Both the position numbers and the translations under genes were made by a program. Positions 1 through 38,780 of a stretch of DNA of 38,780 nt are shown here, piece after piece. Positions within the stretch are counted from its first letter, which is position 1. Every line of letters starts with the position of its first letter. Origin of the DNA: Symbiobacterium sp. (GTDB lineage: Bacteria > Bacillota > Sulfobacillia > UBA995 > UBA9673); assembly GCA_020725405.1 (NCBI GenBank), contig DYFB01000045.1, positions 1 through 38,780 of the forward strand, in the 5' to 3' direction. The notes beneath the pieces are model-generated. The model worked only from the letters and a program-made list of their open reading frames with translations, was not told the DNA's origin and did no database searches.

Positions 1-401
1 AGCTTCTCGATCTGCTCGGGAGTGAGTATCCCCGTCAGGGCCTCGCGGTACCCGGCGGCCTTCTCCTGGAAGGCCTCCCGCAGCTGGTTGAGCTCCTGGA
101 GCCTGGCCTCGAGCTGGGCCTGGTCGGCCTCGGGGTCCCGGCGCAGCTCACGGACCTGAGCCATGATGGCCGCCCGCTGCTCGCGCATCGCGTCGACCTC
201 GGCGCGGAAAGCGGCCCGCACCTCGGCCAGACGCTCCGCCTGCTCCGGCGTGAGATCGAGGTCGGGAGCGGCGCACACGCCGTCGCCACACGACCCGTCG
301 CGCGCCTGGCGCCCCAGGCCGAAGTTGGCCGCGAAGGCCGTCGGCACCAGGGCGACTACCAGGACCAGGACGCCAAGGACGATGATGGTCCTCTTGAGCA
401 T
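1..401 (-). CDS. Spy/CpxP-like secreted protein (partial, C-terminus off window)
   Basis: The reading frame starts at an ATG at 399-401 and runs without a stop to the window edge, so the C-terminus is missing. A GGGAGG ribosome binding site lies about 8 nt upstream. Residues 1-22 form a signal peptide (basic MLKR, hydrophobic core, TAFAAN). A short Cys-containing stretch (SCGDGVC) follows, then a charged, Gln/Glu-rich helical region containing LDLTPEQAERL and later LTPEQIEKL. These are the paired LTxxQ-type motifs of the Spy/CpxP/zinc-resistance-associated family, which in other bacteria are small exported chaperones or stress sensors. It follows the sensor kinase gene by 23 bp on the same strand, so it is probably the last gene of that operon and may be an accessory or target of the two-component system, as CpxP is for CpxRA. 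Family placement is fairly secure; the role is inferred. Confidence 0.75.
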   Translation of the reverse strand, partial: MLKRTIIVLGVLVLVVALVPTAFAANFGLGRQARDGSCGDGVCAAPDLDLTPEQAERLAEVRAAFRAEVDAMREQRAAIMAQVRELRRDPEADQAQLEARLQELNQLREAFQEKAAGYREALTGILTPEQIEK

Positions 402-424
402 GATGATCACCTCCCGGCTTCATC

Positions 425-2146
425 CTACCCGCCGGTTGTGTCCGGACTGTGAAGACCGCTCGAAAACTCTTCGAACACTGGAAGCGACACGCTGAAGCGC
501 GCTCCGCGACCCGGCTCGCTCTCCACGGCGACCCGCCCGCCGTGGGCCTCGACCGTCTGCTTGACAATGGCCAGTCCGAGACCGGAGCCTTCCGGGACGC
601 CCCCGCGGGCGTCGCCGTCGCGGCGCCTTGACTTGTCGGCCTTATAGAAGCGCTCCCAGACGTACGGCAGGTCCTCCGGCCCTATGCCCGGGCCGGTATC
701 GCTGACGGAAATCTCGACCTCGGAGCGGGATTCCCGCTCGGACCGGGGTTCCCGCTCGGACCGGGGTTCCCGCTCGGACCGCTGCTCCCGCTCGGACCGC
801 TGCTCCCGCTCGGGCCGGGGTTCCCGCTCGGACCGGGGTTCCCGCTCGGACCGCTGCTCCCGCTCGGACCGGGATTCCCGCTCGGACCGAGGTTCGGGGC
901 CGGCCCCGGCTCCGCCGGCCGCGGCGGCGGCCAGGACCACCCTTCCGCCCGCCGGCGTAAACTTGAGGGCGTTGTCGAGGAGGTTGTTGACCACCCTCGC
1001 CAGCCGCCCCTCGTCGCCCCGGACCGGCGGGAGACGGCCGGCGATCTCCGTCTCCAGGGTCACACCGGCCTCTCTCGCCCGCACCTCGTAGCGGACGGCC
1101 GCCTCCCGCAAGAGCTGGCCGAGGTCGACCGGACCCACATCCAGGACGGCCGCCCCCGACTCGAGGCGGCTCAGCTCGAGGAGGTCGGACACCAGCGCCG
1201 ACAGGGCGTCGGTCTCCGAGCGGATGGTCTCGAGGTAGCGGCGCCGGGTCTCCTCGTCGGTCACCGTCCCGTCGAGGAGGGGCTCGACGTAGCCGCGGAT
1301 GGCCGTGACCGGTGAGCGAAGGTCGTGGGAGACGTTGGCCACGAGGTCGCGCCGGAGCGCCTGGAGTTTTTGGGTCTCCGTAAGAGAGGTCTCCAGGCGG
1401 CGGGCCATCGCGTTCAGGGACTCCCCGAGCCGCCCTATCTCGTCCGGGCCCGCCGGGGCCCTCCGGGCGAAGTCGCCCTCGGCCAGGGCCCCGGCCATGT
1501 CTATCATCCGCCGGACGGGCCGCGAGATGTTCCGGCTCATCACCGCGGCCAGGGCCACGGCCGCGAGGAGCCCGGCCCCGCCAGCCAGGGCGAGATGCCT
1601 CCGGAGCTGGGTGAGCATGGCCTCGACCTCGGCCAGGGACGAGTTGAGGAAGACCGCCCCGAGGACCTCGGAGTCGTCGTTCGAAGCCACGGGCACGGCC
1701 ACCGAGACGACCGGGTCGCTGTAGGGCCACCTGGGGCCGCGGGAGGCCCACAGCGCGCCGCCCAGCACGCACTCGGCGTCCTCGCCCTGCAGGCGGGCGC
1801 CGCGCAGGCGCCCCATCCCGCCGCGACTCCCGGGCCCTGTCGCTGAGTGGAGCCGGATGTAGCCCTCCCGGTCGACGACCCATATCTCGCTGTTCTCGAC
1901 GGCCCCGAAGGTCTCGAGCAGGGCCTGGGTCGTCTCCTCGGACATCTGGCCCCTGAGGTAGGCCGAGACTATCGCCCGGACCTCCTCGCCCCGGGCGAAG
2001 AGCTCCTTCTCCCGGGCCGAGAGGAGGTAGCTCTCGGTGAGGCGCGGGAGACCCAGGACGACGACCACGAGGGCGACGAGAACGGCCGTCGCCGTCGCCG
2101 CAAAGAGGCGGGCGAAGACCGAGCGGGGCGGGAAGGAGAGAGTCAT
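425..2146 (-). CDS. Membrane sensor histidine kinase with hexapeptide-repeat insertion
   Basis: The 573-residue protein starts at ATG 2144-2146, sharing an ATGA overlap with the upstream regulator. It has an N-terminal membrane segment (about 12-38), an extracytoplasmic sensor region of roughly 140 residues, a second membrane segment (about 175-197), a HAMP linker, a HisKA dimerisation domain with the phospho-acceptor in [11 protein letters not shown] (about residue 271), and a HATPase_c domain with N-box [11 protein letters not shown]1 DTGPGIG and G2 [10 protein letters not shown]. The order is that of PhoR/ResE-type kinases. Between the N-box and G1 (about residues 418-472) lie nine 6-residue units of the form RSERE[P/Q/S], a strongly charged insertion absent from normal kinases. 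All catalytic motifs are intact, so it is probably active. The input signal cannot be told from sequence; the partner is the adjacent OmpR-family regulator. Confidence 0.92.
731..892. repeat. 18-bp tandem repeat, nine units, inside the kinase gene
   Basis: Nine consecutive 18-bp units, with cores reading cccgctcggacc on the plus strand, differ at only a few positions. A more diverged tenth unit lies just before 731. The unit length preserves the kinase reading frame and encodes six residues. Confidence 0.93.
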
Positions 2147-2892
2147 CGCCCCGGCCCCCGCTCTGGGGACGGCAGGCGCTGGAACTTGTAGCCGACCCCC
2201 CAGACCGTGACTATCTCCCACGGGGCCGGAGCGGGCTCCCGGCCGTCCTCCCCGGAGCCGCGGGCCTCGGCGAGCTTGTGCCGGAGGCGCTTTACGTGTG
2301 TGTCCACGGTCCGGGCGTCGCCGGTGTAGTCGTAGCCCCAGACCTCCCGGAGGAGCCGGTCCCGGCTGAAGACCTGCCCGGGGTGGCTCGCCAGGAACCA
2401 GAGGAGCTCGGTCTCCTTGGGAGTGAGGGGAACGGCGACGCCGCCGGCCTCGGTCTCGTAGTCGGTGAGGCTGACCCGCAGGCCGGGGTGCCGGACTTCG
2501 CGCCGCTTGTCCTCGAGCCCCTCGCCCATGCGTCGGAGGACCGACTTCACCCTGGCCACGACCTCCCGGGGGTTGAACGGTTTGGTCACGTAGTCGTCGG
2601 CCCCTATCTCCAGGCCGAGAATCTTGTCGTGGTCCTCGTCCCGCGCCGTGAGCATGATGACCGGGAGGCGCGAGCTCGAGCGGATGCGGCGGCAGACCTC
2701 CCACCCGTCGAGCTCCGGGAGCATGATGTCAAGGATGACGAGGTCCGGGCTCGGCGGACCGAGGGCAAGACGCAGTCCGTCGGCCCCGTTGTCGGCCACC
2801 TCGACCCGGAAGCCCTCCTTGGTCAGGTACAGAGAGAGGAGGTCGGTCACGTGAGGGTCGTCGTCGACGACGAGAACCGTTCCTGAGGCCAA
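2143..2892 (-). CDS. OmpR/PhoB-family response regulator
   Basis: This 249-residue transcription factor starts at a TTG (2890-2892) preceded by GGAGG at 6 nt. The receiver domain (about 5-118) has the acidic pair in VVDDD, the phospho-acceptor in [15 protein letters not shown], the conserved Thr in IMLTARD and the Lys in DDYVTKPF. The winged-helix DNA-binding domain (about 145-235) has the [26 protein letters not shown] and [13 protein letters not shown] signatures typical of PhoB/PhoP/OmpR. It is translationally coupled to the downstream kinase gene. The promoter carries two directly repeated TTCACA elements with an 11-bp period, the layout recognised by PhoB/PhoP-type regulators, so autoregulation is likely. 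The family is certain; the regulon is unknown. Confidence 0.94.
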
Positions 2893-3033
2893 GAGAGTCC
2901 TCCCCCTCCTTTTCCTCAGGTCTCAGGTGCCGCGCGGCCCGCAAGGCCTGCGTCTGCGGCGCCGGTTGCCGGTCTCATGCGCCGCTCGATGCCCCCGGCC
3001 CCCGGCTGCCTCGACGTCCCGGCGCCGCTTCAT
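2893..3033. other. Leader region of the two-component operon, no gene seen
   Basis: About 140 bases between the regulator start and its predicted -10 element. The stretch is GC-rich. I see no convincing coding potential or terminator; it probably forms the 5' untranslated leader on the minus strand. Confidence 0.4.
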
Positions 3034-3066
3034 ATCATAACACCCGTCTGTGAACTCTCTGTGAAC
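3034..3066 (-). promoter_or_regulatory. Promoter with Pho-box-like direct repeats
   Basis: On the minus strand GTTCACAGA occurs twice, at 3066-3058 and 3055-3047, exactly 11 bp apart. Seven bases further downstream is TATGAT (3039-3034), a good -10. There is no separate -35 at the usual distance. Direct TTCACA repeats one helical turn apart, replacing the -35 and ending just before the -10, are the known architecture of PhoB/PhoP-activated promoters. The regulator encoded downstream is of this family. Confidence 0.6.
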
Positions 3067-3121
3067 GCAAGTGGGCTGCCGTTCGGTCGGCTCCTCGTTC
3101 CCGCCTCCGCGGCTACCCAGC

Positions 3122-3150
3122 TTGACCCCGTTTCGCGAACGGCCTAAAAT
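3122..3150 (+). promoter_or_regulatory. Sigma70-type promoter for hppA
   Basis: TTGACC (3122-3127), a 17-base spacer and TAAAAT (3145-3150) give five of six matches in each hexamer. Transcription would begin near 3157, leaving a leader of about 140 nt before the pyrophosphatase start codon. Confidence 0.6.
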
Positions 3151-3198
3151 GGTCGTATGCCAGCGACTGTCACGGGCCGTCTCCAGGTTCCTCTTGTG

Positions 3199-3230
3199 CC
3201 TCCTGCTGGGCCTAACCGCCCGGCAGGAGG
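3199..3230 (+). promoter_or_regulatory. Stable hairpin in the hppA leader
   Basis: CCTCCTGCTGGGC (3199-3211) pairs with GCCCGGCAGGAGG (3218-3230): 13 pairs including one G-U, with a six-base loop. No T-run follows on either strand, so it is not a classical terminator. It lies between the predicted promoter and the hppA ribosome binding site and buries an AGGAGG sequence. The function is unknown. Confidence 0.4.
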
Positions 3231-3297
3231 TCTTGCTGAAAAAAACAGACACAGTTAGAACACAGACATAAATAATCAGCTTAGGGGGAAGGACCGA

Positions 3298-5253
<1,956 letters not shown>

Positions 5254-5349
5254 CCGGCGCTCTTCTCGCGGCAGCCGGTTCGCAGGCTCAGGCCTTGTCG
5301 ATCCGGCGAACCCGACGGCCGGTCCGGCGGGAGCGGACGGCAACAGACC

Positions 5350-5379
5350 GGGGCCGGGGCTGAAAGAAGCCCCGGCCCC
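5350..5379 (+). terminator. Terminator hairpin after hppA
   Basis: A perfect 12-bp stem (GGGGCCGGGGCT paired with AGCCCCGGCCCC) with a six-base loop lies 97 bp after the hppA stop. Only two T residues follow, so it is a weak-tailed intrinsic terminator. Confidence 0.6.
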
Positions 5380-5444
5380 TTCGGTGTCGGTTCGCCATTC
5401 GAAACAACGGCCTCCGGACCGCCCTTATCGACCGCCAGGTCCGG

Positions 5445-5687
5445 TCAGGGCTTCACCCGGTTGCGTTCGAGGTAGGCCTCTACCTCTTTCCGTTTGAAGC
5501 GCAGATCTCGGGCTACCCGGTAGGCAGGAAGGTCTCCGCTTTGCACCAGCTTACGAATAGTAGTCCGGCTCTTGATCTTGAGAAGACGCATCATCTCGGT
5601 GGTTGTAAGCATCTCAAGACTGCTGTCGTCGGTGGCCACGCCCATCCCCCCCTTGGCACCACGACATGGCTTAAACTTTCTGGCCAC
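5445..5687 (-). CDS. Small excisionase-type helix-turn-helix protein
   Basis: An 80-residue protein at most, whose C-terminal 55 residues (LTTTEMMRLLKIKSRTTIRK, then VQSGDLPAYRVARDLRFKRK) match the HTH_17/excisionase (Xis) MerR-like fold: helix-turn-helix, a GDLPAYR wing and a final helix VEAYLER. Such proteins bind DNA as small regulators or recombination directionality factors. The start is uncertain. The GTG at 5685-5687 is 23 nt from a perfect AAAGGAGG. An internal GTG (the Val of MGVATDD) has AAGGGGGG at 6 nt and may be the real start, giving about 66 residues. No integrase is visible nearby, so a stand-alone regulator is as likely as a phage or element remnant. Its upstream region is AT-richer than the surroundings. 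Confidence 0.65.
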   Translation of the reverse strand: MARKFKPCRGAKGGMGVATDDSSLEMLTTTEMMRLLKIKSRTTIRKLVQSGDLPAYRVARDLRFKRKEVEAYLERNRVKP

Positions 5688-5868
5688 AATTATCCAGTTT
5701 CTGATGAATTCCTCCTTTGACCCCCGGAATAGTAGACTCTTGGGGTTTCAGGAAAAACGGGCCCACTACCCCCCAACCTATACGCCGCGCAAGTGAGATA
5801 TGTGCTGCAAACTCACCGTATTCCGGGTCCCAGGGATAGGGCGAAGGGCTGCGAGCAGAAGCCGAGAC

Positions 5869-6138
5869 CTACCAGATGAGGGGACCGCGGTGGTGCATCT
5901 CGTCGGGGAGCGACGCGTCCCCGTGAAGCGGTCTGAGGGGCTTGGACTCCCGCGAGGGGCTGAGGATGACGGCCAGGCTGAGAAGGCCCACACCGGGCAC
6001 GATGAGGAAGAGCGGCCACAGCCCCAGGATCTGATGGCTGGAGAGCTGCAGGTTGACAAGGACAAGAAACCCACCCAGGGCTAGGATGACGAGGCCCAGG
6101 AGGATGCGCCCGGCATCAACCTTCCCCAACTCTGTCAC
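5869..6138 (-). CDS. Small two-helix membrane protein (DUF5668-like)
   Basis: About 89 residues from GTG 6138 or 86 from TTG 6129. The TTG is better placed relative to AGAAGGG. Two hydrophobic helices, ILLGLVILALGGFLVLVNL and LWPLFLIVPGVGLLSLAVIL, are separated by a short loop ending in W-P. This is the pattern of the DUF5668/LiaF N-terminal membrane hairpin, also present at the start of the LiaF-like protein at 25804-26697. Here no C-terminal beta domain follows, only a polar tail. The function is unknown; related domains occur in cell-envelope stress proteins. A good promoter lies about 120 bp upstream on the same strand. Confidence 0.6.
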   Translation of the reverse strand: MTELGKVDAGRILLGLVILALGGFLVLVNLQLSSHQILGLWPLFLIVPGVGLLSLAVILSPSRESKPLRPLHGDASLPDEMHHRGPLIW

Positions 6139-6268
6139 CCTTCTTTCTGCTCGTGGGCGGGTGTGACCCGGATCCCGGCCGGAAGACGTGCGGGGACCGC
6201 TTTCAGAATTCCATGCCGATGGGTTCTTCCCTGCTTTCCCCGGCAGCATCTTCCCCGTGTACCAGTTT

Positions 6269-6298
6269 ATCCTATACAGACCCAGAGCGGCCTGTCAA
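6269..6298 (-). promoter_or_regulatory. Promoter for the small membrane protein
   Basis: On the minus strand a perfect TTGACA (6298-6293) is followed by TATAGG after 16 nt or TAGGAT after 18 nt (down to 6269). It points toward the gene at 5869-6138, about 125 bp downstream. The rest of 6139-6471 contains no gene that I can support. Confidence 0.55.
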
Positions 6299-6471
6299 CC
6301 AAGAACGACCGCTCGCGCCTGGACAGAGGGAAAGGTCCACCAGGACGGTTAATCGTGCAGCCCCGCACGATGCGGCCGGCCGGCAGGAGCCGGTGACCGG
6401 CACCCGAAATCAGCCCCGGGCATCACCGAGTGCAGAGCGAACCAGTGCCGACCGAGAAGGAGGAACCCCAC

Positions 6472-7671
6472 GTGGCCGACCCCAACAGCCGAACCCCCCT
6501 GAGCCCCCGCCCGACCGACCTCGAGAGGGCCATCCACGAGGAGGTCATGGACCTCTCGGCGCCCCTCGTCGACCTCAGCCACCGCATCCACGCCAACCCC
6601 GAGCTCGGACACGAGGAGAGGCTGGCCTCGGCCTGGTGCGCCGAGATCCTCCGCTCCAACGCCTTCGAAATCACCGCCCCCGTGGCCGGCCTCGAGACGG
6701 CCTTCCGGGCCCGCCGCGGCCGGGGCCGGCCGGCCGTGGCCTTCCTAGCCGAGTACGACGCCCTCCCCGGCGTCGGGCACGCCTGCGGCCACAACATCAT
6801 CGCCGCCTCCACGGTCGGGGCCGGCCTGGCCCTCGCGCGGGCCCTCCACCGGACGGGCGTAGCGGCCACGGTCATCGTCGACGGGACCCCCGCCGAGGAG
6901 ACCACCGGCGGGAAAATCCCCATGGTCGAGGCCGGCCTCTACGAAGACGTCGACGTCGCCTTCTCCATGCACCCGCAGGACCGCACCGCGGCCGGCGGCA
7001 CCTCCCTCGGCGTCCGCCGGCTGGCCCTCGCCTTCCACGGGCGGGCCGCCCACGCGGCCGCCGAGCCCGAGAAGGGAGTGAACGCCCTCGACGCGGTCCT
7101 CCAGACCTTCGCGGCCGTCAACGCCCTCCGCCAGCACGTCCGGCCCGATGTCCGCATCCACGGCATCATCACCGACGGGGGGCGGGCCACGAACATCGTC
7201 CCGGACTTCGCCCGGTGCGAGATATCGGTGAGGTCGGTCGACCCGGGCTACCTCTCGGCGCTCGTTGAGAAGGTCCTGAATTGCGCCAGGGCGGCCGCCC
7301 TGGCCAGCGGGGCGAGGCTCGAGGCAAGCCAGGCCGAGGCCTACGCCCCCATCCGGGAGAACAGGGTCCTCGACGGTCTCGTCCTCGAGGTCATGGAGGA
7401 CCTCGGCTGCCCGGGCGAGGACCTCCGCGGGGCGTGTTTCCCCGCTTCCACCGATTTCGGCAACGTGAGCCAGGTCGTCCCGGCCACCGCCGTCATGTTC
7501 AAGGTGGCCCCGCCCGGAGTCGTCCTCCACCACCCCGACTTTGCAGCGGCCTCGGTCTCCCCGGAGGCCGACGAGGTGGTCCTGACGGCGGCGCGGGTCC
7601 TCGCCGTCGCGGCCGCGCGCCTCGTCACCGACCCGGCCCGCCTGGAGGAAGTGCGCGCCGCAGGACGATGA
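6472..7671 (+). CDS. M20-family amidohydrolase/peptidase
   Basis: A 399-residue protein. I place the start at GTG 6472, which has AAGGAGG 8 nt upstream; an earlier in-frame GTG lacks this. It belongs to the M20 zinc metallopeptidase/aminoacylase group: AEYDALPGVGHACGHN carries the first metal ligands, GTPAEETTGGKIPMVEAGLY the catalytic Glu pair, FSMHP the next ligand, and DFGNVSQVVPA with HHPDF the C-terminal ones. The LPGVGHACGHN form is typical of the PM20D2/AbgB-like branch, which acts on N-acyl amino acids or dipeptides. It is cytoplasmic, as no signal peptide is seen. Its 3' end overlaps the convergent acetyltransferase gene by 47 bp. The substrate is unknown. Confidence 0.9.
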   Translation: MADPNSRTPLSPRPTDLERAIHEEVMDLSAPLVDLSHRIHANPELGHEERLASAWCAEILRSNAFEITAPVAGLETAFRARRGRGRPAVAFLAEYDALPGVGHACGHNIIAASTVGAGLALARALHRTGVAATVIVDGTPAEETTGGKIPMVEAGLYEDVDVAFSMHPQDRTAAGGTSLGVRRLALAFHGRAAHAAAEPEKGVNALDAVLQTFAAVNALRQHVRPDVRIHGIITDGGRATNIVPDFARCEISVRSVDPGYLSALVEKVLNCARAAALASGARLEASQAEAYAPIRENRVLDGLVLEVMEDLGCPGEDLRGACFPASTDFGNVSQVVPATAVMFKVAPPGVVLHHPDFAAASVSPEADEVVLTAARVLAVAAARLVTDPARLEEVRAAGR

Positions 7672-8770
7672 TTCCCCCGGTCTCGGAGAACCCGAGGGAG
7701 GTGAAGAGCCGCCGGGAGGGGAGATTGGCCTCGCTGACCGCCGCGGTGACGGTCGGAGCCCCCGCCTTCCAGGCGAGCTGGACAGCTTCAGCGAGAAGCC
7801 GGCGGGCGAGGCCCCGGCCCCGGAACTCCGGGATGACTCCCACCTCGGCCACGTAGAAGGCCCCGGGCGGGGGCGGCCTACCGCTCACCAGGACGAAGCC
7901 CGCCGGCCTCCCTCCCACGCGGGCCACCCGCCACAGGCCCTGGACGTACCGGCCGCGCTCGCCGGCGGCCGCCCCGGCCAGCCACCTGCGGGCTTCCTCC
8001 CGGTCGGCGGCCGTAAGGCGCCCGTGTTCGTCCGGCGAGTCGGCGAAAGCCTGGACGAAGAGGCCGGTCAGGAGCTCCATCTGCGAGGGGTCGGCCGGGT
8101 CGACGTCGCTCACCTCGGCGCCGGTCGCCGGGAGGGTCCCCGCCCCGGCGGCCCCTGACGGCCCGGCGGAAGCGCCCGGGCCGCCGCCCGCGCCCCGGGG
8201 CTCCCCTGGGTCCCCCGCCTCCGCCCCGGCCCGGTCAAGGCGGAGCCAGAGCCGCACCTCGCGGTCGAACCCGGCCAGGACGTAGCTCTCGGCAAGCTCG
8301 AGGGCCCGGTCGCGGTCCGGAAGGGAGAAGCGCGTCACCGCCAGGGCTCGTGTGGGGGCCGGAGTCCACCCGGCCGCGCGGCGGAGGGCTCCCTCGACGA
8401 GGAGCCGGGCAGCCTCCCGCGCCGACCCGAGACCAAGCCCCGGTGCGACGACCGGGCTCCACGGGGCGAAGACGGCCTCCTCCCCGCGGGCCTCGACGCC
8501 CAGGGCGGCCAGGAGCCCGCCGTCTCTCTCCCCGGAGCGGAGGCCGACGATCTCGGCCGGGCCGGAAGACCGGGGGCCGGCCGCTCCGATTACGGCCCGG
8601 GCCGCCTCCCCGAGCGGCGTCCCGGAGGCGCCCCCCGGCTTGTGCCAGGAAAGCCCGGCCAGGGCCTGGTCTATCAGGGAGAGGAGGTCGTCGAGCTCGG
8701 GCGGCCGGAGGACCTCAACGGCCGCGGCGCCGGGGCTTCCCGCCCCATCAGCGAACTCTCGCGTAGACAT
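7625..8770 (-). CDS. GNAT-family acetyltransferase with long N-terminal region
   Basis: A 381-residue protein starting at ATG 8768-8770. The C-terminal third is a GNAT N-acetyltransferase domain, with FVLVSGR, VAEVGVIPEFRGRGLARRLL (the acetyl-CoA pyrophosphate-binding loop RGRGLA) and NLPSRRLFTSLGF. The N-terminal half, about residues 20-190, is not recognised; it may be a degenerate second GNAT fold, as in other double-length members. A low-complexity Gly/Ala/Pro linker (about 195-225) separates the two. It overlaps the upstream RimJ-like gene by 23 bp and is probably co-transcribed with it. The substrate is unknown. Confidence 0.8.
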   Translation of the reverse strand: MSTREFADGAGSPGAAAVEVLRPPELDDLLSLIDQALAGLSWHKPGGASGTPLGEAARAVIGAAGPRSSGPAEIVGLRSGERDGGLLAALGVEARGEEAVFAPWSPVVAPGLGLGSAREAARLLVEGALRRAAGWTPAPTRALAVTRFSLPDRDRALELAESYVLAGFDREVRLWLRLDRAGAEAGDPGEPRGAGGGPGASAGPSGAAGAGTLPATGAEVSDVDPADPSQMELLTGLFVQAFADSPDEHGRLTAADREEARRWLAGAAAGERGRYVQGLWRVARVGGRPAGFVLVSGRPPPPGAFYVAEVGVIPEFRGRGLARRLLAEAVQLAWKAGAPTVTAAVSEANLPSRRLFTSLGFSETGGIIVLRRALPPGGPGR

Positions 8771-9284
8771 AGCAGTCTCTGGGCTCGGAAGATACGTTGG
8801 GGTGAACGTTCCATCGCTTCAGAAGGCCCTCGCGGGTCATCCCGACCTTCTCCATGACGCGAGCCGAAGCCAGGTTCGCCGTGTCGCACACCGCCCAGAC
8901 CCGGTAGACTTCCGGGACCGAGAACAGCCACTCGATCACGGCCGACACCGCCTCGGTCATGTACCCGTTTCCCCAGTAGGGTCTGGCCAGCACATAGCCC
9001 AGGTCCGCCTTGTGGCCGCACGGGCCGGAGGCGACCATGCCGATCAGGTCACCCGACCCGGCCAGCGTGATGGCCCAGGTGAGCTCGCTCCCGGAGGCCC
9101 AGCCGTCCAGACAGCTTTGCAGGAACATGCGGGTCTCTTCAAGGTTGCTGTGCGGCCTCCAGACCAGGTACCGCGTCACTTCCCGGTCCTGGGCGTACCC
9201 GGAGAAGATGGCCTGGGCGTCGTCCAGGGTGGGGGGCCGCAGTTCCAACCGGGCCGTCGCCAGCCTCACGTTCTCCAGTAGCAA
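8748..9284 (-). CDS. RimJ/RimL-type GNAT acetyltransferase
   Basis: About 178 residues from TTG 9282-9284, which has GGGGGG 7 nt upstream. GTG 9267-9269 is an alternative giving 173 residues. The sequence has the classic RimJ/RimL pattern: TARLELRPPTLDDAQAIF at the start, EVTRYLVWRPH, then DLGYVLARPYWGNGYMTEAV (acetyl-CoA loop) and NLASARVMEKVGMTREG. It probably acetylates an N-terminal or small-molecule amine. The frame is open further upstream, but that sequence belongs to the eroded kinase remnant and is not part of this protein. Confidence 0.85.
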   Translation of the reverse strand: MLLENVRLATARLELRPPTLDDAQAIFSGYAQDREVTRYLVWRPHSNLEETRMFLQSCLDGWASGSELTWAITLAGSGDLIGMVASGPCGHKADLGYVLARPYWGNGYMTEAVSAVIEWLFSVPEVYRVWAVCDTANLASARVMEKVGMTREGLLKRWNVHPNVSSEPRDCYVYARVR

Positions 9285-9364
9285 TCTCCATCCCCCCGAC
9301 GAGAGCCGGGTCGGCTCAAGGTCGTTTCTCTTCACTGGCTGGCTCCTGGGACACCTCGCGCCCA

Positions 9365-9744
9365 GCCACGGGAGGCGAGGGCGGAAGACCGAGCCCCGCC
9401 CGGGCGCGCTCTCCGCGCTGACCTTGCCTCCTCGGGCGACGGCGGTCGTCACCCAGCTTGCGCTTGAGGTTGACCACATGGACGTCGATGGCCCGGTCAA
9501 TGACATCGGCGTCCTCCCCCGCAAGCGGTCGAGCGGCTCGCTGCGGGAGTAGACGCGGCCCGGGCGGGCGGCCTCTCCCCCCGCTCGCCCCGCTCCCACC
9601 GCCTCCCTCCCTGCTCCCCGGTCCCGATGCGCGCCGGCAAATCGCCTCGATGCGGGCCATCACCTCGCGCGGGCTGAAGGGCTTGGTGACGTAGTCGTCC
9701 GCGCCGACCGTCAGTCCGACGATCTTGTCGCTCTCGCTGACTAG
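9365..9744 (-). pseudogene. Eroded response regulator and kinase remnant
   Basis: Reading the minus strand, 9744 to about 9620 encodes the end of a receiver domain ([20 protein letters not shown], then [10 protein letters not shown]). After a gap and frameshift comes winged-helix sequence ([14 protein letters not shown] in one frame, [20 protein letters not shown] in another, near 9550-9445). Directly after GDD, 9446-9365 encodes the last part of a histidine-kinase ATPase domain ([19 protein letters not shown]). These pieces are in the normal order of a regulator-kinase operon, but most of each gene is missing and frames change. It is therefore a decayed second two-component system, not a functional gene. 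Confidence 0.75.
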
Positions 9745-9781
9745 GCGGCGCGAAAGTCGGACAGGCCCGGCCCGCGTGCTC

Positions 9782-9815
9782 GGAGCGAGGCCCCCCGGGA
9801 GGGCGGCCTCGCTCC
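9782..9815 (-). terminator. Hairpin after the propeller gene
   Basis: An 11-bp perfect stem (GGAGCGAGGCC / GGCCTCGCTCC) lies about 50 bp past the stop of the last gene of the large minus-strand operon. No T-run follows, so the terminator call is tentative. Confidence 0.35.
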
Positions 9816-9863
9816 CGGCTTCGGCCCGGCACCTCGACAGACGCGGGGAAAATCCAATTCCCC

Positions 9864-11897
9864 TTACCGGTCCAGCAGCCTCCTGAGGTCGTCGAGGGCT
9901 TCCCAGGAGAGTCTGGTTTCCGCTGCGAGGCGCCCTATCAGCGACTCGTGCCTCTGGCGGGCCGCGGACGAGATGACCGCCACGACGACGAACAGGAGGA
10001 CGACACCGGCGGCGACTCCTCCGTAGACGAGGCTGTTGTTCACCGTGGGGAAGCGGTCCTCGGCGTTGAGGATCCCGTCCTGGTCGATGTCGACCGCCCG
10101 GGACAGAGCTGACTCGGCCAGGGCGATGGCCTTCTCGTAGTCGCCGGCGGCGAAGGCCTCCTTGGCCTCCTCGAGGAGGCTGCGAGCCCGCCAGACGTGG
10201 TAGCCGGCCTCAGCCTCGCGCTCGACGGCCGCCTCGGCGTCGGAGATGAGGCCCACGGCCGTGCCTCGCGCGTCGAGCTTCGCCGAAGCGAGGGTCTTGG
10301 CCCGGCGGGCGAGGTCGGCGGCTTCCGTGTAGCTCGCCCGCTCGAGGGCCGTCTTCGCCTGGCTGAGGAGCGACTCGGCTTCCGCCACGTCTACGCCGCT
10401 CTTCTTCGCCCGGGAGATGGTCGAGGTGGCCTCGGCCACGGCCGACTGGGCCGCGGATTTCTGGCTCGTCAGGGTCGAGGCGGCCCGCTCGGCCTGCTCG
10501 GCGAGGTCCTTGGCTTTGACGTAATCGGCCTGCTCTAGGGCGGTGCGGGCCTGCGAGAGCTGTGATTGGGCCGTCGGACAGGCGATGCCCGCCGCGACGG
10601 CTTGGGCGACGGCCGACGCCGCCCGGTCGATGGCCGCTACCGCGGCGGTCCGCTGGTTACTGAGGTTGAAGGCCGTGTTCATGGCCTGCTCGGCGAGGTC
10701 ACGGGCCGACCGGTAATGGCCCTGCCCGTAGGCCGTCCGCGCCTGGGTGAGGAGGGCTTCGGCCTGGGTCACGACGACGCCCTTGCTCTTGGCCCGGTCG
10801 ATGGCGTCGGCGGCGTTGGCGATGGCCTGCTGGGCGACGGGCTGGACGTCCCGGTAGTAGACAACCTGCTTACCGCTCCCGGCGACGAGGACGCTCCCGC
10901 CGGCCGAAATGGCGACGTCGCGCACCCCGCTCTCGCTCTTGCTCCAGAGGAGCACTCCGTCCCGGCTGAGAAGGTGGAGCTTGTCGCCGGCCGCGACGAG
11001 GAGCCGGCTTCCGTCCGAGGACAGGGACAAGGCCTGGACCGAGCCGGCCGCGTAGGTCCACAGGGGCGTCCCGCTCGCGCTGGAGAAAAAGTAGACCGTG
11101 GGCGACCCGGTGTGCCCGGCGGCGAGGTAGCGCCCGTCGGCCGAGATGGCCACGGCGTAGGCGTCCTTGGTCCCGCCGCCGATCGGCGTGTACTTCCAGA
11201 CGGCCTTCCCTGCGGCCCGGTCGACGAGGCGCAGGCCCGAGTCACCCTTGGTCAGGGAGTACTCGCGCGGGTCCTCCGACACCCCGTGGACGACGAGGTC
11301 GCCCGAAGCCGAGATGGCCGCGGCTCCGGTGGACGGCTCGCCATAGGAGTAGGTCCAGACCCATTCGTCATCAGGCTCGGACCAGCAACGGACCTCGTCG
11401 CACCAGCCGAGCCAGGAGACCCTGGCCAGCACCAGGTACTGCCCGTCGCTGGAGGACGACACCGTTCGCCCCTTGCTCACGGAGATGGACCAGAGCTTCG
11501 TCCCGCTCTTGTCCAGGGCCAGGAGCTCCCCGTCGCCGAAGTACGACTCCTCCCGGGTGAGCGCGAGGACGGTTCCGAGAGGCGAGACCCAGACGTCGAC
11601 GACCTTCTGCTTGGTGGAGTAGGACCAAAGGCACGTCCCGCTGGAGTTGACGAGGGCCACGCCCCCGGTCGTCCCCACGACGACGAGGCTCGCGTCCGGC
11701 GTCAGGGCGACGGCCTGCACGTCGCCGGTCGTGCGGTAGGTGAAGCCGGCGTCGTAGTCCGCGGCCCGCACCGTCCCGGAGGAGGCCGCAAGGCAGGCGG
11801 CCGCCGCGACCAGAGCGGCGAGCGCGCCGGCCCAGGCCCGCGGGCGAGCCCGCGGTCGTGCCCGCGCCCCCGCCCCCCACCGCTCCCTCCGCCTCAT
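9864..11897 (-). CDS. Signal-anchored beta-propeller protein with helical repeats and C-terminal membrane segment
   Basis: 677 residues, ATG 11897, with AGGAGG 8 nt upstream and an ATGA overlap with the kinase gene. An Arg-rich N-terminus and hydrophobic stretch (about 24-45) form a signal sequence. Residues about 45-340 are a WD40/PQQ-type beta-propeller, with repeated blades such as [33 protein letters not shown] and [16 protein letters not shown]. Residues about 345-590 are four alpha-helical repeats of about 60 residues built on AExLLxQAxxAxxxxxYxxAxxLAxxA. Next is [15 protein letters not shown], resembling a thrombospondin type-3 calcium loop, then one membrane segment (about 620-645) and a 30-residue cytoplasmic tail. 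The propeller should face outside. As the last gene of the phospho-signalling operon it may be the envelope sensor or output. Function is inferred from architecture only. Confidence 0.75.
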
Positions 11898-14350
11898 CGT
11901 CTCGACCTCCTGTCCTCGGCCCGGGCCAGTTCGGCCGCACGCTCCCGGTGGATCTTCTCCACGAGCTGGACGGCCGCCTCGACGACCGCGAGGTGGTCCT
12001 CGTAGGACCGGGCACGCTCCGCCCGGGCACGAAGCTCGTCCAGTCCTCTCACCGAGCCCCCCACCCGGCTGACGGCCTCCCGCAGGGCCTCGACGCGGGC
12101 CACCGCCTCGCGGGCGAGCTCGGCCGCCCGCTTGACGTGCTCCCGGTAGACGTGGCGGGTCAGGACCCCTTCAGTCCGGCGGGTGAGGAAGAGCGAGACC
12201 TCCGCTCGCCGGCAGGTCTCGAGCCAGGCCCTGGCCTTGAGGTCGAGGTCCATCAGCTCCTTGAAGCCGAGTTCCTCGACCGACGTGCCGGCGAGGTCGC
12301 GGCCTTCACCCTCTATCTGCCGCGCCTTCTCCCCCCGGAAGACGTGCTCGTCAAGAGCCTCCTTCACCCGGGCGAGGCGGTCCCTGACCCTGGCCCTGAG
12401 GGGGGACAGCACCGCGGGGTCGTCCCCGGCCCCGGGGTGGATGAGGGCGATGAAGACGGCTAGGCCCCGTTCGGGGTCGGACTCGTAGTCGCCCGCCACC
12501 CGAAGCCACTCGGCCACCTCGTCCTCGAGGCCGCAGGCGGCCGAGATCCAGGTCAGGATCCTTGGATCGGTCGCCAGGGCGGCCCGTCCCCGCCAGTCGG
12601 CGGCAAGGTGCGCGGCGAGGTCCGCCGCGCCTTCGAAGCGCACCCCGTCGAGCTCCAGCGGCTCGTCCGGACACAGCGCGTAGTAGACGCCCCAGAGGGC
12701 CATGCGGTCGCCGGCGAGACCCCTGGAGACAAACCGCCGGATGCGGTCGGCCCGTTCCGGGTCGCCGAGGCGGCGCAGCCAGTCCTCGACCGTGCCGGAC
12801 TCCAGCGCCCGCACCACCTGCAGTTCCACAGCGGCGTCCCTCGAGGCCAGGGCCTCGCCCAGGGTCCGGCCGAGGTCGGCCGGGGTGTCGCAGACGAGCC
12901 CGGAGTAGCAGTAGGGGCCGTCGGGGTCGAGGAGCCCGAGCATGCTGTGGACCCCGCGGTTCTGGTCCCGCTCCTCCTCCTCGATGTCCTGGAGCCGGTT
13001 GGCAAGGTCGAGGTCGAAGGTGCGGGCCCACTCGCGCACGTGCCCGCGGTAGAGGCGCTTTCTCGCCTCCTCCCAGCGCTCGGCCATGGCCCGGGCGAGC
13101 TCGACCGGGTCGGTGTAGTGAACGCCTTCGAAGAGGAAGGAGCGGACCCCGCCGGGAGCGGCCTCGCCCCCGGCAGGCGCCGGCGCCCGGGGGTGGGCCA
13201 AGCCGCGCTCGGCGACGGGAACGCTCTCGCCGGCGAGCCAGCGCCGGACTTCCCGGGGCCCCCATCTCTCCCCCCTCTCCTTGATGAGAAGCCCCTGGAC
13301 AAGGGCCTGGAAGCGCGCCGGGAGAGCGTCGGGGACGGGGAGCCTGCCGCTGAGAATCTGCCGCCGTATCTGCCGCTTTCCCTCCTCCGTTCTCTCCCTA
13401 CCCTCCCAGGGGGACTCCCCGGTGGCCAGCCAGATAAGGGTAACGCCGAGGGCGTGATAGTCGCTCGGCGGGCCGACCTCGCCGGCGTAGGCCTCGGGGC
13501 CGAGGAAGCCGGGGGTGAACCGCTCCAGGGGGACGAGGCTCTCGCCCGGCCGCAGGTGGGCAGCCACGCCGAAATCGCCCACGACCAGGCGCGTGCGGCC
13601 GGGGTCGAGATAGAAGAGGTTCGCCGGCTTGATGTCGGCGTGGACGACCTCGTGTTCGTGGCAGTACTCGAGGACGTCGTTTACGACCCGCACCACGCCG
13701 GTCAGCTCCTCGACCCCGAGCGGCCCCCCGGTCTCGACGCGGTCGAGGAGGCTCCCGCCCTCGGCCCACGGCATCACCTCGTAAAAGCGACCCGCGCTCC
13801 AACCGTGGTCGAGAATAGGCAGGAGTCCGGGGTGCTTGAGGGCGGCGATGACCTGCATGACCTCGGGGTCCGGGTTCACCGTCTCCCTGTAGAGCTTCAG
13901 GGCGAGCCTGTCCGCTGCGGGATGCCGGCCGGTCGTATCCTCGGCCCGGTAGACCCAGGATTGTCCACCCTTGCCGTGGGGGGCCAGGAGCCGGTAGCGC
14001 CCTCCTATGACCTCCCCGGACGGTAATGGAAACTCCTGGCCGGCCTTCCCGAGCTCGTCCCGGGCCCGCAGCCGGCCGAGGTCGCCGGTGGGCACACCCT
14101 CGGGCCGGGCCCCCAGCGGTGCGCCGAGCTCGGCAGTAGGCACGCCCGCGTCCCCTGAAGGCGGCTCGCCCGGGGGCGTCCGCGGGCCAAGGGGGGTGGT
14201 CCCGGGACCACCATCGAGCGCCTCAGATACGAGGGGAATCGTCTCCGCGACCTCACGTGGCGGTCGGTCGTTTCGGGAGCCGGGGACGTCTCCCCCGGCC
14301 CCCCCGGCCGGGCCGGGACGGGCCGGAGGTCCCTCAGGTCTCTCTATCAT
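11894..14350 (-). CDS. Ser/Thr protein kinase fused to an unrecognised module
   Basis: 818 residues from ATG 14350 with AGGAGG at 6 nt, overlapping the previous gene by 17 bp. Residues 1-115 are Pro/Gly-rich and disordered. The kinase domain (about 120-380) has the Gly loop HGKGGQSWVYRA, catalytic Lys in LALKLYR, VVHADIKPANLFY with the catalytic Asp and Asn, GDFGVA for metal binding, and LGPEAYAGE as the APE-like site. All key residues are present, but the usual HRD is HAD, i.e. a non-RD kinase. Residues about 400-780 are a helical module starting SFLFEGVHYTD, with ERWEEARKRLYRG and FDLDLANRLQD. It is clearly homologous to the neighbouring membrane-anchored protein. No membrane segment is present. 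It probably phosphorylates proteins of this operon, recognised by the FHA protein and reversed by the PP2C. Confidence 0.88.
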   Translation of the reverse strand: MIERPEGPPARPGPAGGAGGDVPGSRNDRPPREVAETIPLVSEALDGGPGTTPLGPRTPPGEPPSGDAGVPTAELGAPLGARPEGVPTGDLGRLRARDELGKAGQEFPLPSGEVIGGRYRLLAPHGKGGQSWVYRAEDTTGRHPAADRLALKLYRETVNPDPEVMQVIAALKHPGLLPILDHGWSAGRFYEVMPWAEGGSLLDRVETGGPLGVEELTGVVRVVNDVLEYCHEHEVVHADIKPANLFYLDPGRTRLVVGDFGVAAHLRPGESLVPLERFTPGFLGPEAYAGEVGPPSDYHALGVTLIWLATGESPWEGRERTEEGKRQIRRQILSGRLPVPDALPARFQALVQGLLIKERGERWGPREVRRWLAGESVPVAERGLAHPRAPAPAGGEAAPGGVRSFLFEGVHYTDPVELARAMAERWEEARKRLYRGHVREWARTFDLDLANRLQDIEEEERDQNRGVHSMLGLLDPDGPYCYSGLVCDTPADLGRTLGEALASRDAAVELQVVRALESGTVEDWLRRLGDPERADRIRRFVSRGLAGDRMALWGVYYALCPDEPLELDGVRFEGAADLAAHLAADWRGRAALATDPRILTWISAACGLEDEVAEWLRVAGDYESDPERGLAVFIALIHPGAGDDPAVLSPLRARVRDRLARVKEALDEHVFRGEKARQIEGEGRDLAGTSVEELGFKELMDLDLKARAWLETCRRAEVSLFLTRRTEGVLTRHVYREHVKRAAELAREAVARVEALREAVSRVGGSVRGLDELRARAERARSYEDHLAVVEAAVQLVEKIHRERAAELARAEDRRSRR

Positions 14351-15956
14351 CGCCGGCCTCCTCTGCGCCGGGGCTCTCGCTGTCGTCAGCGGAGCGCGGG
14401 CTGACGCGGGCCACGGCGGCGAGGCGCCTCATGTCGTCAAGGGCCTGCCGGTAGGCGGCAAGGCGGAGCCCGCTGCGCCGCCGTTCCTCCTGCTGCGAGC
14501 GGCGGGCGCTGCTCAGGACCAAGTCAGTAAGCACCAGACCTAGAACCAGGATGAGGGTGAACTTCCCGACCGTGGCCAGAGTCCACTGCATCTCCAGCGT
14601 GGCGTACAGGAACGCGATGGCCGCGGCCGCAAAACCCGGCCAGGTAAACAGCAACCTCAGAACCGTAGCGGTCACCCCCGGCCGGCTCGGGGGCACGGGC
14701 GATCCCTCGCCGTCTTCTCCCGACCTTGCCAGCCTCTCGGCCTCGCCGCGAACCGCCGCCTGCGCCCGCTCGAGAACGGCCAGTCGCTCCTCAAGCTTCT
14801 CCGCCTCGGCGGCCGCCTGCCGTAGGTCGGCGAGGAGGTACCGGGGAAAGGCCCCGCCGAACTCCCGGAGCGACCTGTCAAGGGCCTCGAGGCGGTCCAT
14901 AACCTGGTCGACCGCTCCGGCCGCCGCGGCCACCATGCGATCTACCTCGTCGAAGGTGAAGATGGCCTCTCCGTAGGCTTGGGGTGAAGACGCCCGTCGG
15001 AGCCGTTCCCACCTCTCCAGCCACCGCTGGGTCCGCCTGTGACGCTCGACGATCGTCTGGTAATCGGAGGCGTCCGCCTCGTCGCTCCCGGCGAGCTCCC
15101 GCCCCTCGCGTTCGAGTTCGCGGGCCTCGTCCCCCCAATAGACGTGAGTTTCGAGGAGGGTCCTTACCCGCTCGCACCTGGCCTCGACCCTGGCCCGATA
15201 GGCCTCGACGACCCTGGGCTCGGAGACGGCCTCCGGGCAGACGAGCGGGATGAAGACGGCGAGCCCCCGCTCGCGGTCGGCGGCGTAATCACCGGAGGCG
15301 GCCCGCCAGGCCGCCACCTCCCGGGCCTGTCCCCTCTCGGTGAGCCAGGCCAGCAGAGCCGTATCCCAGGCCAGGCCGGCGCGGCCCGCCCAATCCCTGG
15401 CCAGGAAGAGAGCCACGTCGAGGGGTGTGGCTAGTTCGGAGCCTGCTATCAAGTACGGGCGCTCCGGACAGAGGAGGAAGTGAAGTCGGAAGAGGGTGAA
15501 CTCCCGGTCTTCGGCGAGCCCCCCTGTGAGGTCGTCGACCGCCGCGGCGAGCTCGTCCCGGCCCCGACCGCGCAGCCACTGCGAGAGGAGCCCCTTGGCC
15601 AACGCCTCGGCGATGTGCCCGGCGGACGTCCGGTCTCCGGCACCGAGCGCCCGGCCGAGGGCGGCCCCGACGGCCTCGGGGCTGGCGTGGACCTCGCCCC
15701 GGTAGGCAAAGGCCGTTCCCGGGTGGAGATGGTAGATCATCCGGAAGACGCCCCGGTCCTGGTCGGTCTCGCCCTCCTCGAGGTCCTGGCAGCGGTTGGC
15801 GAGGTCGAGGTCGAAAGCCTCCGCCCAGCGCCGCACCTGACCCCGGTAGAGCCGCTTCTTGGCCTCCTCCCAGTGGTGGGCGAAGGCCTCGGCCAGTGCA
15901 GGCGCGTCGCCGTAGGTCCGGCCCTCGAAGAGAAAGGGCGGTACCTCGCTGGTCAC
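14334..15956 (-). CDS. Membrane-anchored paralogue of the kinase module
   Basis: 540 residues from GTG 15956, preceded by GGGGAGG. Residues about 7-400 match the C-terminal module of the downstream kinase. In the stretch HHWEEAKKRLYRG through RGVFRMI, 33 of 48 aligned residues are identical to the kinase protein. Both also share RGLAVFI and a HVYWGDEAREL/HVFRGEKARQI segment. It has no kinase domain. Instead a coiled coil (about 355-415) leads to two hydrophobic segments, TWPGFAAAAIAFLYATLEM and FTLILVLGLVLTDLVLSS (about 437-485), and a basic cytoplasmic tail. The module is probably cytoplasmic and held at the membrane. I do not recognise the family. It could be a scaffold or receptor pairing with the kinase through the shared module. 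Confidence 0.7.
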   Translation of the reverse strand: MTSEVPPFLFEGRTYGDAPALAEAFAHHWEEAKKRLYRGQVRRWAEAFDLDLANRCQDLEEGETDQDRGVFRMIYHLHPGTAFAYRGEVHASPEAVGAALGRALGAGDRTSAGHIAEALAKGLLSQWLRGRGRDELAAAVDDLTGGLAEDREFTLFRLHFLLCPERPYLIAGSELATPLDVALFLARDWAGRAGLAWDTALLAWLTERGQAREVAAWRAASGDYAADRERGLAVFIPLVCPEAVSEPRVVEAYRARVEARCERVRTLLETHVYWGDEARELEREGRELAGSDEADASDYQTIVERHRRTQRWLERWERLRRASSPQAYGEAIFTFDEVDRMVAAAAGAVDQVMDRLEALDRSLREFGGAFPRYLLADLRQAAAEAEKLEERLAVLERAQAAVRGEAERLARSGEDGEGSPVPPSRPGVTATVLRLLFTWPGFAAAAIAFLYATLEMQWTLATVGKFTLILVLGLVLTDLVLSSARRSQQEERRRSGLRLAAYRQALDDMRRLAAVARVSPRSADDSESPGAEEAGDDRET

Positions 15957-15971
15957 GCGCGGAATCCTCCC

Positions 15972-16481
15972 CTACGTAAGGCTGACGACAAAGCTGTGGT
16001 CGGCCAGCTTCACGATATCCCCCGCCCGGAGCACCCTGGGGACGCCGGGCAACAGGCGCTCGCCGTTCACATAGGTGCCGTGCCTGCTCCTCTCGTCGGT
16101 CATCGTCCACCGGCCCGGCCCGGTCCGACGGAGAGAAGCGTGGCGCCTTGAAACAGTGAGGAGTGGGTCGAAGAAGTCAAGAGCCACGGTCCCCGCCCGC
16201 CCGAGAAGGGCGTCGCCCGTGACGCGCAGCCGGGCCCCGGTGGAGAGGTGGATGAGGACGAGCTGGTCCTCGTCGTCGATGGCCACGGTATCGCATACCC
16301 CGGGCGTCTGGACGGCGGGTGGGCCAGCAACCGGCTCTTGCAGGCGGGCCAAGGGGTTCTCCTCTTGGGGCTCCGAGTAGAAGGGCTGGCCCATGAGAGA
16401 GGTCGGGCAGCGCTCGCAGATGTTCTGCTCGGCCGGGTTGACGTGCCCGCACCTGGGGCACCGGACGACCAGGCGCGCCAT
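15972..16481 (-). CDS. Zinc-ribbon/FHA phosphothreonine-binding protein
   Basis: 169 residues from ATG 16481, whose A is also the last base of the phosphatase TGA stop, so translation is coupled. Residues 1-30 form a zinc ribbon with two CxxC pairs (CPRCGHVNPAEQNICERC). Residues about 70-168 are a forkhead-associated domain: LLGRAGTVALDFFDPLLTVS, RRHASLRR, and SRHGTYVNGERL supply the conserved Gly-Arg, Ser, His and Asn-Gly residues that bind phosphothreonine. It is the natural reader in an operon that also encodes a Ser/Thr kinase and a PP2C phosphatase. Small zinc-ribbon FHA proteins often act as adaptors. The partner is unknown. Confidence 0.9.
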   Translation of the reverse strand: MARLVVRCPRCGHVNPAEQNICERCPTSLMGQPFYSEPQEENPLARLQEPVAGPPAVQTPGVCDTVAIDDEDQLVLIHLSTGARLRVTGDALLGRAGTVALDFFDPLLTVSRRHASLRRTGPGRWTMTDERSRHGTYVNGERLLPGVPRVLRAGDIVKLADHSFVVSLT

Positions 16482-17374
16482 CAGCCGGCACCCCCCTCTC
16501 CGGCGACCCCGGCCGAGCCGGCAGACCCGGTGACCTCGGCCAGGATGATTGTGACGTTGTCGTGGGCCCCTCCGGCGAGGGCCGCATCGAGCAAGGTCTC
16601 GACCGCCCCCCGCAGGCCCGGGCGGGCGGCGAGGATGGCCTCGATCGCGTCGTGGCTGACCATGTCCGAGAGACCGTCGGTCGCCAGGAGGTACCTGTCG
16701 CCGGGGTGGAGGGCCGGTGCGGCGTGCTCCACGGTCGGGTCGAGGTCCTCCCGGCCGGACCCGAGGCACTTCCACACCCCGGAGCTTCCCCGGGGGGCTT
16801 CTGTGCCGAACGGGCCGTCGAGCCGGCCCATCTCGGCCTGGGAGTGGTCCACCGTCAGGGCCTTCAGGATGCCCTGCCGGAAACGGTAGACGCGGCTGTC
16901 CCCGGCGTGGAAGGTCACGGCTCCCCAGGCGGCGTGGAGGTGCACCCCGGCGACCGTCGCTCCCATCCCGGCCTGCTCGGGACGTCCGGCCGCCTGGGTC
17001 AGGATGGACCGGTGGGCCCGTTCCAGGGCCTCGCGCCAGAAGGAGGCGGCCTCGGCCGGGGTCGCAGCCCGGAGCTGGCTCTGGACCAGGGCCAGGCTCT
17101 CCAGGGCGAGGCGGCTGGCCACCTCGCCGGCCTCGTGCCCGCCCAGTCCGTCGGCCACAGCCAGGGCCAGCCCGGACCCGACCACGGGACCCGATTTCAG
17201 GACCTGGGTCGCGGAGACCGGCACGGGGACCGCGCCGCTCGGCGCCTGGCAGACCAGTCCCGCGACCATGAAAGCGTCCTCGTTGCCCTTCCGCACCAGA
17301 CCCCGGTGGGTCACGGCCGCCACCCTGACCTTGAGGTCAGGGTCAGGGCCGTGGCCGGGCGCCTCGATCGTCAT
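16481..17374 (-). CDS. PP2C-family Ser/Thr phosphatase
   Basis: 297 residues. I choose ATG 17374, which has GGGAGG at 8 nt, over the GTG three codons earlier that overlaps this site. It carries the full set of PP2C metal-binding and catalytic motifs: THRGLVRKGNEDAF, ALAVADGLGGHEAGEVAS, GMGATVAGV, FHAGDSRVYRF, LLATDGLSD and GGAHDNVTIIL. Soluble bacterial PP2Cs of this type (Stp/PrpC-like) need Mn2+ and reverse Hanks-type kinase phosphorylation. No membrane segment or extra domain is seen. It lies directly upstream of the FHA gene and near the kinase gene, so it is the likely eraser for that circuit. Confidence 0.95.
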   Translation of the reverse strand: MTIEAPGHGPDPDLKVRVAAVTHRGLVRKGNEDAFMVAGLVCQAPSGAVPVPVSATQVLKSGPVVGSGLALAVADGLGGHEAGEVASRLALESLALVQSQLRAATPAEAASFWREALERAHRSILTQAAGRPEQAGMGATVAGVHLHAAWGAVTFHAGDSRVYRFRQGILKALTVDHSQAEMGRLDGPFGTEAPRGSSGVWKCLGSGREDLDPTVEHAAPALHPGDRYLLATDGLSDMVSHDAIEAILAARPGLRGAVETLLDAALAGGAHDNVTIILAEVTGSAGSAGVAGEGGAG

Positions 17375-17470
17375 CCTCGCCACCTCCCCGGAACTGCGTC
17401 CTGCCTGCTAGCTCCGTCCTCCCGCTGAATGCGTCCTCCCTCGATCTCCCTGCCAGCTCCCGCCGGTGGA

Positions 17471-19120
17471 TCAGGGCCGGATCCGCCCGGCCGCGGCCCG
17501 CCCGCTCTGACGCCGCTTCTGGCGGGTGCCGGCGCCCGCTTTCCGCTTGAGGCCCTTCGGGGCCGGCATCACCCTCGGGCGGGCGGGTTCGTTCTCGTCC
17601 CTCCACCGCTCCTCGAGCCTGACGACCCCCCGCTCCTGCATCCGGCGGACCATGGCCGTGTAATCCTCGCACCAACTCCTGGTCTGCCGGGCCAGGCGGT
17701 CGCTCTCGACGGGCGTGGGCTCGGCCGTCTCGGAACCCGGCTCGACGAACCTCACCACCTCCGAGAGGACGGCCCCGTCGCCGGCCACGGATACGGAGAC
17801 GCCCCCGCCGTGGGGGGACAGGAAGACCTGCTCGAGGGGCGCGTCGGCCATCGGCCTCGCCGGGGCCGGATCGGTCAGGGCCTCGTAGCCGAGCTCGGCC
17901 AGCGCGTCCCTGACGAGGTCGAGGACGCGGCGGCGGTGCGCGTCCTTCTCGAACCTCGAGCGGGCCAGGCCGGCGAGCGACCTCGTCTGGTCGAGCCACC
18001 GCTCGACCTCGGCGGGCTCCGGCCACGGGCGCTCGGCGAGAGCGACCCCCTCGGCAAGGGCCGCCTCGAGTCCCGCGGCATCCGGCGACCCGGACCTCGC
18101 AGCCGCCAGGGCCCGGAGTTCCTCCATGGCGCCGGCCATCGTCGCCTTCATCCGGTCCCGCTCCTCGCGGCGTTCGGCCACCCGCCGGGCGTGCCGTCCG
18201 AGCTGGCGCCCCAACTCGACCAGCTGGGCGGCGGCGTAGCGCGGGCTGTCCCGCATGGCGGCGAAGGTCCAGACCGCCCTGGCGAGATCCTCGACCTCCG
18301 GGCGCATCTCCGGCGGGAGGTCGGCGTCCAGCTCGGCCAGCACCCCGCGGACAGCGGCCGCTTCCCTGGCCAACGCGGCCAGGGCCTCGGCCGTTCCGGC
18401 CGGGCCGTCCTCCGCGGCGGGGCGCTCCTCCTCGGCCCGACCGTCCTGCGGAGAGGGGGAAGGGGCCTCCCCTTCCTCCCCACCGCCCGGCCGGGGGGGC
18501 TCAGCGGGATCGGCGGCACCGCCCGCCGCCGCCGGGCAGGCCCGCTCGGTCCCGGCCCGGGCCGCCGCGGCCGGGGCCCGACGCTCCGCCTGGCGCGGCG
18601 CCGCCGCAGACCGGCCAGCGGACCGCGCCTCCGAGGCCTTCTCGCCGGCAGGGACCGCGATGCCGGTGAAGACGCGGGCCTCGAAGGACTGCCTCCGGGC
18701 CTCGGCCACACCCTCCTCGACGTGCGGCAGGTAGGCCTTGAGAGCCCTGAGCTGGCTCTCGGCCGCGGACAGGAGGCGCTGGGCCTGCTCGCGCGTCCGG
18801 GCGAGGGCCTCCGCGCCGGCCTCGTCGTCGGTGTCCGGAAACCCAGCCATGAGGGCCTCGAGCGCGCGGCGGCGGTACTCGAAAGCCCCGAGGGCCGGGG
18901 CCGCCGCCGGGTGGCCGGCGGCCTCGCCTCCGAGCCGCTCCGCGCGCTTGGCGAGGTCGGCCGTCTCGGAGGCCAGCGTCTCAAGCCGCCCGCGGAGGCG
19001 CCGGAGCTCGGCCCGGATGGCCTTCCGGCGGTTTTCCTCCTCCTGGCGGCGGCGCTCCTCCTCGAGCCGCCGGGCCTCGGCCTCGGCCAGGCGAGCCTCG
19101 GCGTAGGTGACTCGGCTCAA
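17471..19120 (-). CDS. Coiled-coil protein of the AAA+/kinase operon, unknown function
   Basis: 549 residues. The TTG at 19118-19120 overlaps the TGA of the AAA+ gene (TTGA), but the ribosome binding site is weak, so translation is probably coupled. Residues 5-70 are a charged coiled coil (EARRLEEERRRQEEENRRK). Residues about 95-165 are helical; 170-255 are a low-complexity Ala/Pro/Glu linker; 260-400 are again helical; 400-505 form a mixed domain containing VFLSPHGGGVSVSVAGDGAV, SEVVRFVEP and WCEDYTAMVRRM. The C-terminal 40 residues are very basic (KGLKRKAGAGTRQKRR) and could bind nucleic acid or acidic lipids. No family is recognised. Its position suggests a scaffold or substrate of the AAA+ protein. 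Confidence 0.65.
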   Translation of the reverse strand: MSRVTYAEARLAEAEARRLEEERRRQEEENRRKAIRAELRRLRGRLETLASETADLAKRAERLGGEAAGHPAAAPALGAFEYRRRALEALMAGFPDTDDEAGAEALARTREQAQRLLSAAESQLRALKAYLPHVEEGVAEARRQSFEARVFTGIAVPAGEKASEARSAGRSAAAPRQAERRAPAAAARAGTERACPAAAGGAADPAEPPRPGGGEEGEAPSPSPQDGRAEEERPAAEDGPAGTAEALAALAREAAAVRGVLAELDADLPPEMRPEVEDLARAVWTFAAMRDSPRYAAAQLVELGRQLGRHARRVAERREERDRMKATMAGAMEELRALAAARSGSPDAAGLEAALAEGVALAERPWPEPAEVERWLDQTRSLAGLARSRFEKDAHRRRVLDLVRDALAELGYEALTDPAPARPMADAPLEQVFLSPHGGGVSVSVAGDGAVLSEVVRFVEPGSETAEPTPVESDRLARQTRSWCEDYTAMVRRMQERGVVRLEERWRDENEPARPRVMPAPKGLKRKAGAGTRQKRRQSGRAAAGRIRP

Positions 19121-21207
19121 CGTCCACCCGCTCCCTCAGCGACGGCCGCGCCGCCGCGCTCGAGCCTGCACGTCAGGAACACGGTCCCGTCCTCCGCCTC
19201 GGTCAGCCGCTCGACAACGAGGGTCCCCGGACCCGAGAGGTCGTGGTCGAAAATGTAACGGGCGAGCGGGTTCACGAGGTCCTTCTCGAGGACGTTGCCG
19301 ATGCCCCGCCCGCCGAACTCCAGCTTCTCGAGGGAGCGCCTGAGAAGCTCGGCGTGGGCCTCCGGGGTCAGGTCGAGCCCGAGGCCGCGGGCGGCGGAGA
19401 GCCCCTTCGCGACGTTCCCGATCATCTTGTCCATGATCTCGGCGGCCACCGGGGGCCGGATGTAATCGAAGATGACGAAGTTCTCTCCGAAGCGGTTCAG
19501 GAGCTCCGGGCGGCCCAGTTCCTGGGTGAAGAAGGTCTGGATGTAGCCCCGCGTGTTCTTCTCCAGCACCTCATAGTCGGGTGGCTCTCCTTTGTAGGCG
19601 AACTCCCCGAGATTGCTGGTGAAGACGAGGACGCTCTCCGTGAAGTAGACCGTCTCCCCCCGGCCATCGGTGATGCGCCCGTCGTCTATGATCTGGAGGA
19701 ACTTGTCGAAGAGGCTCGGGTGGGCCTTATCGATCTCATCGAAGAGCACCACGGAGAAGGGGCGCTGCCGGACGGCCTCGGTCAGTTGACCTCCAGACTC
19801 GTAGCCGATATAGCCCGGGGGGGCGCCGAGGAGGCGTTGGTCGGTATGCCCGTGCTGGTACTCGCTCATGTCGAACCGGATGCAGGCGTGCTCGTCGCTG
19901 AACAGCAGCTCGGCGAGACCTTTGGCCAGCTCCGTCTTCCCCACGCCGGTCGGCCCGGCAAAGAACAGGACGCCCTTCGGCCGGGTCGACTTCGCCGATT
20001 GCTGGATTCCGGCAAGACCCACCCGGGCCCGTTTGAGGATGTCCAGGGCCTGCCGGATGGCGTGGTCCTGGCCCTTGACCCTGGCCCGGAGCTGGGCCTC
20101 GGCCCCGGCGAGGCGGGCGCTGTCGACCTCGTCCCAGGGGCTCTTCCTGACGCCGAAGCGATAGAGGTCGACCAGCCCGCGGACCTCGGCGACAGGCGCC
20201 TCGGCCCGCTGGCTCACCAGGCGAAGGGCCTCCAGGTCCGCGCTCTTCATCCCCTCGGTGAGGTCGACGAAAGCCCGCTTGACCTTCTCCCGCTCCTCGC
20301 CCTCGAGCTCGCGGCCCCCGTGGAAGTCATCAAGATAACGGTCGATGTAGCGGCGGCGGACCGTCACCGCCGGCCGCTCGATATCCACGAGCTTGACGAA
20401 GGGGTTCTCAAGGTAGAACCAGGCCGGAAGGTCGTTGGCCTTGTCGGCGAGGAGGATGACCACGTTCCGGAGAAGCCGCTCGCCGCAGAGCACCGGACGG
20501 GCCTCCCGGACGGCCTTACAGAGCCTCGAGAAGACCTCCCGTTCGTCCTCGCTGAGCGTCTGGGGGTCCCCGAGTAGGCGCGAGGCCAGGTTGACGACGA
20601 CGGCGACGCTCGACTTCGGGTTCCCGAGGGCCGACCGGATGTGGTCCATGGCCTGGTTCGGACCGACCGGCCAGCAGTCCGGCCCGGCCGGAGCCTGGTC
20701 CCCGGCCCAGGCCGAGGCCTCTTCCGCCCCACCGTCGCCCGCGGGCGCATCACCACCCCTGGCAGCGCCACCAGCGCCCCCGGGCCCGCCACCACCGCCC
20801 CCGGGCCCGCCACCGCCGCCCTCGGCCGCGCCGCCGCCACCCCCGCTTATCGAGGTCCGCCCGCCGGCCGCCTGGCCGCCCTCGCCCGCCGCCGCCCGGG
20901 ACGCCGGCCGGCTCGAGGCGAGGCCCCGGAACCGGTCCAGCGTGCGCCGCCCGTCCCTCGACCGGAAGCCGTCGACGAAATCGTAGAAGACCACGGTCTC
21001 GTACCCCTGGGCGAGGAGGAGCCGGTGGAGGAAGGCCTCGGTGTCCACAAAGTGCCACATCGGCTCGGACGACGACTCGCGCGGTATCGGGTAGGCGTGG
21101 TAGTCCTGGATGTTGCCGTGAAGGACGAAACCCGACCGGGCCGGCAGAAACCGCAGGAGCTCCTCGGCCCACCGTGGGAAACTGGCGGTCTCGATAGGAC
21201 GCGACAC
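19117..21207 (-). CDS. ClpB-like AAA+ ATPase with degenerate first domain
   Basis: 696 residues from GTG 21207, with AAGGAGGGG at 6 nt overlapping the previous TAA stop. The N-terminal half (about 1-310) looks like an AAA fold without a Walker A. It opens with GFVLHGNIQDY and retains a Walker-B-like VAVVVNLASRLL and a sensor-like NVVILLADKANDL followed by FVKLVDIERP. It is interrupted by a Gly/Ala/Pro-rich linker at about 105-170. The C-terminal half (about 360-680) is a full Clp/Hsp100 ATPase: Walker A GPTGVGKTELA, pore-region GAPPGYIGYESGG, Walker B VVLFDEIDKAH, sensor 1 VFTSNLGE, arginine finger GRPELLNRFGE and sensor 2 GGRGIGN. The aromatic pore loop suggests protein threading or remodelling. 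No ClpN domain, ClpP-binding motif or T6SS genes are seen. Confidence 0.88.
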   Translation of the reverse strand: MSRPIETASFPRWAEELLRFLPARSGFVLHGNIQDYHAYPIPRESSSEPMWHFVDTEAFLHRLLLAQGYETVVFYDFVDGFRSRDGRRTLDRFRGLASSRPASRAAAGEGGQAAGGRTSISGGGGGAAEGGGGGPGGGGGGPGGAGGAARGGDAPAGDGGAEEASAWAGDQAPAGPDCWPVGPNQAMDHIRSALGNPKSSVAVVVNLASRLLGDPQTLSEDEREVFSRLCKAVREARPVLCGERLLRNVVILLADKANDLPAWFYLENPFVKLVDIERPAVTVRRRYIDRYLDDFHGGRELEGEEREKVKRAFVDLTEGMKSADLEALRLVSQRAEAPVAEVRGLVDLYRFGVRKSPWDEVDSARLAGAEAQLRARVKGQDHAIRQALDILKRARVGLAGIQQSAKSTRPKGVLFFAGPTGVGKTELAKGLAELLFSDEHACIRFDMSEYQHGHTDQRLLGAPPGYIGYESGGQLTEAVRQRPFSVVLFDEIDKAHPSLFDKFLQIIDDGRITDGRGETVYFTESVLVFTSNLGEFAYKGEPPDYEVLEKNTRGYIQTFFTQELGRPELLNRFGENFVIFDYIRPPVAAEIMDKMIGNVAKGLSAARGLGLDLTPEAHAELLRRSLEKLEFGGRGIGNVLEKDLVNPLARYIFDHDLSGPGTLVVERLTEAEDGTVFLTCRLERGGAAVAEGAGGR

Positions 21208-21220
21208 TCAGGACCCCTCC

Positions 21221-21889
21221 TTAGGACCGCTCCTTCAGAACCACTCCGCGCCGCCGGCAAGCGGCCTCGAACCGCTCGACGTCGCCCCGCTCGGGGATGC
21301 CGACGATGAAGAGCTGGCCTCGCTCGTCTATCCCCACCTCCAGCGGCCGCCGGCCCGGGTACTCGGCCTCGATTAGGTGGCCGTACCGCTCCCGGGCGAG
21401 GTCCGTCAGAAGGTGCATCCGCTGGTTCGCCGACCCGCGCCAGAGTTTGCGGGTGGGCTGGTCCTCCCGGAAGCGGCCGTCGATGAGGATGTCAACGAGG
21501 CCGAGGAGCTCGAGGGCCGCCGGCCCCTGCCGGCGGAGCTCCTCGAGAGTGTAGCCGCTGTAGACCAGGACGTCCCCGAGGCCGAGGGCCCTCAATTCCC
21601 TCACGAGCCCGGCCACGGCCGCCGCCTGGTCGAAGGGCTCCCCGCCGGTGAAGGTCACCCCGTCGACCCGGCCCGCGAGCGGGGCCAGGCGCTCGGCCAC
21701 CAGCCGGACCGGCTCACCCGGTCCCGAGCCCCGCCGGGCGAGCTCCGGGCTTATGCAGCCGGGGCAACCCAGGTCGCAACCCCGGACCCAGAGGGCGACG
21801 CGGGTCCCGGGACCCAGGGTCCGGACGGGATACTGGACGCGGTCGAGATCGAGAGTCGCGCCCGCGGGAGGGTGTCCGCTCGGCCGTAT
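21221..21889 (-). CDS. Radical SAM activase-like 4Fe-4S protein
   Basis: The frame carries the NrdG/PflA-type signature: VRTLGPGTRVALWVRGC, the cluster motif CDLGCPGC (CxxxCxxC) and the SAM-binding FTGGEPFDQ, ending at TAA 21221. It is about 220 residues, normal for anaerobic activases that install a glycyl radical. The frame is open back to a TAA at 21904-21902, yet no ATG, GTG or TTG occurs before the cysteine motif. The ATA at 21889-21887, 8 nt after GGAG, is the only plausibly placed codon; an ATG at 21895-21893 is out of frame. The start is therefore unresolved (non-standard codon, frameshift or sequence error). No glycyl-radical enzyme is nearby. It lies 13 bp before the AAA+ gene and probably opens the operon. 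Confidence 0.8.
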   Translation of the reverse strand: MRPSGHPPAGATLDLDRVQYPVRTLGPGTRVALWVRGCDLGCPGCISPELARRGSGPGEPVRLVAERLAPLAGRVDGVTFTGGEPFDQAAAVAGLVRELRALGLGDVLVYSGYTLEELRRQGPAALELLGLVDILIDGRFREDQPTRKLWRGSANQRMHLLTDLARERYGHLIEAEYPGRRPLEVGIDERGQLFIVGIPERGDVERFEAACRRRGVVLKERS

Positions 21890-22085
21890 GGGGCCATCTC
21901 CTTACCGCCGGGTCTCCGGGACGACGCGGGGGGCGAGGGAGACAGGTTTTCGGAGGACGTGGCGGCGTCGTCTGGTCGTCCCGCTGGAATCTACAACGCG
22001 GGGAACCCGGTTCCCTCTTTAGGCCGTGCGGCTCCCAGCCCTCTGGAGCCGGGGCGCCCCGGCCCTTTCGAGGCGGTCCCCGCCC

Positions 22086-22766
22086 TCACGAGCGGGCCGC
22101 CCTGGAGACGATGAAGATGACGACGAGAGCCGCGGCCGCCCAGAGGAAGACGTCCGGCGGGAGGGCACCCCTCTCGGCGTAGGCGAAGAGAAGGAAGGCG
22201 GCGAGCCCGGCCAGGGGGATGAAAACGGAGAAGGCGGCCCGGGCCTCCCTTCCGGCTCCCAGGAGCTGGGCCACCCAGCGGACGACGAGCAGAGCGGCGA
22301 GGTAGAAGGCGAGGGTCTCCGGCGGGATGTCGCCGGAAAGGCCCAGGGTGATAGCGAAGAGGACAAGGCTGAGAAGACCCGGCAGGCTCCAGAGAAGGCC
22401 CTGGGGCGAGGTGAACAGCCCGAAGAGCATGACGTAAAGACCCGCGACCGCCAGAAAGGTCGCGAACAGGAGCCCGGCCAGGGCCGCCCCCTGCCCCTCG
22501 GGGGCGAACCTGGCCACGAAGTAGGCCGCGCTGAGGACCGGGAGAAGGACCGTGAAGCCCAGCCGGACGGCATGGCCCGGGAGTCCTCCCTCTCTCCTAG
22601 CCTTCACCCGGAGAGCGACGAGACTGAGAACGGCCGCTCCCGCGGCGAGGTAGGCGACCGTCGAATCGAGGCCGATGCCCCGGGCTTTCGCGATCAGCAG
22701 AACCAGGGTGACCACCACCGCAAGGTCGAGAAGCAGACCCACAGCCTTCGCCTCCCGGGCTATCAC
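22086..22766 (-). CDS. Multi-pass membrane protein of unknown function
   Basis: 226 residues from GTG 22766 with AAAGGG about 7 nt upstream. About eight hydrophobic segments can be counted, starting with VGLLLDLAVVVTLVLLIAKA and ending with DVFLWAAAALVVIFIVSRAA, with short polar loops and little else. No motif is recognised. It lies 180 bp upstream of the radical-SAM gene on the same strand and may be read together with the phospho-signalling operon. The gap holds short inverted repeats (for example GGGAACC/GGTTCCC near 22002-22016), so separation is also possible. Confidence 0.6.
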   Translation of the reverse strand: MIAREAKAVGLLLDLAVVVTLVLLIAKARGIGLDSTVAYLAAGAAVLSLVALRVKARREGGLPGHAVRLGFTVLLPVLSAAYFVARFAPEGQGAALAGLLFATFLAVAGLYVMLFGLFTSPQGLLWSLPGLLSLVLFAITLGLSGDIPPETLAFYLAALLVVRWVAQLLGAGREARAAFSVFIPLAGLAAFLLFAYAERGALPPDVFLWAAAALVVIFIVSRAARS

Positions 22767-23002
22767 TCAGGAACCCTTTCCACCAGCGGCCGAGCCATCC
22801 CTACCGCGGGGGGCGTTTCATACGGCTGTCATATCTCCTAACATCACTGCTCACTGACCGTCGACGCCGAGGGCCTCGCCGAAGTCATGGTCATGGGCCC
22901 GGCCCGGACGCCCGGCTGCCGAGTGTTCCGCGACGTCGAGGAACTCCGCCCCGGCCGACAAGGTCGCAGTGAGGCTCCGGGTAAGGCTCTGACCGACCCG
23001 CC
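22767..23002. other. Intergenic region, no supported gene
   Basis: About 235 bases between two minus-strand genes. Short open frames on both strands look like noise. No clear promoter or terminator is visible. Confidence 0.3.
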
Positions 23003-23731
23003 CTACTGCCCGTGCCGCAGCCTCTCGAAGCCGGCGATGCACAGCAGGGCCCAGGACAGGCCGGCGAGGTAGCCCCCGATGACGTCGCTCGGGTAGTGGA
23101 CGCCGAGATAGACCCGGCTCATCCCCACGAGGACGACCACGACGAGGGCCAGGCCGGCGAGGACGTGGGGGTGCCAGGGGGGAACGGCCGGAGCAGGGTT
23201 CCGCCGCCCGGCGGTCGCCAGGAGAACCGAGGCCACGTAGGCGGCCACGGAGTAGAAGGCGACGGCGACCATGGCGTGCCCGCTCGGAAAGGAGAAGCCG
23301 CTGGCCGGGGCCAGAGGGAAGAGCTCGGGCCGGGCCCGCTGGAAGAGGAACTTGAGGACGCTGTTCAGGACCCACGCGCCCAGGAGCGCGGCCAGGATGG
23401 CCAGGCCCCCGAAGCGGGCGTGGGCGCGGTGGGGCACCGGGCCCTGGCGGGGCGGCGTCCCCCAGACCCAGGTCGCGATGACGAGGGCAAGGGGAACGAG
23501 GACCGCGGCCGAGCCGAGGTTCGTCACCGCGCGCATGACCCGGGTGAGTCCCGGGCCGTGGAGGGCGAAGAGACGAGCGGTGAGAGCCTGGTCCGGGCCG
23601 GCCGTGAAACCGGCCGCAACGGCACCGGCGACCGCCATGAAGACCAGGAGGAACAGCCCGGCGAGGGTCGTGGCCTCCCGGGGCGAGAGGCGCCAGTGAA
23701 GGCCCCGCTTCCTCACCCTCCTCACCTCCAT
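23003..23731 (-). CDS. PAP2-family membrane phosphatase
   Basis: 242 residues from ATG 23731, with about six membrane helices. The three catalytic motifs of the PAP2 superfamily are complete: KFLFQRARP (KX6RP), FPSGHAM (PSGH) and SRVYLGVHYPSD (SRX5HX3D). These enzymes hydrolyse lipid phosphates such as undecaprenyl diphosphate or phosphatidylglycerol phosphate at the outer face of the membrane. The substrate cannot be told. The leader, if transcribed from upstream, would run through a 13-bp tandem repeat containing many GGTAGG sequences on this strand. Confidence 0.92.
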   Translation of the reverse strand: MEVRRVRKRGLHWRLSPREATTLAGLFLLVFMAVAGAVAAGFTAGPDQALTARLFALHGPGLTRVMRAVTNLGSAAVLVPLALVIATWVWGTPPRQGPVPHRAHARFGGLAILAALLGAWVLNSVLKFLFQRARPELFPLAPASGFSFPSGHAMVAVAFYSVAAYVASVLLATAGRRNPAPAVPPWHPHVLAGLALVVVVLVGMSRVYLGVHYPSDVIGGYLAGLSWALLCIAGFERLRHGQ

Positions 23732-23737
23732 ACGCCC

Positions 23738-23847
23738 CTGCCTGCCAGCCTGCCTACCCAGTCTGCCTACCCAGCCTACCTACCCAGGCTTCCTACCCAG
23801 CCTACCTACCCAGGCTACCTACCCAGCCTACCTACGCAGCCTACCTA
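23738..23847. repeat. 13-bp tandem repeat (minisatellite)
   Basis: Seven consecutive 13-bp units of the form ctaCCTACCCAG[c/g] (23750-23840) are flanked by a 12-bp variant and a half unit. They lie between two divergent genes, just upstream of the PAP2 start. The 13-bp length is not a multiple of three, which argues against a coding role. Confidence 0.9.
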
Positions 23848-23923
23848 ATGATATGTTTCCGCGGGAGGAAGGCGATTCCCCTCGCCGAAGGAGTCCCTGA
23901 CCCGAACCGTGGAGTGATCCGAC

Positions 23924-25120
23924 ATGGCGACGAGCGCAGCGAGGAAAGCGGCGCGGGGCCTCCTCCTCGCTCTGGCCCTGGCCGGGCTGGCCTGTCTCAC
24001 CTTCGCCGGCGGGGCCTGCCGGCTGCCGGCGGCGGGCGGGGACGAGCCCGGACCCGGCAGTGGCCCGGAGGCGGTGACCCCCGGAGAGCCGGGCGCGGGC
24101 CTGCCGCTCAGGCTCCCCGGCGGGCTCCTCGCCTTCGGGCTCCGCGAACCCGAGCCGGGCGGCGGAGGCGGGACCGTCATGTGGCTCGCCACCATCGACA
24201 GCGAGGGGCGGAACCTCACCCGGCGGTTCTCCCTGCACCCCGACGACTCGCTCCTCAGCCTTTCCCCCGACGGGACCAGGCTCGTCGCCCGCCGCTCCCC
24301 CCTCGGCGGGGAGATCACCTGGTGGCTCTACGACCTTGCCGGCGGAGCCGTGGTGGAGCTGCCGATTCCGCCCGAGGGCTACATCACCCGGGTCTACTGG
24401 TCCGGCGACTCGACCCGCCTCGCCTACATGGCCATGGCCGACAGCGAGGCCGGGACTCCCGAGCGCATCGGCCTTGTGGCCGTCGACGGGGCGGAGGTCA
24501 CCGCCCGGGCCACGGCCACCCGCCCCTCCCAGGGCGACGGGCGGATGGCCTGGATACCGGGGTCGAACGCCTTCCTCTTCGTCGGGAACCCGCAGGGCCT
24601 GGACCGGAACCTCTACGTCCGGAACCTCGACACCGGCGACGAGCGCCTGGTCGTCCGGAACGTCTTCTGCGAGAGGCTGCGGGTCTCGCCCGACGGGCGT
24701 CTCGCCGCCTACTACGAGGGACTCATGGGCGGGAAGGTGGAGATCGCCGACCTGGCGACGGGGGTGAAGATATCGGTGAAGACCTACCCCGCGACCGTCA
24801 CCGACCTCGCCTGGTCCCCCGACGGGGTCCTCCTCGCCATCGTCTACTCCGACACCGAGGCCGGTCCGGCGAGGCTCGACATTTACAGCACCGTGGCCGA
24901 CGCCGTGACCGTGACCACGGCGGCCATCGCCGAGTGGCAATACCTCCTCCCGCCGAACCTCACCTGGTCGCGCGATGGCCGCTACGTCTTCCTGGCCGGC
25001 GACGTGAAGGGCCAGGACTCGCTCGGCGTCTACCGCGTCGACCCCCGGGACGGCCGGGTGGTCAGGGTTTTCGCCTGCGGCGAGGACCAGTCCATCCGCA
25101 ACCTCAACGGGACGCCATGA
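23924..25120 (+). CDS. Exported TolB/WD40-like beta-propeller protein
   Basis: 398 residues from ATG 23924, with GGAGTG upstream. Residues 1-32 form a signal peptide (basic N-terminus, LLLALALAGLACLTFAGGAC); the Cys residues fit a lipobox poorly, so lipoprotein status is uncertain. A Gly/Pro-rich linker follows. Residues about 65-395 are repeated blades with the SPDG/SxDG signature of TolB and dipeptidyl-peptidase propellers (LLSLSPDGTRLVARRS, ERLRVSPDGRLAAYY, DLAWSPDGVLLAIVY, LTWSRDGRYVFLAG). No catalytic domain is attached. It is probably an extracytoplasmic binding or scaffold protein. The stop overlaps the following GNAT start by ATGA. Confidence 0.75.
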   Translation: MATSAARKAARGLLLALALAGLACLTFAGGACRLPAAGGDEPGPGSGPEAVTPGEPGAGLPLRLPGGLLAFGLREPEPGGGGGTVMWLATIDSEGRNLTRRFSLHPDDSLLSLSPDGTRLVARRSPLGGEITWWLYDLAGGAVVELPIPPEGYITRVYWSGDSTRLAYMAMADSEAGTPERIGLVAVDGAEVTARATATRPSQGDGRMAWIPGSNAFLFVGNPQGLDRNLYVRNLDTGDERLVVRNVFCERLRVSPDGRLAAYYEGLMGGKVEIADLATGVKISVKTYPATVTDLAWSPDGVLLAIVYSDTEAGPARLDIYSTVADAVTVTTAAIAEWQYLLPPNLTWSRDGRYVFLAGDVKGQDSLGVYRVDPRDGRVVRVFACGEDQSIRNLNGTP

Positions 25121-25746
25121 CCGCGACAGGCTCCGCCGTCCTGGTCCGGCCGGCCGCCGCCGCCGACGCCGCCGGCCTGGCCCGGGTCCACGTCGACACC
25201 TGGCGGACGACCTACCGCGGCCTCCTCCCGGACGAGTTCTTCGCCGGGCCCCCGGCCTACGAGCGCGGGCAGGCCCGCTGGGCGGGCATCCTCGCCGACG
25301 ACTCCCGCGGCGACATCGTCTACGTGGCCGACTGCCCGGAGGAGGGCGTGGTCGGCTTCGTCCACGCCGGCCCGCTCAGGACGCCGCTCCCCGGCCGGCC
25401 CGCGGAGGGCGGGTCCCCGGGAGCCGGGCCGCCGGCGACCGCCCCCGGGTCGCCGGGAACCGGCGAGGTCTACGCCCTCTACATCCTGGAGCACCGGCAG
25501 GGAGCCGGCCTGGGCCGCCGGCTGATGGCGTCCGCCGGGACCGAGCTCCGCCGGCGGGGCTACGGACCCGTCGTCGTATGGGTCCTCGCGGAGAACCCGG
25601 CCCGGGGCTTTTACGAGCGCCTCGGCGGGCGCGAAGTGGCCGCGAGCACCGTCACCATCGGCGGCCGCGAGCTCCCGGACGTCGCCTACTGCTGGCCTGA
25701 CAGCGTCCTCCTGGCCGGCCTCGAGGGCGCCGGGCCGGCGGGATAG
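25117..25746 (+). CDS. GNAT-family N-acetyltransferase
   Basis: 209 residues from ATG 25117, coupled to the propeller gene by an ATGA overlap. It is a single GNAT domain: VRPAAAADAAGLARVHVDTW followed by RTTYRGLLPDEF at the N-terminus, the acetyl-CoA loop LEHRQGAGLGRRLM, and NPARGFYERLGGRE near the end. A Gly/Pro-rich insertion (about residues 88-112) interrupts the fold just before the central strand. The WRTTYRGLLP pattern is common in GNATs of unknown substrate. Its coupling to an exported propeller protein has no obvious explanation. Confidence 0.85.
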   Translation: MTATGSAVLVRPAAAADAAGLARVHVDTWRTTYRGLLPDEFFAGPPAYERGQARWAGILADDSRGDIVYVADCPEEGVVGFVHAGPLRTPLPGRPAEGGSPGAGPPATAPGSPGTGEVYALYILEHRQGAGLGRRLMASAGTELRRRGYGPVVVWVLAENPARGFYERLGGREVAASTVTIGGRELPDVAYCWPDSVLLAGLEGAGPAG

Positions 25747-25803
25747 CCGCGGATCTCCCGCGCGCTACCTCGCCCGGGCCTGGCAGCCGGACGGGCCCGC
25801 GCC

Positions 25804-26697
25804 TCACCTGACCCTCACATTGCCGAAGGTGAAGTCGATGGTGATGAAGAGCCGCGGGAGGGTCGCCCGGGTCTCGCCAGCCCCGGCGGCTTCGCCGCCA
25901 GAGGCGGGCTCGTCCTGAGCCGCCCCCGTTCCGGCCGCGCTCTCAGCGAACCCCGTCCGGGCTGCGTCGGCGTCGACCGCGACCGCGCGCCTCGCGGTCA
26001 CGAGGCTGGCCCCGAGGCCGCTTCTCTCCTGGCCGAACACCCTGATCTCGCCGGCCGTGCACGAGGCGTCGACGAAGACGTCAATCCCCTCGGGCGCCCG
26101 GATATCGACGTCGCCCGCCCAGGCCGAGACATAGAGATAGTTGTCGCCGGGGGCGAACTGCGCCGTCGTGAGGTCGATGTCGGTGTCGCCGACCCAGAGG
26201 TCGATGGTCATCGGAGACTTGAAGACCCACGGGCGCGAGCCGTAGTGAAGGTCTCCGACCAGGCTCGAGACGCAGCGCGCCGGCCGGTCGGAGAAGACCC
26301 GCTCCTCACGGACCCACTTCCAGGGGGAGCGGCGCGGGCGGAGGAGGATGACGACCCCCAGCCCGACGAGGAGGAGCGGCAGGGACCAGCCGGCGACCGC
26401 CCCCCAGTTCGCCTCGATGAGGCCAAGGTTGTGGAGGAGCTGGGCCGTCGCCCCGGCGAGGACCCAGAGGAGAATCAGGCTGAGCCCGAGGCTCCGCCCG
26501 ACGAAAACGCGGGTCACCCGCCGCCCCCGGTGGACGGTGACGAACAGCCGCCGGGCCAGCATGGCGAGGATCGGCCAGATCACGAGGAGCGGCCAGAGGC
26601 TCCAGACGCTGAACGAGCCGATGTAGCCGAGGTTCGACAAGATGAGCAGGACTCCGACGATAACGAGGACGCTTCCCCAGAACACCCTTCCGGTCAT
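25804..26697 (-). CDS. LiaF-like membrane protein
   Basis: 297 residues from ATG 26697. Four membrane helices (about 5-135) begin with VFWGSVLVIVGVLLILSNLG, the DUF5668 hairpin, and end with a basic RPRRSPWKW. The C-terminal half has the LiaF/YvqF 'cell-wall-active antibiotics response' pattern: VSSLVGDLHYGS, IDLWVGDTDIDLTTAQF, YLYVSAWAGDVDIRAPEG, and a terminal ITIDFTFGNVRV strand. A low-complexity Ala/Gly segment (about 245-275) interrupts it. In Bacillus, LiaF inhibits the LiaRS envelope-stress system; no LiaRS pair is adjacent here. The ribosome binding site GGAAGGGAG lies in the 3' arm of a strong hairpin, suggesting translational control. Confidence 0.85.
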   Translation of the reverse strand: MTGRVFWGSVLVIVGVLLILSNLGYIGSFSVWSLWPLLVIWPILAMLARRLFVTVHRGRRVTRVFVGRSLGLSLILLWVLAGATAQLLHNLGLIEANWGAVAGWSLPLLLVGLGVVILLRPRRSPWKWVREERVFSDRPARCVSSLVGDLHYGSRPWVFKSPMTIDLWVGDTDIDLTTAQFAPGDNYLYVSAWAGDVDIRAPEGIDVFVDASCTAGEIRVFGQERSGLGASLVTARRAVAVDADAARTGFAESAAGTGAAQDEPASGGEAAGAGETRATLPRLFITIDFTFGNVRVR

Positions 26698-26750
26698 GGC
26701 GGTCTCTCCCTTCCGGTAGTAGCCTTCCGCCTCAAGGCTAACCGGAAGGG
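26685..26750 (-). promoter_or_regulatory. RBS-sequestering hairpin with alternative pairing
   Basis: On the minus strand CCCTTCCGGT (26750-26741) pairs perfectly with ACCGGAAGGG (26717-26708), extended by AGCCTT/AAGGCT inside. The 3' arm holds the ribosome binding site of the LiaF-like gene, 8 nt before its ATG. A second identical ACCGGAAGGG (26694-26685) begins right after the A-T-G, so the single 5' arm can pair with either copy. Confidence 0.6.
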
Positions 26751-26845
26751 ACCGGTCCGGGCCACGTACCAGGGGGTGAAGGGCGGCCTGGACCGCGGGG
26801 AAGCCGCGCCCCTGGACCCAGGTCCACCGGGCGCGCGGCCCCCCT

Positions 26846-27472
26846 TCAGGCCGGCTTGCAGGCGACGAGGAGATAGCCCCCAGGGCCGTCGGTCAAGGAG
26901 GTGAGGACCAGCCCGGCCGCCCGGACGTAGTCGGTCATCGTCTCGTCGTCCGGCAGGGCGTGCCCGCCCACCGGGCCGCCCAGCTCGGCGTGGAACCGGT
27001 TTATCTCCTCCCGCGAATCGGGGTGGGCCACGATGAGACGGCCGCCGGGACGCAGGACCCGGGCCATCTCCGCCACGGCCAGAGCCTGGTCCGGGAAATG
27101 CGGGAAGGCCGAGTAGCACACCGCCGCCGCGCACGAGCCGTCGGGCAGGGGAATGGCCTCGGCCGGCGCGCAGTGGTAGGTCACGGGCTCGCCACCGGCG
27201 CGGGCCCGCCCCTTGGCCCGGGCCCGCTCGAGCATGGCCGGGGAGATGTCGAGGGCGTGGACCCGGCCCTCCGGGCCGACCAGATCGAGGAGGTACGGGA
27301 TGAGAACACCGGTCCCGCAGCCGACGTCGAGGACGGCGTCGCCGGGCCGGAGGCCCGCCCGGGAGAGAACGCCCCGGAGCCAATCCGGGTCGTGGCAGGC
27401 GTTCTCGTCCCAGCCCTCGGCCGCCCGGTCGAAAAAGGCCCGTATCTCGGCGTAAGCGTCCAGCCGCGTCAC
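26846..27472 (-). CDS. Class I SAM-dependent methyltransferase
   Basis: 208 residues from GTG 27472, sharing a GTGA overlap with the ECF S-component gene. The Rossmann-fold motifs of UbiE/Methyltransf_11-type enzymes are clear: motif I AVLDVGCGTGVLIPYL, acidic ribose-binding HALDISPAMLERA, motif III CAPAEAIPLPDGSCAAAVCY and MARVLRPGGRLIVAHPDSREE. The substrate is not indicated. Its coupling to a vitamin-type transporter component suggests that the two act on related small molecules, but this is inference. Confidence 0.9.
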   Translation of the reverse strand: MTRLDAYAEIRAFFDRAAEGWDENACHDPDWLRGVLSRAGLRPGDAVLDVGCGTGVLIPYLLDLVGPEGRVHALDISPAMLERARAKGRARAGGEPVTYHCAPAEAIPLPDGSCAAAVCYSAFPHFPDQALAVAEMARVLRPGGRLIVAHPDSREEINRFHAELGGPVGGHALPDDETMTDYVRAAGLVLTSLTDGPGGYLLVACKPA

Positions 27473-28011
27473 CGCGACCCCGCCGGGCGTCTGGCCGCGA
27501 TGAGCACGGCCGGGTTCCGCTCGACCAGCGAGACGACGAGCGGGATGAAGATTAGCTGAATGATAACCCCGGGGAGAGACTCACCGACAGCGTAGGCCAG
27601 GGGCGCGAGGAGCGGGACTTGCTTGAACCCGAAGAGCGGCAGGACGAGCCACCCGAGCAGGCCGTAGACGAGGCGGCCCCCGACCATCGCCGTGATGAGG
27701 GCCGGGTAGACGCCGAGACGGAGCCGCTCGTAGAGGAGTCCCGTGAGGAGCCCGTACGCGGCGAGCTCGAAGGCCATCATCTGGGCGATGGGCGACATGA
27801 GCGGGGGCATCCCGGTAAAGACGCTGCTCAGAAGAGGAGTCACCGCCCCGACGAGAAGGCCGATCACCGGCCCGCAGAAGAGACCGGCGAAGAGCACGGG
27901 GATGTGCATCGGGAGGAAGACCTTGCCGAGGCTGACCATGTGGAACATCACGGCGAACAGGATTCCGAGGGCTATGAACATCGCCCCCAACGTCAGCTGC
28001 CGCGTCTTCAA
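27469..28011 (-). CDS. ECF-transporter S component (substrate-binding membrane protein)
   Basis: 180 residues from TTG 28009-28011, which has GAAGGGGTG about 8 nt upstream; the open frame extends further but without a good ribosome site. About six membrane helices fit the S components of energy-coupling-factor importers: RQLTLGAMFIALGILFAVMF, FLPMHIPVLFAGLFCGPVIG, then LLSSVFTGMPPLM and FELAAYGLLTGLLYERLR. These proteins bind vitamins or metal-related ligands and work with a shared EcfA/A'/T module, which is not in this window. The MHIP...GPVIG pattern is family-typical, but I cannot assign the ligand. The promoter lies inside an inverted repeat, so ligand-dependent repression is plausible. 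Confidence 0.8.
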   Translation of the reverse strand: MKTRQLTLGAMFIALGILFAVMFHMVSLGKVFLPMHIPVLFAGLFCGPVIGLLVGAVTPLLSSVFTGMPPLMSPIAQMMAFELAAYGLLTGLLYERLRLGVYPALITAMVGGRLVYGLLGWLVLPLFGFKQVPLLAPLAYAVGESLPGVIIQLIFIPLVVSLVERNPAVLIAARRPAGSR

Positions 28012-28082
28012 GCTTTGAACACCCCTTCGTAGGTCTTTGACCCTCGCCTCTGCTCGCCGCAGACGGCGGGATTGTCTTTTAG

Positions 28083-28113
28083 ATTGTAACACGGATTTCG
28101 TTCTTTGTGTTAC
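28083..28113 (-). promoter_or_regulatory. Promoter and palindromic operator for the ECF gene
   Basis: GTAACAC (28086-28092) and GTGTTAC (28107-28113) form a perfect inverted repeat with 14 bases between. On the minus strand the right half is part of TGTTACAAT, an extended -10 (28088-28083). A repressor on the repeat would block this promoter. The 7-N14-7 layout recalls BirA-type boxes, but the half-sites are not the BirA consensus. Confidence 0.55.
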
Positions 28114-28154
28114 GCAATCTTTCTCAGGGCAAAACTTTTTCTCCCCGCACGCAA

Positions 28155-28214
28155 GAAGGGGCCCACGTTCTTAAACCCGGTAGCTGAAGGGGCCCACGTT
28201 CTTAAACCCGGTAG
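28155..28214. repeat. 29-bp perfect direct repeat, two copies
   Basis: Two identical 29-bp copies (28155-28183 and 28186-28214, period 31 bp), each containing GGGGCCC and TTCTTAAACCC. They lie in the divergent control region between the ECF and Mrp operons. The 31-bp period is close to three helical turns. Confidence 0.9.
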
Positions 28215-28287
28215 TTTACCTGCTGTAAAGACAACCTTCTTTCCTGGTAAGCTCACTCCCTTTCTTTTACGTGACACGCAAAAGCAC

Positions 28288-28334
28288 TTGCACGCCACGC
28301 AAGAGCCGAGTATAGTTGTAATGGGTATATACCC
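28288..28334 (+). promoter_or_regulatory. Promoter and palindrome for the Mrp/NifX-like cluster
   Basis: TTGCAC (28288-28293), a 17-base spacer and TATAGT (28311-28316) form a good sigma70 promoter. Transcription would start within GGGTATATACCC (28323-28334), a perfect 12-bp palindrome that is a likely operator. A second -10-like TATACT lies at 28348. The leader also contains a small hairpin (GCCGGT/ACCGGC, 28391-28407). Confidence 0.6.
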
Positions 28335-28435
28335 GATAGATAGTGATTATACTTTTGTCTACGAAGGAACCTGTCTTGAGCGGTCTTCGGGCCGGTGCGA
28401 GACCGGCACGATGAGAAAGGAGGTGGCGATTAGGG

Positions 28436-29398
28436 ATGGCACAAGAGGAAAACTGTCGGGCCCCGGACGGGCCGACGGCCCCGGGGAAGTCGCGGGCCCC
28501 AGGGAGGTCACCGGCCCCGGAGAAACTGCCGGTCCCGGAGCACAGCACCATAGGACGCGTCGTGGCCGTGATGAGCGGCAAGGGTGGCGTCGGGAAGTCC
28601 ACCGTGGCCGCCCTCCTCGCGGCGACCCTGGCCCGGGACGGCCACCGCGTCGGCGTCCTCGACGCCGACATCACCGGCCCCAGCATCCCCAGGCTCTTCG
28701 GGGTCAAGGCCATGGCCGCCCCGGTCGGGTTCGGCATCATCCCGGCCCGCACCCCCTCGGGCATCCAGATCATGTCCCTGAACCTCCTCCTCCCCAGGGA
28801 GGACGACCCGGTCATCTGGCGCGGCCCCCTCATCTCGGGCGCCGTCCGGCAGTTCTGGACCGACGTCGTCTGGGGCGACCTCGACTACCTCGTGGTGGAC
28901 CTCCCGCCGGGCACCGGAGACGCCCCCCTCACCGTGCTCCAGTCCCTGCCGGTCGACGGCATCGTCTTCGTCACGTCGCCCCAGGACCTCGCGGCCATGG
29001 TCGTCCGGAAGGCCGTCCGCATGGCGCGCCTCCTCAAGGTGCCCATCGCCGGGCTGGTGGAGAACATGACCTCCTTCCGCTGCCCCGAGTGCGGCCGCGA
29101 GACCCCGGTCTTCGGCGCCAGGCGGGCCGGCGAGCTCTTCGCCAGCCTGGATCTGAGGGTCCTGGGGTCGCTCCCGCTCGACCCCGCCCTCTCCGAGCTC
29201 GGGGACCGGGGGGACATCGAGCGCTACGAAGCTCCCTTCCTCCGCGCCGTCCCGTCGCTCCTCGACGGGCTCACCCGGGCGGAAGCGACGGCCGAAACGC
29301 ACGGACCAGCTCGGGCCGAGACAACGGCCGAAACGCACGGACCAGCTCGGGCCGAGACAACGGCCGAAATGACGAAAGGACGGTGTTTGGAGCGATGA
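28436..29398 (+). CDS. mrp: Mrp/NBP35-family P-loop ATPase
   Basis: 320 residues from ATG 28436; AGGAGG lies about 12 nt upstream. Residues 1-38 are a Pro-rich extension. The Mrp/NBP35 ATPase core has the deviant Walker A MSGKGGVGKST, LDADITGPSIPRLFG, VVDLPPGTGDAPLTV and VENMTSFRCPECG with the CxxC that holds a bridging Fe-S cluster between monomers. Members carry or insert Fe-S clusters. The C-terminal tail (about 284-312) consists of a 12-residue unit (TAETHGPARAET) repeated twice plus a partial copy. It is the first gene of a cluster with two NifX-like proteins, as in ORP-type loci where Mrp is fused to such a domain. The stop overlaps the next start (ATGA). Confidence 0.93.
   Translation: MAQEENCRAPDGPTAPGKSRAPGRSPAPEKLPVPEHSTIGRVVAVMSGKGGVGKSTVAALLAATLARDGHRVGVLDADITGPSIPRLFGVKAMAAPVGFGIIPARTPSGIQIMSLNLLLPREDDPVIWRGPLISGAVRQFWTDVVWGDLDYLVVDLPPGTGDAPLTVLQSLPVDGIVFVTSPQDLAAMVVRKAVRMARLLKVPIAGLVENMTSFRCPECGRETPVFGARRAGELFASLDLRVLGSLPLDPALSELGDRGDIERYEAPFLRAVPSLLDGLTRAEATAETHGPARAETTAETHGPARAETTAEMTKGRCLER
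29288..29369. repeat. 36-bp in-frame tandem repeat in mrp
   Basis: Two perfect 36-bp copies (29288-29323, 29324-29359) and a 10-bp partial third. They encode 12-residue repeats at the Mrp C-terminus. Confidence 0.9.
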
Positions 29399-29826
29399 AG
29401 GTAGCAGTGTCCGCGCAAGGCCCGGATCTCGATTCCCCGGTGGACTCGCGGTTCGGAAGGGCCCCCTATTTCGTCATCGTGGACCTCGAGACCGGAAACC
29501 ACGAGACCCTGGCCAACCCCAACGTCGGCGCGGCCCAGGGCGCGGGAATCCAGACGGCCCGTCTCCTCGGGAACCGCGGGGTCGGGGCCGTGCTCACCGG
29601 GAACATCGGGCCGAACCCGGTCTCCGCCCTGCGGGCGACCGGGACGGAGATCCACCTCGGCATCAGCGGCACCGTGTCCCAGGCCGTCGAGGCCTTCCGG
29701 CGGGGCGAGCTCGAGCCCTGCTCTGGCCCGACGGTCGAGGCCCACTTCGGGTTGGGCCGGGGCGGGGGCCGCGGCCAAGGCCCTCGGGAAGCGGGCCGGG
29801 GCGGGCGAAGGGGGCGGCGGACATGA
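29395..29826 (+). CDS. NifX/NifB-C-like (dinitrogenase cofactor fold) protein
   Basis: 143 residues from ATG 29395. The NifX/NafY/ORP fold is recognisable: MKVAVSAQGPDLDSPVDSRF, GRAPYFVIVDLE, NVGAAQGAGIQTARLLGNRG, VGAVLTGNIGPNPVSALRAT and GISGTVSQAVEAFRRGEL. Proteins of this family bind metal-sulfur clusters, such as FeMo-co precursors or the Mo-Cu cluster of orange protein. The last 25 residues are Gly/Arg-rich and low-complexity. It is coupled on both sides by ATGA overlaps, to mrp before and a shorter paralogue after. There are no nif structural genes here, so an ORP-like role is more likely than nitrogen fixation. Confidence 0.88.
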   Translation: MKVAVSAQGPDLDSPVDSRFGRAPYFVIVDLETGNHETLANPNVGAAQGAGIQTARLLGNRGVGAVLTGNIGPNPVSALRATGTEIHLGISGTVSQAVEAFRRGELEPCSGPTVEAHFGLGRGGGRGQGPREAGRGGRRGRRT

Positions 29827-30182
29827 AGCTGGCGGTAGCCACCGACGGCACCATGGTCGCGGCCCACTTCGGGCGCTGCGAGGCCTACACCCTGGTTGAC
29901 GTCGCTGGCGGCCAGGTCGGGGGCCGCGAGGTCGTGGCCAATCCCGGCCACGAGCCCAGGTTCCTCCCCCGCTTTCTCGCCGGTCTCGGCGTCGACGTCA
30001 TCGTCGCCGGCGGGATGGGTCCGCGGGCCCAGGGGCTCTTCGCCGAACGGGGCATCCGGACCGTCGTCGGGGTCACCGGCCCGGTGGACAAGGCCCTCGA
30101 GCATTTCGCCGCGGGGAGGCTCGCGGCCGGGGACAGCCTGTGCGAGCACGAGCCCGGCCACGAGCACGACTGCGGCGGCTGA
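29823..30182 (+). CDS. Second NifX-like cluster-binding protein
   Basis: 119 residues from ATG 29823, overlapping the previous stop by ATGA. It has the same fold as its neighbour: MKLAVATDGTMVAAHFGRCE, AYTLVDVAGG, DVIVAGGMGPRAQGLFAERG, and VTGPVDKALEHFAAGRL. It ends in CEHEPGHEHDCGG, a His/Cys-rich tail that could bind metal; the GRCEAY Cys is another possible ligand. Tandem NifX-like genes next to Mrp and MinD-ferredoxin ATPases are common in anaerobes. Confidence 0.88.
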   Translation: MKLAVATDGTMVAAHFGRCEAYTLVDVAGGQVGGREVVANPGHEPRFLPRFLAGLGVDVIVAGGMGPRAQGLFAERGIRTVVGVTGPVDKALEHFAAGRLAAGDSLCEHEPGHEHDCGG

Positions 30183-30206
30183 GTTTCGGGAGAGGAGGTG
30201 TGTGAT

Positions 30207-30704
30207 ATGCCAGGTTACGACGGAACCGGTCCGAGGGGACAGGGTCCCCTGACCGGCGGCGGCCGGGGCTTTTGCGGACCCGCCGGAGCCCGCCGGCCGC
30301 GCCGAGGCGTGGGCCGGGGTGCGGCCCGGGGCGCCGGTTGGGGTCCGGGCTGGGGCCCAGGCTGGGGTCCCGGCTGGGGCGCCGGCTGGCCCGCGGGCTA
30401 CGGCCGGGGGCGGGGCTACGGCCCCGGCCCGGGCCCGGGGTTCGGATACGGGTACGGCCGGGGTCTCGGCCTCGGGCGCGGCCGGAGGTTCTTCGCGCCG
30501 GGCGCGCCGGTCGCGCCGGCCTGGGCCGCTCCCTGGGGGTCCCCCTGGGGCGCTCCGGAGCCGGCGGATGAGACCGCCTACCTCAGGGCGGAGGCCGAAG
30601 CCCTCCGGCGCGAGCTCGGAGCCATCGAGGCCCGACTCGAAGCCCTCGAGAAAGGCCATTCCGAGGCAGACGAGGCCGACGGCGGGGACGGGGACGAGGA
30701 GTGA
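30207..30704 (+). CDS. DUF5320-family Gly-rich protein with C-terminal coiled coil
   Basis: 165 residues. I use ATG 30207, which has GAGGAGGTG at 6 nt; the GTG three codons earlier is part of that site. The start MPGYDGTGPRGQGPLTGGGR is the diagnostic opening of DUF5320 proteins, which regularly accompany NifX-like and Mrp genes. The middle (about 30-110) is Gly/Trp/Tyr/Arg/Pro-rich with GPGWGPGW repeats. The C-terminus (about 118-160) is a heptad-like coiled coil (AYLRAEAEALRRELGAIEAR, then LEALEKG). The function is unknown; it may be a small oligomeric partner of the metal-cluster proteins. GTGA overlap with the next gene. Confidence 0.85.
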   Translation: MPGYDGTGPRGQGPLTGGGRGFCGPAGARRPRRGVGRGAARGAGWGPGWGPGWGPGWGAGWPAGYGRGRGYGPGPGPGFGYGYGRGLGLGRGRRFFAPGAPVAPAWAAPWGSPWGAPEPADETAYLRAEAEALRRELGAIEARLEALEKGHSEADEADGGDGDEE

Positions 30705-31714
30705 TCCTGTCTGTCGCCAGCGGCAAGGGCGGAACCGGCAAGACTACGGTCGCGGTCAACCTCGCTCTCGCCCTGGGCCGCTCCTCCCGCGGGAGCGGGG
30801 TCCCACCCTCGAATGACGGGTCCTCGCCCCGGAATAACGGGCACCCGCCCCGCGGGAGCGGGCTCCCGCTCCGGGAGCACGGGCAACCGCCCCGCGGGAG
30901 CGGGCTCCCACCCGGAATCGTCCTTGTCGACGCCGACGTGGAGGAGCCGAACTGTCATCTCTTCCTCCGGCCGCGCTGGAAGGGCCGGGAGACCATCACC
31001 CTTCCCGTCCCTGAGGTGGACCTCGAGCGCTGCGATTACTGCGGGCGGTGCGCCGATGTCTGCGCCTACTCGGCCATCACCGTCATCCGTGACGTCGTCC
31101 TCCTCTTCCCCGAGCTCTGCCACGGCTGCGGGGGCTGCAGCCTCCTCTGTCCGAGAGGGGCCGTAGCCGAGAGGCCGCGGCCGCTCGGGAGCGTCCGCTG
31201 GGGCCGGGCCGAAGGCCTCTCCTTCTACCACGGGGAGCTCGACCCGGGCCAGGCCCTGGCCCCTCCGGTGACGAGAGCCCTGAAGGCCCGGGCCCTCGGG
31301 GCCCGCGGCGCCGACCTGGTCATCGTCGACGCTCCCCCGGGAACCTCCTGCCCGGCGGTCGAGGCCGTGCGGGGGAGCGACCTCTGCCTCCTCGTCACCG
31401 AGCCGACTCCGTTCGGGCTCAGCGACCTCACCCTGGCGGTGGAGATGACCGCGAAGCTCGACGTCCCGACGGCCGTCGTCATCAACCGCGCCGACGCCGG
31501 GGACGACCGGGTGGACCGCTTCTGCGGGGAGCGGGACCTTCCCGTCCTGGCCCGGCTGCCCTTCGACCGCCGGGTGGCCGAGACCTACGCCCGGGGCCGG
31601 CCCGCGGTCGGGGCCGTGCCGGGCTGGGAGGAGCGCTTCCGCGAGCTCGGCGAGCGGGCCCTCGGGCTCGCCGCCGCCTCGCGGGGAAGAGGTGAGAAGC
31701 GGTGCCGGACCTAA
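30701..31714 (+). CDS. MinD-like ATPase with inserted 2x[4Fe-4S] ferredoxin domain (first)
   Basis: 337 residues from GTG 30701, overlapping the DUF5320 stop. It combines a ParA/MinD deviant Walker A (VASGKGGTGKTTVAVNLALA), LVDADVEEPNCHLFL, a bacterial ferredoxin insert with two cysteine sets (CDYCGRCADVCAYSAI and CHGCGGCSLLCPRGAV), and IVDAPPGTSCPAV plus VVINRAD. This is the architecture of the paired ATPases in ORP loci and archaeal/anaerobe homologues. Between the Walker A helix and LVDADVEE are six 7-residue repeats (about residues 30-71, RGSGVPP-like), an expansion not found in normal members. All catalytic residues are intact. Confidence 0.92.
   Translation: MILSVASGKGGTGKTTVAVNLALALGRSSRGSGVPPSNDGSSPRNNGHPPRGSGLPLREHGQPPRGSGLPPGIVLVDADVEEPNCHLFLRPRWKGRETITLPVPEVDLERCDYCGRCADVCAYSAITVIRDVVLLFPELCHGCGGCSLLCPRGAVAERPRPLGSVRWGRAEGLSFYHGELDPGQALAPPVTRALKARALGARGADLVIVDAPPGTSCPAVEAVRGSDLCLLVTEPTPFGLSDLTLAVEMTAKLDVPTAVVINRADAGDDRVDRFCGERDLPVLARLPFDRRVAETYARGRPAVGAVPGWEERFRELGERALGLAAASRGRGEKRCRT
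30788..30913. repeat. 21-bp in-frame repeat inside the first MinD-type ATPase
   Basis: Six 21-bp units encode RGSGVPP, SNDGSSP, RNNGHPP, RGSGLPL, REHGQPP and RGSGLPP. The units have diverged but keep phase, with the 42-bp pair in the second half the most alike. Confidence 0.8.
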
Positions 31715-32658
31715 GAGAGGTCGCCATCATCAGCGGTAAGGGCGGGACGGGTAAGACCTCCATCTGCGGGGCTCTCGCCGTCCTGGCCGAGGAGCTGGTC
31801 ATCGCCGACTGCGACGTCGACGCCGCGAACCTCGGGCTCATCCTCCGCCCGAGCCTCCGCGAGACACACGACTTCACAGCCTCCCGAACTGCGATTATCG
31901 ACGCCCAAGAGTGCTCGGGCTGCGGACGGTGCGCGGAGGTCTGCCGCTTCGGCGCCGTCATCCAGGCGGCGGACGGGACGGCCGACGTGGAGCCCCTGGC
32001 CTGCGAGGGGTGCGGCGTCTGCGCCCACATCTGCCCGGTGGGGGCCATAAGGCTCGAGGAGTCCCTCTCGGGACGGTGGTTCGTCTCAGACACCCCCCAC
32101 GGGACGCTGGTCCACGCCCGCCTGGGACCCGGCGAGGAGAACTCGGGAAAGCTCGTCACCACCGTCCGCAACCGAGCCAGGGAGATAGCCCAGGCGGACG
32201 GGAAGGGCCTCGTCCTCATCGACGGGCCTCCGGGCATCGGCTGCCCGGTCATCGCCTCGCTCTCAGGCGTGACCTGCGCCCTCGTCGTGACCGAGCCAAC
32301 GGTCCCGGCGATCCACGACATGGACCGGGTCCTCGCCGTCTGCCGGCACTTCGACGTCCCGACCCTCGTCGTCGTCAACCGCAGCGACCTCGATGAGGGG
32401 AACCGCCGGGCCATCGCGGCCCGCTGCGCCCGCGAGGGGCTCGAGGTCGCAGCGGAGATTCCCTACGATCCGGTGTTCACCCGGGCCATGGTTGAGGGGC
32501 GGACCGTGGTGGAACACTCCGACGGCGAGGTCCCGCGGCTCCTCGGGAGCCTCTGGGAGAGACTCCGCGGCCGGCTGGGCCTCCGCGCCCGGCTGGAATG
32601 CGGCGGCAGGCCAGGACTTCGCGGCCGGCCCGAAGAGGGACGGCCGGGCGGGTTCTAG
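31702..32658 (+). CDS. MinD-like ATPase with inserted 2x[4Fe-4S] ferredoxin domain (second)
   Basis: 318 residues from GTG 31702, overlapping the previous gene by 13 bp. Motifs: Walker A IISGKGGTGKTSICGAL, IADCDVDAANLGLIL, ferredoxin cysteines CSGCGRCAEVCRFGAV and CEGCGVCAHICPVGAI, and LIDGPPGIGCPVIASLSG with VVVNRSD. It is a paralogue of the preceding gene without the repeat insertion, so that copy is a useful in-window control. The two probably form a heterodimer, as the paired ATPases of ORP loci are thought to do, coupling ATP hydrolysis to electron or cluster transfer to NifX-like proteins. The Gly/Arg-rich C-terminal tail looks disordered. Confidence 0.93.
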   Translation: MPDLREVAIISGKGGTGKTSICGALAVLAEELVIADCDVDAANLGLILRPSLRETHDFTASRTAIIDAQECSGCGRCAEVCRFGAVIQAADGTADVEPLACEGCGVCAHICPVGAIRLEESLSGRWFVSDTPHGTLVHARLGPGEENSGKLVTTVRNRAREIAQADGKGLVLIDGPPGIGCPVIASLSGVTCALVVTEPTVPAIHDMDRVLAVCRHFDVPTLVVVNRSDLDEGNRRAIAARCAREGLEVAAEIPYDPVFTRAMVEGRTVVEHSDGEVPRLLGSLWERLRGRLGLRARLECGGRPGLRGRPEEGRPGGF

Positions 32659-32813
32659 AATTGGCCTTGAGGGCATAGAGGTAAAGGTTTTGAGGTTCCG
32701 GGCCCACCGGCATCCGCCCGCTGAGAGGCGTCTGCCCTGGTATCCGCTCCGGCGTCCGCCGGTTACGGGCGGGCGGGTGGTAGCCCGGGACCCGGGAAAG
32801 GAGGCCCACCGGC

Positions 32814-33314
32814 GTGCCGCGGCCGCGCAAGCCCCGCTTCGTGGAGTTCCTGCCCGACGTGACCTACTTCAAGCCGGCCGGCGTGCCGATGTCGGCCCTC
32901 GACGAGGTCACCCTGGGCGTCGACGAGCTTGAGGCCCTCCGGCTCAAGGACCTCGAAGGCCTCGAGCAGGAGGAGTGCGCCAGGCGGATGAACCTCGCCC
33001 AGAGCACCTTCCAGCGCATCCTCAGCTCGGCCCGCGAGAAGCTCACCCGGGGCATCGTCGAGGGTCGGGCCATCCGCATCGAGGGGGGCCACTACCGCCT
33101 CGTCGCCCGCCGCTTCGTCTGCCCCGACTGCGGCGTCCGCTGGACGGCCGAGCCCGGCCCGGGCGCCGAGGACAGGGGGCGCGGAGCCGCCGGGGCCGGC
33201 GAGAGGCCCGAGGGGACACCCCCTCCCTCCGTCCGCTGCCCCGAGTGCGGGAGCCCGGGCGCCCACCCCCAGTGGCACCGCGGCTGGGGCCGCGGGCCGC
33301 GACGGCGGCGCTAG
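32814..33314 (+). CDS. DUF134-family DNA-binding protein with zinc ribbon
   Basis: 166 residues from GTG 32814, with AAAGGAGG 9 nt upstream. Residues 1-100 match DUF134: MPRPRKPRFVEFLPDVTYFK, DEVTLGVDELEALRLKDLEG and the sigma70-region-4-like helix-turn-helix EECARRMNLAQSTFQRILSS. The C-terminus carries CPDCG and CPECG separated by a Pro/Gly linker, i.e. a zinc ribbon. DUF134 proteins sit beside NifX-like and Mrp genes in many anaerobes and are presumed regulators of those clusters. It closes the operon after a 155-bp gap. It may act on the GGGTATATACCC palindrome upstream of mrp, but this is untested. Confidence 0.88.
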   Translation: MPRPRKPRFVEFLPDVTYFKPAGVPMSALDEVTLGVDELEALRLKDLEGLEQEECARRMNLAQSTFQRILSSAREKLTRGIVEGRAIRIEGGHYRLVARRFVCPDCGVRWTAEPGPGAEDRGRGAAGAGERPEGTPPPSVRCPECGSPGAHPQWHRGWGRGPRRRR

Positions 33315-33332
33315 AGGCCCGGCAAAGGAGTC

Positions 33333-33662
33333 CTACCGATACGGCACGGGAGCGCCGCGGGAGCGCTGGGCCTTCCAGCCACAGGCGCCGCAGCTCCACT
33401 CGATGAGGTCGGTCTGGCTCACGGGCTTCCTCCCGCCGATAACGAGAGCCGTCTCCCCCATCTCGCGCTTGGTGAGCACCTCCCCGCACCTAGGGCACGT
33501 CCTCGGGAAGGTCTTTTCGAAGTCCTCGAGGAGAAGGGTGAAGACGACAATCAGGCCGGCGAACACGACCACGTAGAAGGCTATCTTCAGCCCGGGCGAA
33601 AGCCCGGCCCACCACCCGTCGCTCTCCGAGACCGCGAGCACCAGAGCGATAGCGCAGTCCAC
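33333..33662 (-). CDS. Membrane-anchored zinc-ribbon protein
   Basis: 109 residues from GTG 33662, with GGGAGG 10 nt upstream; an in-frame GTG three codons earlier is only 1 nt from that site and less likely. An N-terminal hydrophobic stretch, a second clear membrane segment (IAFYVVVFAGLIVVFTLLLE, about 28-46), then a zinc ribbon with CPRCG and CGACG (about 56-95) and a basic tail. The protein is small and the function unknown. It converges on the DUF134 gene with an 18-bp gap. A promoter with an extended TGGTATAAT lies about 125 bp upstream. Confidence 0.65.
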   Translation of the reverse strand: MDCAIALVLAVSESDGWWAGLSPGLKIAFYVVVFAGLIVVFTLLLEDFEKTFPRTCPRCGEVLTKREMGETALVIGGRKPVSQTDLIEWSCGACGWKAQRSRGAPVPYR

Positions 33663-33671
33663 GAGGCCCAC

Positions 33672-34042
33672 ACCTCCCGTAGGGTTAACAGGGTCCGGTG
33701 CCTATGCCCTCCAAGTGTGGGACCATGGAGCCGGCGAGGCTGCCGAGCCCCAGGCGACTTCATCTCGGTCACGGATGGGTCACCACGATTATACCAGGCC
33801 AGGGCGGCGAGGGGCACAAGGAGCGAGCCTAGGCCGGGGACCCCCTCGCTCGGGCTCGTGGGCTTAGACAAGCCAGCTAGAGGTGGGCCTGGGCGGGCCG
33901 GCCGAGAGGATTACGGCCCGCTCCATGGAATGCCCCGGTAGAGCTTAGGCCGCCGGCAGGCGCCTGGCGGCGCAGAGCTCCGGGCCGCCCGGGCGGGGCA
34001 GCGCTCCTTGCGAGGCCAACACAGCGATAGGGGGATTCGGCG
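33672..34042. other. Intergenic region with minus-strand extended -10 promoter
   Basis: About 370 bases between divergent genes. On the minus strand TGGTATAAT (33796-33788) is a perfect extended -10 pointing to the zinc-ribbon gene; the -35 region is weak. Short open frames on both strands lack ribosome sites or recognisable motifs. No clear promoter is seen for the plus-strand transporter. Confidence 0.5.
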
Positions 34043-35287
34043 GTGCGCCTGAACTACGGAAGGACTTTCACTCTGGGTCTCGGCTTCATGGTAATCAGCA
34101 TCACCTGGTCCATCTACAACGCCTTCGTCCCGGTCTTCTACGAGCGCTTCGTCCAGAGCGGCACCCTCATCGGCCTCCTCATGATCACCGACAACATCAT
34201 CGGCATCACCCTCCAGCCCTGGATCTCCCACCGGAGCGACAAGACCTGGAACCGCTTCGGGCGGCGGATGCCCTACATCCTCATCGGGGCCCCCCTCGGG
34301 GCCGTGCTCTTCGGCCTCATCCCCTTCCACACCAGCCTGTGGATGCTCGTCGCCATCGCCCTGGCCATGAACGTGGCCATGGGCCTCTACCGCGCGCCGA
34401 CGGTGGCCCTCATGCCGGACATCACGCCGCGGCCCCTGCGGAGCCAGGCCAATGGCATCATCAACTTCATGGGCGGCCTCGGGGCCCTCATAGCCTTCTT
34501 CCTGGCCGCGCCCCTGTTCCGCAAGGGCGAGCACCTGCCTTTCCTCCTCGCGGCCGTCCTCGTCTTCCTGGCCGTCGGGGTCCTCTACTGGCGGATAAAG
34601 GAGCCCCGCCATCTCTCCGGTGAGCAGGAAGCCAAGGAGATGTCGTTCACGGCCGCGGTCGGCTCGGTGTTCGGGCTGCAGCGGCGGAGCGTCCTCTACC
34701 TCCTCCTGGCCATCTTCGCCTGGTTCGTCGGCTACCAGGGCCTGGAGGCCTTCTTCACCCTCTACAGCATCAATGTGCTCGGGGTGGACGCGGCCGCCGG
34801 GGCCTTCACCCTCGGCTTCTTCGCCCTGGCCTTCCTCGTCTTCGCCATCCCCGCCGGGTTCATCGCCGGCCGGTTCGGGCGGCGCAACACCATCCGGGTG
34901 GGGCTCGGGATTCTCCTCCTCGTCTTCGCCGCCGCGTTCAGCATCCGCTCCATCCAGGTCATCCAGATGCTCTTCCTCCTCGGCGGCTTCGCCTGGGCCC
35001 TGGTCAACGTCAACTCCTACCCCATGGTGGTGGAGATGGCCTCCGACGCCCAGACCGGGACCTACACCGGACTCTACTACTTCTTCTCTTCCGGAGCGGC
35101 CATCGTGGGCCCGCCCCTCATGGGCTTCCTGCGCGACCTCTTCGGATACGAGTACCTGTTCATCTACGCCATCGTCCCGGTGGCCCTGGCCTTTATCCTC
35201 ATCGGGTTCGTGCGCGGAGGCGAGGCCCTGACCGGAGGCAAGACCGGCGCCGGCATCGGGGCCGAGGGGCCCGCGGCGACGGCCTGA
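34043..35287 (+). CDS. MFS transporter, SLC45/sugar-cation symporter-like
   Basis: 414 residues from GTG 34043 behind AGGGGGA. Twelve membrane helices. The loop after helix 2 reads QPWISHRSDKTWNRFGRRMP, and DNIIGITLQPWISHRSD together with FGRRMPYILIGAPLG is the signature of SLC45/sucrose-type and GPH-like sugar transporters. A second RxGRR-type loop, AGRFGRRNTIRVG, follows helix 8. It probably imports a sugar or glycoside with a proton. The TGA stop shares its last base with the ATG of the downstream glycerophosphodiesterase gene, so glycerophosphodiester-related import is an alternative. Confidence 0.85.
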   Translation: MRLNYGRTFTLGLGFMVISITWSIYNAFVPVFYERFVQSGTLIGLLMITDNIIGITLQPWISHRSDKTWNRFGRRMPYILIGAPLGAVLFGLIPFHTSLWMLVAIALAMNVAMGLYRAPTVALMPDITPRPLRSQANGIINFMGGLGALIAFFLAAPLFRKGEHLPFLLAAVLVFLAVGVLYWRIKEPRHLSGEQEAKEMSFTAAVGSVFGLQRRSVLYLLLAIFAWFVGYQGLEAFFTLYSINVLGVDAAAGAFTLGFFALAFLVFAIPAGFIAGRFGRRNTIRVGLGILLLVFAAAFSIRSIQVIQMLFLLGGFAWALVNVNSYPMVVEMASDAQTGTYTGLYYFFSSGAAIVGPPLMGFLRDLFGYEYLFIYAIVPVALAFILIGFVRGGEALTGGKTGAGIGAEGPAATA

Positions 35288-36042
35288 TGGTCCGCAGGGC
35301 GTCCCGGCCGGCCCTCCACTGCGACCCCGCCCGCCTCCGGGCGGAAAGGGGGCGGCCCCTGATTCTCGGCCACCGGGGCCTGCCGGGTGCGCTGGTGGAG
35401 AACCGCGTCGAAGGCTTCCTGGCCGCCCTGGCGGCCGGCGCCGACGGGGTGGAGCTCGACGTCCAGCTCGCCGCCGACGGGGTACCGGTGGTGATCCACG
35501 ACTCCGGTCTCGAGCGGACCACCGGCCAGCCGGGCCGCGTGGCCGACGTCGGTAGCGGAGAGCTCGCGCGGCTGGGTGTGCCGAGGCTGGAGACCGTGCT
35601 CGACGTCCTACCGACCGAGGCCGTTCTGAACGTGGAGATCAAGGACTTTACCCCCCGCGACCGGGGCTTGGAGCGCTCGGTGGTCGCCCTCGTCAAGGTC
35701 AGGAAGGCCGAGGGCCGGGTGCTCTTCTCCTCCTTCAACCCCCTGGCCCTGGCCCGCCTCCGGCGCCTGGACCCGGCCCTCTACGCCGCCCAGCTCACGG
35801 CCCCGGGCTACCTCCGGGCCCTGAGGCTCGGCTACCTCCGGCGCCCGAACGCCGTCCACCCCCACCTCTCGGAGCTCACCCCCGCCAGGCTCGCGGCCTG
35901 GCGGCGCCGCGGCCGCCGGGTCATCGCCTGGGGCGCCGACACCGAGAAGGGACTGGCCGAGGCCCTCGCGTGGGACCTCGACGGGATCATCACCGACCGG
36001 CCAGCCGAGGCCGTGCGGCTGGCGGTGGGCCCGCCCGGGTGA
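35287..36042 (+). CDS. Glycerophosphodiester phosphodiesterase
   Basis: 251 residues from ATG 35287, coupled to the MFS gene by a TGATG junction. GDPD-family motifs: LILGHRGLPGALVENRVEGF (catalytic His-Arg; the usual ENT reads ENR), DGVELDVQLAADGVPVVIHD (metal-binding Glu and Asp, catalytic His), LNVEIKD and VIAWGADTEKGL with DGIITDRP at the end. There is no signal peptide, so it is cytoplasmic. It hydrolyses glycerophosphodiesters to an alcohol and glycerol 3-phosphate. The stop codon lies within a perfect 20-bp tandem duplication. Confidence 0.92.
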   Translation: MVRRASRPALHCDPARLRAERGRPLILGHRGLPGALVENRVEGFLAALAAGADGVELDVQLAADGVPVVIHDSGLERTTGQPGRVADVGSGELARLGVPRLETVLDVLPTEAVLNVEIKDFTPRDRGLERSVVALVKVRKAEGRVLFSSFNPLALARLRRLDPALYAAQLTAPGYLRALRLGYLRRPNAVHPHLSELTPARLAAWRRRGRRVIAWGADTEKGLAEALAWDLDGIITDRPAEAVRLAVGPPG

Positions 36043-36070
36043 CCGGGGCGCCGCCCGGGTGACCGGGGCG
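36031..36070. repeat. 20-bp perfect tandem duplication
   Basis: A 20-bp unit (36031-36050) is repeated immediately (36051-36070). The first copy contains the stop codon of the glycerophosphodiesterase gene; the second leads into the pseudogene. Confidence 0.9.
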
Positions 36071-36645
36071 TCAGGCTACCTCGCCGAGTCGGGCCCCCGC
36101 GGCACGCTACGGTTCTTCCTCGGGCGCCCGGACCCAGCGCTGGCCTATGGGATGGTGCCCGCCGTCCTGGCCGGAAGAGTGGCCCTGGCCAAAGCGGCCC
36201 GCGTGGGGGAGACGTTCGGGGTCAAGGTGGCACCCATCCTCGGCGCTGGCGCCCTGCCGTTCCGGGGCACGTCACCCTGGCCAACCTGGACGGGGTCCTC
36301 GAAACCTTCCCGGGCATCCGGACGGTGACCCTCCAGTCGGCCCTGCGCTACGACCACGGTGAGGACGCCGCGCGGGAGATTGCCGCCCGGCTCAGGGAGA
36401 GGCTGGGGGGCGAAGCTGGCGAGGGGATCGGTCCGGAGAAGCCGGCAGCTGGCAATCCTGGCGGCCGGAAGCCCCCGTCCTATGCAGCGGGACCGCCTGG
36501 CGCGGTTCAGCGCCGTCGGCTACGCCCGGGACGTGGCCCGCCCGGACAAGCTGGCCGCCATGGTCCCAGACCCGCCGGGCCGAGCCGAGAGTGTGCCAAG
36601 GTGGTCTCGAACTACGCCACCGAAGACGGCGGGGTGACCGAGTGA
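36059..36645 (+). pseudogene. Frameshifted fragment of archaeal-type PEP carboxylase (ppcA)
   Basis: Frame one (36059 to about 36270) encodes RFFLGRPDPALAYGMVPAVL and GVKVAPILGAGALPFRG. After a frameshift near 36265 the next frame encodes HVTLANLDGVLETFPGIRTV followed by TLQSALRYDH. Together these match the central part of archaeal-type PEP carboxylase (PEPcase_2), which typically reads LARSDPAL, GVGSLPFRG and TVTIQSALRFDYP. The N- and C-terminal thirds are missing, and there is at least one internal frameshift. About 36420-36645 may hold more decayed sequence (GYARDVARPDK in a third frame), less surely. The gene is broken and cannot make an enzyme. A full family member is about 500 residues. 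Confidence 0.75.
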
Positions 36646-36665
36646 AGGGCGCCAGCGGGCCGGCC

Positions 36666-36715
36666 TTGACGTAACAGCGGTTACATGGCATACTCCTTGG
36701 CGTAACGGTCGTTAC
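36666..36715 (+). promoter_or_regulatory. Promoter with two palindromic operators for the ChrB-like gene
   Basis: TTGACG (36666-36671), a 17-base spacer and CATACT (36689-36694) form a strong promoter. GTAACAGCGGTTAC (36671-36684) fills most of the spacer and GTAACGGTCGTTAC (36702-36715) covers the predicted start of transcription. Both are GTAAC-N4-GTTAC palindromes followed by AT, with centres 31 bp apart (three helical turns). Confidence 0.75.
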
Positions 36716-36739
36716 ATCCTGCGCCCAGGGGGTGCCGGG

Positions 36740-37309
36740 TTGCCCGAAGCATCCGGGTGGCTGCTCTTGATCTACCGAATCCCCGCCGAGCCGTCGCGCC
36801 ACCGGGTCGCCGTTTGGCGGCGCCTCAAGGAAGCCGGGGCGGTGTACCTGCAGAACTCCACCTGTATCCTCCCGGAGTCGGCCGCCAACCATCATCTCTT
36901 CGAGACCCTGGCCGGCGACATCCACGAGGCGGGGGGCGAGAGCCTGCTGCTTTCCGCCGAGTTCCTGGACCGTTCCGGTCATAACCGCGTGGTTGACCGG
37001 TTCAACGCCGAACGTGACGTCGAGTACGCCGAGTTCCTCGAGCAGGACGTGGCCTTCCTCGACGAGCTGCGTAAGGAGACGGGTCGGAGGAACCTTACCT
37101 TCGGCGAACTCGAGGAGAACAACGAGGGTTTCGACCGGCTGGAGCGGTGGCTGAGGAAGATCAAGGACCGGGACTTCTTCGGCGCGGCCAAAGCCGCGGA
37201 GGCCGAGAAGTGTCTCGCCGCGTGCCGCGAGGCCCTGGAGGCCTTCACAGTCCTGGTCTTCCAGGCCAGTAACGGACCGGGCGACCCCTACCGTCGCGGG
37301 ACTGAGTGA
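36740..37309 (+). CDS. ChrB-like N-terminal-domain regulator
   Basis: 189 residues from TTG 36740, preceded by AGGGGGTG. The sequence WLLLIYRIPAEPSRHRVAVW, RRLKEAGAVYLQNSTCILPE, and later LLLSAEFLD and RFNAERDVEYAEFLEQ match the ChrB N-terminal domain found in chromate-resistance regulators. The C-terminal ChrB domain is absent. In chromate operons ChrB controls ChrA; here the following gene is an MFS transporter instead. The promoter has two matched palindromes, consistent with repression by this protein or another regulator. Whether it binds DNA directly is not certain from sequence. Confidence 0.8.
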   Translation: MPEASGWLLLIYRIPAEPSRHRVAVWRRLKEAGAVYLQNSTCILPESAANHHLFETLAGDIHEAGGESLLLSAEFLDRSGHNRVVDRFNAERDVEYAEFLEQDVAFLDELRKETGRRNLTFGELEENNEGFDRLERWLRKIKDRDFFGAAKAAEAEKCLAACREALEAFTVLVFQASNGPGDPYRRGTE

Positions 37310-37358
37310 CCCGCGCCGCGGGCAAGCCCCGGCGTCCCCGCTGAAAGGAGCTTCAACC

Positions 37359-38636
37359 TTGGAGAACGGCAACCCCGAGAACGGCGTCAAAGACGGCGCC
37401 ACGGACAGCGCTACGGACAGCGCCCTCCGGAAGAACGCCATGCGCTTCATCGTCCTGATGGGTTTCGTCAGTCTCTTCGCCGACATGACCTACGAGGGGG
37501 CCCGCAGCATAACCGGCCCGTACCTCTCCGTCCTCGGAGCGAGCGCGGCGGTCGTCGGTTTTGTGGGAGGTTTCGGAGAACTCGCCGGGTACGCTCTGCG
37601 CCTTGTCACCGGCTACCTGGCCGACCGGACCCAGCGGTACTGGCTTCTGATCATCCTTGGGTACGGGGTCAACCTCCTGGCCGTTCCACTCCTGGCCCTG
37701 GCAGGGCGCTGGGACGTGGCGGCCGCCCTGATCGTCGCGGAACGCCTGGGCAAAGCCATACGCACTCCTTCGCGCGACGCCATGCTTTCCCATGCCAGCC
37801 GGCGGGTGGGGACGGGGTGGGGGTTCGGGCTCCACGAGGCTCTCGACCAGATCGGGGCTGTCAGCGGGCCGCTCATCGTGGCGGCCGCCATGTACGTCTC
37901 CCGCGGCCGCTACCAGACCGGTTTCGCCACCCTGTTCGTACCGGCCCTGGTGGCTCTCCTCCTTCTTGCCGTGTCGCGCCACCTCTTTCCCGACCCGCGG
38001 GTTCTGGAAGGCGAAGACCGCCGGTACGAAGCCGGAACGAACGGCTCGAGACTCCCCAGGGTCTTCTGGCTCTACACCGCCTTCACGGCGGCGACCATCG
38101 CCGGTTTTACCCATTTCCAGCTCGTTGCCTACCACCTGAAGGCTCAGGCGGTGGTCCCGGACGTCCAGATCCCCGTCCTCTTCGCCGTGGCCATGGGCGT
38201 CGATGCCCTGGTTGCCGTGCCCGTCGGCCGCTTCTTCGACAAGAAAGGTCTCGTCACCCTGACGGTCCTGCCCCTGCTCACGCTGCCGATCCCGTTCCTC
38301 GTCTTCTCCCGCGCCTACGCGACGGCACTCGCGGGAGTCGTCCTGTGGGGCGCGGCCATGGGGGTCCAGGAAACCATCATGCGGGCGGCCGTGGCGGAGA
38401 TAATCCCCTCCGAGCGGCGCGGGTTCGCCTACGGGGTCTTCAACACGGGGTTCGGTGTCGCCTGGTTCGCGGGCAGTTGGGCGATGGGGGCTCTCTACGG
38501 TGTCAACGTCACCTACGCCGTGGCCTTCGCCGTCGCCCTGGAACTCATCTCCCTACCCCTCATCTTCCTGGTGCGGCGGGCCGTCGCGGCTCGTCCCAGA
38601 GGGCATGGGCGACCTGCCTTCGGGCCTCGGCGATGA
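37359..38636 (+). CDS. MFS transporter linked to the ChrB-like gene
   Basis: 425 residues from TTG 37359, with AAAGGAG 8 nt upstream, 49 bp after the ChrB-like gene and probably in its operon. Twelve membrane helices; it starts with LMGFVSLFADMTYEGARSIT, followed by GYLADRTQRYW and ERLGKAIRTPSRDAML, a pattern of MFS exporters often found with ChrB-type regulators. The second half contains GRFFDKKGLVTL and PSERRGFAYGVFNTGFG. The substrate is unknown; chromate or another oxyanion is possible but unproven. The last ~18 residues are encoded antisense to a decayed transposition ATPase, so the natural C-terminus was probably replaced. Confidence 0.83.
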   Translation: MENGNPENGVKDGATDSATDSALRKNAMRFIVLMGFVSLFADMTYEGARSITGPYLSVLGASAAVVGFVGGFGELAGYALRLVTGYLADRTQRYWLLIILGYGVNLLAVPLLALAGRWDVAAALIVAERLGKAIRTPSRDAMLSHASRRVGTGWGFGLHEALDQIGAVSGPLIVAAAMYVSRGRYQTGFATLFVPALVALLLLAVSRHLFPDPRVLEGEDRRYEAGTNGSRLPRVFWLYTAFTAATIAGFTHFQLVAYHLKAQAVVPDVQIPVLFAVAMGVDALVAVPVGRFFDKKGLVTLTVLPLLTLPIPFLVFSRAYATALAGVVLWGAAMGVQETIMRAAVAEIIPSERRGFAYGVFNTGFGVAWFAGSWAMGALYGVNVTYAVAFAVALELISLPLIFLVRRAVAARPRGHGRPAFGPRR

Positions 38637-38780
38637 GGAAACCCGGGGCAAGGCCGAGCTGCAGGCCGATGTCGCGGTAGAGGTTCCGGGGTGTCAGGCC
38701 TGATTGCGAGACGTACAGCACGGGGTTCCTGGCGCCGTCCAGGGGGTTGGCAGGGCGCGGCTAGCGGTGGACTTGCCCGA
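38560..38780 (-). pseudogene. Decayed ExeA/TniB-like transposition ATPase (partial)
   Basis: On the minus strand from the window edge, one frame reads SGKSTASRAL (end of a Walker A). A second frame then reads NPLDGARNPVLYVSQSGLTP followed by RNLYRDIGLQLGLAP and ARRQVAHALWDEP, stopping at TGA 38562-38560. This matches ExeA-family AAA ATPases that accompany transposases (GSGKST, ALANxLDP, VLYxSDSxLTPRNFYREL, AKRQLHxAL). A frameshift of one base separates the two pieces and the C-terminal half is missing, so it is a remnant. The N-terminal part, if any, lies outside the window. Confidence 0.7.

Follow-up and report, generated by a model that had tools for sequence, protein, structure and literature searches.

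The window analysed here, a stretch of 38,780 nucleotides on contig DYFB01000045.1 of a Symbiobacterium sp. assembly, carries eight open reading frames on the minus strand at positions 9864–21889. In the 5' to 3' direction, these encode a NrdG-like radical SAM protein of about 222 aa (21221..21889), an AAA+ remodeller of 696 aa (19117..21207), a coiled-coil protein of 549 aa (17471..19120), a PP2C Ser/Thr phosphatase (16481..17374), a 169 aa phosphothreonine reader with a zinc ribbon and an FHA domain (15972..16481), a membrane-anchored module protein of 540 aa (14334..15956), a Ser/Thr kinase with the same module (11894..14350) and an exported beta-propeller protein (9864..11897). A first-pass annotation had described eight same-strand genes here, most of them overlapping by 1–17 bp. 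All eight reading frames were found on that strand and in that place, while "most" is slightly generous: four of the seven junctions overlap (by 4, 17, 1 and 4 bp), and spacers of 15, about 96 and 13 bp separate the genes at the remaining ones. Its domain assignments were borne out by searches of Pfam and NCBIfam, which returned Fer4_12/Radical_SAM, AAA_2 with ClpB_D2-small, PP2C, FHA with a zinc ribbon, Pkinase and a WD-type propeller; the coiled-coil protein had no family match in either collection.

The radical SAM protein retains intact CxxxCxxC and GGEP motifs, and the CxxxCxxC motif is invariant in 24 of 24 relatives. In these motifs, and in being a small radical SAM protein, it resembles NrdG and the glycyl-radical activases; indeed, NrdG is its best NCBIfam match, at 97 bits, a score below the curated cut-off of 126 bits. 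It differs from them in having a dedicated AAA+ neighbour and a genome in which no glycyl-radical substrate was found. Family searches detected no NrdD in seven of eight host genomes and no Gly_radical domain in five of the eight, the genome of the window, which is 95% complete, being negative for both. The protein cannot, therefore, serve a glycyl-radical enzyme in this genome, unless the gene for one lies in the missing 5%, and it is not a classical activase, its substrate lying elsewhere. Hence, the earlier label "activase-like" holds for the sequence of the protein and not for the presence of a partner. It could be argued from the NrdG match that an ordinary activase gene came to lie beside a signalling operon by accident; given the score below cut-off, the missing NrdD and Gly_radical partners and the linkage to the AAA+ gene in most loci (see below), we regard this as very improbable.

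The start of this reading frame is unusual. Its 5' end holds no ATG, GTG or TTG, and a non-canonical ATA lies at 21889 with a good Shine-Dalgarno sequence. A standard start is missing in two genera, with ATA in the window (21840–21905) and ATC in a sister genome (L033, 1160–1200), 8 nt past a Shine-Dalgarno-like stretch; the two 5' regions differ by 9 nt in length, and the frame is kept. Non-AUG initiation or a frameshift from a nearby ATG are both possible readings of this arrangement.

The AAA+ protein was assigned by Pfam, alignments, an AF2 model (pLDDT 83) and Foldseek. It shares with the ClpB and ClpC unfoldases a ClpB-D2-type second ring in which Walker A and B, the aromatic pore loop (GYxGY, with its pore-loop Tyr) and the Arg finger are intact, as well as the two-ring fold. 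Foldseek aligned the model to two-ring ClpC/ClpB chains over about 500 columns with E-values down to 2e-31; a difference in ring orientation would account for the moderate TM-scores (about 0.4–0.5). In contrast to these unfoldases, no Clp N-domain is recognised, the first ring is degenerate and lacks a Walker A/P-loop, with LHGNIQD at the end of its first strand in the window protein, and the second ring carries DQRL where ClpC has VSRL (xSRL). A Gly-rich insert of low confidence occupies residues 104–173. By eye, no ClpP-docking [LIV]G[FL] tripeptide was seen after sensor 1 of the window protein, and for this reason a remodeller appears likelier than a protease partner. The AAA+ proteins of two further loci (L048, 2565–4763; L049, 8335–10398) bear a Cys-rich, zinc-ribbon-like insert past sensor 1, near the site of the ClpP-docking loop in ClpA/ClpC.

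The coiled-coil protein ends in a conserved domain with a predicted alpha-beta3-alpha arrangement (pLDDT 84), and relatives often possess an N-terminal TM segment as judged by hydropathy. The best PDB match of the domain, RnlA, is not significant (E 0.04). Among 17 diverse members, the only invariant column of the domain is a single cysteine, Cys484 of the window protein. A profile search across all loci, including those of the helicase–PIN type described below, returned a cysteine in 35 of 35 rows that cover this position, a number that includes duplicate records of one genome and corresponds to about 30 independent sequences; two rows are gapped here, namely L106, where the cysteine is present by eye, and L099, a chance match in a control. 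The domain is common to the signalling and helicase contexts (hhalign E 1.6e-4, at a probability of only 50%). The Cys484 domain would be the likeliest substrate or docking point of the radical chemistry. An invariant cysteine beside a dedicated radical SAM enzyme is the strongest mechanistic lead at this locus, although the residue could alternatively have a structural role.

The catalytic and binding motifs of the phosphosignalling proteins are likewise intact: the metal motifs ADGLGG, GDSR, TDG and DN in the PP2C phosphatase, GR...S..H in the FHA domain, and the HAD and DFG motifs in the kinase. Of 16 kinase reading frames with at least 450 aa and >440 bits against the profile, 11 have one or two TM segments at the C-terminus by hydropathy. 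The window kinase has none; instead, the separate 540 aa protein combines the kinase module with two C-terminal TM segments and a cytoplasmic tail. That these two proteins carry the same module, as first proposed, is clear from a local alignment score of 674, the mean for shuffled sequences being 50. The module itself has no match in Pfam, NCBIfam or the PDB, and its repeats of about 75 residues were upheld for some pairs only (best z 6.4 and 5.2, one pair negative). In the sister genome, module, TM and tail all reside in one 872-aa kinase, and the helical tail of the module protein (14337–14504) matches the C-terminus of that kinase (z 12.1). The module protein probably arose, by duplication and partition, from a membrane kinase of the kind still intact in the sister genome. 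An Armatimonadota locus (L064, 13229–16396) encodes a PP2C–kinase fusion in a 1055-aa reading frame, and the eraser is therefore tied to the writer.

The propeller protein comprises a signal peptide, the propeller, helical repeats, a Ca-binding-like loop, a TM segment and a helical cytoplasmic tail of 35 residues (9867–9971), the last of which aligns with that of the sister kinase (z 10.6). Because this tail, like that of the module protein, resembles the one of the sister kinase, the propeller protein probably docks to the same partner. The propeller was not found in 40 relatives, and the gene after the kinase varies by locus, encoding Fn3/RodZ_C, FGE-sulfatase, BON or unknown proteins. The suggestion that the propeller is a probable outside sensor is thus to be refined: it is specific to the window genome and occupies a variable "sensor" slot, where the tail shared with the sister kinase still speaks for its belonging.

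The AAA+ N-terminal domain alone was used as a query against about 85,000 species genomes and returned 31 loci, an undersample given that a single peptide pattern was searched. These loci are from Bacillota, Actinomycetota (Hakubella, Nitriliruptoraceae), Hydrogenedentota, Armatimonadota, Pseudomonadota, Thermodesulfobacteriota, Spirochaetota, Bacteroidota and UBP4. With plasmid matches added (including Geminocystis, Cyanobacteriota) and duplicates removed, the final set comprised 37 loci from about ten phyla, chosen on the AAA+ gene only; L036, tried as a relative, is a ClpC and was dropped. Up to 10 kb away from the AAA+ gene, a radical SAM gene is present in 33 of the 37 loci and a coiled-coil gene in 28 (27 by profile, and L073 by profile–profile comparison), together with FHA (23/37), kinase (20/37) and PP2C (19/37) genes; several of the misses are contig ends. 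The same profiles found none of the partner genes in the 20-kb surroundings of 12 ClpB/ClpC genes. The profiles were partly built from the counted loci, and new loci are the fair test: in all eight later loci, which lay outside the building of the main profiles, the radical SAM gene adjoins the AAA+ gene, in most cases with several other genes. Since the set stays together from phylum to phylum and the ClpB/ClpC control neighbourhoods lack it, the arrangement goes beyond chance clustering; the eight genes are a real operon.

Rather than being scattered, then, the coiled-coil, AAA+, radical SAM, FHA, PP2C and kinase genes lie together across phyla, held-out loci included. Of the eight genes whose co-occurrence the first-pass annotation had proposed to test, these six are linked, three of them constitute an invariant core, and the propeller is not conserved. 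Gene order varies: a relative of another genus in the same family has radical SAM–AAA+–coiled-coil–PP2C–FHA–kinase, and order-level relatives have coiled-coil–AAA+–radical SAM–FHA–PP2C–kinase–membrane protein. Against two ClpB-type sequences, the AAA+ proteins form a monophyletic family (support 100/100). Horizontal transfer is suggested by the clustering of the Armatimonadota copies with the Bacillota copies (100/100). No radical SAM gene lies within 10 kb in L058, L060 and L085 (contigs of about 20 kb), with a copy about 9 kb upstream in L085, and some lineages may manage without this gene; L058 and L060, a gammaproteobacterial and a Thiomargarita MAG, retain the AAA+ gene and have no radical SAM gene nearby. 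Two Armatimonadota loci carry genes that by eye resemble those of flagellar export beside the operon (L063, 114–6193; L064, 136–5102).

The T6SS threonine-phosphorylation pathway (PpkA, PppA and Fha1, with ClpV) clusters a membrane Ser/Thr kinase, a PP2C phosphatase, an FHA protein and a Clp-type ATPase, and the operon unites the same four activities. Unlike T6SS, it adds radical SAM and coiled-coil partners and its AAA+ protein has a degenerate first ring. The TssB/VipA sheath protein was found in none of ten host genomes (the E. coli control being positive), which rules out membership of a T6SS. TerD is absent from the same number of genomes, which likewise rules out the Ter systems; TerY-P/Ter systems share a PP2C phosphatase and a kinase with the operon and differ from it in their vWA proteins, none of the eight operon proteins having a vWA match. 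The earlier statement that T6SS, vWA and Ter genes are lacking is thus confirmed within this scope.

The MoxR-vWA-FtsH ternary conflict systems (eLife 2020, PMC7159879) combine an AAA+ machine and a radical SAM protein, some of them with propellers, and in one subtype a radical SAM effector is set on a vWA–MoxR–FtsH base. The operon, however, has neither vWA nor MoxR; its AAA+ protein is of the Clp D2 type, and its control layer consists of a kinase, PP2C and FHA. Neither PADLOC 2023 nor NCBIfam 2026 yielded a system-specific model, with domain-level or below-cut-off matches only, and a search of openly licensed full-text papers revealed no named system, the MoxR-vWA systems (PMC7159879) being the only related ones. 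The system of the operon appears, as the first-pass annotation supposed, to be unnamed; this bears the caveat of a minor, by no means negligible, chance that it has already been described elsewhere in the literature.

The composition, the intact motifs and the conserved linkage support the circuit of kinase, FHA, PP2C and remodeller that had been read from the operon, now refined to a three-gene core. Taken as a whole, we propose a membrane-linked, phosphorylation-gated protein-remodelling system, a model that we hold with a little less than even confidence. In this model, the double-ring Clp-type AAA+ ATPase would partner the coiled-coil protein and the dedicated NrdG-like radical SAM enzyme. 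The kinase, membrane-anchored in most relatives, would sense a signal, here probably via the exported propeller and the module protein, as the cytoplasmic tails of both resemble that of the sister kinase. It would then phosphorylate Thr sites, which the zinc-FHA protein would read before recruiting or gating the AAA+/radical SAM core. The AAA+ protein may remodel the coiled-coil protein and so expose its cysteine to the radical SAM enzyme, which would act on or through this protein, and PP2C would reset the circuit.

The same parts could instead serve envelope-stress proteostasis: the envelope would be monitored by the kinase and the propeller, misfolded or membrane-associated protein would be handled by the AAA+ remodeller, and the radical SAM protein would act as a redox or SAM sensor and not as a modifying enzyme. 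The membrane kinase, the exported propeller, the TM-anchored coiled-coil protein of many relatives and the variable, often membrane-anchored product of the gene after the kinase are all in keeping with this, as is a gene resembling LiaF, of a cell-envelope stress family, at 25804–26697, about 4 kb upstream of the operon. We nevertheless consider it improbable: the radical SAM protein retains its cluster and GGEP motifs, suggesting catalysis, and the same core occurs beside a helicase and a PIN protein without any envelope parts.

Indeed, in Vibrio, Pseudoalteromonas, Colwellia, Acinetobacter, Polaromonas, Moellerella and one Bacillota-phylum genome, the genes of the core come after those for an SF1 helicase and a PIN protein, and such loci frequently sit on plasmids or next to IS elements. 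These members form one clade inside the AAA+ family tree. The invariant core of the system is thus the coiled-coil, AAA+ and radical SAM trio, and the phospho-circuit is one of its two contexts. On an Aristaeella plasmid, the two meet, with helicase, kinases, FHA, PP2C and core together. On a Rhizobium plasmid, the AAA+ and radical SAM genes are neighbours of an FHA-like gene and of a fusion between a kinase and a DUF4011/AAA_11/AAA_12/MTES_1575 nuclease. The helicase of the sibling loci is MkoA-like, and this, with the kinase–DUF4011 helicase–nuclease fusion of Rhizobium, recalls Mokosh/Hhe-type SF1 helicase defence; in contrast to the latter, the core here is the trio, and neither a helicase nor a nuclease is encoded in the window operon.

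The helicase–PIN context is the main ground for a further alternative, a biological-conflict (anti-phage or anti-plasmid) system in which the core would act as a switch and license effectors that attack nucleic acids, the kinase version of the window being a sibling with another, unrecognised effector. The plasmid and IS settings, the Rhizobium and Aristaeella loci and a weak resemblance between the Vibrio radical SAM protein and viperin agree with such a role, as does the patchy distribution of the AAA+ gene (8 of 154 genomes of the class and 13 of 398 of the phylum), which is therefore not that of a housekeeping circuit. We find this reading possible but rather doubtful, as the window operon and most kinase-type loci lack a nuclease or helicase, the PADLOC matches are at domain level only, the kinase version is bound to membrane and outside-facing domains, and no relative was found in viral contigs. 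A phage origin was discarded on the same ground, the best matches in phage records spanning the ClpB-like half only. The plasmid variant was not detectable at the DNA level in E. coli genomes.

If the phosphorylation-gated system that we favour is real, it represents a multi-gene system of about ten phyla that is so far without a name. To our knowledge, phosphothreonine signalling, Clp-type remodelling and radical SAM chemistry have not previously been shown to work jointly. That the same three genes recur next to a helicase–PIN pair on plasmids points to a portable switch serving signalling as well as conflict. More tentatively, and with some doubt on our part, the trio may be a hitherto undescribed portable machine in which a Clp-type remodeller offers its partner's invariant cysteine to a dedicated radical SAM enzyme, and which plugs into either Ser/Thr phosphosignalling or a helicase-nuclease unit; protein chemistry by a radical SAM enzyme would then, for the first time, be seen under the control of phosphothreonine signalling and AAA+ remodelling. 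The invariant cysteine and the named hosts (Desulforhabdus, Vibrio, Colwellia, Polaromonas and Aristaeella) make the system directly testable.

The helicase-bearing loci also show some variation in gene content. In a Bacteroidetes locus, the helicase is accompanied by a Ppx/GppA-domain protein; this 1097-aa protein (L071, 5734–9027), with a C-terminal Ppx/GppA phosphatase domain, stands in the place of the PIN protein. The helicase–PIN version of the Bacillota-phylum genome (L106) has a second, larger radical SAM-like gene downstream, and a further radical SAM gene (15251–16237) lies beside the copy on the Acinetobacter plasmid (L081).
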